Part shown: positions 1-64,000 of the stretch, in pieces | How positions within the stretch are numbered: the stretch's first letter is position 1 | Layout: the number at the start of each line of letters is the position of its first letter | Assembly: GCF_018100795.1 (NCBI RefSeq) | Contig: NZ_JAGJDY010000004.1 | Span: 186,001-250,000, forward strand | DNA: 64,000 nucleotides | Reading direction: 5' to 3' | DNA from: Alteromonas sp. MMG017 | GTDB taxonomy: Bacteria; Pseudomonadota; Gammaproteobacteria; Enterobacterales; Alteromonadaceae | Made by a program: the position numbers and the translations under genes | The notes under the pieces: model-generated | The model's database searches: none | Told to the model about the DNA's origin: nothing | The model's input: the letters and a program-made list of their open reading frames with translations, nothing else

Positions 1-1184
1 GAAATATAAACTATCTTCGCTAAACGCCCTTCAATAAACATGCTTGAATTTGAAAGCGAGCCCATTAAGCTTCCTACTGTGCTGTAGTTACTTAAATGCA
101 CTAACGAGCCATAATCTTTATAAACGTAGCCTTTTAATTCTTTACCCCGACGCAATGCAATAATATTGTCTGCCGCCGTGTTTGCCATTTGATGCGCAGA
201 CTGCGCTCTTGGTGGTACCCACTTACCATTTTCTTGCTTGAAACCACAGCAATCGCCAATGACCCAAATGTTACCGTCGCCAGTACTTTGCAAGTGTTCA
301 TTAACAAGAATTTGGTTTGCGCGATTAGTCTCAAAAATACCCATTTTGGTGACGAAATCCGGCGCTTTAACGCCTGCCGCCCACACCATCAAATCAGCAT
401 CCACACGACTGCCGTCTTTGGTAATGAGGCCATTTTCATCAGCTTCAGCCACCATGGTGCGCTCTTTAATATCCACACCAAGCTTATGCAGCGCCTTACG
501 GGCTGAATTGGCGATACGCTCAGGCAATGCGGGCAGTATTCGCTCACCGGCTTCTACAATGGTGATTTTTAAACGAGACGCTGACATGCCTGGCATGCCG
601 TAGGTTTTCGATAAGTTAGCGACATGATGAAGCTGAGCGGCTAATTCAGTGCCCGTTGCACCCGCGCCCACAATAGCCACTTTAATAAAGCTATTCTCAT
701 CTTCCTGCTGATTAATACGAATAAGCTGATTTAACAAGCCACGATGAAATCGCTCGGCTTGCACCAGTGAATCAAGAAAGTAGCAATGCTGTGCAACGCC
801 TGGCGTACCAAAGTCGTTGCTGACACTGCCAATCGCCAGTATCAACTGGTCGTAAGGTATTTTACGTTCGGGTAATATCGCCACGCCCTCATCATCGAAT
901 AATGGCGCGAGAGTGATAGTTTTGGCCTCTGCATCAATGGCACACATACTCCCTAACTGAAAGCGGTAGTGATGAGCGGCAGCATGAATAGCGTAATCAA
1001 CGCCATCTGAGTGCTTATCTATAACGCCTGCAGCCACTTCGTGAAGCAAGGGCTTCCAAATGTGGGTGCGACTTCTATCAACTAGGGTTATTTCTGCTTC
1101 GTTCTTTCTCCCGAGGGTGCGGCTTAAGCGGCTTACAAGTTCAAGACCTCCAGCGCCACCACCGACAACAACTATTTTTTGCAT
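1..1184 (-). CDS. ndh: Type II NADH dehydrogenase, partial (3' end outside window)
   Basis: The reading frame starts at an ATG at 1184 and stays open to the left edge, so the C-terminus is missing. The N-terminus begins MQKIVVVGGGAGGLE, the FAD-binding Rossmann motif; a second nucleotide-binding motif (VAIVGAGATGTELAAQL) lies about 170 residues in, followed by a GDC motif (VIGDCCGF) typical of the FAD site of NDH-2 enzymes. The family oxidises NADH and reduces quinone at the inner membrane without pumping protons. The visible 394 residues fit a protein of about 430. A related pyridine nucleotide-disulphide oxidoreductase is possible, but overall organisation favours NDH-2. Confidence 0.85.
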   Translation of the reverse strand, partial: MQKIVVVGGGAGGLELVSRLSRTLGRKNEAEITLVDRSRTHIWKPLLHEVAAGVIDKHSDGVDYAIHAAAHHYRFQLGSMCAIDAEAKTITLAPLFDDEGVAILPERKIPYDQLILAIGSVSNDFGTPGVAQHCYFLDSLVQAERFHRGLLNQLIRINQQEDENSFIKVAIVGAGATGTELAAQLHHVANLSKTYGMPGMSASRLKITIVEAGERILPALPERIANSARKALHKLGVDIKERTMVAEADENGLITKDGSRVDADLMVWAAGVKAPDFVTKMGIFETNRANQILVNEHLQSTGDGNIWVIGDCCGFKQENGKWVPPRAQSAHQMANTAADNIIALRRGKELKGYVYKDYGSLVHLSNYSTVGSLMGSLSNSSMFIEGRLAKIVYI

Positions 1185-1364
1185 GGGTTTACCTATAATT
1201 TAATCATTCCACGTATCTCATCTTTCATAATCTACGATTATTGAAATGATATACCTGGCACGACTAAAGGTATTCGCTGCATATATGGGGTTAACAGTAC
1301 GCCTGAACGCATTTTCTCGCAAGCCTGACAGGTTGGTTCTAGCAGGGCGTACGATAAAAAAGGC

Positions 1365-1403
1365 AAAAAAAACGGTAACCGTGAAATACACGCTACCGCT
1401 TTT
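1365..1403 (-). terminator. Intrinsic terminator of the TonB receptor gene
   Basis: On the minus strand a GC-containing stem (CGGTAGCGTG pairing with CACGGTTACCG, with one bulge) is followed by a run of eight T. It lies just downstream of the stop codon of the receptor gene at 1430. Confidence 0.7.
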
Positions 1404-1429
1404 TGTACCGAAGTAGATAATGCTTTTAA

Positions 1430-3535
1430 CTAATACTGATAATCAACGCTAAACATTACGTTTCTTGGCCGCCCTGGAAAGTACCTATCTGCGGTAAAGG
1501 TTGTGTAATCCGCCCGCTCAGCATAGGCGGTATCGAGCAAGTTATTCACTCTTGCGTACACTGAGACTTTTGGCGACATTGCCCAAGAGGCGCGTAGATT
1601 CAATAAATCATGACCTTCGTACTCGTTCAGGTTTTCAGCATCGGTATAGTATTCATCAACATGCTGCCATTCAATTTCAGCCCGGGTGTTTTGCGTAAAG
1701 CTGTACCCTACGCGAGCATTGAAAGTAAGATTTGGCGCAGTATCAATATCGTTGCCCTTAATATCGACTTCGCCCAAAAGCTCACTGTGCTCATACGTAT
1801 GTTTGGCATAGCTGCCTGCAAACGCGACATCAAACCCTTGGCTAATTTGATAGTTTAGGGTTAGCTCAACGCCCCTATGCCATGTTTCTCCATTGCTTAC
1901 ATTGAAAAAATCACTATCACGATAAATCACATTGTCTTTGGTTAAGCTATAAGCAGACACAACATAGCTAAAGGCTTTATGCTGCCCTTTTACACCCATT
2001 TCTATGTTAGTGGCAGTCACAGAGTCTAAGTCGGCAATTTGTTGACTGCGCTGAAGCCTGTAAAGCTCAGTCGCCTGAGGGGCACGGTAGCCTCGAGATA
2101 ACCCCGCATACCATAGTGTTGCATCGCTACTTTGAAAACTAACCGAGAGTTTAGGGCTAAAATTACTGTAGTCGTTAGTACCACTTTCAGGCCTTGCGTA
2201 TCGACAGCCACCAAAGCCACATTCAGTGCCATCATCACGAGTACGACCCGATATCATGTTGTTGGTGTAATCGTAATCCATATACTCATACCGCCCACCC
2301 AATGAAACCGCCCACGCTGCTTGTTGCCAATTTAGCGCAATAAATGGTGCATACAGGGTGGCGTCTACTTGATGGTCGTAATGAAGCCCTACAGGCACGG
2401 TTTCCACTAGAAAAGCAGAGCCCACAGTTTCGCTATCTTGGGATTGTACCAAGCTGCCTTGGGTATATTCGGCGTCTAATCCTGCGTCAATGCTTAGCGT
2501 ATTGTTCACCACATGATGATATTGGGAAAGTACACCAAAGCCTTCTTGCTCGTTTTCTTCAAGCGGTGTACCGGGTAAAAAATGCATGCGAAATTCCATG
2601 CTTTGGTCGCGATAATAAGGCGTAATAGACAGTGCGTTCGCGCCGCTTAATGCTACATCTACTTTGCTCCACACTCGCAAACTTTTCGCTTTTCGAAAGG
2701 CTTCAGGGTTGTCGTTACCTTGGGCGATATCTTCATCTTTATAGCTTTCAAACCCAGTAATGTAACCAGCGGTTTTTTGATCTAAGTGGGTGTACGTCAA
2801 CCCACTGGTTACCTTTAGGTTATCAACTTCGTAGCGGTGGCGAAGGTTAACCTTTTCTTGATCCACGCTTTCTTCGTCTCGATACCCGCCGTCGCGGGTA
2901 ATACTCGCGTTTATACCTACACCCGAATCACCAAAGTCTTTACCTTGCCTTAGCTTCAGTCTGCTATAGCCGTAAGAACCATAATCAATTCCGTATAAAG
3001 CAGTGTCTTGGGTAACATCGGGGGTAATAACATTTATCACGCCGTGAATAGCGTTGGAGCCATAAAGGGGGGAAGCAGGGCCTTTTAAGACCTCGATGCG
3101 TTCAGCCATTTCACCATGGGCTTCGAACAGCTCGTTAATATTACAAAAACCGGCTGCGCGTAAAGGAATGTTATCTTCAGCAGCCAGTATACCACCGCAA
3201 GCCCCAGCCCCTGTAAGCACTGGCGAGCGTAGTGCAGGTAAATATTCCTGGCCATTTCCTCGCTGAACACCCGCGCCTGCAATGAAATTCAACACTTCTT
3301 GTATATGGCTTGGTGATACAAAGCTTATGTTATCGCTTGAAACACTAGATACCACATACCCTGAATTTGAGGTGGAATTAGCAATTCTGCTTCCTGTTGT
3401 CACCACACGTTCTATTGATTCTATGCTTTTGGCAGTGTTTGCGCCTTCTGGGATTTGCGCGGCAGCATGAGAAGAAAACGACACGACAGTCACGGTGCTT
3501 AGGCTATGTAAAAATAACCTGAATGTGGAGCTCAT
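1430..3535 (-). CDS. TonB-dependent outer-membrane receptor
   Basis: This 701-residue protein has a signal peptide ending near AAA, a plug domain (VVTTGSRI start; the ERIEVLKGPASPLYGSNAIHG plug motif) and a long beta-barrel that ends in an aromatic residue (VDYQY). Two cysteines in the plug (GACGG and GFCNI) may form a disulphide. The family imports siderophores, cobalamin, metals or sugars using TonB energy. The substrate cannot be read from sequence. No transport or regulatory gene is adjacent. The upstream region carries one copy of a 14-nt motif repeated at 3754. Confidence 0.85.
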   Translation of the reverse strand: MSSTFRLFLHSLSTVTVVSFSSHAAAQIPEGANTAKSIESIERVVTTGSRIANSTSNSGYVVSSVSSDNISFVSPSHIQEVLNFIAGAGVQRGNGQEYLPALRSPVLTGAGACGGILAAEDNIPLRAAGFCNINELFEAHGEMAERIEVLKGPASPLYGSNAIHGVINVITPDVTQDTALYGIDYGSYGYSRLKLRQGKDFGDSGVGINASITRDGGYRDEESVDQEKVNLRHRYEVDNLKVTSGLTYTHLDQKTAGYITGFESYKDEDIAQGNDNPEAFRKAKSLRVWSKVDVALSGANALSITPYYRDQSMEFRMHFLPGTPLEENEQEGFGVLSQYHHVVNNTLSIDAGLDAEYTQGSLVQSQDSETVGSAFLVETVPVGLHYDHQVDATLYAPFIALNWQQAAWAVSLGGRYEYMDYDYTNNMISGRTRDDGTECGFGGCRYARPESGTNDYSNFSPKLSVSFQSSDATLWYAGLSRGYRAPQATELYRLQRSQQIADLDSVTATNIEMGVKGQHKAFSYVVSAYSLTKDNVIYRDSDFFNVSNGETWHRGVELTLNYQISQGFDVAFAGSYAKHTYEHSELLGEVDIKGNDIDTAPNLTFNARVGYSFTQNTRAEIEWQHVDEYYTDAENLNEYEGHDLLNLRASWAMSPKVSVYARVNNLLDTAYAERADYTTFTADRYFPGRPRNVMFSVDYQY

Positions 3536-3565
3536 TGCTTGTCCTTTCTATAGATTTGGCGAGAT

Positions 3566-3767
3566 TAACATACGTATAATATGTGTCGTTCGACCACAAT
3601 ATTGATGTTAGTTACACCATCAATTGTATCGTTAACTATTGCGTGATGAATAGTAAAAATAATGACTTACCGCACTAGAGCGTGACGGTTTTGATGGCGG
3701 AAACTGACTGCAGGATTTTACTCACCGCTCAGTACTTGTGCTCGGGATTGAACTAACATACGTATAA
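3566..3767. repeat. Direct pair of 14-nt motifs between divergent genes
   Basis: TAACATACGTATAA occurs exactly at 3566-3579 and at 3754-3767, inside the 275-nt gap between the TonB receptor (minus) and the DUF2721 gene (plus). The core TACGTA is palindromic. A partial copy, TAACATACGT, lies at 22127-22136 upstream of the zinc island's divergent promoters. They could be operators for an unidentified regulator. The rest of the gap shows nothing recognisable. Confidence 0.45.
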
Positions 3768-3810
3768 GCTTCGTAAAGTCGATAGCACAGCAGCAATACC
3801 GGAGGAATTT

Positions 3811-4254
3811 TTGGACACCTTAATACCTAGCCTATCTCAACTTATTGAATTTGCGGTAGCCCCTGTTTTTTTACTTACGGGTATAGCAGGTTTTTTGAAT
3901 GTTATGTCGTCTCGGCTTGGCAGAATATCAGACAGAGTAAGGGTAGCAGAAAGGCAAATTCATACCCTCTCAGACCCTCATATTGTTGACCGTTCCAAAC
4001 GAGAAATAAAAGTACTGTGGCGCAGGGTGAAAGTCATCAACTGGGCCATTGGTTTGTGTGTGGCCTCGGGGCTAATGGTGTGTACCGTTATTGTGGCTTT
4101 ATTTGCTGGTTCTCTGTGGTTTGTCGATTTAAAAACACCCGTCATTTCACTTTTTATATTGGCAATGATGTTTCTAATTTGTGCCCTTGTTGTCTTTTTA
4201 GTGGAAGTGAAACTAGCTACCACCACCATCAATATGGTGCGTACTATTCGCTAA
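3811..4254 (+). CDS. DUF2721 family membrane protein
   Basis: The 147-residue protein starts at a TTG preceded by a good GGAGG site at about 3801. It has an N-terminal hydrophobic segment (VAPVFLLTGIAGFLNVM), a basic stretch (SRLGRISDRVRVAERQ), and two further membrane spans in the C-terminal half. This order matches the DUF2721 family, whose function is unknown. The gene is divergent from the TonB receptor and convergent with the nucleosidase gene. Confidence 0.75.
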   Translation: MDTLIPSLSQLIEFAVAPVFLLTGIAGFLNVMSSRLGRISDRVRVAERQIHTLSDPHIVDRSKREIKVLWRRVKVINWAIGLCVASGLMVCTVIVALFAGSLWFVDLKTPVISLFILAMMFLICALVVFLVEVKLATTTINMVRTIR

Positions 4255-4279
4255 AACACTAATGTGTGAAAACAAAAAA

Positions 4280-4326
4280 GCGAGGCAAACACTATAACTT
4301 AATAGGTTTGCCTCGCATTTTGTCGG
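4280..4326. terminator. Bidirectional intrinsic terminator
   Basis: An 11-bp perfect stem (GCGAGGCAAAC and GTTTGCCTCGC) lies between two convergent genes. It has an A-run on its left and a T-rich stretch on its right, so it could stop transcription from both sides. Confidence 0.8.
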
Positions 4327-4390
4327 TTGGGCGATGTCATTCATCCGCAGCTACCGACCTGTGTAGCCTTCTGATTAGATCAAAAACTTT

Positions 4391-5398
4391 CTAATCAGCT
4401 AACTCATCAAGCACAGCAAACAGTACGTTAGCGCCTACACGGGAGACTTCTTTATCGTACATGTTTTCTGTATTTACACCCTCTTGGCCACCCGCTAAAT
4501 CACTGATAGCACGAATGATCACCCAGTCTACATCATTAATTGTGCATACTTGGCCAATCGCCGTAGATTCCATTTCGGTTACTTCAGCCGTGAAAACATC
4601 CCGTACCCATTTTCTGTATTCTCGGTTATCCATAAACACCGAACCGGTAACACCATTTCCGCCAACATGCAGCTTAGCATCACGTTCATTTAAAATACGT
4701 TGAACCGGCATTTCTGCCATTGCTGTTTTTGCCGCATTCAACAACCTAGGTGATGCGGTGAAATAAGGCGTATCTTCTGGTTTATCCATACCGTCTTTTA
4801 CAATAAGCACTTCGTCTGGGTGGATAAACTGAAACGGCTTATATTTAGGATAATGTGGGTCTTCTGCTATGCGCGCTGGCTGCTCTTCCATAAACTTAGC
4901 GTAGTACTCAGGTAGCACGTACTCACCTGGGTTTTCAGCGTCTTCATTGGTGTAAACACTTTCATCATGGTAGTACCAACGCTCTGGCACGATAACATCA
5001 CCTGGTTGCCACTTGGGATTTACCGCGCCAGCAATGCCCATATAAACCACCTGTTTTACAGGGAAATAATCTAGCGCCATTTGTGTCGACATGGCCGCAT
5101 TGGCAATACTCATACCGGTAGCGAAAACAAGAATAGGTTCATCGTGATAGGTCCCAATACGATAAGTAATGCCTTTGATTGTGGTAGTGGTGTGTATTTG
5201 TGCATTAGGATCAGAATCGATTTTGCCCAAAATACCTTCCATTTCTGGGGCGTAAGCCACCATCACAGCGGTAAATTTATCGCCAGTAAAAGACGCCGGA
5301 CCATATTGAGGCTGAGTGATAGATGAAGTGTTGGCACACCCAGTTATTACAACAGCACATGACATGCACAACAGAAACGAGATAACACGAAGTTTCAT
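4391..5398 (-). CDS. Exported 5'-methylthioadenosine/S-adenosylhomocysteine nucleosidase-like lipoprotein
   Basis: From ATG at 5398 the protein begins with a hydrophobic segment and a lipobox (VVITGC), so it is predicted to be a periplasmic lipoprotein. The rest resembles nucleoside phosphorylase / MTAN proteins: an N-terminal AVMVAYAPEMEGIL segment, a MGIAGAVNP glycine motif, and a C-terminal EVTEMESTAIGQVC segment followed by a DLAGG loop holding the catalytic aspartate region. Cytoplasmic MTAN is about 230 residues; this version is about 335 with insertions. A role in scavenging extracellular or periplasmic nucleosides is inferred. An in-frame ATG at 5407 is an alternative start. Confidence 0.7.
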   Translation of the reverse strand: MKLRVISFLLCMSCAVVITGCANTSSITQPQYGPASFTGDKFTAVMVAYAPEMEGILGKIDSDPNAQIHTTTTIKGITYRIGTYHDEPILVFATGMSIANAAMSTQMALDYFPVKQVVYMGIAGAVNPKWQPGDVIVPERWYYHDESVYTNEDAENPGEYVLPEYYAKFMEEQPARIAEDPHYPKYKPFQFIHPDEVLIVKDGMDKPEDTPYFTASPRLLNAAKTAMAEMPVQRILNERDAKLHVGGNGVTGSVFMDNREYRKWVRDVFTAEVTEMESTAIGQVCTINDVDWVIIRAISDLAGGQEGVNTENMYDKEVSRVGANVLFAVLDELAD

Positions 5399-5407
5399 AA
5401 TCACCAT

Positions 5408-5758
5408 TCTTATTTAGTTTTTTATTGGAAGGGCAGAGGCTAAAGCCTGTACGCTCTGCGTTGTTTAATTATTAACGTACCAGCTTTCGGTATGAAAGAA
5501 AGTGTTATATCGGCATTTTACAAATATTAAAAACACTGGATACACCCCCCTAACAAATGACATTTAGCGAAGGTTATCTTATTTCGCTTTTTCAACTAAT
5601 TCTTTCTCTTCAATAGAATAAAACGCGCTTAGTTGCAGTTTCATAAGCTGAACACGGATGTGCCGTTACCCTTATTGGATTACATTTATAGGACATAAAA
5701 GGACTTAAAAAAGCAACGCGAGACCAACTAACTCGTATCGATGAGGATACAATTACCA
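5408..5758. other. Intergenic region between divergent genes
   Basis: This 350-nt AT-rich region must contain the promoters of the nucleosidase gene (minus) and of the LysR gene (plus). LysR regulators often control the divergent neighbour, but I could not pick out a convincing T-N11-A operator or another gene here. Confidence 0.4.
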
Positions 5759-6643
5759 ATGAACATGAAACTACTTCGCTCTCTGCAAATTTTTGTTGAG
5801 GTCGCTGAAAGCGGTAGCATGAGTATTGCAGCCCGAAACCTGCATATGACCGTTTCGGCCATTAGCCAACAACTAAGAAAGCTTGAACAAGACATTGGGC
5901 TGAGTTTATTCAATCGTAATACCCGAAACTTGAGCCTTACCGAGGCTGGAAGGATCTATTACGACACCAGCAAAAAAATGTTAGACACCGCTGTTGAAGC
6001 ACAAGAACGTATTGAAACGCTTCAAGACGCACCTTCAGGTAAAGTCAATATTATTGCTCCAGAAGGTTTTGGTGGCGGCTTATTGAGTCAGCCCTTGCAG
6101 AAGTTATGTGAGGATTTTCCAAAAATAAATGTATCGCTGACGCTAACCGACCAACCTACAGACATTATTGTTTCTGGTGCCGACTTACTGCTTGGCTTCA
6201 CCCCGGTTTCTGATACTAATTTCAGCAGTTTGGAATTGGCCACGTGGCGTCGAATTCTATGTGTATCAGCTGACCACCCTTTGGCAAAAACGCCTCTAGA
6301 GTCACCCGACATTCTTCAAGAGTATTCCTATATGTCCCACCGCCATGTAGAAGAATACGTCATGAAGCACGACAAGTTTGATAAAGTGCCGCTAACGTCT
6401 AGCCGTATTGAGCTTGATTCAATGCAAACCTTAATTCAGCTTACGCGTGATGGACTAGGGTATGCAGTGCTGCCTGAACCAGAGGTGCGCCACTTACTTA
6501 GTGAAGGCTCAATGAAGCAGCTATTCACTGACTGGTCGTTACCTGATTACACCGTATATGCGGTTACCCCTAAACGTGAATTGGTGCCTGCTAAAATCAG
6601 TGCGGCTATTACATGTTTACAGGACTGGTTTTCTGAGATCTAG
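5759..6643 (+). CDS. LysR-family transcriptional regulator
   Basis: The N-terminus is a LysR winged helix-turn-helix (MKLLRSLQIFVEVAESGSM, then AARNLHMTVSAISQQLRKLE and LFNRNTRNLSLTEAG). The rest is the type 2 periplasmic-binding-like effector domain, giving the usual length of just under 300 residues. I chose ATG 5759 over the upstream ATG at 5741 because the family starts close to MKLLR and GAGGAT precedes it. It is divergent from the nucleosidase lipoprotein and may regulate it. The effector is unknown. Confidence 0.85.
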   Translation: MNMKLLRSLQIFVEVAESGSMSIAARNLHMTVSAISQQLRKLEQDIGLSLFNRNTRNLSLTEAGRIYYDTSKKMLDTAVEAQERIETLQDAPSGKVNIIAPEGFGGGLLSQPLQKLCEDFPKINVSLTLTDQPTDIIVSGADLLLGFTPVSDTNFSSLELATWRRILCVSADHPLAKTPLESPDILQEYSYMSHRHVEEYVMKHDKFDKVPLTSSRIELDSMQTLIQLTRDGLGYAVLPEPEVRHLLSEGSMKQLFTDWSLPDYTVYAVTPKRELVPAKISAAITCLQDWFSEI

Positions 6644-6672
6644 GTTATCCGAATTAGTCGCTTTCTGAAGCA

Positions 6673-6706
6673 TAAAAAAAGGGCATCATGAAGATGCCCT
6701 TTTTCT
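6673..6706. terminator. Bidirectional intrinsic terminator
   Basis: The stem AGGGCATC / GATGCCCT with a 5-nt loop is flanked by an A-run on the left and a T-run on the right. It separates the convergent LysR and FadL-type genes. Confidence 0.85.
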
Positions 6707-6718
6707 TGTCAAACTTGC

Positions 6719-8041
6719 TTAGAAGCTTGTATTAACCTGCAAACTAAATACGTTCGCTTTAGCATGCTCAGTAGCCGTAAGGTCACTTACGATAGTACCA
6801 ATAGAGCGCTGCTGGCTAACTGCCGCTTCACGACCTTTAATATAGGCATAAGCCATATCAATGCTGGTGCTTTCAGTTAATGCGTATGTTGCACCTACCG
6901 TGTACCAATGACGATCGGTATCTGGAATACTCAATGAACGGTGCTCGTAGCTCACTGCGCCATCGTCGTACGCATAGCCAGCACGAAGCGTAACCTTGTC
7001 GCTATAAAGGTAAGTTCCACCCACGCTTAAGCGTAATGAATCTTCAAAATCTTCTTCTTTAAGTAGTAAATCATCACCACTATCAAGCTCTGCATTCAAC
7101 TTATCAAATGCGCTCCATTCAGTGAATACAACACTGGCTTGCACTGACCATTTATCGTTAAGCTGTTGGTTAATCGCCACTTCAGTGATTGCAGCTAAAT
7201 CTAAATCTAGTGAACCGCCTTGGTTGTATAGCTCTGCCACTGCAGGAATGATAGCGCCTAGGTCTGATTCAATTTCACCTTCAAGATTTAGCTCTGTTTC
7301 TGCACGGTAGCTAAACGCCAACTTAGTGGTCTCTGTGGCTTGCCATAACGCGCCAACATTCCAACCAAAGGCAACATCGTCACCAGACATTTTAACAATA
7401 GTTGCATTACCTAGTGCATCGCTACCAAGTAGCGCACCAAATGCTTGAGGAATAGCAGTACCAATTTCGGCTTCTGCATACGTCACGTTAAGACCAAAAC
7501 CTAAGCTTAATGTATCGTTTACTTTGTAAGCCACAACTGGGTTTAGCGTAAATGAGGTTACTTCGGCGTCATCAGCAAAGTGCAAACCGTTATAGCTATC
7601 GCTGTAGTCGGTAGCAAGGCCGTAGTTAGAGAATGCGCCAATACCCCATGATACTTTGTCATTCACAGGTGCAGTGTAGAAAAAAGAAGGCACAGCTGCC
7701 GAGGTAGCAATATCTTCTTCACTGGCATCATACGTATTCGCAAACAGCACTTCACCGCTTTCGTTGTACACAGCAACATCCATATCACCACGAATATCAA
7801 CCTGTGGATTAATGTAGCTTACCTGCGCACTGAACTGAGCTGTTTTGAACTCAGTAATTGCAGCAGGGTTAGTAGCAAGAATAGATGCATTTTCAGGCGT
7901 TGCGGCTTGGCCCGCCATCGCGCGACCAAAACCATTAGCGCTATGCTCGTTTACTTGGAAACCAGCAGCTAGCACAGAAGAAGATGCCATCGAGGCTAGT
8001 GCTAAGCATACAGAGGCACGTAGAGAAAAATATTGCTTCAT
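6719..8041 (-). CDS. OmpP1/FadL-family outer-membrane transporter
   Basis: The 440-residue protein has a signal peptide (cleavage near VLA-AGF). The mature N-terminus AGFQVNEHSANGFGRAMAGQAA matches FadL-family proteins, including the NPA segment (ATNPAAITEF) of the hatch region. The remainder is a 14-strand-type barrel ending in an aromatic (VNTSF). The family takes long-chain fatty acids or other hydrophobic compounds across the outer membrane. The substrate is not determined by sequence. Confidence 0.85.
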   Translation of the reverse strand: MKQYFSLRASVCLALASMASSSVLAAGFQVNEHSANGFGRAMAGQAATPENASILATNPAAITEFKTAQFSAQVSYINPQVDIRGDMDVAVYNESGEVLFANTYDASEEDIATSAAVPSFFYTAPVNDKVSWGIGAFSNYGLATDYSDSYNGLHFADDAEVTSFTLNPVVAYKVNDTLSLGFGLNVTYAEAEIGTAIPQAFGALLGSDALGNATIVKMSGDDVAFGWNVGALWQATETTKLAFSYRAETELNLEGEIESDLGAIIPAVAELYNQGGSLDLDLAAITEVAINQQLNDKWSVQASVVFTEWSAFDKLNAELDSGDDLLLKEEDFEDSLRLSVGGTYLYSDKVTLRAGYAYDDGAVSYEHRSLSIPDTDRHWYTVGATYALTESTSIDMAYAYIKGREAAVSQQRSIGTIVSDLTATEHAKANVFSLQVNTSF

Positions 8042-8376
8042 AAAAATACTCTTATAGAACAGGAAATATGCAGTGGCGCATTCTACGGTTACGGTAAGTT
8101 TTGTTCAATGCAAGTTAACGCCATTTACGCTGATTTATCGCATTTTTTACAACTTTAGCGACACAATTAAAGAAGATGTAAACACTTTGAAAATAATAGA
8201 TTACAAATATTGACACTATTTGTGAATTTGGCCATTTACCTACCACTACAAATCATTAGCGATGATTTGACTAAACACCCTATTTTTGACCTTTCTATTG
8301 ATTATGCTTGTATAAGCAGTTTCTAGCCCCACAACTGTAGTTCAAGATAATTTCAACAGCCTAAGGAGAAATTCAC
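8042..8376. other. Intergenic region between divergent genes
   Basis: This 335-nt AT-rich gap lies between the FadL-type gene (minus) and the CurA-like gene (plus). A TTGACA hexamer occurs at 8210-8215, but no well-spaced -10 element follows it. No additional gene or clear hairpin was seen. Confidence 0.35.
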
Positions 8377-9375
8377 ATGTCTAGCAATAAAGAAATTCTA
8401 TTGGTCAATCGCCCAAACGATAGAAAAATAGGGTCCCATTTGTTTGAAACTCGTGAGCAATCCATTCCTTCTCCGGGTGACGGTGAAATACTGATTAAAC
8501 AAACTTACATGTCACTCGACCCAGCAATGCTAGGGTGGATGAGTGAAGATCGTGAAAGTTATATTCCGCCTGTCGAGCTTGGTGAAGTCATGCGCTCAAG
8601 CGGTGTAGGTGAAGTAATAGAGTCGAACAACCCTGATTTCTCTGTTGGCGACAAAGTCATGGGTATGACTGGCTGGCGAGAATACTTGGTAAGTAATGGT
8701 GAAGGCTTCAATAAGCTGCAGCCGGGTGTTACCGAAGAAATGGCGCTTTGCGTATTCGCCTTGCCCGGTTTAACTGCAACCACAGGCTTATATAACTTTG
8801 GTGAACCTAAAGAAGGTGAAACCTTGGTGGTCACTGGCGCTGCTGGTTCGGTAGGCTCAATCGTAGGTCAGTTAGCAAAAGCAGACGGCCTTCGCGTTAT
8901 CGGCGTAGTGGGCAGTGACGAAAAAGCAGATTGGATTGTTAACGAACTCGGCTTCGACGGTGCAGTAAACTACAAAACTGACGATTTAGAAGCGAAATTA
9001 ACTGAGCTCACCCCTGACAAAATTGACGTGTTCTTCGAAAACACCGGAGGCCCAATTCAACATCATATTTTCAATCGTATGAATACACATGGGCGTATTG
9101 TTGTTTGCGGCATGATTGCCGACTATCAATCAGAAAACCCGGCTCCCGGCCCAAATTGGATACCGTTAATTAAAAAGCGCATTAACGTTCGTGGGTTCGC
9201 CATGCCTGATCATTGGGGTGAAGTACCTCAACTTATTGCAAAGCTTTCACCCTACGTACAGCAAGGTAAAATTCAATATCGTTCTCACATGGTTGAGGGA
9301 ATAGAGTCAGCGGTAGAGGGTTTACAGATGCTATTTTCTGGCGACAATAAAGGGAAAATGATCGTTAAACTTTAA
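8377..9375 (+). CDS. NADP-dependent oxidoreductase of the MDR (CurA/leukotriene B4 reductase) family
   Basis: This 332-residue protein is of the expected length for zinc-independent medium-chain reductases that reduce activated C=C bonds with NADPH. The N-terminal half contains the GroES-like fold (LVNRPNDRKIG, TYMSLDPAMLGWM). The Rossmann motif VTGAAGSVGSIVGQLAK binds the cofactor, and FFENTGGP is the typical segment for this subfamily. It has an AAGGAG ribosome-binding site. A weak hairpin with T-run (9374-9396) follows the stop codon. The natural substrate is unknown. Confidence 0.85.
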   Translation: MSSNKEILLVNRPNDRKIGSHLFETREQSIPSPGDGEILIKQTYMSLDPAMLGWMSEDRESYIPPVELGEVMRSSGVGEVIESNNPDFSVGDKVMGMTGWREYLVSNGEGFNKLQPGVTEEMALCVFALPGLTATTGLYNFGEPKEGETLVVTGAAGSVGSIVGQLAKADGLRVIGVVGSDEKADWIVNELGFDGAVNYKTDDLEAKLTELTPDKIDVFFENTGGPIQHHIFNRMNTHGRIVVCGMIADYQSENPAPGPNWIPLIKKRINVRGFAMPDHWGEVPQLIAKLSPYVQQGKIQYRSHMVEGIESAVEGLQMLFSGDNKGKMIVKL

Positions 9376-9398
9376 GCCTAAGGCTTGTATTTTTTACG

Positions 9399-10487
9399 CT
9401 AACTATCGACGCTAACTTCACTTAGCGTCGATAGTAAATAGGTGCCTTTCCCTGCGGCCTTCGCTTGATAAAGCTCATTATCGGCCTGGTTAATTAAGCC
9501 TTCTAATGTTTGCCCTTTCACATTGGTTACTACCACGGCACCAATAGAACAGGAGACGGTTTTAGCTGATGCATTTGATGCATGAGGTAGTGCTTTATCA
9601 TCCCACGTATCAAGTATTTGCTGGCAACTTTGTTCTACTTGCCTTGCAGACACCCCACTGACAATAACCATAAACTCTTCGCCACCATATCGGCCTAGAA
9701 TATCAGTTTGACGTTGAAACACGGCGCGCATCACATCAGCCTGTGCCACAATGGCATCATCACCTTGTTGGTGACCAAAGGCATCGTTATATTTCTTAAA
9801 GTCATCTAAATCGAGCATAAATACAGCGAAAGAAAGGTTCTGCCTTTTACTGAGCGACAGTAATCTCTCGCCTTCTTTCATCAGGGCCCGTCTATTAAGG
9901 AGATTGGTTAGCGGGTCTTCCCGGCTTAAGGTGTTTAGCTTTTTATTCGTTGATTTTAAGAGGATCACTATTCTGTCTAAGCGGTATTTTGCATAAGCAC
10001 ATATAAATAATGACCCCACCACAAACGATGTTGAAATCATGACGCGGTCGTCATACACAGGCGCAATTACCATCAAACCAATAAAACCAGCGATGCTTAT
10101 TGCCGATGCCACCAACGCCAGCTTGTAGGTAACACCTAATGCAAACACACAATAGAATGCGTATAAAATGGTGCCCTCGTAAGGAAAAGCAAATTCATAT
10201 AGCACCCAACTTTGGTAAATAAGCATATAATTAGCAAAGGTTAACATCACCATTAGCCCTGCAAAAATCCAGCTTCTGGCAGCATAAAAGAATCGAGAGA
10301 ACGAAAGGGCGATAACGGTAAAGATGATGGGTATTTGATATATCAGGCGATTTTGCAAATAAAACTCGTACAAGGGGGATGGTAACATCACCATATCGGC
10401 GAGAATAAAAGAGGCGAGCAAAGCGGCGCCGATAAGAAGTGCAGCTCGAAGCCTTAATATCTCTCTACGCTTTCCTACCGCTTCCAC
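9399..10487 (-). CDS. Membrane diguanylate cyclase (GGDEF)
   Basis: The 362-residue protein starts at a GTG with GGAGA upstream. It has about six membrane spans (residues 15-165) followed by a GGDEF domain. The active-site signature is GRYGGEEF, so it should make c-di-GMP from GTP. RQTD sits five residues before it, the product-inhibition I-site. It lies 47 nt downstream of the hybrid kinase gene and probably forms one transcript with it. A perfect 13-bp stem (9403-9434) overlaps the last codons, but it lacks a T-run on either strand. Confidence 0.9.
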   Translation of the reverse strand: MEAVGKRREILRLRAALLIGAALLASFILADMVMLPSPLYEFYLQNRLIYQIPIIFTVIALSFSRFFYAARSWIFAGLMVMLTFANYMLIYQSWVLYEFAFPYEGTILYAFYCVFALGVTYKLALVASAISIAGFIGLMVIAPVYDDRVMISTSFVVGSLFICAYAKYRLDRIVILLKSTNKKLNTLSREDPLTNLLNRRALMKEGERLLSLSKRQNLSFAVFMLDLDDFKKYNDAFGHQQGDDAIVAQADVMRAVFQRQTDILGRYGGEEFMVIVSGVSARQVEQSCQQILDTWDDKALPHASNASAKTVSCSIGAVVVTNVKGQTLEGLINQADNELYQAKAAGKGTYLLSTLSEVSVDS

Positions 10488-10534
10488 TTTTTTCTCCCGG
10501 CACGGGTAACATCTTTAAGTAAGTATAGACGCTT

Positions 10535-12436
10535 CTATAAGGCTAGCTTAAGTAGGCTACCTTTTAATGCTTCAATAGTGATAGGTTTGGTAACCACGTC
10601 GTTCATACCGTCCTGTTTAAAGGCATCGTGACGCTCTTTAAAGGCTTCTGCTGTAAGCCCAATAATAGGTATTTGGCTTATATCACTTGGTAAACTTCGA
10701 ATACGTTTAGTGGCTTCAACACCGTCCATCACTGGCATATGAATATCCATAAAGATAACGTCGAATTTTTCTTCTTCCACTTTAACTGTTGCTTTTAAAC
10801 CGTTATCGACATGAGTAACCGCACACCCAAGTTGTTCTAACAGTGCCTGAGCAACCACGGCATTTATCGCATTATCTTCTGCCAGTAATACGCTAATACC
10901 CGGTTTAAGGATTGTATTTTTATTTAGATTACTTTGCGCTTCTTGCAGTGTCGCACTGTCGATAGTACGGGCGCTGACTATGGCAGACATCGTAAAACAC
11001 GACCCTTCACCCACTCGGCTCATAACTTTGACATCGCCACCTAGTATCTGTGAGAGCTCTTTAGCAATAGATAAACCAAGTCCTGTGCCACCATAACGAC
11101 GGGAAATAGAAGAGTCAGACTGGGTAAACTTATCGAAAATATGTTCAAGCCTGTCAGGCTCAATACCAATGCCTGTATCTTTCACAGAAATGACTAAACG
11201 ATTTTCTTCTACCGATGTAGAGGCTACCTTTTTAAGGCTCGCGGTAACCGTTACTGTGCCTTTGTGCGTAAACTTGATGGCATTACTGGCGAGGTTAATT
11301 ACTATTTGGCGCAATTTGGTCACGTCACTGGTAACCAATACCGAGTCTAAATTCTTACTTTTATATTCTAACCGCGTGTGGTTTGCACTCGCATTGATAC
11401 CAAGCAAGGTAATAAGATCGTTCAGCATGCTATCTAAATTAAATTCAGTCACATCAACTTCTGACATGCCAGATTCTATTTTGGATAAATCGAGTACATC
11501 ATTAATCACATTGGCAAGAATAGTAGCCGAAGAGCGTAAATCTGAAGCATATTGCTTTTGCTTGTCATCTAACGGCGTATCTAGCAATAAAGTAGCAAGG
11601 CCTTGAATACCATTTAACGGCGTACGAATTTCGTGGCTCATAACGGCAAGAAAGTCCGTTTTGGCTTTATTGGCAGCTTGTGCCCGCTCTACATAATTTT
11701 CGATGTCTGCAGACATCGCCTCCACATCTTGGGCTAAGTCACTCAGTTCATCTTTCCCACTAACATCAATGCTTACACGCTTATGATTTCCGGCAATACT
11801 GCTCGTTGCATCTTTAATTTTGCCAATGGGGGATATTACAAAATATTGCGTAATTTTACCTATAGAAAAGCTCACTAAAATGACCGTGAACAAGGTAATC
11901 GCAATGGTCAGCCAGGCTATTTTTGATAGTGACGACTCTAGCTCATCGGTAGATTGGCTAACTGTAAGTTTCCAATTCCAAGGGTCAAACTTACTGCAGG
12001 CAAAGAGTACGTATTGATCTCTCCATTCAGACTCACCAAATGCAATATTGGTAGCATTGATGGTGGTGATATTGGCGTTTGTAGTATTAATGGGCGCCCA
12101 CGCTTCATAGGTACTAAATAGCTCAGCCCCCGTTGATTTATCACTGACCGCAAAATGCTTACCGGTTGATTCATGAAGCTCTGCTAGTTCGTCAAATACC
12201 TCTTTTTGATAGGCATCTCTAAATACCGGCACATTTTCTAACCCCGAATCCACCAGCAATTCGTGCCGCTCTCGCACAAACTCAATAAAGGTGAGTGATA
12301 AGGTTTGGGTAAGTAATTGATACTCTCGTTCTCTTACCGAGTCATAAGCCGTCAAATAGGCCCAATAGCCCGTTAGCGCCATCCCTGTAAACAGAATGGG
12401 GATATATATAGCTAAAAGCTTCGACTTAATTCGCAT
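10535..12436 (-). CDS. Hybrid sensor histidine kinase with receiver domain
   Basis: The order in this 633-residue protein is: N-terminal membrane span, periplasmic sensor, second span ([16 protein letters not shown]), HAMP, HisKA with the phospho-acceptor histidine ([16 protein letters not shown]), HATPase ([28 protein letters not shown]) and a C-terminal receiver with phospho-aspartate ([14 protein letters not shown]). It has no output domain, so phosphate likely passes to another protein. It lies 38 nt after a periplasmic binding-protein gene and before a diguanylate cyclase gene. A binding protein signalling through the kinase is inferred from this order. Confidence 0.92.
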
Positions 12437-12474
12437 AGATATCTGGTACTACTCTTTATTGATAAACGAGATCT

Positions 12475-13497
12475 TTACTGATAAACGTGGTCTTTGGATA
12501 ACTTTAAATACGACGATGGAATAGGAATATGCATCTTTATGGCGGTAGACACGTTCACCCCTATGGTGTATTTATCCATTCTAGTGACAGGCATGCTATT
12601 GGCCTTCTCGCCACTTAAAATTCTTTTGGCCCGTAAGGCACCTGATTTTCCGATACTTTTTTCATCTGCTACAACGCCAAGTAACGCACCTTGCTGCACT
12701 GACTCTATACTTTCGGCAAAAACCGGCAATAGTTTAGTTTCTTTGTAAATAACATTGATGAGATCGTTGGCTTGAAGCAAAGGGCCAGTGGAAAGCCAAT
12801 AGGTATCAACGCCGGATGTTTCTACTTTTTCTTTGAGCGCTTCCACAACATCATCACGCATAGTGTCTAACCCTGAGGTGCCTTCAACGTAGGCGGTCCT
12901 TACAGCCACGAACTTCACGTTATCATACTGGCTCTCGAGTGCTAATAGGCGTTCTACAGAACTTTTTGAAGACGGGTAGTCAGAATGCACTAACCCAATA
13001 GTAATCGGCTCTTCCAGTGCCGAGGCTTTTAGTAAGCCATCAAGCATATCCAACTTTACTTTGGCATCTAATACGTGAGACTCACCGGTTATGTTTGACG
13101 CGCTATTTTCGCCAAACGCAGTAACTATGCCCTCTTTAACTGGGTCTGCCACTGTCATGAATAAAGTAGGGAGCTCAGAAGCCGCTGAAAAGTTGTAAAC
13201 CGCTCGGGTGGCAAGCGTTGCGATTGGCACTAGCAGGTCCGGCGCACCTTTTTCCGTAACAGTTTGCACTATGGTTCTCGCTTGCTCTTCTAATCCCTGA
13301 GCGTTATATATTTCTATGTCTATTTCATGTTCAGGCATAATCAATGTAAGTTCATCGATAAATGCATCTCTTGTATTTGTCACTATGGGCAAGGGGCTTG
13401 TTTCAATGATCGCCACCCGTAATGGTTGAGCTTCTACTTGAGCGTGAAACATAAAACAAAGGAGTATACTCGTGATGAGTAGTGACATTTTTTTCAT
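12475..13497 (-). CDS. ABC-type substrate-binding protein (PF04392-like)
   Basis: This 340-residue protein has a cleavable signal peptide (ending near VEAQ) and resembles the TrpX-like ABC substrate-binding family (LRVAIIETSPLP, PDLLVPIATLATRAV, LPTLFMTVADPVKEG, the NITGESH region, PVFAESIESVQQGALLGV). No ABC permease or ATPase lies nearby. It instead heads an operon with a hybrid histidine kinase and a diguanylate cyclase, so it is more likely a ligand sensor component than a transporter subunit. That role is inferred. Confidence 0.8.
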   Translation of the reverse strand: MKKMSLLITSILLCFMFHAQVEAQPLRVAIIETSPLPIVTNTRDAFIDELTLIMPEHEIDIEIYNAQGLEEQARTIVQTVTEKGAPDLLVPIATLATRAVYNFSAASELPTLFMTVADPVKEGIVTAFGENSASNITGESHVLDAKVKLDMLDGLLKASALEEPITIGLVHSDYPSSKSSVERLLALESQYDNVKFVAVRTAYVEGTSGLDTMRDDVVEALKEKVETSGVDTYWLSTGPLLQANDLINVIYKETKLLPVFAESIESVQQGALLGVVADEKSIGKSGALRAKRILSGEKANSMPVTRMDKYTIGVNVSTAIKMHIPIPSSYLKLSKDHVYQ

Positions 13498-13763
13498 CTT
13501 TATTTAGCCCAACTGTTAAGCTAGTGAGTAGGTGATTAGTTTGAAATATCATAGTGTTAATCGACTCTGCTGCATAGCCGAAGTTCGTATAATATAGGCT
13601 TAAAATACCCATAAGTTTGTTTGTAGATAGTTTATGCTAGTTTGATAGTTAAAAACTGCCCTAGCTGACTAAGCTTTCTATGGTTCAGGGTCGCTATGAT
13701 TAAAGAGCCATGCAACATGGCTAACCCGTTACGGCCAAGTCTATTAAGGATAATAACCATATT

Positions 13764-14450
13764 ATGAGGCGAATAAAATCTCTTATGCCTAGTACTACAC
13801 AAAATGCATGCAGTAGCAATAAAATGACAACGTTAGGTCTATGTTTAAGCCTGTATTTGGCAAGCTTTTCGCCTTTAGCTGGCAACGAAATAACAAACGA
13901 AACATTGAAGGACGAGAGCATGACAGACAAGACAGTGACAAACGAAAAAATGAAGACCTTAACGAAAGAACAAGTCATTGAACAGCTCAACCTCTCCCAT
14001 CATTTTGAAGGTGGCTATTTTCGCCAAAGCTTTAAAGCAGATCACAGAGACAAAGTAACAACTGCGCGTGGTGAACGCACCACTATGACCGCTATTTATT
14101 ACATGCTTACCAACGACAACAGTATTGACCACTTTCATACTAAGTATTCCGATGGTATTGAGTTTTACCACATGGGCTCGCCTATTACTTACCATATGAT
14201 TTACCCAGATGGTCATTACGAAAAAGTGGTAGTAGGGCCTGATATTGCCAATGGTCAGCAGTTGCAACTTGCCGTACCAGGTGGCACTTATAAAGCGGCC
14301 GAGTTAACTGATGGCGACTATGGGTTGGTCAGCGAAGCCGTATCCCCTGGGTGGGAGCCTGAAGATATGATTGAAGTTTTTCAGCATGAATTGCTAGAAA
14401 AATTTCCGCAGCACAAGGCGCTTATCGAACGCCTTGCGAATAAGAAATAG
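13764..14450 (+). CDS. Exported DUF985 cupin-domain protein
   Basis: The C-terminal 150 residues match the DUF985 / YML079-type cupin family: LNLSHHFEGGYFRQSF, TAIYYML, DHFHTKYSDGIEFYHMG, VVGPDIANGQ, YGLVSEAVSPGWEPEDM. Members are usually cytoplasmic and about 150-170 residues. This one has about 75 extra N-terminal residues with a hydrophobic segment (LGLCLSLYLASFSPLAG), so it appears exported. The histidines and glutamate could bind a metal. The function of the family is uncertain. It is divergent from the binding-protein operon. Confidence 0.75.
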   Translation: MRRIKSLMPSTTQNACSSNKMTTLGLCLSLYLASFSPLAGNEITNETLKDESMTDKTVTNEKMKTLTKEQVIEQLNLSHHFEGGYFRQSFKADHRDKVTTARGERTTMTAIYYMLTNDNSIDHFHTKYSDGIEFYHMGSPITYHMIYPDGHYEKVVVGPDIANGQQLQLAVPGGTYKAAELTDGDYGLVSEAVSPGWEPEDMIEVFQHELLEKFPQHKALIERLANKK

Positions 14451-14467
14451 AAACGCCAATTCAAATA

Positions 14468-14494
14468 AATAAGCCTGTTAGAAACAGGCTTATT
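14468..14494. terminator. Bidirectional intrinsic terminator
   Basis: A 12-bp perfect stem (AATAAGCCTGTT / AACAGGCTTATT) with a 3-nt loop lies between the convergent cupin and flavin oxidoreductase genes. It is followed by TATTG on the plus strand and is AT-rich on both sides. Confidence 0.75.
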
Positions 14495-14530
14495 TATTGT
14501 TACTCAGGTTTGCTTTAAGCCCTATTTCAG

Positions 14531-15523
14531 CTAGATGTTTAATTCAGCCAAAAGTGCCACGCTTTTCAGCCTAGCTTCTAGGTTATGAATTGGCATTGAA
14601 ACAATTACCTCATCCACTTCAGTTGCCTCTACAAATTTAGCTAACTGTGCGGCAACCGTCGCTGTTGAACCCACCAGTGCATAACGTAATACATGAGACA
14701 GCATGGCGTGATCTGCTTCGCTGCAAATAGCCGATAAATCGTCTACGGGCTTAGCAAAAGGCTTATTCAGCCCCCGCCTCATATTCATAAACTGCTGTTG
14801 TACCGAGGTGAAAAGATACTGTGCCTCTTCATCGGTATCGGCCACTACCGCCATTACCCCTGCCATTACATAGGGAGAATCTTGATTTTCTGACGGCGTA
14901 AACATAGAACGATACACATGCAAGGCATCGAACAGTTGGTCTGGCGCAAAGTGTGATGCAAAAGAATAAGGCAAGCCTACCGATGCAGCCAATTGCGCAC
15001 TGTATAAACTTGAACCTAACAACCATAACGGAATATGTGTATTGGCACCCGGCACGGCGACAATTTTCTGCCCAGGCTCTGGCGTACCTAAATAGTGTTG
15101 AAGCTCTTTTATGTCATCGGGGTAAGTGTCGACATGGGCGTTACCATTAAGATTGCGCCTTAATGCTTTTGCGGTAGCCATGTCGGTACCTGGCGCTCGA
15201 CCAAGCCCCAAATCAATACGCCCAGGGTATAAAGTTTCAAGCGTACCAAATTGCTCGGCAATAACTAAGGGCGCATGATTAGGCAACATGACACCACCTG
15301 CACCTACACGAATATGATTAGTCGCGCCAGCAATGTTCCCTAGCATAACGGCGGTAGCAGAACTTGCCACGCCATGCATACCGTGATGTTCAGCCAACCA
15401 CACACGTTGATACCCACTACGCTCAGCTTGCTTTGCTAACTCCCTAGAGTTACTTAATGCATTGCTGATGCTCTGCCCTTCAGAAATAGGAGCAAGATCG
15501 AGTAGTGAAAGGGGTAATGACAT
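14531..15523 (-). CDS. LLM-class flavin-dependent oxidoreductase
   Basis: This 330-residue luciferase-like monooxygenase family protein starts with [19 protein letters not shown] and contains [37 protein letters not shown] and [17 protein letters not shown], all typical of the YhbW-like subfamily. Members use reduced FMN to oxidise organic substrates. The substrate is unknown. It lies directly downstream of nothing obviously related and ends the region before the zinc island. Confidence 0.85.
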
Positions 15524-15676
15524 GGCTAACCTCGTAAACGTTTTTTGCAGTGTATCGCAAACTCAATATACGCCGAAGTGCTTTGCCATGGTTCACCCCA
15601 GATTCGCGATATCGGGCATTGCTTAGCAGATTTTCAGACCCAGTACTTTGCACACCCAGTTACTTTGCCAACCAAA

Positions 15677-16912
15677 CTACTTTGCAGAAAGTGAACTGTG
15701 CAGCGCATTTTTATAGGCTTCGAATGCCGGTATCGCCGAGGTAACAATAGCTGCCAAAGTGATCACACTGACCACTTTCAGCGTTTCTACCGTCAGCAAA
15801 TTAGCACTTAAAAATAGACCATATTGCGATGCCAGCCAATCGCTCGATAAAGTTAACGTTACGCTAAGTAATACTATTGCTGCCACAATAGCTAATAACA
15901 CTAAAATGAGCGCTTCTACTAATACCAAGGTAAAGATAACCCCAGGACCTGCACCTAATACACGCAAAACCGCAATCTCGTTTTTGCGTTGCTGCATAGA
16001 CGCTAGCAACATAGTCGATAAGCCAAACAATGAAGATATGAGCACCAAGATACTGATAACGCGGAGTAGGTTTTCTACCGTGCCCATCATTTGCCAAAGC
16101 TCGGTCAGTGCCACGCCTGGCAGTATGGCCATAAGCCTATCTGTTTTGTAGTTGTTAATATCTCGCTGAAGTTTAAAGGTCGCAAATTTTGAGGTAAGCC
16201 CAAGCATGACCGCCGTTACACTGTCTGGCGTGGTATTTACCGAGGCTGCATCGTTGAGTAATTGGTTTTGCTTTGATGCTGATAAATGAATAGCTTCAAT
16301 CGCGTTTAAACTTACGTGCACGGTTTTATCCACCGGTGTGCCAGTGGCTGCAAGTATGCCGGTAATAGTGAAAGGGGTATTATCATGATTGGTAAAACTG
16401 GTGTTACCAATACCATGAGATATCACCACATGGTCTCCCACTTTATAACCCAGCGCTTTGGCCACATCGGCGCCTATCACAGCTTCAAATAAGCTCGCGA
16501 AGGCTTGACCGTTTTGAAAACTGAGCGCTTGCTTATTACCAAATCTGAAATGCTGAAAATAGTTGTCGTTGGTACCCATTACCCGAAAGCCGCGGTGAGA
16601 ATCCCCTAACGAGATAGGAATTGCCCAGTCTACTAATTGACTTTCTTGTAGTGCTTCATAGCTTTCATATTTGATGTTACTGGTGGGGCTGCCCATCCTG
16701 AACACTGAATACAATAAGAGATTTAGCTGACCGCTTGGGGCGCCAACGATAAGGTCAACATCTGAAATAGTTCGGTTAAAACTCTCTTTTGCCTGCTGAC
16801 GAATGTGCTCAACGCTAAGCAATACGCTAATACTAATTAGCAGCGAAAGAAACGTTAATACCACTGATTTTCTGCGACTACCTAGGCTACTCCACGCTAA
16901 CGACACTAACAT
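15677..16912 (-). CDS. FtsX/MacB-like ABC permease of a Zrg-type zinc uptake system
   Basis: From ATG 16912 the protein has 411 residues: an N-terminal span (VVLTFLSLLISISVLLSVEHI), a large periplasmic domain, and three C-terminal spans, the MacB/FtsX permease layout. The start is set by a TAATG overlap with the ATPase gene, so the two are translationally coupled. In Vibrio cholerae, a permease/ATPase pair of this kind belongs to the Zur-controlled zrgABCDE zinc system together with the DUF2796 protein ZrgA. All those components are present here within 6.5 kb, so a role in zinc uptake is the best inference. I have not assigned zrgB or zrgC because I am not certain of the letter order. Confidence 0.75.
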   Translation of the reverse strand: MLVSLAWSSLGSRRKSVVLTFLSLLISISVLLSVEHIRQQAKESFNRTISDVDLIVGAPSGQLNLLLYSVFRMGSPTSNIKYESYEALQESQLVDWAIPISLGDSHRGFRVMGTNDNYFQHFRFGNKQALSFQNGQAFASLFEAVIGADVAKALGYKVGDHVVISHGIGNTSFTNHDNTPFTITGILAATGTPVDKTVHVSLNAIEAIHLSASKQNQLLNDAASVNTTPDSVTAVMLGLTSKFATFKLQRDINNYKTDRLMAILPGVALTELWQMMGTVENLLRVISILVLISSLFGLSTMLLASMQQRKNEIAVLRVLGAGPGVIFTLVLVEALILVLLAIVAAIVLLSVTLTLSSDWLASQYGLFLSANLLTVETLKVVSVITLAAIVTSAIPAFEAYKNALHSSLSAK

Positions 16913-17670
16913 TACTTGGTCTCCGCTGGCTGTTTTAGCGAAGATTGTTTTAGAGAACACATTTCTACACTGGTTTCAAAAAACTTTTTCAAATACATAT
17001 CGTGACTTACAAATATTAGTGTTGTGTTGTGCTGCTTACACATGTCGATGAGAATGGTCATAAAGGCGTCTCGTGCGGCAGCATCTAAGGCAGACGTAGG
17101 TTCATCAACAAGCAATATTTCTGGTTTGTTGATTAACGCTCGAGCAATGGCTACCCGCTGCTGTTGACCTACACTCAACGCATTAGCAGGCTGCTGCAAA
17201 ATAGTAGCGGGCAAATTAAGCCCGGTCAGTAACGCTTCGGCCGTATCGGCCACATTAGTTTTGCCCGCTTTTGCAAAATAAGTGGCCAGTTCAATATTTT
17301 TAAGCACACTTAGGTAAGGAATTAGATTGAATTGCTGAAATACCACGCCAATATGCTGCGCGCGAAACTTATCTCTTTGCCTAGCTGATAGAGCTGAAAA
17401 GGGCTTGCCAAGTAATGATAATTCGCCACTTTGTGGCGTTAGCACCCCCGCTAGCAAGTTAAGCAAGGTAGTTTTGCCAGAGCCTGAATGACCATGTAAG
17501 AAAACACGATCACCGTAATTCACCTTCCACGTGGGTATATGCAACCCACTGCTATTTGCATCTGCATAATGATAATTAACGTCATTTAGCGCAATAGCAT
17601 TGCCTTGGTTAGGTGCTGCTTTATTGGAGTCTGCTTCATTTTTCAAAGGTTGCTCTGGTGCTGCTGACAA
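16912..17670 (-). CDS. ABC transporter ATPase of a Zrg-type zinc uptake system
   Basis: The 252-residue protein has Walker A (GHSGSGKTT), Q-loop (VFQQFN), signature (LSVGQQQRVAIARAL), Walker B (EILLVDEPTSAL) and H-loop (IFVSHD), as in LolD/MacB-type ATPases. It starts at TTG 17670 with AAGGAG upstream and overlaps the permease start by TAATG. The divergent promoter region carries a Zur-like palindrome at 17825-17836, shared with the DUF3299 operon on the other strand. Confidence 0.85.
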   Translation of the reverse strand: MSAAPEQPLKNEADSNKAAPNQGNAIALNDVNYHYADANSSGLHIPTWKVNYGDRVFLHGHSGSGKTTLLNLLAGVLTPQSGELSLLGKPFSALSARQRDKFRAQHIGVVFQQFNLIPYLSVLKNIELATYFAKAGKTNVADTAEALLTGLNLPATILQQPANALSVGQQQRVAIARALINKPEILLVDEPTSALDAAARDAFMTILIDMCKQHNTTLIFVSHDMYLKKFFETSVEMCSLKQSSLKQPAETK

Positions 17671-17824
17671 TGTGAATCATCTCCTTTTTGCATTACGCCA
17701 TGTTTGCGTAAAAGTGGATGTAGCGGCCTCTCATTCTATTAGGCCGCCATTTAAGCCGAAACTAAGCCTAACTTGGCGTAAGAGTATGCTTAGCTAGACT
17801 TCAAATGTACAATTTCAAACCGTT

Positions 17825-17836
17825 ATGTTATAACGT
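17825..17836. promoter_or_regulatory. Putative Zur operator (divergent zrg-type operons)
   Basis: The sequence ATGTTATAACGT sits within GTTATGTTATAACGTT, a near palindrome of the gammaproteobacterial Zur type. It lies 39 nt before the DUF3299 gene and about 155 nt before the ATPase gene, so it could control both. A second AT-rich half site (TGTTATAATAAT) follows at 17849-17860. Three other zinc-related promoters in this window carry the same core. Confidence 0.7.
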
Positions 17837-17874
17837 TTTACACTAACTGTTATAATAATTCTTGGCTAAATAAA

Positions 17875-18399
17875 ATGATGAAGTTCTTCTTAAGCGCCCG
17901 CATTGGTATTTTTGTCGCGATAGCAGGCATGCTTTTTTATCCTACAACATATGCAGAAGATATCGAAGCGCCTGGCTATCAAGAGATTGAATGGACACAG
18001 CTAATGCCTGAGGAAGATTCGGTGGAAGCCTTTGGTAATCAAGAATTTGATAACGAAGCCACTAACCGTTTTCAACAAGCATTGACATCAACGCAGGTTG
18101 TTAAAACCTTTGAGAATAAGCCTATTCGTATTCCTGGTTTTATTGTTCCGCTTGAAAGCAGCGAATCGCAAATGGTCACAGAGTTTTTTATCGTACCTTA
18201 CTTCGGTGCGTGCATTCATATGCCGCCACCGCCGCCCAATCAAATTATTTACGTAAGTATTGAGCAAGGTGTTGAGCTAGAAGGCTTGTACGACCCATTC
18301 TGGTTTGAAGGCACCTTGGCTATCGACACCACTGAAAATGCGATGGGCACCGCGGCGTACCGTTTAGAGCACGTTAATGTGCAACCTTACGAGGGATAA
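17875..18399 (+). CDS. DUF3299 protein, Zrg-type zinc system component
   Basis: The 174-residue protein has an N-terminal signal peptide (cleaved near YAE) and the DUF3299 core: RIPGFIVPLE followed by EFFIVPYFGACIHMPPPPPNQ. The conserved Cys-Ile-His before the proline run is a plausible metal or partner site. It is the first gene of an operon with a small unknown protein and a second DUF3299 protein. DUF3299 proteins occur in Vibrio zrg loci, so periplasmic help to the ABC transporter is inferred. An ATG one codon downstream is an equally possible start. Confidence 0.75.
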   Translation: MMKFFLSARIGIFVAIAGMLFYPTTYAEDIEAPGYQEIEWTQLMPEEDSVEAFGNQEFDNEATNRFQQALTSTQVVKTFENKPIRIPGFIVPLESSESQMVTEFFIVPYFGACIHMPPPPPNQIIYVSIEQGVELEGLYDPFWFEGTLAIDTTENAMGTAAYRLEHVNVQPYEG

Positions 18400-18855
18400 A
18401 TGATGACACGATTTAACAAACTATTATCTACCCTGCTTGCTTCTTTAACAGTTGTTTCTGCCGCGCATGCATGCGACCTACATGGTGGTAATATGGGTTT
18501 TGGCTTTAGCCGATTACACCCCCTTGCTCAGCAACATTATCAGGCGTCGGCTTTTAAAGCCCTGTCGGTTAAACACGCTAAACAGGTGGATGTTGTTGTT
18601 GATGAAGCCGCCACAGCGAAAATATCTTACGTGATACCGCTACGCTATCGTGATGTAAACGTGAGTTTCATAGGTAGCGATGGCGTTGAAATTGTGGGCG
18701 AAAGCGCGGTATTACTGGAGCAAGATTCCGGCGTTTATAACTTAACATTTACCGTTAAGCGCCCAGGCTCGTCGCACATTTCAATTCAAATAAATGGGTT
18801 GAGTGACGGTAAGCCTTTTTCACTAAATCAGAAAATTGAATTGCGCTCTGCGTAA
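18400..18855 (+). CDS. Small exported protein of unknown function within the zinc operon
   Basis: I do not recognise this 151-residue protein. It has a signal peptide (LLSTLLASLTVVSAAHA) and a mature N-terminus CDLHGGNMGF rich in possible metal ligands (Cys, His, Met). The rest looks like a single beta-sandwich (alternating strands such as KISYVIPLRYRDVNVSFIG and SHISIQINGLSDGKPF). It starts immediately after the stop of the first DUF3299 gene and ends 5 nt before the second, so it belongs to the same operon. A periplasmic zinc-binding or adaptor role is inferred from context only. Confidence 0.65.
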   Translation: MMTRFNKLLSTLLASLTVVSAAHACDLHGGNMGFGFSRLHPLAQQHYQASAFKALSVKHAKQVDVVVDEAATAKISYVIPLRYRDVNVSFIGSDGVEIVGESAVLLEQDSGVYNLTFTVKRPGSSHISIQINGLSDGKPFSLNQKIELRSA

Positions 18856-18860
18856 GAAAA

Positions 18861-19628
18861 ATGGACAAGGTAGTGAGTAGCGCCGGAGCTAAAGAAAAGG
18901 AGCAGACTGCAATTAACGCTAAGCGTAAGCTACTGAAGACCGTACTAGTCGTTCTAGTTTTTTTAGTGGCTGGCAGTGTGTTCACCAGGCTAGTTCAGTT
19001 ATATTGGCCCAGCATAAAACACCAATTTTCCACAAGCCAAGCACTCTATCAGACCAGCAACCCTGAGTTACAGACCTTATTCAGTCAGGAAATTGAACAA
19101 AAAAGTGTGGTGCGTTTAGGTTGGCAAGACTTACTGCCTGAACAAGAAGAAGCTACGTTACGACAATATCAGTCAGGTAACGCTGCAAGTGAATCATCAC
19201 CTGCTCAAATCGGCACCGTTCAGTCTATTACAAATCAGCTGCTGTTATCTATTCAAGCCAGTAGCGATGAAAATTACAAATCAGCCCTTCACTCAACCAA
19301 TATAGTACAAACCGTTTTAGGCAAAGCTATTTCTATTTCCGGCTTTATTGTTCCGATAGAAGTGAATGAAGATCGCACATTACAGAGCTTTTTCGTGGTG
19401 CCTTACTACGGCGCCTGTATTCACTTCCCACCTCCCCCACCCAATCAAATTATTTTTGTACAACTCCCTGATGGATTTGCTCATCACAATTTGGCCGATG
19501 CATTTACATTAACGGGTATTTTAGAGCAAGGCATGTTTGAAGACCCCCTTGGAACCTCAGCGTATATCCTAAACGTATACGACATTGAGGCTTACCATGG
19601 TCAGCCCGATGACTTTCGTGCTCACTAG
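18861..19628 (+). CDS. Membrane-anchored DUF3299 protein, second copy in the operon
   Basis: The 255-residue protein has one N-terminal membrane span (LLKTVLVVLVFLVAGSVFTRL) and a C-terminal DUF3299 domain: ISGFIVPIEVNEDR, then SFFVVPYYGACIHFPPPPPNQ. It is a divergent paralogue of the gene at 17875, with the same Cys-Ile-His-x-Pro-run motif, but is anchored rather than freely exported. It starts 5 nt after the upstream gene. The pair may bridge the periplasm and the ABC permease; this is inference. Confidence 0.75.
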   Translation: MDKVVSSAGAKEKEQTAINAKRKLLKTVLVVLVFLVAGSVFTRLVQLYWPSIKHQFSTSQALYQTSNPELQTLFSQEIEQKSVVRLGWQDLLPEQEEATLRQYQSGNAASESSPAQIGTVQSITNQLLLSIQASSDENYKSALHSTNIVQTVLGKAISISGFIVPIEVNEDRTLQSFFVVPYYGACIHFPPPPPNQIIFVQLPDGFAHHNLADAFTLTGILEQGMFEDPLGTSAYILNVYDIEAYHGQPDDFRAH

Positions 19629-19741
19629 GCTTATTTAGAGAGAAGACACTATTTTTTCAAGAACGCTCATAGGTATTTGTTAGCTATTTTCTTGGGTGTT
19701 TATAGCGTTTAAGGAGCATTTAGTTGGTGTTTTGCGAACTT

Positions 19742-20860
19742 CTAGTTTTCATCTAGCTGGCAAGCAACTAATTGCTGCTCCCACATACCACTAATGTCAT
19801 CATCGCCCGCCTTAGAAGCAACCTGTTCATTAATAATCACTTCTATACGGCTTTCTAAACAATCATCCAATTCTTTTTCTGATATTGCATCATCTACAAT
19901 GTTGTAGCTGAAAATACCTTCATTGGTGATCATAATTGCTTTAAGCCTTTCCACCTTTAGCGTATCTAGCCAATCATGTAGCGCGGTTCGGTTAAATACA
20001 ATGTAGGGCGAAAATCGCCACCCCATACTTTCAAAGCCTTCTCCGTTATTTTCAATTTTAACGAAGCCGCTTTGTGGTAGGGGTATATCGTTAATATTGC
20101 GCGCTTGATTGTGCCTGTGCTTGTGGTGATGATGATCGTGATCAGCGCTATCAGTATTTTCATGAGTGTGATGTGCGTCATCATGAGAATGGTGAGGTAT
20201 AGGTTGCTTCATTGCTTTAACCACATCCGAAGCACCGTCTAGCAACGATGGCGCTAACTTTCCATGTTGTGCAAAAACGATATCAGGCATGGGATCACGG
20301 CGGTTAGCAACATAATCAATAAGCAGCTGCTTAGAGTCATCTTGGTACAAATCTTCTTTGTTACCGACAACAATATCCGCAACATCAATTTGCTGATTAA
20401 ACGTCTCATGCAGGGTGTAGCGTATATCTGTTAGCTTTCTGGCATCAACCAAAGTGATATTCTTTTGAATATTGAGCACATCTTGATAATGCTCTGCAGA
20501 TAACACTTCTAATACTTCTCTTGGGTGCCCTAGCCCCGTAGGCTCTATTAATAAACGATGGGGTCGAGATCGCGCAAGCAACTGATTAAGCGCAATTTGC
20601 ATAGACAATCCTGATGCACAGCACATACAGCCACCGGGTACCTCACGCACAAACACACCGCTTTGTTCGGTATGAACGCCCTCAAAAAAGCCACCATCAA
20701 TACCAAGTTCGCCAAACTCATTGACTAAAACAGCCCACCGCTCATTTTCTGGTTTAGCTTCTAGTAAGGATAAAATGGCGCTTGTTTTTCCTACACCCAA
20801 AAAACCACTAATAATATTAGTTGGAATAGCACTTAATTTTTCAGGCTTACCTGTTGTCAT
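19742..20860 (-). CDS. CobW/COG0523 GTPase with His-rich zinc-binding linker
   Basis: From ATG 20860 (AGGAAGG 7 nt upstream) the protein has 372 residues. Walker A is GFLGVGKT (residues 18-25), the COG0523 metal motif CMCC lies at 78-81, and VGNKED is the guanine-specificity motif. A linker at about 223-250 is packed with histidines before the CobW C-terminal domain. The family delivers metals to target proteins with GTP hydrolysis. A zinc role is inferred from the His-rich segment and from the Zur-like site upstream of the operon (zrgA, MerC, this gene). Confidence 0.85.
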   Translation of the reverse strand: MTTGKPEKLSAIPTNIISGFLGVGKTSAILSLLEAKPENERWAVLVNEFGELGIDGGFFEGVHTEQSGVFVREVPGGCMCCASGLSMQIALNQLLARSRPHRLLIEPTGLGHPREVLEVLSAEHYQDVLNIQKNITLVDARKLTDIRYTLHETFNQQIDVADIVVGNKEDLYQDDSKQLLIDYVANRRDPMPDIVFAQHGKLAPSLLDGASDVVKAMKQPIPHHSHDDAHHTHENTDSADHDHHHHKHRHNQARNINDIPLPQSGFVKIENNGEGFESMGWRFSPYIVFNRTALHDWLDTLKVERLKAIMITNEGIFSYNIVDDAISEKELDDCLESRIEVIINEQVASKAGDDDISGMWEQQLVACQLDEN

Positions 20861-20881
20861 ACACACCCTTCCTGTACGCCG

Positions 20882-21301
20882 TTATTTATGTGTGATGATG
20901 TGCGGGTAATCGGTTTCATTGTCTGTTTGGCTGCGTAGCCTAAGATTTCGAATATGACTAAATGCAATGAAGCTAGACCCTATTACCGTTAACACCACTT
21001 CGCCGTATTCGCCTAACAAGTCGTGTCCTAACACGACGGCTAGAATAAGCAATGTTAGCCCCACCCCACCCACTAAAAGCATGGTGTGATTTCTGTGATA
21101 AAAGTACCCCATCATAAGTGCAATAACACTGATAGGCACAACAAAGAATAACAACGTTTTATGAAACAACTCATCATCAAAAGCTAAAACCCCCGCTATC
21201 GGAGGAAGCAGAATTAATAAAACAGGCAATAATAAGCAGTGCACCACGCATAGCATAGACAGTGCTATGGCAGCTTTATCGCTTATTTTTTGAAAATTCA
21301 T
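20882..21301 (-). CDS. MerC-domain inner-membrane protein
   Basis: The 139-residue protein has four predicted membrane spans and the MerC-like first span with cysteine and histidine (ALSMLCVVHCLLLPVLLIL). MerC was named for mercury uptake, but related proteins accompany zinc genes in many marine bacteria. It lies between zrgA and the His-rich CobW gene on the minus strand with short gaps (40 and 21 nt), which suggests an operon and a role in zinc passage or sensing. The transported ion is not shown by the sequence. Confidence 0.8.
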   Translation of the reverse strand: MNFQKISDKAAIALSMLCVVHCLLLPVLLILLPPIAGVLAFDDELFHKTLLFFVVPISVIALMMGYFYHRNHTMLLVGGVGLTLLILAVVLGHDLLGEYGEVVLTVIGSSFIAFSHIRNLRLRSQTDNETDYPHIITHK

Positions 21302-21341
21302 TCAGTATGGTTCCTTATCTTTAACCTACTCGATTTTTAGC

Positions 21342-22019
21342 TTACCAGCTTAACGTTGGCTTACCGGCAGATAACGCTGAAAGACCTTGTCCACGCTCGG
21401 TGATCCACTGAGCTTGAATAGCGCTTAGCGATGGCATGGATTCAAACAGGGCAACAGTAATGCCGGACACTACATCATCACAATGAAATTGATATTCAAC
21501 TTCTATATTTTGATGATTTTCTTCTTCGTGTTCTTCATGCCCTGCATGTTCATCGTGCTCGTCATGTTCTTTATGCGAAGCATGTTCGCTCTCATGATCT
21601 TCGTTATGCGCTTCTTCGTGGCCGCTTTCATGGTGGTCATCGTGACCTTTATCATGATCTTCGTCGTGATCTTCGTCGTGACCCTCATCGTGCTGCTTAT
21701 GCATTTCATGATGGTCATCATGCGCTTCTAACGTGTGCTCAACATTCACTAACTCGCATTGTCCTTCTACATCAATCACATTTGTATTGTATGTGAAACG
21801 TTCGGCAAGCAAATTTTGACTATTTAGTTGTTCAGTGGTTTCAGGCTCGTGCTCAAAACCAAGGGCGTCTGCGGCAGGTAATACAAGCTGAAGGTGAAGC
21901 ATGTTTCCCTCTTGAGAAACCAAAAGCTCGCCTTGCCCGTGTACATGCTGCTGCGCATTTACGGCAAATCCCAAACTAGAGAAAAAGAGTAAAGAGACCG
22001 CTATATGGGGCTTTATCAT
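21342..22019 (-). CDS. zrgA: ZrgA-family (DUF2796) His-rich periplasmic zinc-binding protein
   Basis: The 225-residue protein has a signal peptide (ending NAQ), the conserved start QHVHGQGELLVSQEGNMLHLQLVLPAADALGFEHEP of DUF2796 (quoted in parts: QHVHGQGEL, LQLVLPAADALGFEHEP), a His/Asp/Glu-rich stretch at residues 100-170 with some 20 histidines, and a conserved C-terminal part (VEYQFHCDD, LFESMPSLSAIQAQWIT). In Vibrio cholerae ZrgA is a zinc-binding component of a Zur-regulated uptake system. It is the first gene of a minus-strand operon and faces the TonB receptor gene across a Zur-like site. Confidence 0.85.
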   Translation of the reverse strand: MIKPHIAVSLLFFSSLGFAVNAQQHVHGQGELLVSQEGNMLHLQLVLPAADALGFEHEPETTEQLNSQNLLAERFTYNTNVIDVEGQCELVNVEHTLEAHDDHHEMHKQHDEGHDEDHDEDHDKGHDDHHESGHEEAHNEDHESEHASHKEHDEHDEHAGHEEHEEENHQNIEVEYQFHCDDVVSGITVALFESMPSLSAIQAQWITERGQGLSALSAGKPTLSW

Positions 22020-22190
22020 GAATCTACCTTCTTATAAATTTTCAATAATGAGCGACAACTTTTGACCAAAGTAGCATGTGTACACGCTAGGCCAGCTTCG
22101 TGAATCTCTGTATAGAACAAGCCAGTTAACATACGTGAATTTACACGCTTCTTGATCTATTTCTAAATTATCTATTGATTTCATTTTGAT

Positions 22191-22202
22191 ACATTATAAC
22201 AT
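22191..22202. promoter_or_regulatory. Putative Zur operator (zrgA operon / TonB receptor)
   Basis: ACATTATAACAT, read on the minus strand as ATGTTATAATGT, lies in the 228-nt divergent region, 45 nt before the TonB receptor start and about 170 nt before zrgA. The flank AACA extends the half site. Its core matches the sites at 17825, 25599 and 47286. The same region contains TAACATACGT at 22127-22136. Confidence 0.7.
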
Positions 22203-22247
22203 AACACAAAATAAGATTAAAATTATAACTTAGTATCGGGGTTAGGA

Positions 22248-24752
22248 ATGATTAGGGTTACCAAGGTAGCAGCATTAATAAGCGCATTGTTATCAACAAG
22301 CGCTTTAGCACAGAATATAGAAGGCACTGTGCTAAATAAAAATGGCAATGCCGTAGTAGGTGCCAAGGTTGAAGTAGAGGGAACAAACCAAAGCACGGTG
22401 ACCAACAGCGAAGGTAAATTCTCGCTACGTGATGTTAGCAACGGCAACGCCGAGTTGCATATTTCGGCACCCAACTTTGCTCACCTTCATCAAGATATTA
22501 CGCTGGTAGAAGGCAAGCCGCTGCAACTCTCATTTACGCTAAATCGTTCTCCAATTGAAGTGGTTGACGTACTTGCTACGCCTATTCATTTGTCAGTGAT
22601 GGAATCTGCATCACCGGTGAGTGTATTAGCGGGTGAGACTCTTCGCCGCCAGCAAACATCTACTTTAGGCGATAGTTTAGAAAAAGTAGCCGGTGTACAC
22701 ACTAGCTTCCACGCTAAAGTAGCCAGCACACCTGTTATCCGTGGGTTAAGTGGCCCAAGAGTACTTATTGCGCAAAATGGTTTAGATGTGAGCGACGTTT
22801 CACGAGTAGGCCCCGATCATTCAGTAGCATCAGAGGCTTCAACGGCGCAGCAAATCGAAGTGCTACGTGGTCCTGCAACCTTGTTTTACGGTAGTGGCGC
22901 AGTTGGCGGTGTTGTGAATGTAGTAGATGGTCGCATTCCTACCGATAGTACAACGCGAGGCGAATGGTTACTTGAAACCAACTCGGTTGATGATCAACAG
23001 CTTGGCTCTTTCAATGTAACCACGGGGAATGAGTCTTTCGCCTTTTATGCCGATGGGTATTGGCGCGAATCTAACGACTACGATGTTCCTGTTTCACCTG
23101 AAGTAGAGCACGACGATCATGACGAAGATGAAGATGAACATGATGAAGAGCAGGCGCGAGTAGTAGAGAACAGCAACGAAGCGTCGAGTGGATTTACCGT
23201 TGGCACCAGTTATTTGTTCGATAAAGGCTATGTAGGGCTTTCAGTTGAACAATTTAATCGTGAATACGGTATTCCTGGCCATACCCACGGCGAAGAAGAG
23301 CATGATGACGACCACGACGAAGAATTTGATGAAGAGCATCACGAGGAAGAATCCGTTTTTGCCGACCTGGAGCAAACCCGTGTTCAACTTCAAGGTGAAT
23401 ACAATGTAGCAGGGAGTTGGGTAAAACAAATTCAGTTACGCGGTGGATTTACCGACTATGAACACGCTGAAATTGAAGAAGGTGAAGCGGGTACCTTGTT
23501 TGAAAATGAAACCCATGAATTAAAACTCGATGTTTTACACGCGCCAATGAATGACTGGAACGGCGCGGTAAGCTTTCATTACAAAAATAGCGATGCATCA
23601 GCCCAAGGTGAAGAAGCGTTTACTCCCCCTTCGGTTACTGAAACCTTTGCGATGGCTATCATGGAAGAAAAGCGCTTTGATGATGTACTTGTTCAACTCG
23701 GAGCACGTATAGAACATGTATCGCTAGAAGCTGATAACGTTTTGTTGCCCTCTTTGGACACACATGATCATGAGGAAGAGCATGATGGCCATGAAGACGA
23801 TGTTCATGACGACGAGCATGATGAAGATGCCCACGATGACGAGCATGAAGACACCCTAGTATTCCCTATCGATGAATCCTTTACTGCATTAAGCATCTCG
23901 GCAGGTTTGGTATGGGACTTTGCACCAGGCTACAACGTAGGTATCTCAGTATCTCGTTCAGAGCGTGCGCCATCAGCCTCTGAGCTACTTTCATTTGGCC
24001 CACATATTGGCACCAGTACTTATGAAGTGGGGGCTTTATTCGCCTTTCATGAAGAGGAAGGCGAAGCGCATATAGAGCTTGGTGAAGGCAGTATTGAACT
24101 TGAAACTGCTAATAATATCGACCTTACCTTACGTAAAACCGAAGGTAACTTAGGGTTTGTATTAAATGCGTTTTATAACCAAATCGACAACTATTACTAC
24201 CAAACCAATACCGGCCTTTTCGCTGAAAGCGGACATGACCACAGTGAAGAAGAAGGTGGCGAAGAAGAAGGTGGTGATGAGCACGACGAACACACTGATG
24301 AACTGCCCGTTTATATTTTCAAAACTGACGATGTAATATTGCATGGTTTTGAAGCACAAGTTGCTTGGCAAACCACAGATGAATTCAAAACCACGGTATT
24401 TGCCGACTACGTAAGAGCACGTTTACAAGATGGCGGCGATTTGCCTCGCACTCCACCGCTTCGAGTTGGTACGCAGTTTAGCTACCAGAGCGAACGATTA
24501 AGTGCCCACCTCGATATTACACGTTATGAAGAGCAAGACCGTGTTAGTGAAGGTGAAACAGCTACCGATGGCTATACCCTAGTAGATGCCAGTGTGTCTT
24601 ACGATTTAAATGTGCTTAACCAAGATATTTCAGTGTATGTGAAAGGCACAAACCTGACCGATACCGAAGCCAGAGTACATACTTCATTCCTAAAAGATAT
24701 TGCGCCACGACCTAGCCGTAGCTTTGCACTTGGTGTGAGGGGTTACTTCTAA
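22248..24752 (+). CDS. TonB-dependent receptor with His/Asp-rich loops, ZnuD-like
   Basis: The 834-residue protein has a signal peptide, an N-terminal carboxypeptidase-regulatory-like domain (IEGTVLNKNGNAVVGAKVEV), a plug (PVIRGLSGPRVLIAQNG, IEVLRGPATLFYGSGAVGG) and a barrel ending in GVRGYF. Four insertions rich in His, Asp and Glu lie at about residues 286-303, 346-370, 503-537 and 662-685, placed where extracellular loops would be. This architecture matches ZnuD-type zinc receptors. A Zur-like site precedes it, and zrgA is divergent. Outer-membrane zinc capture is strongly suggested but not proven. Confidence 0.85.
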   Translation: MIRVTKVAALISALLSTSALAQNIEGTVLNKNGNAVVGAKVEVEGTNQSTVTNSEGKFSLRDVSNGNAELHISAPNFAHLHQDITLVEGKPLQLSFTLNRSPIEVVDVLATPIHLSVMESASPVSVLAGETLRRQQTSTLGDSLEKVAGVHTSFHAKVASTPVIRGLSGPRVLIAQNGLDVSDVSRVGPDHSVASEASTAQQIEVLRGPATLFYGSGAVGGVVNVVDGRIPTDSTTRGEWLLETNSVDDQQLGSFNVTTGNESFAFYADGYWRESNDYDVPVSPEVEHDDHDEDEDEHDEEQARVVENSNEASSGFTVGTSYLFDKGYVGLSVEQFNREYGIPGHTHGEEEHDDDHDEEFDEEHHEEESVFADLEQTRVQLQGEYNVAGSWVKQIQLRGGFTDYEHAEIEEGEAGTLFENETHELKLDVLHAPMNDWNGAVSFHYKNSDASAQGEEAFTPPSVTETFAMAIMEEKRFDDVLVQLGARIEHVSLEADNVLLPSLDTHDHEEEHDGHEDDVHDDEHDEDAHDDEHEDTLVFPIDESFTALSISAGLVWDFAPGYNVGISVSRSERAPSASELLSFGPHIGTSTYEVGALFAFHEEEGEAHIELGEGSIELETANNIDLTLRKTEGNLGFVLNAFYNQIDNYYYQTNTGLFAESGHDHSEEEGGEEEGGDEHDEHTDELPVYIFKTDDVILHGFEAQVAWQTTDEFKTTVFADYVRARLQDGGDLPRTPPLRVGTQFSYQSERLSAHLDITRYEEQDRVSEGETATDGYTLVDASVSYDLNVLNQDISVYVKGTNLTDTEARVHTSFLKDIAPRPSRSFALGVRGYF

Positions 24753-24802
24753 AAGAAGTCGATTAATATAGCTGTGAAAGCAGCTCTTAAAATTCAACGT
24801 TT

Positions 24803-24837
24803 AGAATGGCAGTGTAAACACTGCCATTCTTGTTTTT
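24803..24837 (+). terminator. Intrinsic terminator of the TonB receptor gene
   Basis: A 12-bp perfect stem (AGAATGGCAGTG / CACTGCCATTCT) with a TAAA loop is followed by TGTTTTT, 50 nt after the receptor stop codon. Confidence 0.9.
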
Positions 24838-24873
24838 GCTAATGTGTTTAATCGCTTTTCTTCTACACGCTAG

Positions 24874-25296
24874 TTACTTTCGCTCTCGTTGAAAATGACG
24901 CTCTTTCCCTTCATTAACTTGTTTTACGTCTGCACAATATTCTGAAATTGGCCGGATCAAAAGCCGAGGTATGCCAATAGGCTCACCAGTCTCTTTGCAA
25001 TAGCCAAAATCACCTTCGGTAATGCGCCTAAGTGATTTATCAATTTTAAGTATTAGCTTTCTTTCTCTATCAAGAATACGTAAGCCAATGCGTGAATCTT
25101 CTTCATATTGCGCCCTATCCACATCATCGTTTATCTCCGGTGGGTCGCTCAATTGCACCTTCATTTCTTCTATGTGCAACATCGTCTTTTTCTTTAATTC
25201 GGTGAGTAACGCTTTGAAAAACGCCAATTGAGCATCACTCATATAATCGTCGGCCGGTGCATCTAGAAGCTGCTGCTTATCGAGTATCTGATTCAT
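24874..25296 (-). CDS. dksA2: DksA paralogue with incomplete zinc finger (DksA2-type)
   Basis: From ATG 25296 the protein has 140 residues. It keeps the DksA coiled-coil tip (DDVDRA at 58-63) and the C-terminal globular domain (EGDFGYC...IGIPRLLIRPISEYC). The four cysteines of classical DksA are reduced to two: the first CxxC reads C100-K-E-T103 and the second C121-A-D-V124. In Pseudomonas aeruginosa a DksA2 with the same kind of loss replaces DksA during zinc starvation. The start is fixed by an ATGA overlap with the upstream small gene. A Zur-like palindrome lies 300 nt upstream of this start. Confidence 0.9.
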   Translation of the reverse strand: MNQILDKQQLLDAPADDYMSDAQLAFFKALLTELKKKTMLHIEEMKVQLSDPPEINDDVDRAQYEEDSRIGLRILDRERKLILKIDKSLRRITEGDFGYCKETGEPIGIPRLLIRPISEYCADVKQVNEGKERHFQRERK

Positions 25297-25511
25297 GACA
25301 AGCTTTCCTTTGCCTGCGTAAGCCAACGCAGCGTGTTTTCATAATGATTTTTGCCGTAACAGTTTAAAAACTGTCGTGTGTACTCGTTTTTTACATCGCT
25401 CATGGCAGCGATACGCTCATCGACAAAAGTTGCGGTTAGGGGAATACCACACTCTTCTATGATGCAATGTTTCCATTGCTCGTAACTTGATGGAATGATT
25501 GGCGTTTTCAT
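25293..25511 (-). CDS. 72-residue conserved-looking protein coupled to dksA2
   Basis: I do not recognise this small protein. It is soluble-looking and has no signal peptide or membrane span. It contains two cysteines near the N-terminus (HCIIEEC), a third further on (FLNCYGKNHYENTLRWL), and several aromatic residues. Its stop codon overlaps the dksA2 start (ATGA), which implies translational coupling. The Zur-like site at 25599-25610 is the nearest regulatory element, 88 nt upstream. A role in the zinc-starvation response is inferred only from this context. Confidence 0.7.
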   Translation of the reverse strand: MKTPIIPSSYEQWKHCIIEECGIPLTATFVDERIAAMSDVKNEYTRQFLNCYGKNHYENTLRWLTQAKESLS

Positions 25512-25598
25512 TCAATTACCTTCTTAATATTAAACCAAAAATATGATTTCAAAGGTTATGTACAACAAAACCATACTATTATAAATCCACATACAGAT

Positions 25599-25610
25599 AT
25601 GTTATAACAT
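25599..25610. promoter_or_regulatory. Putative Zur operator (dksA2 operon)
   Basis: ATGTTATAACAT is a perfect 12-bp palindrome, the most symmetric of the four Zur-like sites in the window. It lies in the 358-nt gap between the dksA2 operon (minus) and the S10 peptidase gene (plus), 88 nt from the small gene and 260 nt from the peptidase. The rest of the gap is AT-rich and shows no other gene. Confidence 0.75.
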
Positions 25611-25869
25611 CACACAAATAAGATATGCAAATTAGCTTGCGTACTTAATGTGTTAGTACTTAGTTTCTTAGCACGCGTATTTAGGAACTTACCCCATTCC
25701 TAACTACACGCATGAATGCTATAGCGTTCGATTTACCTAAATAAAATGCAGACAGACACAAGTCGGAAATATCGGCTATTCTGTCGTACAAAGAGCACTA
25801 TACCCATACGGCAAGGTATAGTGATGCACGTGACATCTATTAAATGAATAACAACGAAAAGAAAACACG

Positions 25870-27411
25870 ATGAACTCAATAAATTCAACAATCAAAAGCA
25901 AGGCTATATGGTTTGTTTTAGTGGCATTGTTCTCTATTACCGCTAAAGCAGCAGATGAAACACATGAACGTACTATCGACATCGATAGCCATGTAGTGAC
26001 CGAACATGAAACCAAAATATTAGGTAAGCGTGTGAAATACAGCGCCACAACGGGCACGCAACCGGTGTGGAATAACAAAGATGACGCTGTCGCTACGTTG
26101 TTTTACACCTATTACCAGCGCACCGATATAAAAGATGACGGGTCTCGCCCGCTTGTAATCTCTTTCAATGGCGGTCCTGGTTCAGCATCAGTATGGATGC
26201 ACGTGGCGTATACGGGCCCTCGAATTTTAAACATTGATGATGAAGGCTACCCCGTGCAGCCTTATGGCGTGCAAACCAACCCGTATTCAATATTAGATGT
26301 GGCGGACATCGTATTCATAAACCCCGTCAATACCGGGTACAGCCGCGTATTAGAGAATGAAAAAGGTGAAATGCCTTCAAAGGACGCTCAGAAGAATATG
26401 TTTTTTGGCGTGAACGCCGACGTTAGCTACCTTGCAGATTGGGTAAATACCTTCGTGACTCGCCATAACCGCTGGCGCTCACCGAAATACCTTATAGGTG
26501 AAAGCTATGGTACTACTCGGGTATCGGGCTTAGCCCTAGAATTACAAAACCGCCAGTGGATGTATTTAAATGGTGTGATATTGGTATCGCCTACCGATAT
26601 TGGTATTGAACGCAATGGGCCAGTGAAAGCCGCAAATCGACTACCTTATTTTGCTGCAACCGCGTGGTATCACAACAAGTTAGACCCTGAACTTCAAAAT
26701 AAAGACTTAACCGAACTGCTTCCTGAAGTAGAAGATTTCACTATCAACACACTTATTCCAGCGCTGGCGAAAGGTGGCTTTATTGGCGCTGAGGAAAAAC
26801 GAAACGTGCTTGCAAAAATGGCGCGTTATTCAGGGTTATCAGAAGAGGCGATTTCACAAAACAACCTTGATGTAAGCACCACTTATTTTTGGAAATCGTT
26901 ACTTCGTGAGGAAGGTAAAACGCTAGGCCGATTAGATAGCCGCTATTTAGGTATAGATGCCAAGCAAGCGGGTGACAGACCCGATTACTGGGCCGAACTA
27001 ACGTCGTGGCTACACTCGTTTACACCCGCAATTAACTACTACTTGCGAGAAGAGTTAAATTACAAAACCGACACCAAATATAATATGTTCGGCGATGTTC
27101 ACCCGTGGGACAGAAGTGGCAATAAATCTGGCGAAAACCTGCGTCTTGCCATGGCACAAAACCCCTATTTAAATGTAATGATTCAAGCAGGTTACTACGA
27201 TGGCGCCACCAACTATTTTGATGCCAAGTATACCATGTGGCAGCTTGATCAAAGCGGCATTATGCAAGACCGTTTAAGCTTTAAAGGCTATAGAAGCGGG
27301 CATATGATGTACTTACGACGAGACGACTTAAAGCAGTCTAACCAAGACTTACGTGAGTTTATCAAAAGCAGCACACCTAAAAAGGGTGAGCCCGCGATGT
27401 ATCGCCGCTAA
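25870..27411 (+). CDS. Exported serine carboxypeptidase, S10 family
   Basis: The 513-residue protein has a signal peptide (ITAKAAD) and the S10 hallmarks: the oxyanion segment SFNGGPGSASVWMHVAYTGP, the catalytic serine in LIGESYGTTR (about Ser212), the aspartate region (AGYYDGATNYFD) and the histidine in GHMMYLRRD. The family removes C-terminal amino acids at acidic or neutral pH. The length is typical. It is transcribed away from the dksA2 operon and may share its intergenic Zur-like site, though the distance makes control uncertain. Confidence 0.9.
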   Translation: MNSINSTIKSKAIWFVLVALFSITAKAADETHERTIDIDSHVVTEHETKILGKRVKYSATTGTQPVWNNKDDAVATLFYTYYQRTDIKDDGSRPLVISFNGGPGSASVWMHVAYTGPRILNIDDEGYPVQPYGVQTNPYSILDVADIVFINPVNTGYSRVLENEKGEMPSKDAQKNMFFGVNADVSYLADWVNTFVTRHNRWRSPKYLIGESYGTTRVSGLALELQNRQWMYLNGVILVSPTDIGIERNGPVKAANRLPYFAATAWYHNKLDPELQNKDLTELLPEVEDFTINTLIPALAKGGFIGAEEKRNVLAKMARYSGLSEEAISQNNLDVSTTYFWKSLLREEGKTLGRLDSRYLGIDAKQAGDRPDYWAELTSWLHSFTPAINYYLREELNYKTDTKYNMFGDVHPWDRSGNKSGENLRLAMAQNPYLNVMIQAGYYDGATNYFDAKYTMWQLDQSGIMQDRLSFKGYRSGHMMYLRRDDLKQSNQDLREFIKSSTPKKGEPAMYRR

Positions 27412-27430
27412 AAGACGAAAAGAAGAATAT

Positions 27431-28338
27431 GGGGTCAGTGTACTTTTAGCTTTAATTAACACTGACCCTATTTACACTCTGCTTCTATTCGCGTTTGGGC
27501 CTATTCACATTTGGGGCCTATCAAGGTGCTAAGCCCATCAATGGTCGGCAAATGTGCTATTCTGCGCGCCTAGATTCAGTTCAAGCACAACATTCTGTTA
27601 AAAGGACAAACCTTCCGATGGTTCCATGGGTTAAATTGGGCACAGCTAAAATTCCAAATAATGGTGGGGAACTAACGTTCTCTCAGCGAGATGAAGAGTT
27701 CAGTATTCGCCTTTCCGGTATTCGTGGCGAGTTGATGAATAGCCGTGTGTACAACTCAGAAAAAGAGCTGTCTCAGATGGGCTGTGAGCACCTTAAATCC
27801 ACACCTAACGCACATGTTTTAGTAGGCGGTTTAGGCATGGGATACACCCTTGCAGCGGCGTTAAAAGAAGTCACTGCTAGTTCGCAGGTCACGGTAGCTG
27901 AACTCATTCCTGAGGTTGTGGAATGGAATAAAGGCCCGCTAGGTAATTGCGCTAAAAATCCACTTCAAGACCCTAGAACGAACGTGAAAGTAGGTGATGT
28001 AAAACACCTTTTAAATACTAAAACGCCAACCTACGACGCCATACTACTTGATGTAGACAATGGCCCTGAAGGCTTAACCCATTCTGACAATAATTGGATT
28101 TATTCAATTGACGGTTTAGAAGATATCTACGAGGTGCTTAAGCCCAATGGCATGTTAGCCATTTGGTCTGCGGGGCCCGATTACTTGTTTTCCGTACGCT
28201 TGAAAAATGCAGGCTACGTAGTAAGTACTCGTATTGCCAGGGCACGCAAGGGTAAAGGAAGTAAGCACACCATTTTCTTGGCTAAAAAGCCCGGGTAACT
28301 CATCCTTTTAGTTAGCGCCTTTAACTAACTCTGACCCC
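27431..28338. repeat. Inverted GGGGTCAG elements flanking the spermidine-synthase-like gene
   Basis: At 27432-27468 a 10-bp perfect inverted repeat (GGGTCAGTGT / ACACTGACCC, 17-nt loop) follows the S10 gene. At 28331-28338 the inverted form CTGACCCC, preceded by AACT, follows the next gene. The two elements face each other across the gene at 27618-28298. Similar short GGGGTCAG-type palindromes are scattered in some marine gammaproteobacteria, as I recall; a REP-like origin is a guess. The first hairpin could also act as a terminator. Confidence 0.5.
27618..28298 (+). CDS. Spermidine-synthase-like methyltransferase-fold protein
   Basis: I place the start at ATG 27618, after AAAGGA, giving 226 residues; the frame is open further upstream to 27495 but that part is not protein-like. 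The Rossmann motif HVLVGGLGMGYTLAAAL, an acidic strand end (VTVAELIPEVVEWN), and DAILLDVDNGPEG resemble spermidine synthase / SAM-dependent methyltransferase folds. The polyamine-site residues could not be judged. It is flanked by inverted GGGGTCAG elements, so its position may be mobile. Substrate unknown. Confidence 0.7.
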   Translation: MVPWVKLGTAKIPNNGGELTFSQRDEEFSIRLSGIRGELMNSRVYNSEKELSQMGCEHLKSTPNAHVLVGGLGMGYTLAAALKEVTASSQVTVAELIPEVVEWNKGPLGNCAKNPLQDPRTNVKVGDVKHLLNTKTPTYDAILLDVDNGPEGLTHSDNNWIYSIDGLEDIYEVLKPNGMLAIWSAGPDYLFSVRLKNAGYVVSTRIARARKGKGSKHTIFLAKKPG

Positions 28339-28339
28339 A

Positions 28340-28996
28340 CTATTTTTCTGGCCCATTATTTTTGATTTTATTCATTTGAATCAATAAGCCACCGCGGGTA
28401 ATTACGCTGGCCCCATTCAGTAGAATAAGGGGCCAGGCGACGGTAAACGGCATAGTAAACGCGAACGCGAGTGTAGTGACGTCTTTAATTAGAATACTGC
28501 GGAATAAAGCTGGTGATAGCGCGCCAATCACCCGGCTACGCCTTAGCACCATTATTTGGTGTAACGTGCCTTGAACAAGTAGCACGGTTACTACCAGCAT
28601 CAAGCTGTTTGCCCCAATCTTGGCAAGGTTAGGGTAAGGCCGAAAACCTATAGAACCTAGCCCTATCACCAAAGCACCGGCGCACAAGCTAACGGCAAAA
28701 CTCGTTGATATTGACCGCCTGTCTCGCCAAATTTGATAAAGGATGGCCAATATCAGAAGCAGCGCACCGAAACGAGTCCACACTAAATAATGACTAAGCG
28801 GCTCTATCGCAATACCGAAAATAAAATTGGCATAAAACGCAAAAAAGCTTGAGGTAAACTGGTTTACCGACAAGCTTTGAGTAGCGCTCTGATGACTTTT
28901 GCGAAGCGCCTCTATATTAGCGATTTGCTTCGCAAGCCCATACCAGGTCAGCAAAAAAGCGACTGCGCTCAGGGTACCTAAAATGTGGTACAACAA
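28340..28996 (-). CDS. Multi-span membrane protein, possibly PQ-loop-like
   Basis: The 218-residue protein has about six to seven hydrophobic segments. The first repeat (LTWYGLAKQIANIEALRKSHQSATQSLSVNQFTSSFF, quoted in part as LAKQIANIEALRK and SLSVNQFTSSFF) resembles PQ-loop / SWEET-like repeats, but the match is loose. It lies convergent with the spermidine-synthase-like gene and just downstream of glmS, in the same direction. The function is unknown. Confidence 0.55.
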   Translation of the reverse strand: MLYHILGTLSAVAFLLTWYGLAKQIANIEALRKSHQSATQSLSVNQFTSSFFAFYANFIFGIAIEPLSHYLVWTRFGALLLILAILYQIWRDRRSISTSFAVSLCAGALVIGLGSIGFRPYPNLAKIGANSLMLVVTVLLVQGTLHQIMVLRRSRVIGALSPALFRSILIKDVTTLAFAFTMPFTVAWPLILLNGASVITRGGLLIQMNKIKNNGPEK

Positions 28997-29026
28997 AAGA
29001 GATTCCTCAGCCGCTTTACCTAAACC

Positions 29027-30859
29027 CTACTCTACCGTAACCGACTTCGCTAAGTTACGAGGCTGATCCACATCCGTACCTTTAATTAATGCTACATAGT
29101 AAGACAACAACTGTAACGGCAAGGTATAGATGATTGGGGCAATAGGTGCTTCGCAGTGCGGTACATTGATTACGCGCATGGTATCGTCACCTTTAAACGC
29201 AGCGTCTTTATCGGCGAACACATACATAATGCCGCCACGAGCGCGTACTTCTTCCACATTCGATTTAAGCTTTTCTAGCAGCTCGTTATTAGGCGCAACC
29301 ACAATAACCGGCATTTCATCATCGATAAGTGCCAGTGGGCCGTGCTTTAATTCGCCTGAAGCATAGGCTTCTGCGTGAATGTAAGAAATTTCTTTTAGCT
29401 TAAGCGCCCCTTCCATAGCAATAGGATATTGGTCACCACGGCCTAAAAACAGGCTGTGCTGTTTATCGGCAAATTCTTCGGCTAAATCTTCAATACCTTG
29501 TGTGATGGTAAGGGTTTCTTCTAATTTAGCTGGCAAGCTTTGAAGGGCACTAATGATGTCTTTACTATCACTTTCAGCCATACCGTTTTTCTCACCTAAC
29601 GCTAGGGTAAGCATTAAGAATGCAGCTAGCTGCGTTGTAAATGCTTTGGTAGATGCAACACCAATTTCTGCGCCAGCCCGTGTCATAAACGCTAAATCTG
29701 ATTCGCGCACTAGCGATGAGCCTGGTACGTTACAAATAGCTAAACTTGCGCTATACCCAATTTCTTTGGCTAAACGTAGTGCGGCTAAGGTATCAGCGGT
29801 TTCGCCCGACTGTGAAATAGTAATAAGTAAGCTATTCGGGTGCACTACCGATTTGCGGTAACGGAACTCTGAAGCAATTTCGATATTGCACGACACATTG
29901 GCGTATTGCTCTAACCAATAGCGGGCGGTCATACCTGAATGATAACTGGTACCACAGGCAACAATTTGAACGTGTTTGATTTTACTGAAAATATCATCGG
30001 CACCGTTTCCAAAAACATCTGCCGCTAATCCATTTTCGGTTAGTCTGTCTTTTAGTGTATTACGCACTACCACCGGCTGCTCGTGAATCTCTTTTAGCAT
30101 GTAGTGACGATAAGCGCCTTTGTCGCCAGCGTCGTGTTCAACGTTCGACTCTATAATTTCACGTTCAACGGCATTGCCGTCTTTGTCATAAATAGCAATG
30201 GTGCGGCGAGTAATATCGGCAACATCGCCCTCTTCCAAAAAGATGAAGCGGCGTGTTACAGGTAACAATGCCATTTGGTCTGATGCGACAAAATTCTCGC
30301 CTAAACCTAAACCAATCACTAGCGGGCTACCAGAGCGCGCTACTACCATACGGCCAGCATCTTCTTTATCAATAACAACCGTGCCGTATGCACCATGAAA
30401 GGTTTTAACCGACGTTTGAACTGCTTCTAATAAGTCTTTACCAGCATCCAGCGCTTCGTGAACCGTGTGGGCAATGGTTTCGGTATCGGTATCGCTACTG
30501 AATACATAACCTTTTGCTGAAAGCTGTTCACGTAGGGCTTGGTAGTTTTCAATAATGCCGTTGTGCACTACGGCAACGCGATCGCTTGAAAAATGTGGGT
30601 GGGCATTGGCCACCGTCACGCCGCCGTGGGTAGCCCAACGGGTATGTGCAATACCGGTAGTACCTAGCGCTTCATCGTTGGCAATAATATCTACCAACTC
30701 TTGTACCTTACCGGTACTTCTTATGCGATTTAGTGTGCCGTCTTGTTGCAACAAAGCTACGCCTGAAGAGTCGTAACCACGATACTCAAGTCGTTTTAAG
30801 CCTTCTAATAGAATTTCAACAACATTACGCTCACCAACAGCACCGACAATTCCACACAT
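29027..30859 (-). CDS. glmS: Glutamine-fructose-6-phosphate aminotransferase
   Basis: The 610-residue protein has the usual length. Met1 is followed by the catalytic Cys2 ([17 protein letters not shown]) of the class II glutaminase domain, with [10 protein letters not shown] in the same domain. Two SIS isomerase domains follow ([44 protein letters not shown]), and it ends LAKSVTVE. It makes glucosamine-6-phosphate for peptidoglycan and LPS. It starts 2 nt after the DeoR-family gene and is probably co-transcribed with it. Confidence 0.97.
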
Positions 30860-30861
30860 AA

Positions 30862-31647
30862 TTACTCTCCGTTTTGCGCAGCGACCAGCACCGTTACGCC
30901 TTGTTGTTCAATTAGATATTTATCCTCGTCACTGATGCCATTATCAGTCACAAGAGTAGAGATATTTTCCCAGCCCAATTCTAAATTGGGCATTTTGTTC
31001 GACAGCTTATTCGACGTTGCCATTACAACAACTTCATGAGCGGCACGTGCCATGGCGCGAGTAAGCCCTGTTAATTCATTAAAGGTAGTGGTTCCGCGAT
31101 TCACATCAATACCCGCCGCACCAATAAACGCCATATCAAAACTATAAGCCGATACCAATTGTTCGGCCATTGCACCTTGGAATGAACGAGATGCGGGATC
31201 CCAGGTGCCACCTGTCATCAAAATAGTGGGTTCGTTATTACTTTTGGTCAGCTGACTCGCTGCATCTAATGCATTCGTCATCACTACCAAGTTGGGTATA
31301 TCACGAAGGCAGGGTAAAAGCGCCGCGATGGTACTGCCGCAATCCAACACTATTTTTGACCCTTGCTGAATGCGACTAGCAGCAAGCTTACCTATATTCT
31401 GTTTTATTGATGAAGGTAAGTTCACTACATTGGTTTCGCCTTGAGAAGCAGATAGGGGTGCGGCACCGCCAAATTGGCGAATAAGCTTTTTTTGGTCTGC
31501 CAAGGCGGCTAGATCTTTTCGAATAGTCACTTCAGATGTGCTGAACTGGGCCGCGAGCAATTCAACTTGCGCGTAGCCGTGCGTGTTTACCCATTTAATA
31601 ATGCCAGCGCGGCGCTGATCTACAGAACGACTCGTTTTCAAACTCAA
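30862..31647 (-). CDS. DeoR-family regulator upstream of glmS
   Basis: The 261-residue protein has an N-terminal DeoR helix-turn-helix (INWVN-type start, [22 protein letters not shown]) and the sugar-phosphate sensing domain ([35 protein letters not shown]). It is immediately upstream of glmS with a 2-nt gap. A long inverted repeat lies 56 nt before its start. Autoregulation and control of glmS by an amino-sugar phosphate is inferred. Confidence 0.88.
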
Positions 31648-31702
31648 TCCAACCCTGATATGAAGGAAACTACAGTGCCTTCTCTAAACCATTTCTACAC
31701 TA

Positions 31703-31745
31703 TTCGTAAATCATAACTTTCAAAACGAAAGTTATAATTTACGAA
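31703..31745. promoter_or_regulatory. 43-nt inverted repeat, candidate operator of the DeoR-glmS operon
   Basis: The left arm TTCGTAAATCATAACTTTC (31703-31721) and right arm GAAAGTTATAATTTACGAA (31727-31745) pair over 18 of 19 positions with the 5-nt spacer AAAAC. The centre contains CTTTCAAAACGAAAG, which resembles operators of DeoR-family repressors. It lies upstream of the DeoR-family gene and probably overlaps its promoter. Confidence 0.7.
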
Positions 31746-31835
31746 GTGAAAGAAATGTAAGCTATTCGCGGCTATTTCGCAAGTTTTTCGTACAATTTTT
31801 ACTAGTAAGCTATCAACATATAAACCGGCTGGCAC

Positions 31836-31862
31836 AAAAAAGGACAACCTTGGTTGCCCTTT
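31836..31862 (-). terminator. Intrinsic terminator of glmU
   Basis: A stem formed by AAGGACAACC and GGTTGCCCTT (one mismatch) lies 40 nt downstream of the glmU stop. It is followed on the minus strand by TTTTTT. This separates glmU from the DeoR-glmS operon. Confidence 0.75.
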
Positions 31863-31901
31863 CATTTACCACTAAACCGCGCTAAAGCTATTACATGCTG
31901 G

Positions 31902-33260
31902 TTATTTTTTTGTCGGGCGAGGCCAGTTCGCAATATTACGCTGCTTTCCTCGCGCTACAGCAAGTGCCGCACTTTCTACTTCGGTGGTAATGACTGAGCC
32001 AGCACCTACCGTAGCATTATCACCAATGATCACAGGGGCCACTAATGAAGAGTTCGAACCCACGAAGGCATTTTGACCTATTACGGTTTTAGATTTATTC
32101 ACGCCGTCATAGTTACAAGTAATTGTGCCCGCACCAATATTGGCATTAGCACCCACTTCAGCATCACCGAGGTAAGTAAGGTGATTAACCTTAGCACCTT
32201 CGCCTAGCACGGTTTTCTTCATTTCTACGAAGTTACCCACTTTAGATTTTGCATGCATAACCGCGCCAGGGCGCAAGCGACCAAATGGCCCTACCGTGCA
32301 GCTTTCACCTACTATGGCTTCTTCTATAATAGAGTTTGCTTCAATAACCGCGTTGTCGGCAATTTCACAATTTTTCAAAACGCAGTTTGGCCCAATAGTT
32401 ACGTTATTACCTAAAATAACGTTACCTTCTACCACTGCATTAATATCAATGGTGACATCTTGCCCCGTGGTTAATGTGCCTCTTAGGTCAAAACGCTGAG
32501 GGTCGGCCAGTGCCACACCATTGGTCATTAGTTCGTTTGCTTGGCGAAGCTGAAGTGCGCGTTCTAGATGCGCCAATTGAATGCGGTTATTTACCCCTTC
32601 AACCTCAACCACCTCTTGTGGTTGTGCCGATTGAATACGCTTACCTTCTTTAGCAGCCATTTCAATCACGTCAGTAAGATAATACTCACCTTGTGCATTG
32701 CTATTACTTAGCGCACCCAACCAACGTTTTAAATCGCTTCCGGACATCATCATCATGCCCGTATTGATTTCACAAATTTGCTTTTGTGCATCGGTAGCAT
32801 CTTTGTGTTCAACAATGGCGGTGATGTTGTCGTCTTTACGAATAATTCGGCCCATTCCTGTAGGGTCGTCTAATTCAACGGTAAGCAGGGCTAAATCACA
32901 CTCGGCTTTTACCGCTTTTAGTTTCGCCAAGGTTTCTTCGCGAATAAGGGGAGCATCGCCAACTAATACAAGTACATCTTCATCATCGTTAATGTGCGGC
33001 GCGGCTTGCTGCACCGCATGACCCGTGCCTAACTGTTCTTCTTGCAAACACCAATTTAAGTTTTCGCCAGTTATTGTGGCCTTTAGCTTGTCGCCTCCAT
33101 GACCATAAACTAAATGAATACTATCAGCCTCTAAGGCTTGAACGGTGTTGATAATACGCTGCACCATGGGCACTCCGCCCACTTTATGAAGTACTTTTGG
33201 TAACGAAGACTTCATGCGCGTGCCTTTGCCTGCGGCTAAAACTACCACTGAAAATGCCAT
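31902..33260 (-). CDS. glmU: Bifunctional UDP-N-acetylglucosamine pyrophosphorylase / glucosamine-1-phosphate N-acetyltransferase
   Basis: The 452-residue protein has the normal length. The uridylyltransferase domain begins MAFSVVVLAAGKGTRMKSSLPKVLH (motif AAGKGTRM, then LPKVLH), with QEEQLGTGHAVQQA and EINTGMM later. The C-terminal half is a left-handed beta-helix of hexapeptide repeats (VTIGPNCVL, NVTIG) with the acetyltransferase segments NFVEMKKTVLGEG and NHLTYLGDAEVG. It acts two steps after GlmS, and the two genes are neighbours on the same strand. Confidence 0.97.
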   Translation of the reverse strand: MAFSVVVLAAGKGTRMKSSLPKVLHKVGGVPMVQRIINTVQALEADSIHLVYGHGGDKLKATITGENLNWCLQEEQLGTGHAVQQAAPHINDDEDVLVLVGDAPLIREETLAKLKAVKAECDLALLTVELDDPTGMGRIIRKDDNITAIVEHKDATDAQKQICEINTGMMMMSGSDLKRWLGALSNSNAQGEYYLTDVIEMAAKEGKRIQSAQPQEVVEVEGVNNRIQLAHLERALQLRQANELMTNGVALADPQRFDLRGTLTTGQDVTIDINAVVEGNVILGNNVTIGPNCVLKNCEIADNAVIEANSIIEEAIVGESCTVGPFGRLRPGAVMHAKSKVGNFVEMKKTVLGEGAKVNHLTYLGDAEVGANANIGAGTITCNYDGVNKSKTVIGQNAFVGSNSSLVAPVIIGDNATVGAGSVITTEVESAALAVARGKQRNIANWPRPTKK

Positions 33261-33459
33261 GCTATTCCTTTACGAAAATCGATAATACGAACTTTTGCCT
33301 AGTGTATCTAAGGCGTGATTATATGTCAGCGATTGATTTTTGAAGGCTCATTCTTAAGTCTAGATCTGAGTTGAACAGCCTAGTAGTTCATTAAATCAAC
33401 GGGTATACTTTACTTTTCAACTGAATTGGATTGTAGCAGCAAAGGAGCTTGCGTAGTCA

Positions 33460-34881
33460 GTGAATACTTTTCGAACACTTCACCGAAGTATATTGGTGCT
33501 GTTTGCCGTCGTGGTTTTAGCGATTGTTACCCTAGTGCATTTTAGTATTTCTAAAATTGTGGCGGAGCAAAGCAGAGCACAGCAACAGTCATTGTCGCCA
33601 GCGGTGTCTCTTATTGTCGAGCAGTTATTAAAGCCTCTTCACACGTCTGAAGCGTTAGGCCATTCCACTGAATTAGTTACCTTGATGGAAGGCGACGAGG
33701 TTGACGAAGCCGCGATATTTAACACCCTAAACCGACTTGAAAGAGAATTCGGTTTATCTTTCTTTATTGCCAGCGAAAATGTCAAACGCCAATTTAATTC
33801 TGATGGCACTACCATCGATTTAATTGAAGGCGAAGTCAGTTGGTATTTTAAGTACCGTGACGGCCCTGACGATGCAGTGGCAGATATTGGTAAATGGGAA
33901 GATACCCATTTTTATATCGACCTGAAGGTTTTTGATGACGATGGCCGATTTTTAGGCTTCTTCGGCGTAGGAAAAAGCTTACGCAGCTTCATCAATGTCT
34001 TTGATTCTTACAAAGAACAATACGGCTACGACTTTCTTTTTGTCGATGAAAAGGGAGATATCATGCTGTCTTCCGATCCTGCTCTTGTGGCCTCGTATTC
34101 TGATTTCACCAACCTTTCAGAGCTACCTTGGTATGCCAGTCTCCCGATTACGGTTCAAGACGAGCAAGCCCTTAATAACAAGTTGGTGACTATCAATCAA
34201 AAAGACTTTTTGATTGCGGAAGTTAAATTAAACCAATTTGGATGGACAGTCTTTTTACTTAGCCCACTAGAAGACAGGCAAACCGAAATATCACAAGCTT
34301 TCATCTTTAGTGTAGTGACGCTGCTAGTGGTTGTTTTCTCTCTCTTTTTGCTTATTTACAACTTACTTTATTATTTCAGACGAGACATGCAGCCCGATTT
34401 AATTGTGCGTCATGCTAATCGTTTGCCCGACCGCACTAACCTAGAACTTATCTATCAATCATTATTAAAAGAACAGCGCTCTATTAGCGTGATTTTAATC
34501 AGCGTAGACGACTTTGGGCATATTATTGATGCCCATGGCCGAAATGCAGGTGATGACGTGTTAGATAAAGTGGTGGCGTATCTTTCTGACCACCTGCGTG
34601 AGCAAGATGTGCTTGGTCGCTGGAGCAGTGAAGAGTTTATTATATTGCTGCCTCAAACAGGCCCGCACGAAGCCTTCGATACTGCACAAAATTTGCGTCA
34701 TGGCATTGCTACATTAACGCCGTTAAGTGAGTCGCCGCAGCTACAATTAACCGCCTCTTTTGGGGTATCGTTTACTGCTACTACTCGTAGCATGAATGAA
34801 GTTACCGCCCATGCGGAAGATGCGCTGTATCAGGCGAAAAGAGATGGGCACAATTTAGTGCGTATGCAGCTTATTGAATAA
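33460..34881 (+). CDS. Cache-type sensor GGDEF protein with altered active-site signature
   Basis: The 473-residue protein starts at GTG 33460 with AAAGGAG upstream. It has an N-terminal membrane span, a periplasmic Cache-like sensor (WYFKYRDGPDDAV, FFGVGKSLRSFI), a second span near residues 280-305, and a GGDEF domain. The signature reads GRWSSEEF in place of GGEEF. The I-site REQD is present five residues before it. Loss of both glycines suggests weak or no cyclase activity. It may bind c-di-GMP as a sensor. A role beyond signalling cannot be read. Confidence 0.82.
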   Translation: MNTFRTLHRSILVLFAVVVLAIVTLVHFSISKIVAEQSRAQQQSLSPAVSLIVEQLLKPLHTSEALGHSTELVTLMEGDEVDEAAIFNTLNRLEREFGLSFFIASENVKRQFNSDGTTIDLIEGEVSWYFKYRDGPDDAVADIGKWEDTHFYIDLKVFDDDGRFLGFFGVGKSLRSFINVFDSYKEQYGYDFLFVDEKGDIMLSSDPALVASYSDFTNLSELPWYASLPITVQDEQALNNKLVTINQKDFLIAEVKLNQFGWTVFLLSPLEDRQTEISQAFIFSVVTLLVVVFSLFLLIYNLLYYFRRDMQPDLIVRHANRLPDRTNLELIYQSLLKEQRSISVILISVDDFGHIIDAHGRNAGDDVLDKVVAYLSDHLREQDVLGRWSSEEFIILLPQTGPHEAFDTAQNLRHGIATLTPLSESPQLQLTASFGVSFTATTRSMNEVTAHAEDALYQAKRDGHNLVRMQLIE

Positions 34882-34945
34882 ATAAGCTGCGGAGCTTTAA
34901 TTTTTTCTATTTGAAATTTAACGAATAGATTTCAATATATAACGC

Positions 34946-35000
34946 TTAGCATCACCACCGTATCAGCCGCTTTTAGCTAAACGGTGGGCGGTGATGCTAA
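34946..35000. other. Long stem-loop between convergent genes
   Basis: TTAGCATCACC (34946-34956) pairs with GGTGATGCTAA (34990-35000) over 11 bp, with additional complementary bases inside. It lies between the stop codons of the GGDEF-like gene and the EamA gene. It lacks a T-run, so it is not a canonical terminator. Confidence 0.4.
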
Positions 35001-35029
35001 CGTCCTTTCGAACCGAGCAAGCAAACTTC

Positions 35030-35920
35030 TTACGCCGTTTTGGCTGCCCGGCTACGCTTTATCATACCTATCACACCGGTAGTGAGTGCCACACCTGTCA
35101 ATATCATTACCCCACCAACAATGGTTTGTAACGACAAGTGTTCTTGCAAAAACAATACGCCCCAAATAATACCAAATAATGGCACCATGTAGGCCACCGA
35201 TATCGCTTTTGCTGGGCCCACATTCGCAATTAGTTTGAAATACAAAATGTAAGCAATAGCAGTACCTAAAATGGCGAGCGCCACTGCATTTAACCATGCG
35301 TTAGTACTCGGCATAGTGGCTGGTAATGTACTTAACGCGAAAGGCGCTAACATAATAGATGCCATTGCTTGGCTTCCAGTAGCCACCACTAAAGGTCGCA
35401 CGCCTTGCAGCCACCGTTTCATCATGCTGGCCGCAATGCCGTAGCAGGTAGTAGCAAGTAAAGCGGTTAGAATAGGCACAAAGCTAATATCACCTTCCCC
35501 TAGCTTTTGCTGGCTAATAACCGTTACCCCTAAAAACCCAAGTGCTAATCCGGCGATAGCTGTGGGAGTAAGTTTGTCACCCAGCCATAGCCACGCCACT
35601 AACGCCCCGAACATTGGTGCGGTCGCGTTTAATATGGCATTAACCCCAGCTTCTAAATGCAAACTGCTGTAGTTAAATAAGACGAAGGGCACAGCTGTAT
35701 TCGCTAGCCCCACTAATGCAATGGGGAACCAATACCTAAAAATTTGGTTCACGCCACCGGTCATCATTAAAATAGGTAATAGCACACAGGTAGCAAGTAC
35801 GGTACGAATGGCTACCAGTACATAAATACCAAACTCTGGCGCCGCCACCCGCATAAAAATAAATGAGCCGCCCCAAATAGACGCTAATAATAATAGTGCA
35901 GCAATATCTCTTAAGCCCAT
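35030..35920 (-). CDS. EamA/DMT-superfamily transporter
   Basis: The 296-residue protein has about ten membrane spans in two EamA repeats (IWGGSFIFMRVAAPEF at the start of the first; GLANTAVPFVLFNYS; GTAIAYILYFKLIANVGPAKAISVAYMVPLFGIIWGVLFL, quoted in part as LYFKLIANVGPAKA). The family exports amino acids or other metabolites. The start overlaps the end of ogt by 10 nt, so it is part of the alkylation-repair operon. The link with DNA repair is unexplained. Confidence 0.88.
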   Translation of the reverse strand: MGLRDIAALLLLASIWGGSFIFMRVAAPEFGIYVLVAIRTVLATCVLLPILMMTGGVNQIFRYWFPIALVGLANTAVPFVLFNYSSLHLEAGVNAILNATAPMFGALVAWLWLGDKLTPTAIAGLALGFLGVTVISQQKLGEGDISFVPILTALLATTCYGIAASMMKRWLQGVRPLVVATGSQAMASIMLAPFALSTLPATMPSTNAWLNAVALAILGTAIAYILYFKLIANVGPAKAISVAYMVPLFGIIWGVLFLQEHLSLQTIVGGVMILTGVALTTGVIGMIKRSRAAKTA

Positions 35921-36396
35921 AGTACGCCTTGCGCCCCTTCTAATTTTAATAAATATTGCTTACGTTCAAGCCCACCTGCGTATCCCGTTAGGGTTTTATT
36001 GCTTCCAATCACTCGGTGACATGGTACCACTATCGCAATAGGGTTGCGCCCGTTGGCCATACCCACGGCGCGAACCGCTTTAGGATTATTTAGCTTATTG
36101 GCAATATCGGCATAACTGGCGGTTTCACCATAAGGGATATCGCATAGCGCCTTCCATACCGCCTGCTGAAACGCAGTGCCTTTGGTATCAAAAGGTAAGT
36201 CGAATTGGGTGAGACTACCATTAAAATAAGCCGCTAACTGTGCTTTCGCTGTTTCAGTAAGGTCATTACTGTGAACGCCGCCGTTAACGTCAGCATTAAC
36301 GCTATCGACAAAAGTAATGGCACTAATTCCTTTGTTAGTAGCGGCTATTTCAATAAGCCCTTGTGGTGACTCAAGGTAGCTTTTGCATACTGTCAT
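35911..36396 (-). CDS. ogt: Methylated-DNA-[protein]-cysteine S-methyltransferase
   Basis: The 161-residue protein contains the acceptor motif IVVPCHRVIG, in which the cysteine takes the methyl group from O6-methylguanine, and the DNA-binding segment (GTAFQQAVWKALCDIPYGETASYADIA, in part FQQAVWKAL and IPYGETASY). It lies 38 nt downstream of an Ada/AlkA fusion gene and overlaps the EamA gene. It lacks the Ada regulatory domain, which is in the neighbour. Confidence 0.93.
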   Translation of the reverse strand: MTVCKSYLESPQGLIEIAATNKGISAITFVDSVNADVNGGVHSNDLTETAKAQLAAYFNGSLTQFDLPFDTKGTAFQQAVWKALCDIPYGETASYADIANKLNNPKAVRAVGMANGRNPIAIVVPCHRVIGSNKTLTGYAGGLERKQYLLKLEGAQGVLWA

Positions 36397-36434
36397 GACT
36401 TATTCCTACTGATAAATGTATACCCAACAACACG

Positions 36435-37847
36435 TTAACTATTACTCAACTGCCACAATTGTAGTGTTAAGTAGCTTTGCCATGGCGCAGCCTCTTGCGG
36501 CGACACCGGATACTTCTCGGCCATTTTTCTTACAATAAGGTCGCCAGCCAAATACACATCAGGATCACGTTCACCTCGCATCTTAAGGTAATCTACTGTC
36601 CATTGACCAACACCTTTGATTGACAATATTTCATCATGAGTAGGCTGGTTACCGTTACAAAATAGCGCCGCAAAATCACGAAGTGCATGCTTACGAGCAT
36701 TTGGCATGCGCAAAAATGCTAAATCACTGATAGCCACCGCTTCGGGTTCAGGAAAACAATAATGCTGGCTTGGCTCGACAGCCCCCTCAGTGGCAACCGC
36801 GCCTAAGTGCTGTGCAAGCAGCCCCGCTTGATTGATTGCCGCTTTTACACTGACCTGTTGGCCTACAATGGCTCTGCATCCACTTTCAAATACGGTCCAG
36901 GTACCAGGAAGGCGCAACCCTTTCGTCAGTAGGTTATCAGGCAAGCCCGCTGCTAATAGTGATTTTTCAATTAACTCTGGGGCGGCATGTAAATCGAGCA
37001 GCTGCTTTATTTGTTCAACCGTTTTATACACGTAAGCTAAATTTGGCAAACGCATTTTTACATCGAAGCCATTTGCGCTCTCGTTAAAAGTCGCACTGAT
37101 AAATCCCGACTCCCCGTTAATGCTGATATAACGGCTATAGGTATTATCGAACACCATTTCTACGCCCCGAATAGCCCGCAAGGCAAGAAACTCTCTGACT
37201 TGTTGCCAATGGTAAGGTGGCCTGAAGTGCAATCTTAGTGATATTTCAGGCAGTGCAGTATGGCGTTTACTTCGTAATTCGGTAGGCGTTTTTTTGCAAT
37301 AAGTTTGCACTGCGCGCTGAAGTTGCCTTGTAGAGGCATACCCCGCGCTTAAAGCAATATCAGTAAGCTTCATGGTGGATTGCTGTAGCAACTGCTTTGC
37401 GAACAACACTCGTTGCAAATCTTGATATTGTTTAGGAGACAACCCCGTATGCGACACCATGAGTTTATTTAAGTAACGCTCACTGATACCCAATCGGCTT
37501 GAAATGGTGGAAATAGACTGCACGGGTATATCGCTTAATAGCGTTAGCGCTCTTGTCACTGTTGTGCCTACACCTAACCATGCAAAAGAAGACGGCGCGC
37601 TGTCGGGTCTGCATCGTAAACAGGGACGAAAGCCATCACTCATAGCTTGAGCAGCATGGTTATAGTAGGCCACGTTCTTTTCATCAGGCAATTTGGCTGG
37701 GCAAATTGGCCGGCAAAATATACCCGTGGTTTTCACCGCCACAAAAAAGCGGCCATCAAAACGGGCATCTCTACTCACCCTAGCTTTAGCGTAAGTATCG
37801 CGGTGCTCATTATCTTCATGCGCTGAATCTTTTATGTCCGTGTTCAT
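36435..37847 (-). CDS. Ada-type regulatory / AlkA DNA glycosylase fusion
   Basis: The 470-residue protein joins three parts. The N-terminal Ada metal domain has all four cysteines (GIFCRPIC and FRPCLRC), one of which accepts a methyl group from phosphotriesters in Ada. An AraC-type helix-turn-helix follows (RLGISERYLNKLMVSHTGLSP, IALSAGYASTRQLQRA). The C-terminal half is an AlkA-like HhH-GPD glycosylase (GQQVSVKAA, ILSIKGVGQWTVDYLKMR, with an aspartate in YLAGD). It likely both senses alkylation and removes 3-methyladenine. It heads an operon with ogt. Confidence 0.92.
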   Translation of the reverse strand: MNTDIKDSAHEDNEHRDTYAKARVSRDARFDGRFFVAVKTTGIFCRPICPAKLPDEKNVAYYNHAAQAMSDGFRPCLRCRPDSAPSSFAWLGVGTTVTRALTLLSDIPVQSISTISSRLGISERYLNKLMVSHTGLSPKQYQDLQRVLFAKQLLQQSTMKLTDIALSAGYASTRQLQRAVQTYCKKTPTELRSKRHTALPEISLRLHFRPPYHWQQVREFLALRAIRGVEMVFDNTYSRYISINGESGFISATFNESANGFDVKMRLPNLAYVYKTVEQIKQLLDLHAAPELIEKSLLAAGLPDNLLTKGLRLPGTWTVFESGCRAIVGQQVSVKAAINQAGLLAQHLGAVATEGAVEPSQHYCFPEPEAVAISDLAFLRMPNARKHALRDFAALFCNGNQPTHDEILSIKGVGQWTVDYLKMRGERDPDVYLAGDLIVRKMAEKYPVSPQEAAPWQSYLTLQLWQLSNS

Positions 37848-38053
37848 ACTATGGCTCGGGTTAATGTGCGGGTTTAAACCGTCACTGCGCTATTAAGATT
37901 TAATTGTATCCTGTTCCCCTAGTAAGGGTGCGACAAAATCGGAACTGACAGTAAAATATCAGTAGAGTTGATAATCGCCACTAGCAACCGCATAATGGCG
38001 TAAGAATAATAGTGCCTGCCACCTTTGGGGTGCGCCCTTACTGAGCCCAATTC

Positions 38054-39202
38054 ATGTTGCAAACCACGCGCAATTTAGTACCGCGCTTGATTAGAATTAG
38101 CCTATTCTTTTTCACGCTTATCGTGACATATCCCGCATTAAGCGCCGATTGGCTTTCTGATTACGCCAACTATGTGCAGCGCGAAGCCGCAAAATATAAT
38201 GTGCCCGGCTATACCTTTGTTTATTACGAGCAAGGTAAGGCGCCACAAGTATATGTTTATGGCAGAACGCACAAAGGTGGAAAGCGCATTACTGAAGACA
38301 CGGTATTTCGCCTAGCCTCGGTATCAAAAACTTTCACCGCCCTACTTTCTGCCAAACTGGTTGAGCAACAGCGCTTACATTGGGATACTCCCATTTCTAC
38401 CCTGTTACCTGACATACCTTTCAATGTGGACGGTATGGAAACATTGCAGCTTCAGCATATTGTGGGGCAATCTAGCGGCTTTATGCCCAATGCTTACGAC
38501 AACTTAATTGAAGCAGATTATTCATTGCAGCGGGTGTTAACCTCATTGAGTGAGCTCGACCCTTTATGCATACCTGGCGAATGCTACACCTATCAAAATG
38601 CCCTTTTTGGGGCAATTGAGTACTACCTTACGAACAATTATTCTTCTTATTCTAGGGAAGTACAAACCCAGCTCTTTACGCCACTAGGTATGAATACCGC
38701 AAGCGTTGGCAAAGGCGGATTACTTGCGTCTGCTTCATGGGCTCGCCCACACATTGCTATTGCCAGAGACAGATGGCGCGAAGGCGCAGTTGAAAGCAAC
38801 TACTACCGTTTTTCACCCGCAGCAGGTGTAAACGCCAGCATTACTGATATGACTATTTACTTGCAGGCTTTGCTAGGCGAATTCCCTACGGTGATCTCAC
38901 CTGACATGATTGATGAAGTCACTACACCACGGGTTAAAACCCAGCGGGAAACTAGACGCAGGGGTTGGCGCGGCATGCTAAATGACGCCCATTATGGGCT
39001 AGGCTGGCGAGTGTATGACTTTGATGGAAAACGCATTAATTACCATGGTGGCTGGGTAAAAGGGTATCGTGCCGATGTGGCGTTTGCGCCCGATTATAAA
39101 ACCGGATATGTGATGCTAATGAATGCCGAATCGAACATGATCAATTCCACTACGGCTGAGTTTTGGAAGCGTTATTTTAAGCAGGCTGAAGCTAAAGATT
39201 AG
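38054..39202 (+). CDS. Class C beta-lactamase-like serine hydrolase
   Basis: The 382-residue protein has an N-terminal hydrophobic signal (LFFFTLIVTYPALSA). The three catalytic motifs are visible: SxxK in RLASVSKTF, YxN in CYTYQNALFG, and HGG in YHGGWVKGYR, which takes the place of KTG. Family members include esterases, D-aminopeptidases and penicillin-binding proteins. Its substrate is unknown. It stands alone, convergent with speA. Confidence 0.85.
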   Translation: MLQTTRNLVPRLIRISLFFFTLIVTYPALSADWLSDYANYVQREAAKYNVPGYTFVYYEQGKAPQVYVYGRTHKGGKRITEDTVFRLASVSKTFTALLSAKLVEQQRLHWDTPISTLLPDIPFNVDGMETLQLQHIVGQSSGFMPNAYDNLIEADYSLQRVLTSLSELDPLCIPGECYTYQNALFGAIEYYLTNNYSSYSREVQTQLFTPLGMNTASVGKGGLLASASWARPHIAIARDRWREGAVESNYYRFSPAAGVNASITDMTIYLQALLGEFPTVISPDMIDEVTTPRVKTQRETRRRGWRGMLNDAHYGLGWRVYDFDGKRINYHGGWVKGYRADVAFAPDYKTGYVMLMNAESNMINSTTAEFWKRYFKQAEAKD

Positions 39203-39203
39203 A

Positions 39204-39247
39204 ATGGCGCTTAAAACCCATTTTCTATTACAGGTTAAAAGCGCCAT
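39204..39247. other. Stem-loop between convergent genes
   Basis: ATGGCGCTT (39204-39212) and AAGCGCCAT (39239-39247) form a 9-bp stem with a 26-nt loop between the serine hydrolase and speA genes. No T-run follows, so terminator function is uncertain. Confidence 0.45.
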
Positions 39248-39278
39248 CATGCGTAAGGTTTACGTTAAAGCGCCTAAA

Positions 39279-41198
39279 TTACGGCTTTAAGTAGGTATAA
39301 CCGCTTAAGCAATTTTCGTAAAAATCGGTCCAGCGAACCCCTTCTTTCGGATTAATTTTCCCACCTGACACTTGTCTGTCTATAAGACGTTTCACATCAG
39401 ATGCCATGGCACGTGGGTTATATTGCATAATGTTCAGAACATCTTCTACAGAAGAGCCTTTCACCACTTCTTCAATGTAAAAGTCTTCAGGATCGTCATC
39501 GTAGCTAAAGATGTGAACTTCATTCAAACGACCAAACAAGTTGTGCATATCGCCCATTACGTCTTGATACGCGCCAGTTAGGAATAGGCCAATATAGTAA
39601 GGCTCATCTTTCTTAAGCGGGTGCATCGGTAATACATCGGTAATTTCACGGCCAATCGAAAACTGATCAATCTTGCCGTCACTGTCACAAGTAATATCAA
39701 CCAATGAGCAGTTCACCGTAGGCTTTTCGTTCATACGCGTAAGCGGCACTACGGGTAGCAGCTGGTCAATGGCCCATGTATCAGCGGCAGACTGAAATAC
39801 CGAGAAGTTACATAAGTATTGCGACGACAAGCTGTAATCTAATTCTTGCAGTTCTTCCGGTACATATTCTTCTTTGCGATACCATACTTGCAAACGCGCC
39901 ATGATATCCCAGTAAAGGGTTTCAATTTTTGCCAATTCTTCCAACGACAACACGCGCAATTTAAAAGCACCTAGCGCTTGCTCTTTATATTGCGATGCAT
40001 CGTTATACACTTCGTGCATATTGGTTTGATTCTCGAAATCGTCTGACAACTCACGCATATTTTTTAAAAATACATGTTCGTTTTCATTTGCAGACGTGTC
40101 GATTTGAGCCGCATTCGACTTAATTTCGCCTACAATTTCGGTCACTACACAACTGTGGTGGGCGGTAATGGCTCGGCCACTTTCACTCACTAAATTAGGG
40201 TGCGGAACGCCTTCTAGGTCGCACATCTCTTTCATGCCGTAAACCACGTCGGCGACGTATTCTTGCATGCTGTAGTTGCGTGAAGACTCGTTAGTAGAGT
40301 TGCTACCATCGTAATCAATACCTAAGCCGCCACCTACATCAACATAATCTAGTGGGAAACCCATTTTGTGCAAATCGGCATAAATACGCGCGCCTTCGGT
40401 CATCGCTTCTTTTACGGCACGAATATCGGTTAGCTGACTACCAATGTGGAAATGCAGTAACTTAAGGCAATGAGACATGCCTTGTTCTTCAAGATAACGG
40501 GCGGTTTTAATAATTTCCGTGATGGTAAGCCCAAATTTGGCACGCTCGCCACCCGAGCTTTCCCATTTACCACGGCCTTTCACCGTCATTTTAGCGCGCA
40601 CGCCGATAATAGGGTCTATTTTCAGTTCTTTAGACACTTTTACCAACAGCAATAGTTCACTGTACTTTTCAACCACCACTACTATTTTGCGACCAAGCTT
40701 TCTACCTAATAATGCTAAGCGCATAAACTCGTCGTCTTTGTAGCCGTTTAGGATGGTCAGAGAATCTTCGTTGGTATTCATGGCAAGTACGGTAAGCAGC
40801 TCAGCTTTTGAGCCCGCTTCTAAACCGTAATTAAAAGGTGCACCGGCCTCTACAATTTCTTCTACCACTTCACGCATCTGGTTTACTTTTACCGGATATA
40901 CGCCTTGGTAAAGACCTTTGTACTCAGCTTCTTCAATAGAGCTGCGAAACGCTTTGTTTAAACTAGCGACTTGAGAGCGCAAAATATCGTGAAAACGCAC
41001 CACTACAGGGAATTGAACCCCTTCTTTTCGAATCTCTTCAACAACCGATTTAAAATCGATGCGAATACTGGGATCATCAGGAACTGGAGTTACATGCACG
41101 TTACCATTTTCACCAACTTGAAAATAGCCGCCACCCCATTGAGACACGCCATAGACGCGCTCTGCTTCTTCAATGCTCCAATCTGACAATGTAGTCAC
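39279..41198 (-). CDS. speA: Biosynthetic arginine decarboxylase
   Basis: The 639-residue protein is of full SpeA length. The PLP-binding lysine lies in YQGVYPVKVNQMREVVEE (motif YPVKVN). Other segments are LLHFHIGSQL and YVDVGGGLGIDYDG, which bind PLP phosphate, and SESGRAI. It converts arginine to agmatine for putrescine synthesis. No speB lies next to it; the spermidine-synthase-like gene is 11 kb away and not clearly linked. Confidence 0.97.
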   Translation of the reverse strand: MTTLSDWSIEEAERVYGVSQWGGGYFQVGENGNVHVTPVPDDPSIRIDFKSVVEEIRKEGVQFPVVVRFHDILRSQVASLNKAFRSSIEEAEYKGLYQGVYPVKVNQMREVVEEIVEAGAPFNYGLEAGSKAELLTVLAMNTNEDSLTILNGYKDDEFMRLALLGRKLGRKIVVVVEKYSELLLLVKVSKELKIDPIIGVRAKMTVKGRGKWESSGGERAKFGLTITEIIKTARYLEEQGMSHCLKLLHFHIGSQLTDIRAVKEAMTEGARIYADLHKMGFPLDYVDVGGGLGIDYDGSNSTNESSRNYSMQEYVADVVYGMKEMCDLEGVPHPNLVSESGRAITAHHSCVVTEIVGEIKSNAAQIDTSANENEHVFLKNMRELSDDFENQTNMHEVYNDASQYKEQALGAFKLRVLSLEELAKIETLYWDIMARLQVWYRKEEYVPEELQELDYSLSSQYLCNFSVFQSAADTWAIDQLLPVVPLTRMNEKPTVNCSLVDITCDSDGKIDQFSIGREITDVLPMHPLKKDEPYYIGLFLTGAYQDVMGDMHNLFGRLNEVHIFSYDDDPEDFYIEEVVKGSSVEDVLNIMQYNPRAMASDVKRLIDRQVSGGKINPKEGVRWTDFYENCLSGYTYLKP

Positions 41199-41304
41199 CT
41201 TTTAAAAACTATGCTGAACGCTGCTGTTCAGAAATTAATGCGAAATAGGGCGGTATTATAGACAACGTATAGTGTGGCGCTACGTAAAATATCGATTGTC
41301 TCGA

Positions 41305-41739
41305 CTAATTTTGTTTATCGACAGCACTCGCCGTAACCCAATCCTGAACATAGGCCTTAGTTTCAAGATCAAACACCACGTCTACCTGTGTCATAAACGA
41401 ATCATGGTCTTTGGTACGGTGCAATGTGAAGTTTTGCTCATTAAAGAATTTTGCGGCTATGTGATCGGAGACGGTGTTGTCATCCTCAAGCCAGATTTCG
41501 ATTTTTTGGTTGCGCCTATCGAGGTGAATAGGGGCTTTCATTCGAGCAAAAGACTCTGAATGCGGCACTTCCCAAGAGCGCATATCTACAATGACATGAA
41601 AGGCTTTTCCTCGCCTTGCTTTGAGCGTGTCACCAAAAGCTGCTAGATATTGAATGTTGGTATTCATATCCCAACGCCCGCGCAGTGTTACCAAAATAAG
41701 ATCTTGAAACACTTCAATGTGATAATGCTGTTTTGACAT
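41305..41739 (-). CDS. STAS-like cytoplasmic protein of unknown function
   Basis: From ATG 41739 this has 144 residues; an in-frame TTG at 41763 with a slightly better-placed AAGGG is an alternative. The sequence (HIEVFQDLILVTLRGRWD, FHVIVDMRSWEVP) resembles SpoIIAA/STAS-type folds seen in small marine proteins. No catalytic motif is visible. It is upstream of speA on the same strand, but 107 nt separate them. Confidence 0.6.
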   Translation of the reverse strand: MSKQHYHIEVFQDLILVTLRGRWDMNTNIQYLAAFGDTLKARRGKAFHVIVDMRSWEVPHSESFARMKAPIHLDRRNQKIEIWLEDDNTVSDHIAAKFFNEQNFTLHRTKDHDSFMTQVDVVFDLETKAYVQDWVTASAVDKQN

Positions 41740-41985
41740 CTGACTAACTGCAATCCCTTTCAATAGCTCGACTAAAGTAGCATGTGCAATGGTAAAGGTG
41801 ATTATTGTCGTTGTACAAGAAATGTCTCATCTTTTTCGCTGAAAAAAATGGTGCTTACTGGCAGGTAAATTTAGTGGGAAAAAATAAACTAAATAAAAAA
41901 GAAACAAAAGCTTATATGTAGCATCTATCACTGAGAGCATAAACAGTAGCAGGCATTTTCATACCTGCCACTGATATTTTATACC

Positions 41986-43380
41986 TTAATCGTCACCAAA
42001 CTCTCTCACGATGCTGTTAATGGTTTCTTTTGCATCGCCCAATACCATACGGGTATTATCTTTAAAGAAGAGCGGGTTATCTACACCAGCAAAACCAGCA
42101 TTTGCAGAACGCTTAAGCACGAATACGGTTTTAGCGCGATACGCTTCAATAACTGGCATACCGTAAATGGGGCTACCTTTCATTTCTTTCGCGGCAGGGT
42201 TAACCACATCGTTAGCCCCAATAACAATAACCACGTCGTAGTTTTCCATACGCGGGTTAACGTCATCCATTTCGTACAATTGGTCATACGGAACATCGGC
42301 TTCGGCGAGTAGAACATTCATGTGGCCAGGCATACGCCCTGCTACCGCGTGAATAGCGTAATCTACTGTGCATCCGTTCTCTTCCAATAATGACTGCATT
42401 TCACGTACTGCATGCTGTGCTTGCGCTACCGCCATGCCGTAACCTGGAACAACCAATACCGACTGCGCCGCTTCTAATACATAAAATGCATCTTGGGCAG
42501 ACAAAATCTTAATTTCGCCTTCAATTTTTTCACCCGCTTCCACAGGTTTCGAAAACCCAGACAACAACACGTTCATTAACGAGCGGTTCATCGCCTTACA
42601 CATAATGTTAGTAAGAATAAGACCTGAAGCGCCCACCAATAGACCAGTAACAATCAAAATGGTGTTGCCGGTTGCTAAACCTGCCGCCGTAGCCGCTACC
42701 CCTGAATAACTATTCAATAAGGCAATAACCACTGGCATATCGGCGCCACCAATTGAGATAGTTGCCCATAGACCGAAGCTTAACGCCAGCGCAATAGCGC
42801 AGTAAAGCCACAGGGTATTTTGAGGTTCTGTGGTAAAAAAGTACCCCACTACCAGCATAGCAATAAGGTGCAGTACGCTAAGCTCCCGAAGACCGGTGAA
42901 AATAACGGCTTTAGATGACATTTTGCCTGACAACTTACCCCACGCTACCACGGAGCCAGAGAAAGTAACGCCCCCCACTAAAATTGTGAAGAACAAGGTA
43001 ATGTACGTAAACGCCGTGGCGGTTTGAAGTGCAACCATGCTCATGCCAGACAACGTAGCCCAACCAAGCAATAATGAGGCTGCACCACCAAATCCGTTAA
43101 ACAACGAGACCATTTCTGGCATGGCTGTCATTTCAACCGACTTGGCCTTCCAAGCACCAAAGGCACCACCAATTACAACACCTAAGATAATCCATTGGTA
43201 AGTGATAATTTGCTGGTCGAGCAATGTTACTACCACGGCAATCAACATACCTACAGCAGAAACAAAGTTACCTCTTTTTGCTGTATCTGGATGGCTAAGT
43301 AATTTTAGCCCTAAAATAAATAACGCTGCGGCTACAACGTACGCAAGATTGATTATGGTTTCGATATCATTCACTTGCAT
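41986..43380 (-). CDS. pntB: NAD(P) transhydrogenase subunit beta
   Basis: The 464-residue protein has about nine membrane spans in its N-terminal 260 residues and the NADP(H)-binding domain III at the C-terminus (VVPGYGMAVAQAQHAV, VAGRMPGHMNVLLAEADVPYD, VIGANDVVNPAA). It forms the proton-translocating transhydrogenase with the two PntA parts upstream. The spacing is 5 nt to pntA2. Confidence 0.96.
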   Translation of the reverse strand: MQVNDIETIINLAYVVAAALFILGLKLLSHPDTAKRGNFVSAVGMLIAVVVTLLDQQIITYQWIILGVVIGGAFGAWKAKSVEMTAMPEMVSLFNGFGGAASLLLGWATLSGMSMVALQTATAFTYITLFFTILVGGVTFSGSVVAWGKLSGKMSSKAVIFTGLRELSVLHLIAMLVVGYFFTTEPQNTLWLYCAIALALSFGLWATISIGGADMPVVIALLNSYSGVAATAAGLATGNTILIVTGLLVGASGLILTNIMCKAMNRSLMNVLLSGFSKPVEAGEKIEGEIKILSAQDAFYVLEAAQSVLVVPGYGMAVAQAQHAVREMQSLLEENGCTVDYAIHAVAGRMPGHMNVLLAEADVPYDQLYEMDDVNPRMENYDVVIVIGANDVVNPAAKEMKGSPIYGMPVIEAYRAKTVFVLKRSANAGFAGVDNPLFFKDNTRMVLGDAKETINSIVREFGDD

Positions 43381-43385
43381 ACTCC

Positions 43386-43670
43386 TTATTTTTTATCTTT
43401 CTTTTTGAACATGCTAAGCATGCGATCGGTTACCAAGTAACCACCCACAACGTTTATGCTGGCAAGTGCGACTGCCGCCGTTCCTAATACCGTGGTCAAC
43501 ACATTGTTGTCGCCACCAGACGCGGCCAATGCGCCCACTAACGTAATACCTGAAATAGCATTAGAGCCCGACATTAATGGCGTGTGTAACGTCGCTGGTA
43601 CTTTGCGAATTAACTCAAACCCTAGAAAACCAGCAAGCAGCACAATAAACAGTAAATAGATAATCTCCAT
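43386..43670 (-). CDS. pntAB: NAD(P) transhydrogenase subunit alpha part 2
   Basis: This 94-residue protein has three membrane spans (LLFIVLLAGFLGFELI, AISGITLVGALAASG and the C-terminal span). It corresponds to the C-terminal membrane part of E. coli PntA, encoded here as a separate gene. It is placed between pntAA and pntB with 2-5 nt gaps. Confidence 0.92.
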   Translation of the reverse strand: MEIIYLLFIVLLAGFLGFELIRKVPATLHTPLMSGSNAISGITLVGALAASGGDNNVLTTVLGTAAVALASINVVGGYLVTDRMLSMFKKKDKK

Positions 43671-43672
43671 GA

Positions 43673-44830
43673 TTACGCTCCTTTGTAGGCGTTGGTTAAC
43701 ATGTCGTTGGTAATTGCGCCGCCATGAGCAATAACACAGCCACTTAAAATATCGTCGTCTAAATTCAAACCAAAAGCGTTGCTTTCGGTGTCGTAGAATT
43801 CATCTACTAAGTTATAAATATTGTTCGCGTACATATCGGTGGCTGCGCGGGCAACCGCTTGGCTCCAGTTACCTGTGCCTATCACTGTTACGCCATTCAC
43901 TTGTGCTACTTCACCCGCCACCGAACCTTCAACGTTACCGCCAGATTGGGCCGCCATATCAACTACCACACTACCTGGCTTCATTAGTGCCAAGGTATCT
44001 TTGCTAATTAACACCGGTGGTTTGCGACCAAATAGCTGTGCCGTGGTAATAACAATATCTGAATCAGCAATAGCATCACGCTGCGCGTCTTGCTGCTTGG
44101 CTTTTTGTTCATCGGTGAGTTCTTTGGCGTAGCCGTCTTTAGTTTGACCAGTTTCACCAATATCGATTTTAAGAAATTTACCGCCCAAAGATTCCACTTG
44201 CTCAGCAACAACTGGGCGAGTGTCGTAAGCCAATACATTTGCGCCTAAGCGTTTTGCAGTCGCTATGGCTTGCAAGCCAGCCACACCGGCACCAATAATA
44301 AATACCTTTGCTGGCTTTATTGTGCCCGACGGCGTCATCATCATAGGTAATATAGAAGGTAGGTAGTTCGCCGCTTGCATCACCATGACATAACCAGCAA
44401 GGCTCGCTTGTGAACTTAGCGCGTCCATTTTTTGGGCTCGAGATGAGCGGGGGATCATTTCAACTGAAATAGCCGTTAAGCTTTTGTTTGCTATTGACTC
44501 AACCAGCGGTTGCTCAAAGAAAGGGTCAAGATGGCCAACCACAATGGCCCCTTTTTTCATCACCGACAGTTGGGATTCAGCCGGTTTATTTACGCTTACA
44601 AGCATATCGGCTGTTGATAATGCACTATTCACATCATCAATAATAATTCCACCTACATCCACATATTCGTTATCGGCATATCCCGATAACAAACCCGCCC
44701 CACTTTCTATGTGAAGCTCAGCCCCTTTCTTCACCAAGCGTTGCACACTTGATGGGGTTACTGCACAGCGCTTCTCCACATTTGATAGTGGCATCGGTAT
44801 TTTCGATTCGTTTAATACTATGATTTTCAC
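43673..44830 (-). CDS. pntAA: NAD(P) transhydrogenase subunit alpha part 1
   Basis: From GTG 44830 (GAGGAG just upstream) the protein has 385 residues starting MKIIVLNESKIPMPLSNVEKRCAVTPSS. The open frame extends to 44899 but that stretch is not protein-like. It is the NAD(H)-binding domain I with the nucleotide motif VFIIGAGVAGLQAIATAKRLGANV and VEMIPRSSRAQKMDALSSQASLAGY (in part EMIPRSSRAQ). A split PntA1/PntA2/PntB arrangement is common in marine and alphaproteobacterial genomes. Confidence 0.93.
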   Translation of the reverse strand: MKIIVLNESKIPMPLSNVEKRCAVTPSSVQRLVKKGAELHIESGAGLLSGYADNEYVDVGGIIIDDVNSALSTADMLVSVNKPAESQLSVMKKGAIVVGHLDPFFEQPLVESIANKSLTAISVEMIPRSSRAQKMDALSSQASLAGYVMVMQAANYLPSILPMMMTPSGTIKPAKVFIIGAGVAGLQAIATAKRLGANVLAYDTRPVVAEQVESLGGKFLKIDIGETGQTKDGYAKELTDEQKAKQQDAQRDAIADSDIVITTAQLFGRKPPVLISKDTLALMKPGSVVVDMAAQSGGNVEGSVAGEVAQVNGVTVIGTGNWSQAVARAATDMYANNIYNLVDEFYDTESNAFGLNLDDDILSGCVIAHGGAITNDMLTNAYKGA

Positions 44831-44899
44831 ACGCTTCTCCTCACGTCCAGGCTCCACGAGAATGACATCCTTTATAGATGAACAAGCCATTTTATTCAC

Positions 44900-45273
44900 T
44901 TATGCTTAACATGCCTTTTGGAAATCAAAACTATTTTCATCCCTCATTTACGCTAAAACACTTCTTTTAAAAGTCATAAAAGTAGCCACCAATGCTCACC
45001 ACTTTTATCACTCAGCGAAAGAACTTACGGCATTTACACATGCTCAACTAGTATTATTTTGCTACGAGTCATAACTAGAATTTATATGGGATTGGCATAG
45101 CTAAAATTAATGCAGTTCGAAGAGAGTATTAATTTTGTGAATTAACAAGTATTGAATTTAGTATTGATAGGCAGCGAAGCTAGATTTTCATTACAAATAT
45201 TTAAAACATGTCACGTGATCACGCTACACTCAGCTAATGTAATAACCCTATTCGTCTATAAAGAGAAACTCCT
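44900..45273. other. Intergenic region without recognised elements
   Basis: This AT-rich gap of about 370 nt lies between the divergent pnt operon and the DUF6435 gene. It must hold both promoters. I saw no further coding frame, strong hairpin or operator. Confidence 0.4.
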
Positions 45274-45450
45274 ATGTTTGGCATGTTTAAATCTAGTCCA
45301 ACTAAGAAGATGCGAAAGCAGTACGATACTTTGCTAGAAAAAGCCATGCTGGCACAACGCAACGGTGATATGAAAAGCTACGCTAAAATTACGGAAGAGT
45401 CGGAAACCTTATGGAGTGAAATACAAGCTATAGAGAAAGGCGCCAAATAA
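45274..45450 (+). CDS. DUF6435-like small protein
   Basis: The 58-residue protein begins MFGMFKSSPTKKMRKQYDTL and continues with AMLAQRNGDMKSYAKITEESE. This matches the pattern of DUF6435 proteins (MFG-x-FKS-x-P-x-KK start, AQRNGD middle). It is cytoplasmic, charged and probably an alpha-helical hairpin. A GAGAAACTCCT sequence precedes the ATG. Function unknown. It stands alone, divergent from pntAA. Confidence 0.75.
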   Translation: MFGMFKSSPTKKMRKQYDTLLEKAMLAQRNGDMKSYAKITEESETLWSEIQAIEKGAK

Positions 45451-45559
45451 AAATAGGTTCGCTATCGACCGAGCCCTCTTACAGGTTACAATAGCCACAT
45501 TATTTTACGGTATTGCATAATGCGAGTTATGTGACGCCTAGCTGTTGCGGGTTTGCGTT

Positions 45560-46258
45560 ATGAGTAAGTGTTTTCTGTTCTGTTTAGCAACTATGATTAT
45601 CCTAGCAATCTTCCAGCCTTCTGCGCATGCAATGAATGCGGGTCAATACTACTATTTCATTTCTGATAGTTGCATACCGAAAGGCCCGCAAGCCCCAGAA
45701 GAGCGCGGTGTGGTTACCCCTGATGTATTACTCTTTGAAGTGCTACCTGCCGGCATCAGCGATTACATGATAAACATGAATACCGCAGCCTTGATTAACT
45801 ACAATGAGGAAGGCCAAGACTACCTGACAGGCTTAGAAGAAAAGCAGGTATACACGGCAGGCCAAGTAGCGCAAAACACAAAGCATACTCAACACGATTT
45901 TATGCTGCAGCGCGAAGCCATTGGGCTTAAAGCGTTAATTAACGTTCTTAACGCGTTTTCTCAGCATCAAGCTGACAAAGGCTATTTTTATAAAAAACTG
46001 CTCTCAATTACCGACCCCAATACTCGATTTAAAGCTGTTACCCGCGTACGCCTTACCGACGTTGCTCAGAATAATAAGATGCAATTAACGGAGTACGCGT
46101 CACGCTACTACGTGTTAGATAGCCAAGGTACAGCGTCTAGCACTCCATTTATTGAAGTAGACCATGGCAAAGCATTACGTGAAGATATTCACAGCACTAA
46201 CAGCCCTTACCGTATTTATACCAAACATGGCGTTTGTGGCGAACGTTGGGTGCCGTAA
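45560..46258 (+). CDS. Exported protein of unknown function
   Basis: I do not recognise this protein. From ATG 45560 it has 232 residues; the frame is open to 45545. A signal peptide (CFLFCLATMIILAIFQPSAHA) is followed by MNAGQYYYFISDSCIPKG. It has two cysteines in the mature part (SDSCIPKG and HGVCGERW, near opposite ends), which may pair. No repeats or membrane spans. Its neighbours give no functional hint. Confidence 0.6.
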   Translation: MSKCFLFCLATMIILAIFQPSAHAMNAGQYYYFISDSCIPKGPQAPEERGVVTPDVLLFEVLPAGISDYMINMNTAALINYNEEGQDYLTGLEEKQVYTAGQVAQNTKHTQHDFMLQREAIGLKALINVLNAFSQHQADKGYFYKKLLSITDPNTRFKAVTRVRLTDVAQNNKMQLTEYASRYYVLDSQGTASSTPFIEVDHGKALREDIHSTNSPYRIYTKHGVCGERWVP

Positions 46259-46344
46259 CGTAGGGTGTGGGTAGTTCGATTGAGTTGCGACGCTCCTGAT
46301 TAATAGATGCTTTTGATTACTAGATGCTCTTGATTACTATAAAC

Positions 46345-46623
46345 CTAGTTTCGATATAGGGTTTTTATTAAGTGATAACCAAAGCGGGTTTTAACTGGCC
46401 CGTGTACTTTTAACACTTCTTTTTTAAACACCACATCGTCAAACGCTTTTACCATTTGGCCGCGGCGGAACTCACCTAAATCGCCGCCTTTCTTCCCCGA
46501 AGGACAAGTTGAGTGGCGCTTTGCTAAGGTACTAAAATCTTTCCCTTTTTTAAGTTGCTCTAATATCGCAAAAGCTTCTTTTTCAGTTTTAACTAGAATG
46601 TGTAACGCGGATGCAGATGCCAT
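46345..46623 (-). CDS. ppiC: Parvulin-type peptidyl-prolyl cis-trans isomerase C
   Basis: The 92-residue protein is a single rotamase domain ([45 protein letters not shown]), nearly identical in layout to E. coli PpiC. It has no signal peptide and is cytoplasmic. I chose ATG 46623 over the TTG one codon upstream. Confidence 0.95.
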
Positions 46624-46857
46624 CAAGATACCTATTAATTAATGTTATACGGTGTAAGTATACCCCATTCACTACCTTGCGTTTGCACGGGCTTAAAAGA
46701 TACCCCAATAGATTAATAATAGCGCTTCACACTGACATGTAACCTTATTGGGCAAGCAAACTGCCAATACCACGCTAGAATTGTATTAAAGGTATTATTT
46801 ACGTTAAGGCAGGAGAGGCATTGTGGGCCAGCAAATAGTATTGCGATTTACGCGTAT

Positions 46858-47181
46858 ATGCGCCTAATTGTTGTCCTATTATTTTTCGCATTGATTTTTG
46901 CGCCTTTAATTGTGCAAGCTGACAAGTGCGGCGCAACAAGCTGCTTAATCACACGCTCCAATCCTAACGGCATTGAAATAAGAATACGCCCCGTGAACTC
47001 AGGTTCACATGCCTGCTTCATTCGCTGGGAAAACTACCAGTATATCGAGATCATCAACCTAGAATCTAAGCCTTATCTTTTAAAAGATAAATATGATTTA
47101 AGTGGCGTTAGATGGCGCTGCGACGATGCCAACACCTGTCCAAATTGGATGAAGTACGCCGGTTTGTGTCGTAATAAATAG
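46858..47181 (+). CDS. Small secreted cysteine-containing protein
   Basis: I do not recognise this 107-residue protein. It has a signal peptide (LIVVLLFFALIFAPLIVQA) and a mature part with six cysteines (DKCGATSC, HACF, WRCDD, NTCPN, GLCRNK), which suggests three disulphides. It lies before the Zur-like site and the CobW gene but ends about 100 nt before that site, so it is probably not part of that operon. Confidence 0.55.
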   Translation: MRLIVVLLFFALIFAPLIVQADKCGATSCLITRSNPNGIEIRIRPVNSGSHACFIRWENYQYIEIINLESKPYLLKDKYDLSGVRWRCDDANTCPNWMKYAGLCRNK

Positions 47182-47285
47182 GCACGTTGTTTTTGCGCTT
47201 ATCTATGTCTTTTGTTCCCTCGTCGTGCAGCACCTTTTATTAATCAGAGCACAAATTCACTATTCTCAAATCGCGCACTTATGAT

Positions 47286-47297
47286 ATGTTATATTGT
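47286..47297. promoter_or_regulatory. Putative Zur operator (CobW/DUF1826 operon)
   Basis: ATGTTATATTGT shares its first eight bases with the three Zur-like sites of the zinc island. Alternatively framed, TGTTATATTGTAACA (47287-47301) is an interrupted palindrome of the GTTATA-N-TATAAC type. It lies 37 nt before the CobW start, where a repressor would block transcription. Confidence 0.6.
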
Positions 47298-47333
47298 AAC
47301 AATATAAACCTTAATCATTGTGGGTGAATTATA

Positions 47334-48536
47334 ATGAACAACGCAAAACTTCCCGTTACTGTGTTGTCTGGCTTTTTAGGTGCAGGCAAAACGACGGTTC
47401 TCAGTCACATTCTTAATAATCGCGAAGGCAAACGTGTAGCCGTTATTGTTAATGATATGAGTGAAGTGAACATAGATGCGTCTATCGTTAAAAACGATGT
47501 GTCCCTGAACCACAGTGAAGAAAAGCTGGTTGAAATGAGTAACGGCTGCATTTGTTGTACTTTGCGCGAAGACTTACTTCTTGAGGTAAATCGGTTAGCG
47601 GCAACAGGCAGCTTTGACTATTTGCTTATTGAGTCCACAGGTATATCAGAACCGCTTCCCGTGGCAGAAACTTTCACCTTTGCCGATGAAGACGGTGTGT
47701 CGTTATCAGATATCGCTAGCTTAGATACCATGGTGACTGTGGTTGATGCGGTTAACTTCAGTAAAGACTACGAAGAAGCCAAATATTTACAAGAAACCGG
47801 TGAGTCTCTTGGCGAAGAAGACGAGCGTAGTGTAGCTGATTTGCTTGTTGACCAAGTAGAGTTTGCCGACGTTATCCTTGTTAGCAAAACAGATTTGGTT
47901 GATGAAACTCATGTGGCGAATTTAACTGCCATTTTGAAAAGCCTGAATACAAGCGCCAAGATAATTCCTATCAATAAAGGCAACATCGATATTGATGAGG
48001 TGTTAGGCACACAACTATTCAATTTTGAAAAAGCCCAGCTTGCTCCAGGCTGGCTTAAGGAAATGCGCGGTGAACACACACCAGAAACCGAAGAGTATGG
48101 CATTAGCAGCTTTAGTTACCATGCACGCCGTCCTTTCCACCCGCAAAAATTCTATAACTTTTTACATACCACCGAAAATTACGGAAAATTATTACGCTCT
48201 AAAGGCTACTTTTGGTTAGCCTCGCGCCCTGAATGCGCAGGTCAGTGGAGCTAAGCTGGCGGCATTGCACATTACGGCTACGGCGGTATGTTTTGGAAGG
48301 CGCTTCCTAAGTCTGAGTGGCCTGAAGATGAAGAGTACCTAGCCTCGATTGACAAACAATGGATGGAGCCTTTTGGCGATATGCGTCAAGAGTTGGTGTT
48401 TATTGGGCAAAACTTAGATGAGGCGACAATCACCAAAACCCTCGACACGTGCTTATTAGATGATGATGCCCTTATAAAAGGGGTAGATTATTGGCGTACC
48501 CTGCCCGACCCATTTCCGCGTTGGGAGGGATTGTAA
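47334..48536 (+). pseudogene. CobW/COG0523 zinc GTPase interrupted by an in-frame TAA
   Basis: The gene has Walker [10 protein letters not shown] (residues 13-21), the metal motif CICC at 72-75, and the C-terminal CobW region. At 48252-48254 a TAA interrupts the frame after RPECAGQWS; the same frame then continues AGGIAHYGYGGMFWKALPK to a stop at 48534. The family normally reads S-Q-A-G here, so a CAA-to-TAA change is the simplest explanation. Read through, the product would be 400 residues, the size of ZigA/YeiR-like zinc chaperones. As it stands a 306-residue protein lacking the last 94 residues is made. A sequencing error cannot be excluded. Confidence 0.8.
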
Positions 48537-49228
48537 TGACACAGACGCTAGCGGCTAGCCCTTTATCTGAAACCGCACTTTCAAGTGCTGATACGCGCAT
48601 TAAAAAGTCGAGTACATCAGTAGAGCCTATTGTGCTTACCGATATCTATAACGATGAGTGTAATATTGCGATTTGGCAGCGACATTTAGACGAGAACTTT
48701 GTAGCCTCATTAACTACCTTTGTAAAAAATGGCGGCAAGCTGACTGCGGCTAGGCAGCTGAGTTCAGATTCAGCCGAGGCCCATATTCGCACCTTAGCTG
48801 ATGACCAATCTTTTGCACCTCAATTACATGCCTATATAGCAGAGCTCGTCGACATGTTTACCTGCTTGTTTGAAGCGAAAACCGTTGGCTTTAGATTATC
48901 AACGTTAGACAAAGCCATGTGCCCTCGTTTTCATGTTGATAGAGTACCTTGCCGGTTAGTGACTACCTTTGTTGGGCCTGGCAGTCAGTGGCTAGAACAC
49001 AATAACACCGACCGAGAAATGCTTGGCCATAAAAGCGGTGCGTTAACCGATGATAATTCGGGTTTGTATCGCACAGCCCAAGATATACAAACTTTGGGAA
49101 CAGGGGATGTGGCTATTTTAAAAGGAGAGTTGTGGCACGATAATGAGAACGCCGGAATAGTGCATCGTTCACCACCGGTTTCTAGCAGCCAACCTCGTAT
49201 TGTGATGACACTAGATTTGGTGGATTGA
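48536..49228 (+). CDS. DUF1826 protein coupled to the CobW gene
   Basis: The ATG at 48536 overlaps the CobW stop as TAATG, so I prefer it to the upstream in-frame start at 48491. The 230-residue protein has the DUF1826 pattern: IAIWQRHLDE, TVGFRLSTLDKAMCPRFHVDRVPCRLVTTFVGPGSQWLEH (in part CPRFHVDRVPCRL) and GDVAILKGE with HRSPP. The HVD-type segments suggest a metal-dependent, possibly 2-oxoglutarate-oxygenase-like fold. DUF1826 genes are often next to zinc CobW genes; the function is unknown. Confidence 0.8.
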   Translation: MTQTLAASPLSETALSSADTRIKKSSTSVEPIVLTDIYNDECNIAIWQRHLDENFVASLTTFVKNGGKLTAARQLSSDSAEAHIRTLADDQSFAPQLHAYIAELVDMFTCLFEAKTVGFRLSTLDKAMCPRFHVDRVPCRLVTTFVGPGSQWLEHNNTDREMLGHKSGALTDDNSGLYRTAQDIQTLGTGDVAILKGELWHDNENAGIVHRSPPVSSSQPRIVMTLDLVD

Positions 49229-49348
49229 CTAATTGACTTATTTATCGATTAAAAGCACGCAAGCTGTTCGCATTCGCGTGTAAGTGACAAGTGGTTGGCT
49301 GAGTAGCAATTCGCTAAGCCAACCGATTGTAAACACTTAAAGTTTACG

Positions 49349-51292
49349 TTATTCAACCGCTTCAGGAACGCTACATTTATATTGCTTGTAGATATCAAAC
49401 TCATTAGCAGGCACTGGCTTTTGGAACAAATACCCCTGTCCGTATTGGCAGTTTAGTTTCTGTAGCATTGCGTAACACATATCAGTTTCAATCCCTTCAG
49501 CTACTACCTCCATATCCAGTTCATGTCCCATTGCAATAATGGTTGTGGCAATCGTGTTATTCGCAGGCATGAAACTCTTGTCTATTTTTAACACATCAAA
49601 AGGTAAATTTTTAAGATAGCTTAAGCACGAGTAGCCTGTACCAAAATCATCGAGTAACAGTTGAACACCTAGCTCAGATAGCCTGTACAGTGATGCTACG
49701 CAGGCTTGCTCTTCCATAATTGCGATATTCTCGGTTACCTCAATATGTATACACTCTGCAGACAACGATAAGCTAGCCAGAATATCTTCGAGTCTTTGCG
49801 CGAAATGCTGATCTTTAAGCTGATGTGAAGACACATTTATAGCCATTGCATGATGCATAGCACCCGCATCGTGCCACGCTTTGCATTGTTCACAGGCTTG
49901 TTGCAAAACCCAATTCCCAATATCAATAATTTGCCCAGAGTGCTCGGCAATAGGAATAAATTCGTCAGGTCCAATGGCTTCGTTATCGGGGTTCGTCCAT
50001 CTTAATAGTGCTTCACTGCCAACTGTTACCCCATCGGCAAGCCTTATGATGGGTTGGTAAACCAAGCTGAACTCATTGTTTTCAATAGCATGATGAAGCT
50101 GGTTAACCAGTTTTAGTTTGCGGTTTTGTTTAATGGCCGATAATTTATCAAATGCTTGATATTGGTTTTTGCCCGCATCTTTAGCTTGGTACATTGCGGT
50201 GTCAGCATGTTTGAGCAGCAATGAAGAGTTGGAACCGTTTTGAGGGTAACAGGCTACACCTATACTGGCAGTGATATAGCAGTCGTTATTCGCAAGCTTC
50301 ACCGGTTTACTGATGGTGTCCAATATTCGATGGGCAATGAAATCAATGGTTTCAATTGACTCAAAACAATCCGTTACTGCCACAAATTCATCTCCGCCGA
50401 AGCGAACCACCACATCAGTAGCGCGAATTGCATCAGAAATTCGCTGCGCCATAGTGACAAGAAGTTTATCTCCCAACGCATGGCCGAGGCTATCATTGAT
50501 GTCTTTAAAGCGGTCGAGATCGATAAACATAACCGCGAAGGGTAAGCTATTTCGCTCTGACATATTGATGGCTTTATCTATGGTATGTTCAAGTAAGTTT
50601 CTATTGGGAAGCCCCGTTAAGGCGTCGGTATGCGCCATTTTTTTATTACGTTTCTCGCTTTCCGCTAAGGCTCTCATTGCCTCTTCTCTGCTGGTTAATC
50701 CAGATGACACAGCACGAGAAATAAATACGGCAAATAGCAATACAACTATTGATGATAAAATAATAATAGAAAGGGTAATGTTGGCGACAAAATTAACGGT
50801 TTTTTCGACGGGAATCTCAAAATCAGAAGAGTTTGTTCTAAACTCCTCAAGTGATTTTACTATCTGATCTTGAAGTGTTTTGCGACTAATATCACCCGCT
50901 TCATAATCGGCCAATGCAGACAATGAGTTATTCGCACTTTGAACATCGCGAGTACATATATCAATAACCGACTCGGTACCAATAATCTTCATGATAAAAC
51001 GTTCGGTATTGCCAATCATCGACAAACAATTTAACGGTTGTCGACGAATATTGAGAATGGTTTGACGAATATCATCTAATTTAACAGGGTGTGCTTCTGA
51101 AAAAAGCTCTGCGGGCGCAGAAATTTGATCACTTAATTCAGACGTATATTTGAAATGCCGAACATTTAATTGATGAAAGAAATTACTGTGGTTAAGCGTA
51201 AAAAAGCACCAAACCAGTATTAGCGCAAATACGAAAAACGTAAACGTTAAAACAGGTAACGCCTTCCTTATGCCACTGTTTTTCGCATCCAT
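49349..51292 (-). CDS. GGDEF-EAL c-di-GMP turnover protein
   Basis: The 647-residue protein has two N-terminal membrane spans bounding a periplasmic sensor of about 140 residues. A GGDEF domain follows with intact VRFGGDEF and RATD inhibitory site. An EAL domain comes next (VGSEALLRW, DDFGTGYSCLSYLKNLPFDVLKID, VVAEGIET). Both activities look possible from the motifs. The sensor ligand is unknown. Confidence 0.93.
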   Translation of the reverse strand: MDAKNSGIRKALPVLTFTFFVFALILVWCFFTLNHSNFFHQLNVRHFKYTSELSDQISAPAELFSEAHPVKLDDIRQTILNIRRQPLNCLSMIGNTERFIMKIIGTESVIDICTRDVQSANNSLSALADYEAGDISRKTLQDQIVKSLEEFRTNSSDFEIPVEKTVNFVANITLSIIILSSIVVLLFAVFISRAVSSGLTSREEAMRALAESEKRNKKMAHTDALTGLPNRNLLEHTIDKAINMSERNSLPFAVMFIDLDRFKDINDSLGHALGDKLLVTMAQRISDAIRATDVVVRFGGDEFVAVTDCFESIETIDFIAHRILDTISKPVKLANNDCYITASIGVACYPQNGSNSSLLLKHADTAMYQAKDAGKNQYQAFDKLSAIKQNRKLKLVNQLHHAIENNEFSLVYQPIIRLADGVTVGSEALLRWTNPDNEAIGPDEFIPIAEHSGQIIDIGNWVLQQACEQCKAWHDAGAMHHAMAINVSSHQLKDQHFAQRLEDILASLSLSAECIHIEVTENIAIMEEQACVASLYRLSELGVQLLLDDFGTGYSCLSYLKNLPFDVLKIDKSFMPANNTIATTIIAMGHELDMEVVAEGIETDMCYAMLQKLNCQYGQGYLFQKPVPANEFDIYKQYKCSVPEAVE

Positions 51293-51518
51293 TGTTCAAA
51301 CTGCTCTTTCTATACGTGCTCGCTGTAAGCAAGCCACTGTTCCATGTATGTACGCTAGCGGCGAACGATTATTTTTCAGAGTTATACTACTGAATTTATA
51401 GCAGGTAATCGTGTTTAAGCAAACGCTTAATAAGTTTTAAAATTTCTAACGGTACACTTTATGCGATTTTAGATACGTAACCTATGCTGACAAAGACCAA
51501 TATAAGCTCTGGAGGTCT

Positions 51519-51652
51519 ATGTTAAAAATGGCACGTTCGAAGTACTGGGACACTTACTCGGCACCGCAGATCGCATCAACGATGTAAACGCCATACTAAT
51601 AACACTTAGAGTGGCAGCAAAAAAAGACGTAGTAGGGTTTTCAATAAAGTGA
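51519..51652 (+). pseudogene. Probable frameshifted 44-residue small gene
   Basis: GGAGG lies 4 nt before an ATG at 51519. The frame from this ATG ends after 22 codons, but one extra A in the AAAAA run at 51524-51528 would join MLKNGTFEVLGHLLG to a long open frame ending at 51652. The conceptual product, 44 residues, has normal protein composition. The observed sequence has five A, so this is either a mutation, a sequencing error or a programmed shift. Unrecognised. Confidence 0.4.
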
Positions 51653-51701
51653 ATGTGTTACTGGAGGGAAGTAAATAATGCGTTTTATTTTACGTATAAA
51701 C

Positions 51702-51730
51702 AAGAAACCCTCCGGTACGGAGGGTTTCTT
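51702..51730 (-). terminator. groESL intrinsic terminator
   Basis: A perfect 13-bp stem (AAGAAACCCTCCG / CGGAGGGTTTCTT) with a 3-nt loop lies 53 nt downstream of the groEL stop. Both sides are T-rich when read outward, so it may act on both strands. Confidence 0.85.
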
Positions 51731-51782
51731 TTATATCTAGGTGCTTAAACAAACACCCTTCAAGCAATTAAGCTTGGGTGGC

Positions 51783-53438
<1,656 letters not shown>

Positions 53439-53463
53439 TTAATTCGTTTAACGTTAGTTGTAA

Positions 53464-53754
53464 TTACTCAACAATCGCAAGAATGTCGCTTTCGCTTAGG
53501 ATCAGAACTTCTTCACCATCCAGCTTTTCAGTTTTAACGCCGTAGCCTTCGCTAAAAATAACGGTGTCGCCAACTTTAACGTCTAGCGCTTTAACATCGC
53601 CATTTTCTAGGATGCGGCCGTTACCTACAGCGATGATCTCGCCACGTGTAGATTTTTCTGCTGCTGAACCAGTCAGAACGATACCGCCTGCAGATTTGCT
53701 TTCTTGCTCTGCGCGTTTAAGGATTACGCGGTCGTGTAAAGGACGAATTGCCAT
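53464..53754 (-). CDS. groS: Co-chaperonin GroES
   Basis: From ATG 53754 the protein is 96 residues ([21 protein letters not shown]). The frame is open upstream to 53778, but those eight codons contain the Shine-Dalgarno sequence (CAGGAGACTTG), so the internal ATG is correct. The mobile loop ([17 protein letters not shown]) and C-terminal ILAIVE are typical. It caps GroEL. Confidence 0.98.
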
Positions 53755-53832
53755 TTTCAAGTCTCCTGAAAATTTCACTATTCAAGTTAATGATTGTCGA
53801 CACACAATGATTTGTATGTCGTATGCTTGGGT

Positions 53833-53848
53833 TGCTCGTTACCGAGCA
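53833..53848 (-). other. Hairpin in the groES leader
   Basis: TGCTCG / CGAGCA form a perfect 6-bp stem with a 4-nt loop, between the predicted heat-shock promoter and the groES start. It would lie near the 5' end of the mRNA and may stabilise it. Confidence 0.45.
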
Positions 53849-53870
53849 GTTAAAATCGTATCTGCGAGGA

Positions 53871-53900
53871 TAAATGGGGGAGTAGCCATGCAAGTTCAAG
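53871..53900 (-). promoter_or_regulatory. Sigma-32 heat-shock promoter of groESL
   Basis: Read on the minus strand, CTTGAA (53900-53895, preceded by CC) is followed after 14 nt by CCCCCATTTA (53880-53871). This matches the RpoH consensus (CTTGAA, 13-15 nt, CCCCATNT) almost perfectly. The predicted leader is about 110 nt. Confidence 0.88.
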
Positions 53901-53973
53901 GGTTTTTGAGCAAAAAAATGTAAAAAAATTGATTTTAATGCTCAAAGCTTGCACTTAAGGCCAAAAGCACACA

Positions 53974-54525
53974 TTACTTAAGGCGTTTATCTGCATCATT
54001 TTGTGTTTTGTCTGAGAATTCACCTTCAAACACATCACCATTATCTGAACTGCCTGGTTGACCAGACTGTTGCTGATTAAATGGGTTTTCAAATGGATTG
54101 TACTGTGCGCCGCCAGCCTGCTGATTAAACCCGCCAGCTTGTTGATTAAATCCGCCCGCTTGAGTAACCACACGGAGTTTCATGTGCTTACTTAGCTGTG
54201 ATGCAATAAGGTGGCGAGAGCCTGGCAACGCAAACATAAAACCAAGAACGTCGGTGATAAGGCCAGGGGTAACTAATAAAATACCGGCAACTACCAGCAT
54301 TAGGCCTTCTACCATTTCTTTGCCTGGCAGTTCATTGCGCTGCATTTTTGCCTGTGCGGTTTGTAATGTTGCTATACCTTCACGCTTAACAAAGTAAGCA
54401 CCTATGAATGCCGTTAGTATCACCAGACCAATAGTGTTCCAGCCACCAATTATGCCACCCACTTGAACTAACAGGGCAATTTCTACTATGGGTAATATGG
54501 CAAACAATAAAAATAAAAACCGCAC
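53974..54525 (-). CDS. fxsA: FxsA-family membrane protein
   Basis: The 183-residue protein has the FxsA core: MRFLFLLFAILPIVEIALLVQVGG, TIGLVILTAFIGAYFVKREG and LMLVVAGILLVTPGLITDVLGF (in part VAGILLVTPGLITD). The C-terminal tail is polar and includes tandem GGFNQQA heptads. In E. coli fxsA also lies next to groESL and affects phage F exclusion of T7 when overproduced. Confidence 0.92.
   Translation of the reverse strand: MRFLFLLFAILPIVEIALLVQVGGIIGGWNTIGLVILTAFIGAYFVKREGIATLQTAQAKMQRNELPGKEMVEGLMLVVAGILLVTPGLITDVLGFMFALPGSRHLIASQLSKHMKLRVVTQAGGFNQQAGGFNQQAGGAQYNPFENPFNQQQSGQPGSSDNGDVFEGEFSDKTQNDADKRLK
54112..54162. repeat. 21-nt tandem repeat inside fxsA
   Basis: Two and a half copies of a 21-nt unit (54112-54132, 54133-54153, then a partial copy) encode consecutive GGFNQQA heptads in the FxsA tail. 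Units differ at three positions. Copy number may vary between strains. Confidence 0.75.
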
Positions 54526-54727
54526 AACATTTCCTCTTTTATCTAGTCATAGAATAGTATTGGGGTAAAGACCACAATAACAAGCGAAGGTGCAACGCTT
54601 TGGGTTAAGTGGCAAACTCAAGCGACCGACGGTAGCTGTGTTAAACTGGGTTTGTGAAAGAATAGCGTATACATCTCGGTCTTACATTTTTACAGGCCAA
54701 TAGCTTTAGGATAAAGAAAGTCGTTAT

Positions 54728-56665
54728 ATGAAGTACATCACCCGTTTGTTCTCTTTTGTCGCTTGTAGTCTATTTTTAGCCTCGCTTGCGCTGCCTGGCC
54801 ATGCGCAAACTAATGCACAACTTTCGGTGCAGAGCACGGAACAAATTACAGCGCAGTCGTCGCCTCAGACCTCCGCTCAACCTTCAAGTCAGAACCTGGG
54901 TGGGTTTGACGATGTATTCAGTAACCAAGAAGAATTCTTAAAAGTAGATCAAGCCTTTGTTTTCGACTTCAATCAGGCAGGCGACACCCTAAGCCTTACC
55001 TTTAGTATTGCCGACGGTTATTACCTTTATAAAAAGCAATTTAAATTAGTGGCTAAGCAAGCCTCTATTGGGGAACCGAGCTTTCCAAAAGGCGTGATCA
55101 TTGAAGATGAATACTTTGGCGAGTCGGAAGTATTTTATAACGAAGTCACGCTAACCGTTCCTATTACTCAAGCCACCGACGACGGTATTGTAAAAATACG
55201 CTATCAAGGCTGCGCCGATGCGGGGCTTTGTTATGCTCCGAATATTAAAACCGTCTATTTGAATGCCCTTGCCAGTGACGCTGGTACCAGTGTTTCGAAA
55301 AGCAGTACTTCGAACAATGGCCCTGCCTCCACCTTGACAGATTTACAGAGTGTCTCGCAGAACAGCCAGAATGGTTCACAAGCGTCTCAATATTCTCTAG
55401 CCGATAAGCTCATTAATAAAGAAAACCTAGCACTTACCCTAGTGCTATTTTTTGTGCTAGGCATAGGCCTTGCCTTTACACCCTGTGTGTTCCCTATGTA
55501 CCCCATCGTGTCGGGCATTGTGATTGGCCAAGGTAAACAAGCTAAAACCAGCAACGCCTTTTGGCTTACGTTTATTTATGTACAAGGTATGGCCATTACC
55601 TATTCTATATTAGGCTTGGTTGTGGCGTCGGCGGGAATGCAATTTCAGGCTGCACTTCAACATCCGCTCATTCTGGGTATTTTTATTGGTATTTTTGTTC
55701 TGCTGGCGTTAGCCATGTTTGGCCGATACGAGCTTCAGCTTCCTGCAAAGTGGCAAACCCGCTTGACCAATTTAAGTAACAACCAAACGCCCGGCAGCAT
55801 GGCGGGTGTATTCGCTATGGGTGCGTTATCGGGGCTAATTGCCTCTCCATGCACTACGGCGCCATTAACTGGCATATTGTTGTTTATTGCACAAAGCGGC
55901 GACTTAACCCTTGGCTTCATATCGCTTTATGTATTGAGCATAGGCATGGGCATTCCCCTTATCATATTTGGCATCACCGGCTCTAAATTGCTACCTAAAG
56001 CGGGTCAATGGATGAGCGTGGTAAAAGTATCGTTTGGCTTTATGATGCTGTCGGTGGCCATCGTTTTTGTAGAGCGTTTATGGCCTAAAGCATGGCCTAG
56101 CGAATACATTAACTTGCTATGGGCAGCCCTAGGTTTAGGGGCATTTGGCTATTATTTTGTGGTAAACGAAGCGAGCCAAAAAGGCATTTTGAAATACGTG
56201 CGAACGTTAGTTATAGCGGCAGGTTTGTTCGCCAGTGCGCTGCTAGCCTATAACACCCTTACTTCACCTGAAGACACTGCCACGCAGCACAGCCAGTTAG
56301 CTCACCCTACGTTTATTGTCGTTGAGAATTTAGATGATTTACGCCAGCAAGTTGCGGAAGCCAATTCACGAGGCAAAACGGTGATGGTGGACTTGTACGC
56401 CGATTGGTGTGTGGCCTGTAAAGAGTTTGAAAAATATACCTTCCCTGATCCTAATGTTATTAATGCGCTTAATAATACCGTGTGGATGCAGATAGATTTA
56501 ACCGATACCTCTGCCAACAACACGGCCTTTCAGGAAGAATTTTCTATTCTTGGGTTGCCGACCATTTTATTTTTCGATGAAAGCGGTAATGAGCTAACGC
56601 AGTCTCGGGTAACCGGATTTATGAAAGCGCCAGCCTTTGCTGAACATGTTGAGAATACGTTTTAA
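54728..56665 (+). CDS. dsbD: Thiol:disulphide interchange protein DsbD
   Basis: The 645-residue protein has a signal peptide, a Gln/Ser-rich spacer, and the N-terminal periplasmic domain with its cysteine pair (YQGCADAGLCYAP). Eight membrane spans follow, with paired cysteines in FTPCVFPMYP and ASPCTTAPLTG. The C-terminal thioredoxin domain has YADWCVACKEFE. It carries electrons from cytoplasmic thioredoxin to periplasmic DsbC and CcmG. Confidence 0.96.
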   Translation: MKYITRLFSFVACSLFLASLALPGHAQTNAQLSVQSTEQITAQSSPQTSAQPSSQNLGGFDDVFSNQEEFLKVDQAFVFDFNQAGDTLSLTFSIADGYYLYKKQFKLVAKQASIGEPSFPKGVIIEDEYFGESEVFYNEVTLTVPITQATDDGIVKIRYQGCADAGLCYAPNIKTVYLNALASDAGTSVSKSSTSNNGPASTLTDLQSVSQNSQNGSQASQYSLADKLINKENLALTLVLFFVLGIGLAFTPCVFPMYPIVSGIVIGQGKQAKTSNAFWLTFIYVQGMAITYSILGLVVASAGMQFQAALQHPLILGIFIGIFVLLALAMFGRYELQLPAKWQTRLTNLSNNQTPGSMAGVFAMGALSGLIASPCTTAPLTGILLFIAQSGDLTLGFISLYVLSIGMGIPLIIFGITGSKLLPKAGQWMSVVKVSFGFMMLSVAIVFVERLWPKAWPSEYINLLWAALGLGAFGYYFVVNEASQKGILKYVRTLVIAAGLFASALLAYNTLTSPEDTATQHSQLAHPTFIVVENLDDLRQQVAEANSRGKTVMVDLYADWCVACKEFEKYTFPDPNVINALNNTVWMQIDLTDTSANNTAFQEEFSILGLPTILFFDESGNELTQSRVTGFMKAPAFAEHVENTF

Positions 56666-56714
56666 CATTATGATTGGTGATTGATTACACTTCGCCGTAA
56701 TTCAAGGGTGAGCT

Positions 56715-57566
56715 ATGCCCCTAATATCCCACTTTTCACTCACGCTTTTGTTCGCTCTTACCTTATGCGTGCCATCTAAAACGCTGATGGCGCAAGAGAC
56801 CGTGAAGCAAAACCTGACCACCCAAGCGCCCGGTTGCTACGATGCCAATCGATTTTGTATCAGTATTTCGCCGCCCACCAATGGCAACTATGAAGTCTAT
56901 GCACAGCGAAAGGTACCGCTGCCTCTTGTGCTTACGTTATCAGCCAGCGGGCTTACGTCTGACTTACCACCCAGTGGGCTTGCGCCCAGGTCAACATCCA
57001 GCGTATTTTTAAACGACGATGCACCTGTTTTAATGGGGGTAATCAAAAGCCCCCGACGGTTTTGGCATTCTATGAAAGTAAGCTGGACTTCAGGGGTGCT
57101 GAATGCTGTGCACAATGACGATGTGACTTATTTGCCACCGCTTCGCCCTGCGGGTAATTACCCTGTAGTACAAGGTTTTGGGGGCGGCTATAGTCATACT
57201 GGCGCTTCTCGCTATGCATTAGATTTTGCAGCGCCGGTTGGCACTCCCGTATTCGCCGCACGTGATGGGATAGTCATAGATACAAAGGATGATGGACAAT
57301 TAGGCGGCGCTTCCAAACGGTTTGCTAAGCATGCAAATTTTGTTGCCATCCTGCACGACGATGGCACCACAGGCGAATATTATCATTTGAAATATAAAGG
57401 CGTGGTAGTGACGCGAGAGCAAAAAGTAAAAGCAGGAGAACTCATTGGTTATTCTGGTAATACAGGGTTTTCATCACTGCCCCATTTGCACTTCGCTGTG
57501 TATAAGGCGAAGTACGAAGGAAGGTACATGTCGGTGCCTTTTACGTTAAAAAATGAACTCGAATGA
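56715..57566 (+). CDS. Exported M23-family peptidase
   Basis: The 283-residue protein has a signal peptide and a C-terminal LytM/M23 domain with zinc ligands in YSHTGASRYALDF (H-x...D) and LPHLHFAVY (HxH). The N-terminal part (residues 30-150) is not recognised. The family cuts peptidoglycan peptides, or acts as an amidase activator when residues are lost. Here both motifs look intact. It lies 50 nt after dsbD and may be co-transcribed. Confidence 0.87.
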   Translation: MPLISHFSLTLLFALTLCVPSKTLMAQETVKQNLTTQAPGCYDANRFCISISPPTNGNYEVYAQRKVPLPLVLTLSASGLTSDLPPSGLAPRSTSSVFLNDDAPVLMGVIKSPRRFWHSMKVSWTSGVLNAVHNDDVTYLPPLRPAGNYPVVQGFGGGYSHTGASRYALDFAAPVGTPVFAARDGIVIDTKDDGQLGGASKRFAKHANFVAILHDDGTTGEYYHLKYKGVVVTREQKVKAGELIGYSGNTGFSSLPHLHFAVYKAKYEGRYMSVPFTLKNELE

Positions 57567-57841
57567 GCTTCACTATTCATATGAGCATCACATAAAATTC
57601 ACATACGCACTTTCTTATACACCGCCTCACACCTGTGGTCACGCATAGACTGGAAAGAGAACTTTGCGTCGAAAACACCTGATTAGACCAGTATTTTGCT
57701 GCGAAATCTTTCACTATCTCTATAATCAACGTCTAAATGAATAAACGACCGGATTAATTGTCTTTTTTTCGTGCAACTGTCATAAAATTTTGTTGAAATG
57801 GCAAATACACTGACTTTTTCCCGAAGATAGCAGCAACTTTA

Positions 57842-58282
57842 ATGAATATTTTGTTACTGAACGGCCCTAACCTAAATATGTTAGGACAACGTGAACCCGA
57901 TAAGTATGGCACACAAACGTTACAGGACATCGTTGATGATCTGAGCGCGCAGGCAAAATCGTCTGATGCCATTCTTACCCATTTTCAGTCGAACGCAGAA
58001 CATGCGCTTATCGACCGTATTCATCAGTCTATGGGTAATATCGACGCAATTATTATTAACCCCGCTGCTTTCACTCATACCAGCGTTGCACTTCGCGACG
58101 CTTTGTTAAGTGTCAATATCCCGTTTATTGAAGTACACCTGTCGAATGTTCATGCCCGTGAATCATTTCGACATCACTCATATTTCTCAGATGTTGCGGC
58201 AGGCGTCATTGTTGGCCTTGGTGCCATTGGCTATTCACTAGCCTTGACCGCCGCCATCAATTTACCGCAATCAAAAAATTAA
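57842..58282 (+). CDS. aroQ: Type II 3-dehydroquinate dehydratase
   Basis: The 146-residue protein is of normal length with [20 protein letters not shown] (catalytic Tyr in this region), [30 protein letters not shown] and [20 protein letters not shown] (catalytic His). It forms the third step of the shikimate path. It precedes accB by 14 nt, an order common in gammaproteobacteria. Confidence 0.97.
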
Positions 58283-58296
58283 CGTAGAGACTGAAC

Positions 58297-58761
58297 ATGG
58301 ATATTAGAAAAATCAAAAAACTCATCGAATTAGTGGAAGAGTCTGGCATCGCCGAACTTGAGATCACTGAAGGCGAAGAGTCTGTTCGAATTCATCGCGG
58401 CCCAACTGGCGTTCAAGCGCCAATGAACTATAGCTTTGCTGCACCAGCTCATGCGGCACCAGCTCCTGCTCCAGCACCTGTTGCGGCGGCTGAACCTGCA
58501 CAAGCAGCAGCGCCTGCAGCGCCAGAAGGCCATGTGGTTAAGTCACCAATGGTAGGCACTTTCTATCGCGCATCTTCACCTACAGCAAAACCGTTTGCTG
58601 AAGTGGGTCAAACGGTTAATGCAGGCGACACGCTTTGCATTATTGAGGCGATGAAGATGATGAACCAAATTGAATCAGACAAATCTGGTGTGGTTAAAGC
58701 AATACTGGTAGATAACCAAGACCCAGTAGAGTTTGATCAAGCCATGTTCATCATTGAATAA
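58297..58761 (+). CDS. accB: Biotin carboxyl carrier protein of acetyl-CoA carboxylase
   Basis: The 154-residue protein has the N-terminal [22 protein letters not shown] segment, an Ala/Pro-rich linker (residues 50-80), and the biotinyl domain with the AMKMM biotinylation motif ([13 protein letters not shown]). It carries CO2 from AccC to AccAD. Confidence 0.97.
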
Positions 58762-58775
58762 GCGGGCTTCGTACT

Positions 58776-60119
58776 ATGCTAGATAAAGTACTCATTGCAA
58801 ACCGTGGTGAAATTGCCCTTCGTATTTTGCGTGCCTGTAAAGAGCTTGGCATCAAAACCGTTGCGGTACACTCTACGGCTGACAAAAACTTAAAGCACGT
58901 GTTGCTGGCAGACGAGTCGATTTGTATCGGTAAAGCCTCAGCAACCGAAAGCTACTTGAATATTCCTCGCATTATTGCGGCGGCAGAAGTCACAAATTCT
59001 ATTGCTATTCACCCAGGGTACGGCTTTTTAGCAGAAAACGCCGACTTTGCTGAGGCAGTAGAGAAAAGTGGCTTTATCTTTATTGGCCCTACCGCAGACA
59101 CCATTAACCTGATGGGTGATAAAGTGTCGGCAATTAGTGCCATGAAGAAAGCTGGCGTACCCTGTGTACCTGGTTCAGACGGCCCGCTTACTGGCGATAA
59201 TGATAAAAATAAAGCCATTGCTAAACGCATTGGTTACCCAATTATTGTTAAAGCAGCTGGTGGCGGCGGTGGTCGTGGTATGCGTGTGGTTCGCAGTGAA
59301 GCGGAACTCATTAGTGCTATTGAAACCACGCAAGCTGAAGCAGGCGCGGCATTTGGTAACGCTACCGTGTACATGGAGAAATTCTTAGAAAATCCACGTC
59401 ACGTGGAAATTCAGATTTTAGCCGATGGCCAAGGTAATGCGATTCACTTAGGCGAACGTGACTGTTCTATGCAGCGTCGCCACCAAAAAGTGGTAGAAGA
59501 AGCACCAGCACCTGGTATTTCTGAGCAAATGCGTAACAAGATTGGCGATCGTTGTCGCCGAGCTTGTGTAGAAATTGGTTATCGCGGCGCTGGTACGTTC
59601 GAGTTCTTGTATGAAAACGGCGAGTTCTATTTCATTGAAATGAACACTCGTATTCAAGTTGAGCACCCAGTATCAGAAATGATCACCGGCGTTGACTTAA
59701 TTAAAGAACAACTGCGCATTGCGGCAGGTCAGCCTCTGTCTATCGACCAATCGCAAATTCAAATTCGTGGTCATGCTATAGAATGTCGAATTAACGCTGA
59801 AGATCCTAAAACCTTTATCCCTAGCCCAGGCACGATTGATATTTTTCATTCGCCAGGTGGCTTAGGTATTCGTTGGGAATCTCATATTTATTCTGGCTAT
59901 ACCGTGCCGCCTTTCTACGACTCTATGATTGGTAAATTGATTACCTTTGGTGAAAGTCGTGACGAGGCCATAGCTAGAATGCGACATGCATTAGATGAGC
60001 TAGTTATTGAGGGAATAAAAACAAATATTCCACTACAGCGCGCTATTATGGCCGACGAAAACTTCTTTGCTGGTGGAACAAACATCCACTACCTTGAGAA
60101 GAAACTAGGCATAGCCTAA
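58776..60119 (+). CDS. accC: Biotin carboxylase subunit of acetyl-CoA carboxylase
   Basis: The 447-residue protein is the usual length. It has [20 protein letters not shown] at the start, the ATP-grasp glycine loop ([11 protein letters not shown]), and [20 protein letters not shown]. It is 14 nt after accB and shares its transcript. Confidence 0.98.
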
Positions 60120-60136
60120 CAGACTCAAAATTCGGT

Positions 60137-60165
60137 GCCGTGTTTTACACGGCGCTGATTTTATT
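60137..60165 (+). terminator. accBC intrinsic terminator
   Basis: GCCGTGT / ACACGGC forms a 7-bp stem with a TTT loop, followed by GATTTTATTT, 17 nt after the accC stop codon. Confidence 0.75.
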
Positions 60166-60365
60166 TCCTTTCTAATATTTCCGTATGCACTGACGCTTTT
60201 TCTACAATACATTTTCAAGCCGCTTTAGTTACACGCTACCTTTCTACCCAATTACTATTCATGCTTTACTTTTCAAAAGCCCACGTGGTTCATTCTGTTT
60301 TTACGATTAGAACAATCAAATTTTAAGGTTTTTCAAATGAGGAGTGCAGGCATATACTGAACTCA

Positions 60366-60472
60366 GTTTCCTAGCCCTCCCTGCTATTGAAACTTTAGTT
60401 GTGTTTTATGTGTTTACCCTCATTGGAGTCCACCTCCAGTCTTCAGCCGGCGCCTTTCGCCGGCTTTTTTTT
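60366..60472 (+). ncRNA. Candidate small RNA between accC and an outer-membrane gene
   Basis: A possible -10 TATACT lies at 60354-60359. About 106 nt later a strong terminator occurs: stem AGCCGGCG / CGCCGGCT (60445-60465) followed by eight T. In between are two smaller stems (GTTTC / GAAAC, and TGGAG / CTCCA). The only open frame here (60344-60574) runs through the terminator and is not believed. I do not recognise the RNA family. The rest of the 450-nt gap (60166-60353 and 60473-60570) shows nothing else. Confidence 0.4.
60445..60472 (+). terminator. Intrinsic terminator
   Basis: An 8-bp perfect GC-rich stem (AGCCGGCG / CGCCGGCT) with a 5-nt loop is followed by TTTTTTTT. It has no protein gene directly upstream on this strand. 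Confidence 0.9.
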
Positions 60473-60570
60473 GTCCTTATTTTCTTCATTTATTTTTACC
60501 CAAGTCACACTTTTTCTCGTATAAGTTTATTAGAATTAATTTACACGTTGATGATTTGGACTCTACTTGA

Positions 60571-61509
60571 ATGAAATGGGCTGAAAGCACGACAATATTT
60601 GGTGTTCTTTTTCTTTTTGTATCTACAAACGCGGTAGGCGAAAGCTTAAGCTTTTCACAGAAGCTAGATATGCAATTTCGTTTTGATGAGCGCTCTGATA
60701 GAGATCATAGAAGCCAGTATAGAATGCGTTATTACCCTTCTATTTCCCTCTCCTCCGATGATGCGTGGTCGTTAAACAGCTTTGTGGTAACCGGGGAGTC
60801 TTTTGCGTCCAGCCACAACACCTTCGGCAGTGAAACTTCAGATCACCTTTACGCTAGGCGTTTATATTTACGCTATGAATTTTCTGAAGGAAAAATGGAG
60901 GCAGGAATAATACCCACTTATAAAGGCCGCGTTTCTTCGTCAGGGCTGTCTAAAGACGGGTGGATTAAAGGCATGCGAAGTGTTTATGCCCTGCAAAAGG
61001 ACAGCGAAATAGAACTAGTTATTGGCGAGCTTGATAATACTAATGCCAATAGTGCGTTTGATAGCTTCCACCAGCTCAACTATGTTGAATTAGAATACTC
61101 AGCAAAAATGGGGCAGACCCACAGCTATGAAGTGAGTGTAGAACGAATGACTGACAGCAATTTTGTTCGCGGTGAATATCGCTGGCAATACAACCCATCT
61201 CACACCTTGTTCGTTGAGTCTGTGCAACAACTGTCATCTTCGAGTTCAAAGTTTGTTATTGGTTTAAGTGGAAAAACTAGCATGGGTAACTACCCTTTAT
61301 CCTACTTTTCTCACTATTCTTATGTGAGTGAAGGCTTTGGTCCTAGGGCTGAGCTAACTGAAGATTTTTTAGGTACCGGGCATGGCGCTTCAGCTGAAAT
61401 AAGCGGTGACATTACCCTTATTAATGACACAGAGTGGTTTATTCGTGCCGATGTGGTAGACAGCGTTAGTAGGCTACTTGCTGGCATAAAGGTGTCATTT
61501 GAGCAATAA
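60571..61509 (+). CDS. Predicted outer-membrane beta-barrel protein
   Basis: The 312-residue protein has a signal peptide (GVLFLFVSTNAVGE) and a mature part made of alternating hydrophobic strands with many Tyr and Ser (QYRMRYYPSISLS, LYARRLYLRYEFSEG, YEVSVERMTDSNF), ending in VSFEQ. This pattern fits a 12- to 16-strand barrel; I do not recognise the family. A good ribosome-binding site is not visible. Confidence 0.55.
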   Translation: MKWAESTTIFGVLFLFVSTNAVGESLSFSQKLDMQFRFDERSDRDHRSQYRMRYYPSISLSSDDAWSLNSFVVTGESFASSHNTFGSETSDHLYARRLYLRYEFSEGKMEAGIIPTYKGRVSSSGLSKDGWIKGMRSVYALQKDSEIELVIGELDNTNANSAFDSFHQLNYVELEYSAKMGQTHSYEVSVERMTDSNFVRGEYRWQYNPSHTLFVESVQQLSSSSSKFVIGLSGKTSMGNYPLSYFSHYSYVSEGFGPRAELTEDFLGTGHGASAEISGDITLINDTEWFIRADVVDSVSRLLAGIKVSFEQ

Positions 61510-61534
61510 AAAAGGCCCACCAAAATGATGGGCC
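61507..61534 (-). terminator. Terminator-like hairpin on the minus strand
   Basis: GGCCCA / TGGGCC form a 6-bp GC-rich stem immediately after the barrel gene. On the minus strand it is followed by TTTTTTATT, so it fits the end of a minus-strand transcript from 61540-61763, a region with no protein gene. Confidence 0.55.
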
Positions 61535-61763
61535 AAACAGCAAGAACGCGTACGCACTTTGACAGTGCACTCTTTATTACGTTTGTGCCACACACTAAAG
61601 TTCAGCAACAGCGCATTACGTTTTTTTAATTCGCATAACCGCTTGTTAGCGCAGTCATTTACTATAGCAGCTTACTAAAGTATGGTAGTGTCTACTAACA
61701 CAAAGCGCTATCGATTACTGCTCATTTTTCAATATTTACCACTTAGGTAAAAAGGTTAACAAG

Positions 61764-62210
61764 GTGCCCAAACGCTACGAAGAACTAAAATCTCAACTCC
61801 CTGTTTCACGCCTGTCTATCGACGTTTTGCTTGCCCTGCGTGTGCTTTACGATAAGCCCGAAAACGAAGTGAAGTTACAACAAGAAATGGCAGAGCTTTC
61901 CCACGACCCTAGCAAGCTAGAACGAGAATACCGTTCTGAATGGGAAGCCTATGTTTTGCGTGAACTGGTATTAGATTTAAAGCAGAACACCCAACGTAGC
62001 CCTGCTATTTTTATCGACTCGGTGTTAAGTCGCATTGAAAGCCTTAAAAAAAGCTGCCCCGACTATAAAGCCTATAAACAACAAATTTCAGAGGCTAAGC
62101 CTGCACAAGACGGCTCTACGGCGTTATTTCCCACGCCTTGGCGTCAACAACTCATGATGCTACTTCTGCCAGTCACTGCCGTGAAGCCGTTGAAGCCAGC
62201 GGAAGAATAG
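61764..62210 (+). CDS. Cytoplasmic protein of unknown function
   Basis: I do not recognise this protein. It starts at GTG 61764 with AAAAAGG upstream. The 148 residues are mostly helical and charged (KLQQEMAELSHDPSKLEREY, SRIESLKKSCPDYKAYKQQI, each of 20 or fewer), with no signal peptide. It is convergent with the DUF2805 gene, with only 1 nt between the stop codons. Confidence 0.55.
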   Translation: MPKRYEELKSQLPVSRLSIDVLLALRVLYDKPENEVKLQQEMAELSHDPSKLEREYRSEWEAYVLRELVLDLKQNTQRSPAIFIDSVLSRIESLKKSCPDYKAYKQQISEAKPAQDGSTALFPTPWRQQLMMLLLPVTAVKPLKPAEE

Positions 62211-62211
62211 G

Positions 62212-62577
62212 TTACTTATTCGCACTCTTAGGTTTGTACTGAGAAGGGCAATATCCTCTTTCTACGCCAGCTGGACGTAAAATTTCGTGTTTGGTTTTGC
62301 GTCCAGACACTCTTGCTCGCCAATTTTTAAATGTCTTATGCTTTAAATTCTGGCGCATCAGTTTAATAACTTCTTTTTCAGGCAAGCCATATAAGTTTTC
62401 GATTGCCTCGAAAGGGGTTCTATCTTCCCACGCCATTTCAATTACGCGAGACTGCTCAACCTCGGTAAGCCGCCCTTTAGACTGACGTTCTAAGGGATAA
62501 ATCTCTGTTGGATGCTCTTTTGACGGGCGCTTTTTTGAAGGATGCTCTTCGTTATGTTGCTCTTCGATATATCGCAT
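62212..62577 (-). CDS. DUF2805 / TIGR03643-type protein
   Basis: The C-terminal 85 residues match DUF2805: RVIEMAWEDRTPFEAIENLYGLPEKEVIKLMR (in part EMAWEDRTPFEAI), then LKHKTFKNWRARVSGRKTKH. The N-terminal 40 residues are low-complexity with repeated H-P-S-K and E-H-P units. The family is small, basic and of unknown function, perhaps DNA-binding given the helix-turn-helix-like start. Confidence 0.8.
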   Translation of the reverse strand: MRYIEEQHNEEHPSKKRPSKEHPTEIYPLERQSKGRLTEVEQSRVIEMAWEDRTPFEAIENLYGLPEKEVIKLMRQNLKHKTFKNWRARVSGRKTKHEILRPAGVERGYCPSQYKPKSANK

Positions 62578-62661
62578 ACTGCTGGCTCTTGTTATTTAAC
62601 ACTACTTCTACGCTAATATAGAAAAAATGTTCACCTTACCTAGCCTTACCTAACCTTACAT

Positions 62662-64000
62662 TTATTTAATCGTTTCGGCAGACATCGTTAGAATGATATC
62701 AAGTAAAGCTGCGGCCGCCTTTGCGTCAGAGAGCGCGCGGTGATGCTGCTCCATTTTAATATCGAAATGCCGAGTAAGGTTAGCCAATGAATATGAGGGT
62801 AGCCCTGGGTTCACCTTTCGCATTTCTCGAACCGTACACAGCTTAGGTCGTTTGAAAGGCAGCTCTAACCGTGCAAATTCTTGCTTAATGAAGCCATAAT
62901 CAAAATTAACGTTGTGCGCCACAAATACCGCCTCGTCGGTAAAGTTAGCAATACTTTCAGCGACTTCTACAAATAATGGGGCATCAGCCACCATATCATC
63001 AGAAATACCGGTAAGGCGTGTGATGGTAGCCGGAATTCGTCGCTGCGGGTTGATCAAGGTTTGATAAGTATCCACCACTTCGCCCGCAACAATTTTCACC
63101 ATGCCAATTTCAGTAATTCGATTGTAGCTGTTGTTGCCCCCTGTGGTTTCAATATCAACCACCACATAAGGCTGGTTAGGATCGCGATGCCAATTTACCG
63201 TAGTAACAGCAACTTCAAACCCTGCACGTTGCAACCTCTGAATAGACACCAATTGATTGCGTCTTAACTGATCACCCGGCGCTTTCACTTCTTCAAAGCG
63301 TAGCTTTTCATCAAACACCATAATGTCAGGGAAGCCGTCGCTTAAAGAGGCAAAATCTTCACTCATCATTCGAAGCAGATTAACGATAGCGCTAAGCTCC
63401 CCGTGCTTGATAAGAGCATCGATAGGTTCAAGCAAGTGGCTGCTCCACATGAATAAGCTATTCACTTTGCCATAGTGGGCTGTCGCCATTTTGTGCAAGT
63501 GGTGGCGAAACTTATCTTTGCTATCTAACCGTTCAAATAAGGCTTCAATACTGCCACCAAAACGGGCATAAAAGTTGTTTTGTTTAAGTGATAGTGGCCG
63601 CCTGTCAAACTCAGTGACTAGCGTATCTTCTTCATATAACTGTGCCCAAAAGGTTAGCCCAAACAAGCTGCGCCATAATCGGTTCTCGGTACGCCAACCA
63701 GTAATACCCAAGCGTTTATAATGGGCTAATACGCCACGCTCTACCTGTTGATTCTGGCTAACATCAATATCAATAGTGCGGCTTGCATTTCTTAGCATAT
63801 CGGTCACTGCACTGGTGCGCTTTTTATGGTATTTCCTAGCGTAAAAATCTTCAGCAAATGCCAGCAGCGTATCGGAAGGTGGCGAATCGATAATGTGTTC
63901 TAGCACTTCCTTAACACTATCGATGTTGCCGTCTTTATAGCTTTCTCTAATCCATTTCTCTTTCGCTTTATCGCTTTGAGCTTGATATAGCAAAAGAAGC
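62662..64000 (-). CDS. VRR-NUC / DEDDh exonuclease fusion, partial (5' end outside window)
   Basis: The frame is open to the right edge, so the N-terminus is missing; a TTG at 63993 is in frame but probably internal. The visible 445 residues contain a VRR-NUC nuclease core (DGFPDIMVFDE, FEEVKAPGDQLRRNQ) as in FAN1-type proteins. A DnaQ-like DEDDh exonuclease domain follows: VVDIETTGG, VAHNVNFDYGF and HRALSDAKAA, with all acidic residues and the histidine present. Joining a structure-specific or 5'-directed nuclease to a 3'-5' exonuclease points to DNA repair. Confidence 0.82.
   Translation of the reverse strand, partial: LLLLYQAQSDKAKEKWIRESYKDGNIDSVKEVLEHIIDSPPSDTLLAFAEDFYARKYHKKRTSAVTDMLRNASRTIDIDVSQNQQVERGVLAHYKRLGITGWRTENRLWRSLFGLTFWAQLYEEDTLVTEFDRRPLSLKQNNFYARFGGSIEALFERLDSKDKFRHHLHKMATAHYGKVNSLFMWSSHLLEPIDALIKHGELSAIVNLLRMMSEDFASLSDGFPDIMVFDEKLRFEEVKAPGDQLRRNQLVSIQRLQRAGFEVAVTTVNWHRDPNQPYVVVDIETTGGNNSYNRITEIGMVKIVAGEVVDTYQTLINPQRRIPATITRLTGISDDMVADAPLFVEVAESIANFTDEAVFVAHNVNFDYGFIKQEFARLELPFKRPKLCTVREMRKVNPGLPSYSLANLTRHFDIKMEQHHRALSDAKAAAALLDIILTMSAETIK

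Follow-up and report, generated by a model that had tools for sequence, protein, structure and literature searches.

The textbook importer of zinc across the inner membrane is ZnuABC, and the locus described here raises the question of how zinc would cross that membrane without it. The locus occupies positions 15677-25511 of a 64,000-nucleotide stretch of DNA (hereafter the window), and it had been postulated that it joins every step of zinc acquisition. For the inner-membrane step this is not supported: the locus has no agreed importer, because its permease/ATPase pair is of the MacB/LolE type and metal import by such a pair is disputed between two papers (PMC11481552 versus PMC9820375). The new lead is MerC, a protein that bears a mercury-transporter label and is a candidate for the missing zinc importer in a bacterial family mostly without ZnuB.

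The locus is a Zrg-type cluster, and its assignment as a Zur-type zinc-starvation locus is supported by three Zur-like boxes, by the presence in the genome of a regulator that resembles Zur (160 bits to the best model, NF008646, with a cut-off of 167), and by known gene families that are linked to zinc (Table 1). Pfam and NCBIfam scans, together with the sequence itself, recovered all of the genes named in the original prediction, including ZrgA with 29 His in 225 aa, the CobW GTPase with its single His-rich stretch, the TonB receptor with its four His/Asp/Glu-rich stretches, and a DksA paralogue with only two cysteines whose start is overlapped by a small coupled gene. As had also been stated, Zrg, ZnuD, COG0523, and DksA2 are each already known from other systems. 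However, an island in the sense of foreign DNA is not supported, since the G+C of the locus, 0.41-0.46, is the range of the window. The lowest G+C of the window, 0.406, is found in the 2 kb at 24-26 kb.

Table 1. Features of the locus and of the separate zinc operon (window coordinates)
Feature	Position	Strand	Evidence or context
ZrgB-like permease	15677..16960	-	MacB_PCD PF12704 1.9e-12; FtsX PF02687 5.6e-12
ZrgC-like ABC ATPase	16912..17670	-	PF00005 3.4e-34; best NCBIfam LolD 9.8e-48, under cut-off
Zur-like palindrome	17817..17839		zrgC / DUF3299 divergent promoter; matrix 18.7; looser matrix 19.0
DUF3299 protein, hydrophobic N-terminus (ZrgE / PA4066 relative)	17875..18399	+	PF11736 2.6e-47; PDB 4hsp 7.4e-34
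Exported 151-aa protein (predicted)	18400..18855	+	CxxH after signal-peptide-like start (by eye), then beta sandwich
Second DUF3299 protein, N-terminal hydrophobic anchor	18861..19628	+	PF11736 6.5e-38; hydropathy
COG0523/CobW GTPase, His-rich loop	19742..20866	-	PF02492 1.5e-40; 13 His in residues 224-254
MerC-family membrane protein	20882..21301	-	PF03203 9.6e-30; CVVHC motif; putative zinc permease
ZrgA, His-rich zinc-binding protein	21342..22019	-	PF10986 1.3e-36, over gathering cut-off
Zur-like palindrome	22183..22205		zrgA / receptor divergent promoter; matrix 18.2; looser matrix 17.8
TonB-dependent receptor, ZnuD-like	22248..24752	+	PF00593/PF07715; four His/Asp/Glu-rich stretches
DksA paralogue	24874..25296	-	PF21157, PF01258; ATG at 25296, frame open to TTG at 25326
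72-aa protein, unnamed small family	25293..25511	-	stop overlaps dksA-like ATG as ATGA
Zur-like palindrome	25596..25618		before small gene / dksA-like operon; matrix 17.3; looser matrix 17.8
Zur-like palindrome	47283..47305		separate zinc operon; matrix 23.1; looser matrix 23.4; top score of window
ZigA-type COG0523 frame, interrupted	47334..48536	+	in-frame TAA 48252-48254

A Zur-like palindrome had been predicted in each gap, four in all. Such sites do lie in the three divergent promoters, but the matrix scan found no fourth box inside the locus: the gaps at 19629-19741 and 24753-24873 are empty and, being convergent, need no promoter. Only four positions in the 64-kb window score above 12 (47283, 17817, 22183, and 25596), and the first of these lies outside the locus, 21.7 kb off, upstream of another COG0523 gene. 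The part of that interrupted gene before the stop matches the ZigA model NF038288 at 560 bits (E 2e-168; cut-off 600). The matrix was made from 45 distinct sites, all of which precede merC in other genomes, and it is not wholly independent, since the training sites had been gathered with a pattern that derives in part from the window itself; a looser matrix, built from the first site with at most two mismatches anywhere in each locus, agrees on the same four places. Sixty first-order Markov sequences of equal length gave a mean of 0.15 positions above 12 and a maximum of 18.7, a value that the in-locus scores overlap, so these sites are not individually beyond chance. What is beyond chance is their number and their position in three divergent promoters. 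Furthermore, boxes precede zrgA in 26 of 56 ZrgA loci of the family; the corresponding counts are 24 of 45 for DUF3299 and 12 of 17 for the receptor, whereas a reversed box pattern used as a control gave 1, 1, and 0. Zur binding at the boxes is a prediction.

The combination of genes is not peculiar to this locus. In a gene-neighbourhood comparison, 7 of the 56 family loci with ZrgA contain nine of the parts together, as do 3 of 80 named loci, which partly overlap the 7; in the stretches compared, none longer than about 20 kb, a two-cysteine DksA was seen beside all nine here only. The merC gene lies within the stretch in 29 of the 56 loci, the zrgB profile matches 38, and the zrgC profile matches 44, although the zrgC and tonB profiles are not specific to zinc proteins. 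Gene order and content vary widely across the 56 and the 80 loci.

The trio of a Zrg system, a MacB-like permease, a separate ATPase, and DUF3299, is present. ZrgA matches PDB 8ezw (6.6e-12) and PA4063 7ahw (2.3e-5), with a score under the NCBIfam ZrgA equivalog cut-off (113 versus 185 bits). ZrgD (DUF2607), which the majority of Vibrionaceae zrg loci encode though some lack it (PMC9817125), had no Pfam or NCBIfam match among the listed locus proteins scanned. One explanation is that zinc crosses the inner membrane through ZrgABC itself, the importer proposed in Vibrio, with MerC as an accessory, such as a chaperone, a donor to ZrgB, or a low-affinity side route. V. cholerae zrgABC(DE) mutants grow poorly without zinc and zrgA is required for normal zinc-free growth of a znuA mutant (PMC9820375); the V. 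parahaemolyticus work (PMC9817125) counts in the same direction, as do the zrgB and zrgC profile matches given above. In addition, the V. cholerae zrgABCDE operon has no MerC gene, so that ZrgABC may import zinc alone. Against this explanation stands the architecture of ZrgB, a MacB core with FtsX in which hydropathy shows one hydrophobic segment at the N-terminus and about three at the C-terminus, and whose closest PDB chains are LolF/LolE and, after them, MacB. LolE, LolF, and MacB are not known to move ions inward, and from its sequence ZrgBC is more like a mechanotransmission ABC than like a metal channel. Moreover, ZrgA is absent from 93 of 147 family genomes, while MerC is found in 140. 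Import by ZrgABC is possible but rather unlikely.

A different role for the pair would be the export of a zincophore or other ligand, in which case the locus would handle cobalt or a metal-ligand complex instead of free zinc, and MerC would handle that metal. Such a role has been suggested for PA4064-PA4065 with pyochelin-cobalt, a split MacB and pyochelin and cobalt phenotypes being reported in P. aeruginosa (PMC11481552). However, the locus proteins scanned include no recognisable product of a metallophore synthesis gene, and the sole PDB relative of the receptor at E<=1e-10 is ZnuD (4rdr, 8.6e-57), the receptor falling below the curated ZnuD cut-off (NF038289, 2.2e-108, 364 versus 950 bits). 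This explanation is regarded as improbable.

An alignment of 10 sequences gives the 151-aa protein invariant C24, H27, F35, and H39; no segment rises above the threshold in a hydropathy window. AlphaFold predicts a beta domain (pLDDT >90) after an N-terminal part with a pLDDT of about 43-58, and this sandwich appears to be Ig-like, of the macroglobulin type (bacterial alpha-2-macroglobulin, VIA Z 11.7, rmsd 2.4, 98 aligned); since many Ig-like domains are similar, the fold is uninformative on function. Of the four cysteines of the zinc finger, the DksA paralogue keeps two, at ORF positions 110 and 131, and a canonical DksA (CxxC...CxxC) is encoded elsewhere in the genome (L329). The 72-aa protein, with no Pfam or NCBIfam match, has four relatives and 18 invariant positions that include C16 and C21.

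The genome has no match at E<=0.001 to ZnuA (PF01297), ZnuB (PF00950), or ZIP (PF02535), models that score in 11, 13, and 8 of 14 control genomes, respectively. Despite the textbook status of ZnuABC, a strong ZnuB match (PF00950, E<=1e-20) is nearly absent from this marine bacterial family, being present in 1 of 147 genomes as compared with 147 of 274 class genomes sampled. ZIP exceeds its cut-off in 41 of the 147. PF00950 was matched in 70 family genomes, weakly in 69 of them, and these weak matches were not counted as ZnuB, being mostly frames of about 325-430 aa, which we take to be the size of FecCD/BtuC-type permeases. Fifteen family genomes, two of them without MerC, contain weak ABC-3-sized frames (255-280 aa, E 1.3e-13 to 1.9e-8), which may or may not represent ZnuB. 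MerC, in turn, is present in all 54 family genomes with ZrgA and absent from 7 of the 147. The idea that MerC replaces ZnuB throughout the class was rejected, since strong PF00950 occurs in 8 of the 17 class genomes that gave 20 CxxHC loci, which is about the class rate; the replacement would be at most a family-level pattern.

The MerC of the locus scores far under the NCBIfam MerC equivalogs (20.3 versus 170 bits and 16.5 versus 140 bits), and in place of CxxCFP and a mer-operon context it has CVVHC and zinc neighbours. It has conserved E101, H116, and N119 in the alignment, and AlphaFold models it as all-helical (pLDDT 87.8). The search for a relative in the PDB was negative, as was Foldseek at E<=0.001; a likeness to a FAT domain (VIA Z 8.8, rmsd 2.7, 91 aligned) was dismissed as the level of a plain helical bundle. 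CxxHC is present in 70 of 70 MerC inspected, a set consisting not of random members but of the 70 best-scoring rows plus the second copy of the genome, minus one duplicate identical in the last 60 residues. In two MerC alignments (A1 and A3), the invariance of C, H, and C is by construction, because they were preselected with a CxxHC filter, which leaves the 70/70 count unaffected; A3 holds 33 of 36 listed relatives, three with over-long frames having been left out. In two named loci (L254 and L264), merC is split across two frames.

Thirteen of the 70 MerC have zrgA close by on the same strand, and 3 of these lack a box before zrgA as well. Among the remaining 57, a Zur-like box (15 positions, at most three mismatches) lies no more than 330 bp ahead of the CxxHC motif in 47, in 23 of 28 genera, compared with 8 of 161 control ORFs, or 4 of 161 at two mismatches; this control covers the 57 loci and leaves out 11 ORFs that share the merC promoter region. 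A wider control over all loci gave 16 and 10 of 192 ORFs, respectively. The second merC of the genome has a box with one mismatch. Mercury-type MerC, on the other hand, have CxxCFP in 15 of 15 cases and a merA-like motif nearby in 12 of 15, and they form a branch separate from the CxxHC type with support 100/100 in a tree in which near-identical rows were merged (101 kept, 14 of the 15 mercury-type among them). Of the 40 class regions, 36 are the top-ranked rows from outside the family, taken consecutively, while 4 were chosen from the weaker rest. One mercury-type region (L189) also contains a DUF3299 motif.

These results bear on yet another explanation: the Zur-regulated genes may have been gathered by selection for co-regulation, with no physical coupling, and MerC may be a metal-resistance relic without a role in uptake. 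The wide variation in order and content among the loci favours such a collection. However, the presence of MerC in 140 of 147 genomes, the boxes in 23 of 28 genera for copies not beside zrgA, and the uniform CxxHC make MerC look maintained, not relic, and this explanation is considered very improbable.

Taken together, these findings have led to a model that we consider evenly balanced between right and wrong, in which this is a Zur-repressed zinc-starvation locus with MerC as the inner-membrane zinc carrier and ZrgBC as a periplasm-acting machine. As zinc falls, Zur would leave the three divergent promoters. The ZnuD-like receptor would pass zinc through the outer membrane, aided by its acidic, His-rich stretches, and ZrgA, the DUF3299 proteins, and the CxxH protein would hold it in the periplasm and hand it over. 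ZrgBC, as a MacB/LolE-type ABC machine, would spend cytoplasmic ATP on work in the periplasm, such as stripping or re-setting ZrgA or DUF3299. MerC would carry zinc through the inner membrane via the CxxHC of helix 1, by analogy with mercury-type Mer proteins and Hg(II), and deliver it to the His-rich COG0523 GTPase. Finally, the two-cysteine DksA would replace zinc-finger DksA and thus spare zinc. The sequences themselves show the genes, the boxes, the conservation, the near-absence of strong ZnuB from the family, and the link between CxxHC MerC and Zur-like boxes; what we infer is Zur binding, the direction and metal of every transport step, a permease function for MerC, and the part played by ZrgBC. 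A Zur-like box points to regulation but does not identify the metal as zinc, and the metal of MerC could still be Cd, Co, or Hg.

The broader proposal is that CxxHC MerC are unrecognised Zur-regulated inner-membrane importers that replace ZnuABC family-wide, one of them being the true permease of the zrg locus with ZrgBC as its mechanotransmission helper; this is offered tentatively, as somewhat less probable than its negation. If it is true, annotations of CxxHC-type MerC are wrong wherever present, the uptake of mercury by Mer proteins might be seen as borrowed from a nutrient importer or as held in common with one, and separating ZrgBC from MerC could settle the dispute over metal import by ZrgBC. 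Among the matches listed in the open-access literature, none was seen to link MerC/PF03203 to Zur or zinc uptake; an earlier mention, for example in RegPrecise or in subscription journals, is possible. Likewise, the available parts of PMC6103462 and PMC2770081 contain no MerC-zinc link, and that of PMC12452194, on MerC-bufferin fusions, does not mention zinc.

Several known systems can be set beside this one. With mer-operon MerC, the locus protein shares PF03203, a small all-helical membrane protein, and helix 1 cysteines, but it differs in having CxxHC, not CxxCFP, in having a Zur-like box or zinc neighbours, not merA, and in its separate branch. In MerE, Hg(II) transport needs the TM1 Cys pair and an adjoining His (PMC5715351). 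The locus GTPase, like YciC and ZigA, is a His-rich, Zur-linked G3E GTPase of COG0523, although by model it is not ZigA (62 bits, cut-off 600). The receptor is of the same TonB-dependent type as ZnuD (4rdr), to which it adds an N-terminal carboxypeptidase-regulatory-like domain and the four acidic/His stretches. In Pseudomonas, according to PMC2770081, DksA paralogues without the C4 motif lie behind Zur sites; the paralogue here shares two of four cysteines and an upstream Zur-like box with them, but is preceded by the overlapping 72-aa gene of an unnamed family. Lastly, Vibrio ZrgABCDE and P. aeruginosa PA4063-PA4066 have in common with this locus ZrgA (PF10986), a MacB-like permease, an ATPase, DUF3299, and Zur control, the latter predicted here. 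In contrast to them, the present locus uses both strands, has a pair of DUF3299 genes and the gene of a new, putatively exported CxxH protein running divergently from zrgCB, and joins the Zrg genes to MerC, COG0523, a ZnuD-like receptor, and DksA2.

Scans with Pfam and NCBIfam have borne out, gene by gene, the inventory that had been read from the sequence of the zinc locus, and its His-rich features are confirmed as well (Table). The DksA-family protein can likewise be accepted as a paralogue short of two cysteines, given the cysteines that it keeps and the canonical dksA found elsewhere in the MMG017 genome. In the PDB, the permease is nearest to LolF/LolE and next to MacB, and PA4066 (PDB 4hsp) matches DUF3299 (7.4e-34). 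The first DUF3299 protein is missing a stretch of about 22 residues after its LMP motif, which is wholly or partly present in ten relatives in the DUF3299 alignment. A third DUF3299 gene of this genome (C1:322581-322955, L002/L103; 163 aa) lies in a 20-kb stretch that gave no match to the ZrgA profile.

Table. Genes of the zinc locus, with positions in the window
Product	Position	Basis	Remarks
MacB_PCD/FtsX permease	15677-16960	Pfam and NCBIfam scans	
ABC ATPase	16912-17670	Pfam and NCBIfam scans	
DUF3299 protein, first	17875-18399	Pfam and NCBIfam scans	
DUF3299 protein, second	18861-19628	Pfam and NCBIfam scans	
CobW/COG0523 GTPase	19742-20866	Pfam and NCBIfam scans	13 His in one loop
MerC-domain protein	20882-21301	Pfam and NCBIfam scans	
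ZrgA	21342-22019	Pfam and NCBIfam scans	29 histidines
TonB-dependent receptor	22248-24752	Pfam and NCBIfam scans	four His/Asp/Glu-rich stretches
DksA-family protein	24874-25296	Pfam and NCBIfam scans	2 of 4 cysteines kept
72-aa protein	25293-25511		upstream of dksA-like gene; stop overlaps dksA-like ATG as ATGA

The combination, which the original prediction held to be worth describing, is not peculiar to the locus. ZrgA is present in 54 of the 147 genomes scanned from the Alteromonadaceae-type family, and 56 ZrgA loci were compared as stretches of 12-20 kb. DUF3299 was found in 45 of these, the zrgC profile in 44, zrgB in 38, merC in 29, and cobW in 22; rarer partners were the receptor profile (17), a 151-aa protein (11), a second DUF3299 (10), and the DksA paralogue (5). 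All nine families other than DksA occur together in seven loci, and within these stretches the DksA paralogue is absent from all seven. When named genomes were searched using the DUF3299 alignment, the picture was the same: among the best 80 of 572 confirmed matches, which partly overlap the contigs of the ZrgA loci, zrgA and merC were together in 34, with cobW in 26, and all nine families in three, two of these being Paraglaciecola polaris (L246) and Alteromonas oceanisediminis (L253). Given its presence in both sets, the cluster is a modular unit that recurs rather than a single case; overall, the observation was right, and its reading was mostly ordinary. In another member of the class (L201, genome G171), merC, a dksA-family gene, and cobW lie side by side, and the MerC-DksA-COG0523 link thus recurs outside the family.

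Two small proteins accompany these genes. The 151-aa protein, encoded between the two DUF3299 genes, belongs to no trusted family in the Pfam and NCBIfam scans. Its start resembles a signal peptide by eye, and a simple hydropathy scan found no segment over threshold. An invariant CxxH follows the start, then F35 and H39, and the remainder is an Ig-like domain. Since the residue before the Cys is small (A or S) at -1 and small or aliphatic at -3 in ten aligned sequences, cleavage at this point would place the cysteine at the N-terminus. The 72-aa protein has no Pfam or NCBIfam match, and four relatives were found among the best 80 of 572 named loci (L273, L286, L270, L315), with 18 positions invariant in the family, including WxxCIxxEC. 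Because one relative precedes dksA2, the gene of the DksA paralogue, in a Nitrosomonas MAG (L273) and another lies directly downstream of merC in Aliikangiella (L286), this family belongs to zinc loci more generally, beyond DksA alone.

To score Zur-like palindromes (boxes), a 23-bp matrix was built from 45 distinct sites, all strictly upstream of merC in other genomes. Its consensus, GAAATGTTATAATATAACATTTC, is the Zur box known from gammaproteobacteria, an agreement that is weak evidence because the core was fixed in advance by the search pattern with which the sites had been collected. Four places in the 64-kb window score above 12: 47283 (23.1), 17817 (18.7), 22183 (18.2), and 25596 (17.3); a looser first version of the matrix gave the same result, and 60 Markov sequences averaged 0.15 such positions, with a maximum of 18.7. 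Thus, of the palindromes predicted between the blocks of the locus, three stand, in its three divergent promoters, but the fourth place lies outside, 21.7 kb away and 5' of a ZigA-type COG0523 gene. Boxes with at most three mismatches also precede zrgA in 26 of the 56 ZrgA loci; the corresponding counts are 24 of 45 for DUF3299 and 12 of 17 for the receptor, versus 1, 1, and 0 with the reversed pattern. The best model for a Fur-family protein of the MMG017 genome is Zur (160 bits; cut-off 167).

The outlying site heads a second Zur-type operon (47283-49228), in which the ZigA-type gene is broken by an in-frame TAA (48252-48254) and is followed by a DUF1826 gene (PF08856, 1.1e-60). Elsewhere in the genome, a Zur-like site adjoins another TonB receptor (C22:366523; L008/L105), and one precedes an ABC-2 ATPase/permease pair that has a stretch containing His (C55:314981; L011), possibly a further zinc transporter.

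The valuable part of the locus is merC, which the original prediction named only in passing. All 70 distinct family MerC proteins examined (those with the highest scores, together with the second copy in this genome) carry the CxxHC motif of the window protein. In 13, zrgA is close by on the same strand; that zrgA is preceded by a box in the window and, among the 12 other genomes, in 9, the exceptions being L046, L064, and L096. In the 330 bp preceding the motif, 47 of the other 57 have a box with at most 3 mismatches of 15, and 42 with at most 2, versus 4 and 0 for the reversed pattern and 8 and 4 of 161 control ORFs from the same loci (Fisher 2e-29 and 1e-27, a test that ignores kinship); counted by genus, 23 of 28 have it. 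Ten lack a box. In nine of them, the stretch matches a cobW, TonB-receptor, or DUF3299/zrgC profile; the tenth (L126), whose stretch includes the upstream DNA, has none. The second MerC of this genome (142 aa, stand-alone CxxHC, C1:73202-73685; L004/L102) has a one-mismatch box and sits in the tree on a branch of 35 family rows. A TonB-receptor profile match lies about 5-8 kb from it.

Forty MerC regions from outside the family were taken from a sample of 274 class genomes. The twenty strongest are of the CxxHC type, as is L201; the twenty include six with a box and 16 with a box or zinc-type profile match somewhere in the region, a few as far as 5-7 kb away; L173, L177, L182, and L185 have neither. 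Fifteen regions (L186-L200) have the mercury type, CxxCFP: a merA-like motif is present in 12 of these versus none of the twenty CxxHC regions, and no box of at most three mismatches was found in any of the fifteen. Four weak MerC are of neither type. In a tree with few columns, long branches, unsettled bootstrap, and unsure inner order, 14 CxxCFP rows fall on one 100/100 branch apart from 87 CxxHC rows.

At E<=0.001, neither ZnuA (PF01297) nor ABC-3/ZnuB (PF00950) nor ZIP (PF02535) is matched in the MMG017 genome, which is rated 100% complete in 84 contigs. A strong PF00950 match (E<=1e-20) occurs in 1 of 147 family genomes versus 147 of 274 in the class sample, and ZIP exceeds its cut-off in 41 family genomes. 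Genomes with MerC (PF03203) number 140 of 147 in the family, among them all 54 that have ZrgA, versus 52 of 274 in the class sample. The seven family genomes lacking MerC (G005, G018, G022, G040, G064, G107, G120) have no ZrgA, and two have a weak ABC-3-sized match.

We propose MerC as a zinc carrier on three grounds: its regulation as read from sequence, its conservation, and the fact that rivals are almost absent from the family. Apart from the CxxHC motif, by which the sequences had been selected, both MerC alignments show G81, H116, and N119 without variation; E101 never varies in one of them and is at least 90% conserved in the other. A structure model places C18-C22 in the first helix and E101 and H116 in the last. 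MerC reportedly takes up mercuric ion (Sahlman 1997), and MerC, MerE, MerF, and MerT are said to transport cadmium (Ohshiro 2020); group-12 metals are therefore a plausible cargo. These points, with the MerE parallel below, underlie a proposed route in which zinc would pass from the receptor to periplasmic ZrgA, DUF3299, and CxxH proteins, then to MerC and COG0523. ZrgBC would assist in the periplasm, driven by ATP, and DksA2 would spare zinc. In the zrgA-merC-cobW run, the products are ordered periplasm, membrane, cytoplasm.

Several of these components are known. PMC9820375, PMC9817125, PMC8561739, and PMC11481552 describe the Zrg system in Vibrio and Pseudomonas, and PA4066, the solved DUF3299 member, is given there as OB-like with an unclear role (PMC8561739). 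PMC2770081 covers both zinc-linked COG0523 and DksA paralogues that lack the C4 motif. The ABC pair is disputed between two groups, being a zinc importer for one (PMC9820375) but a split MacB exporter tied to pyochelin-cobalt for the other (PMC11481552). For MerC, the parallel is MerE, whose Hg(II) transport, according to PMC5715351, requires a helix-1 cysteine pair and the adjoining histidine.
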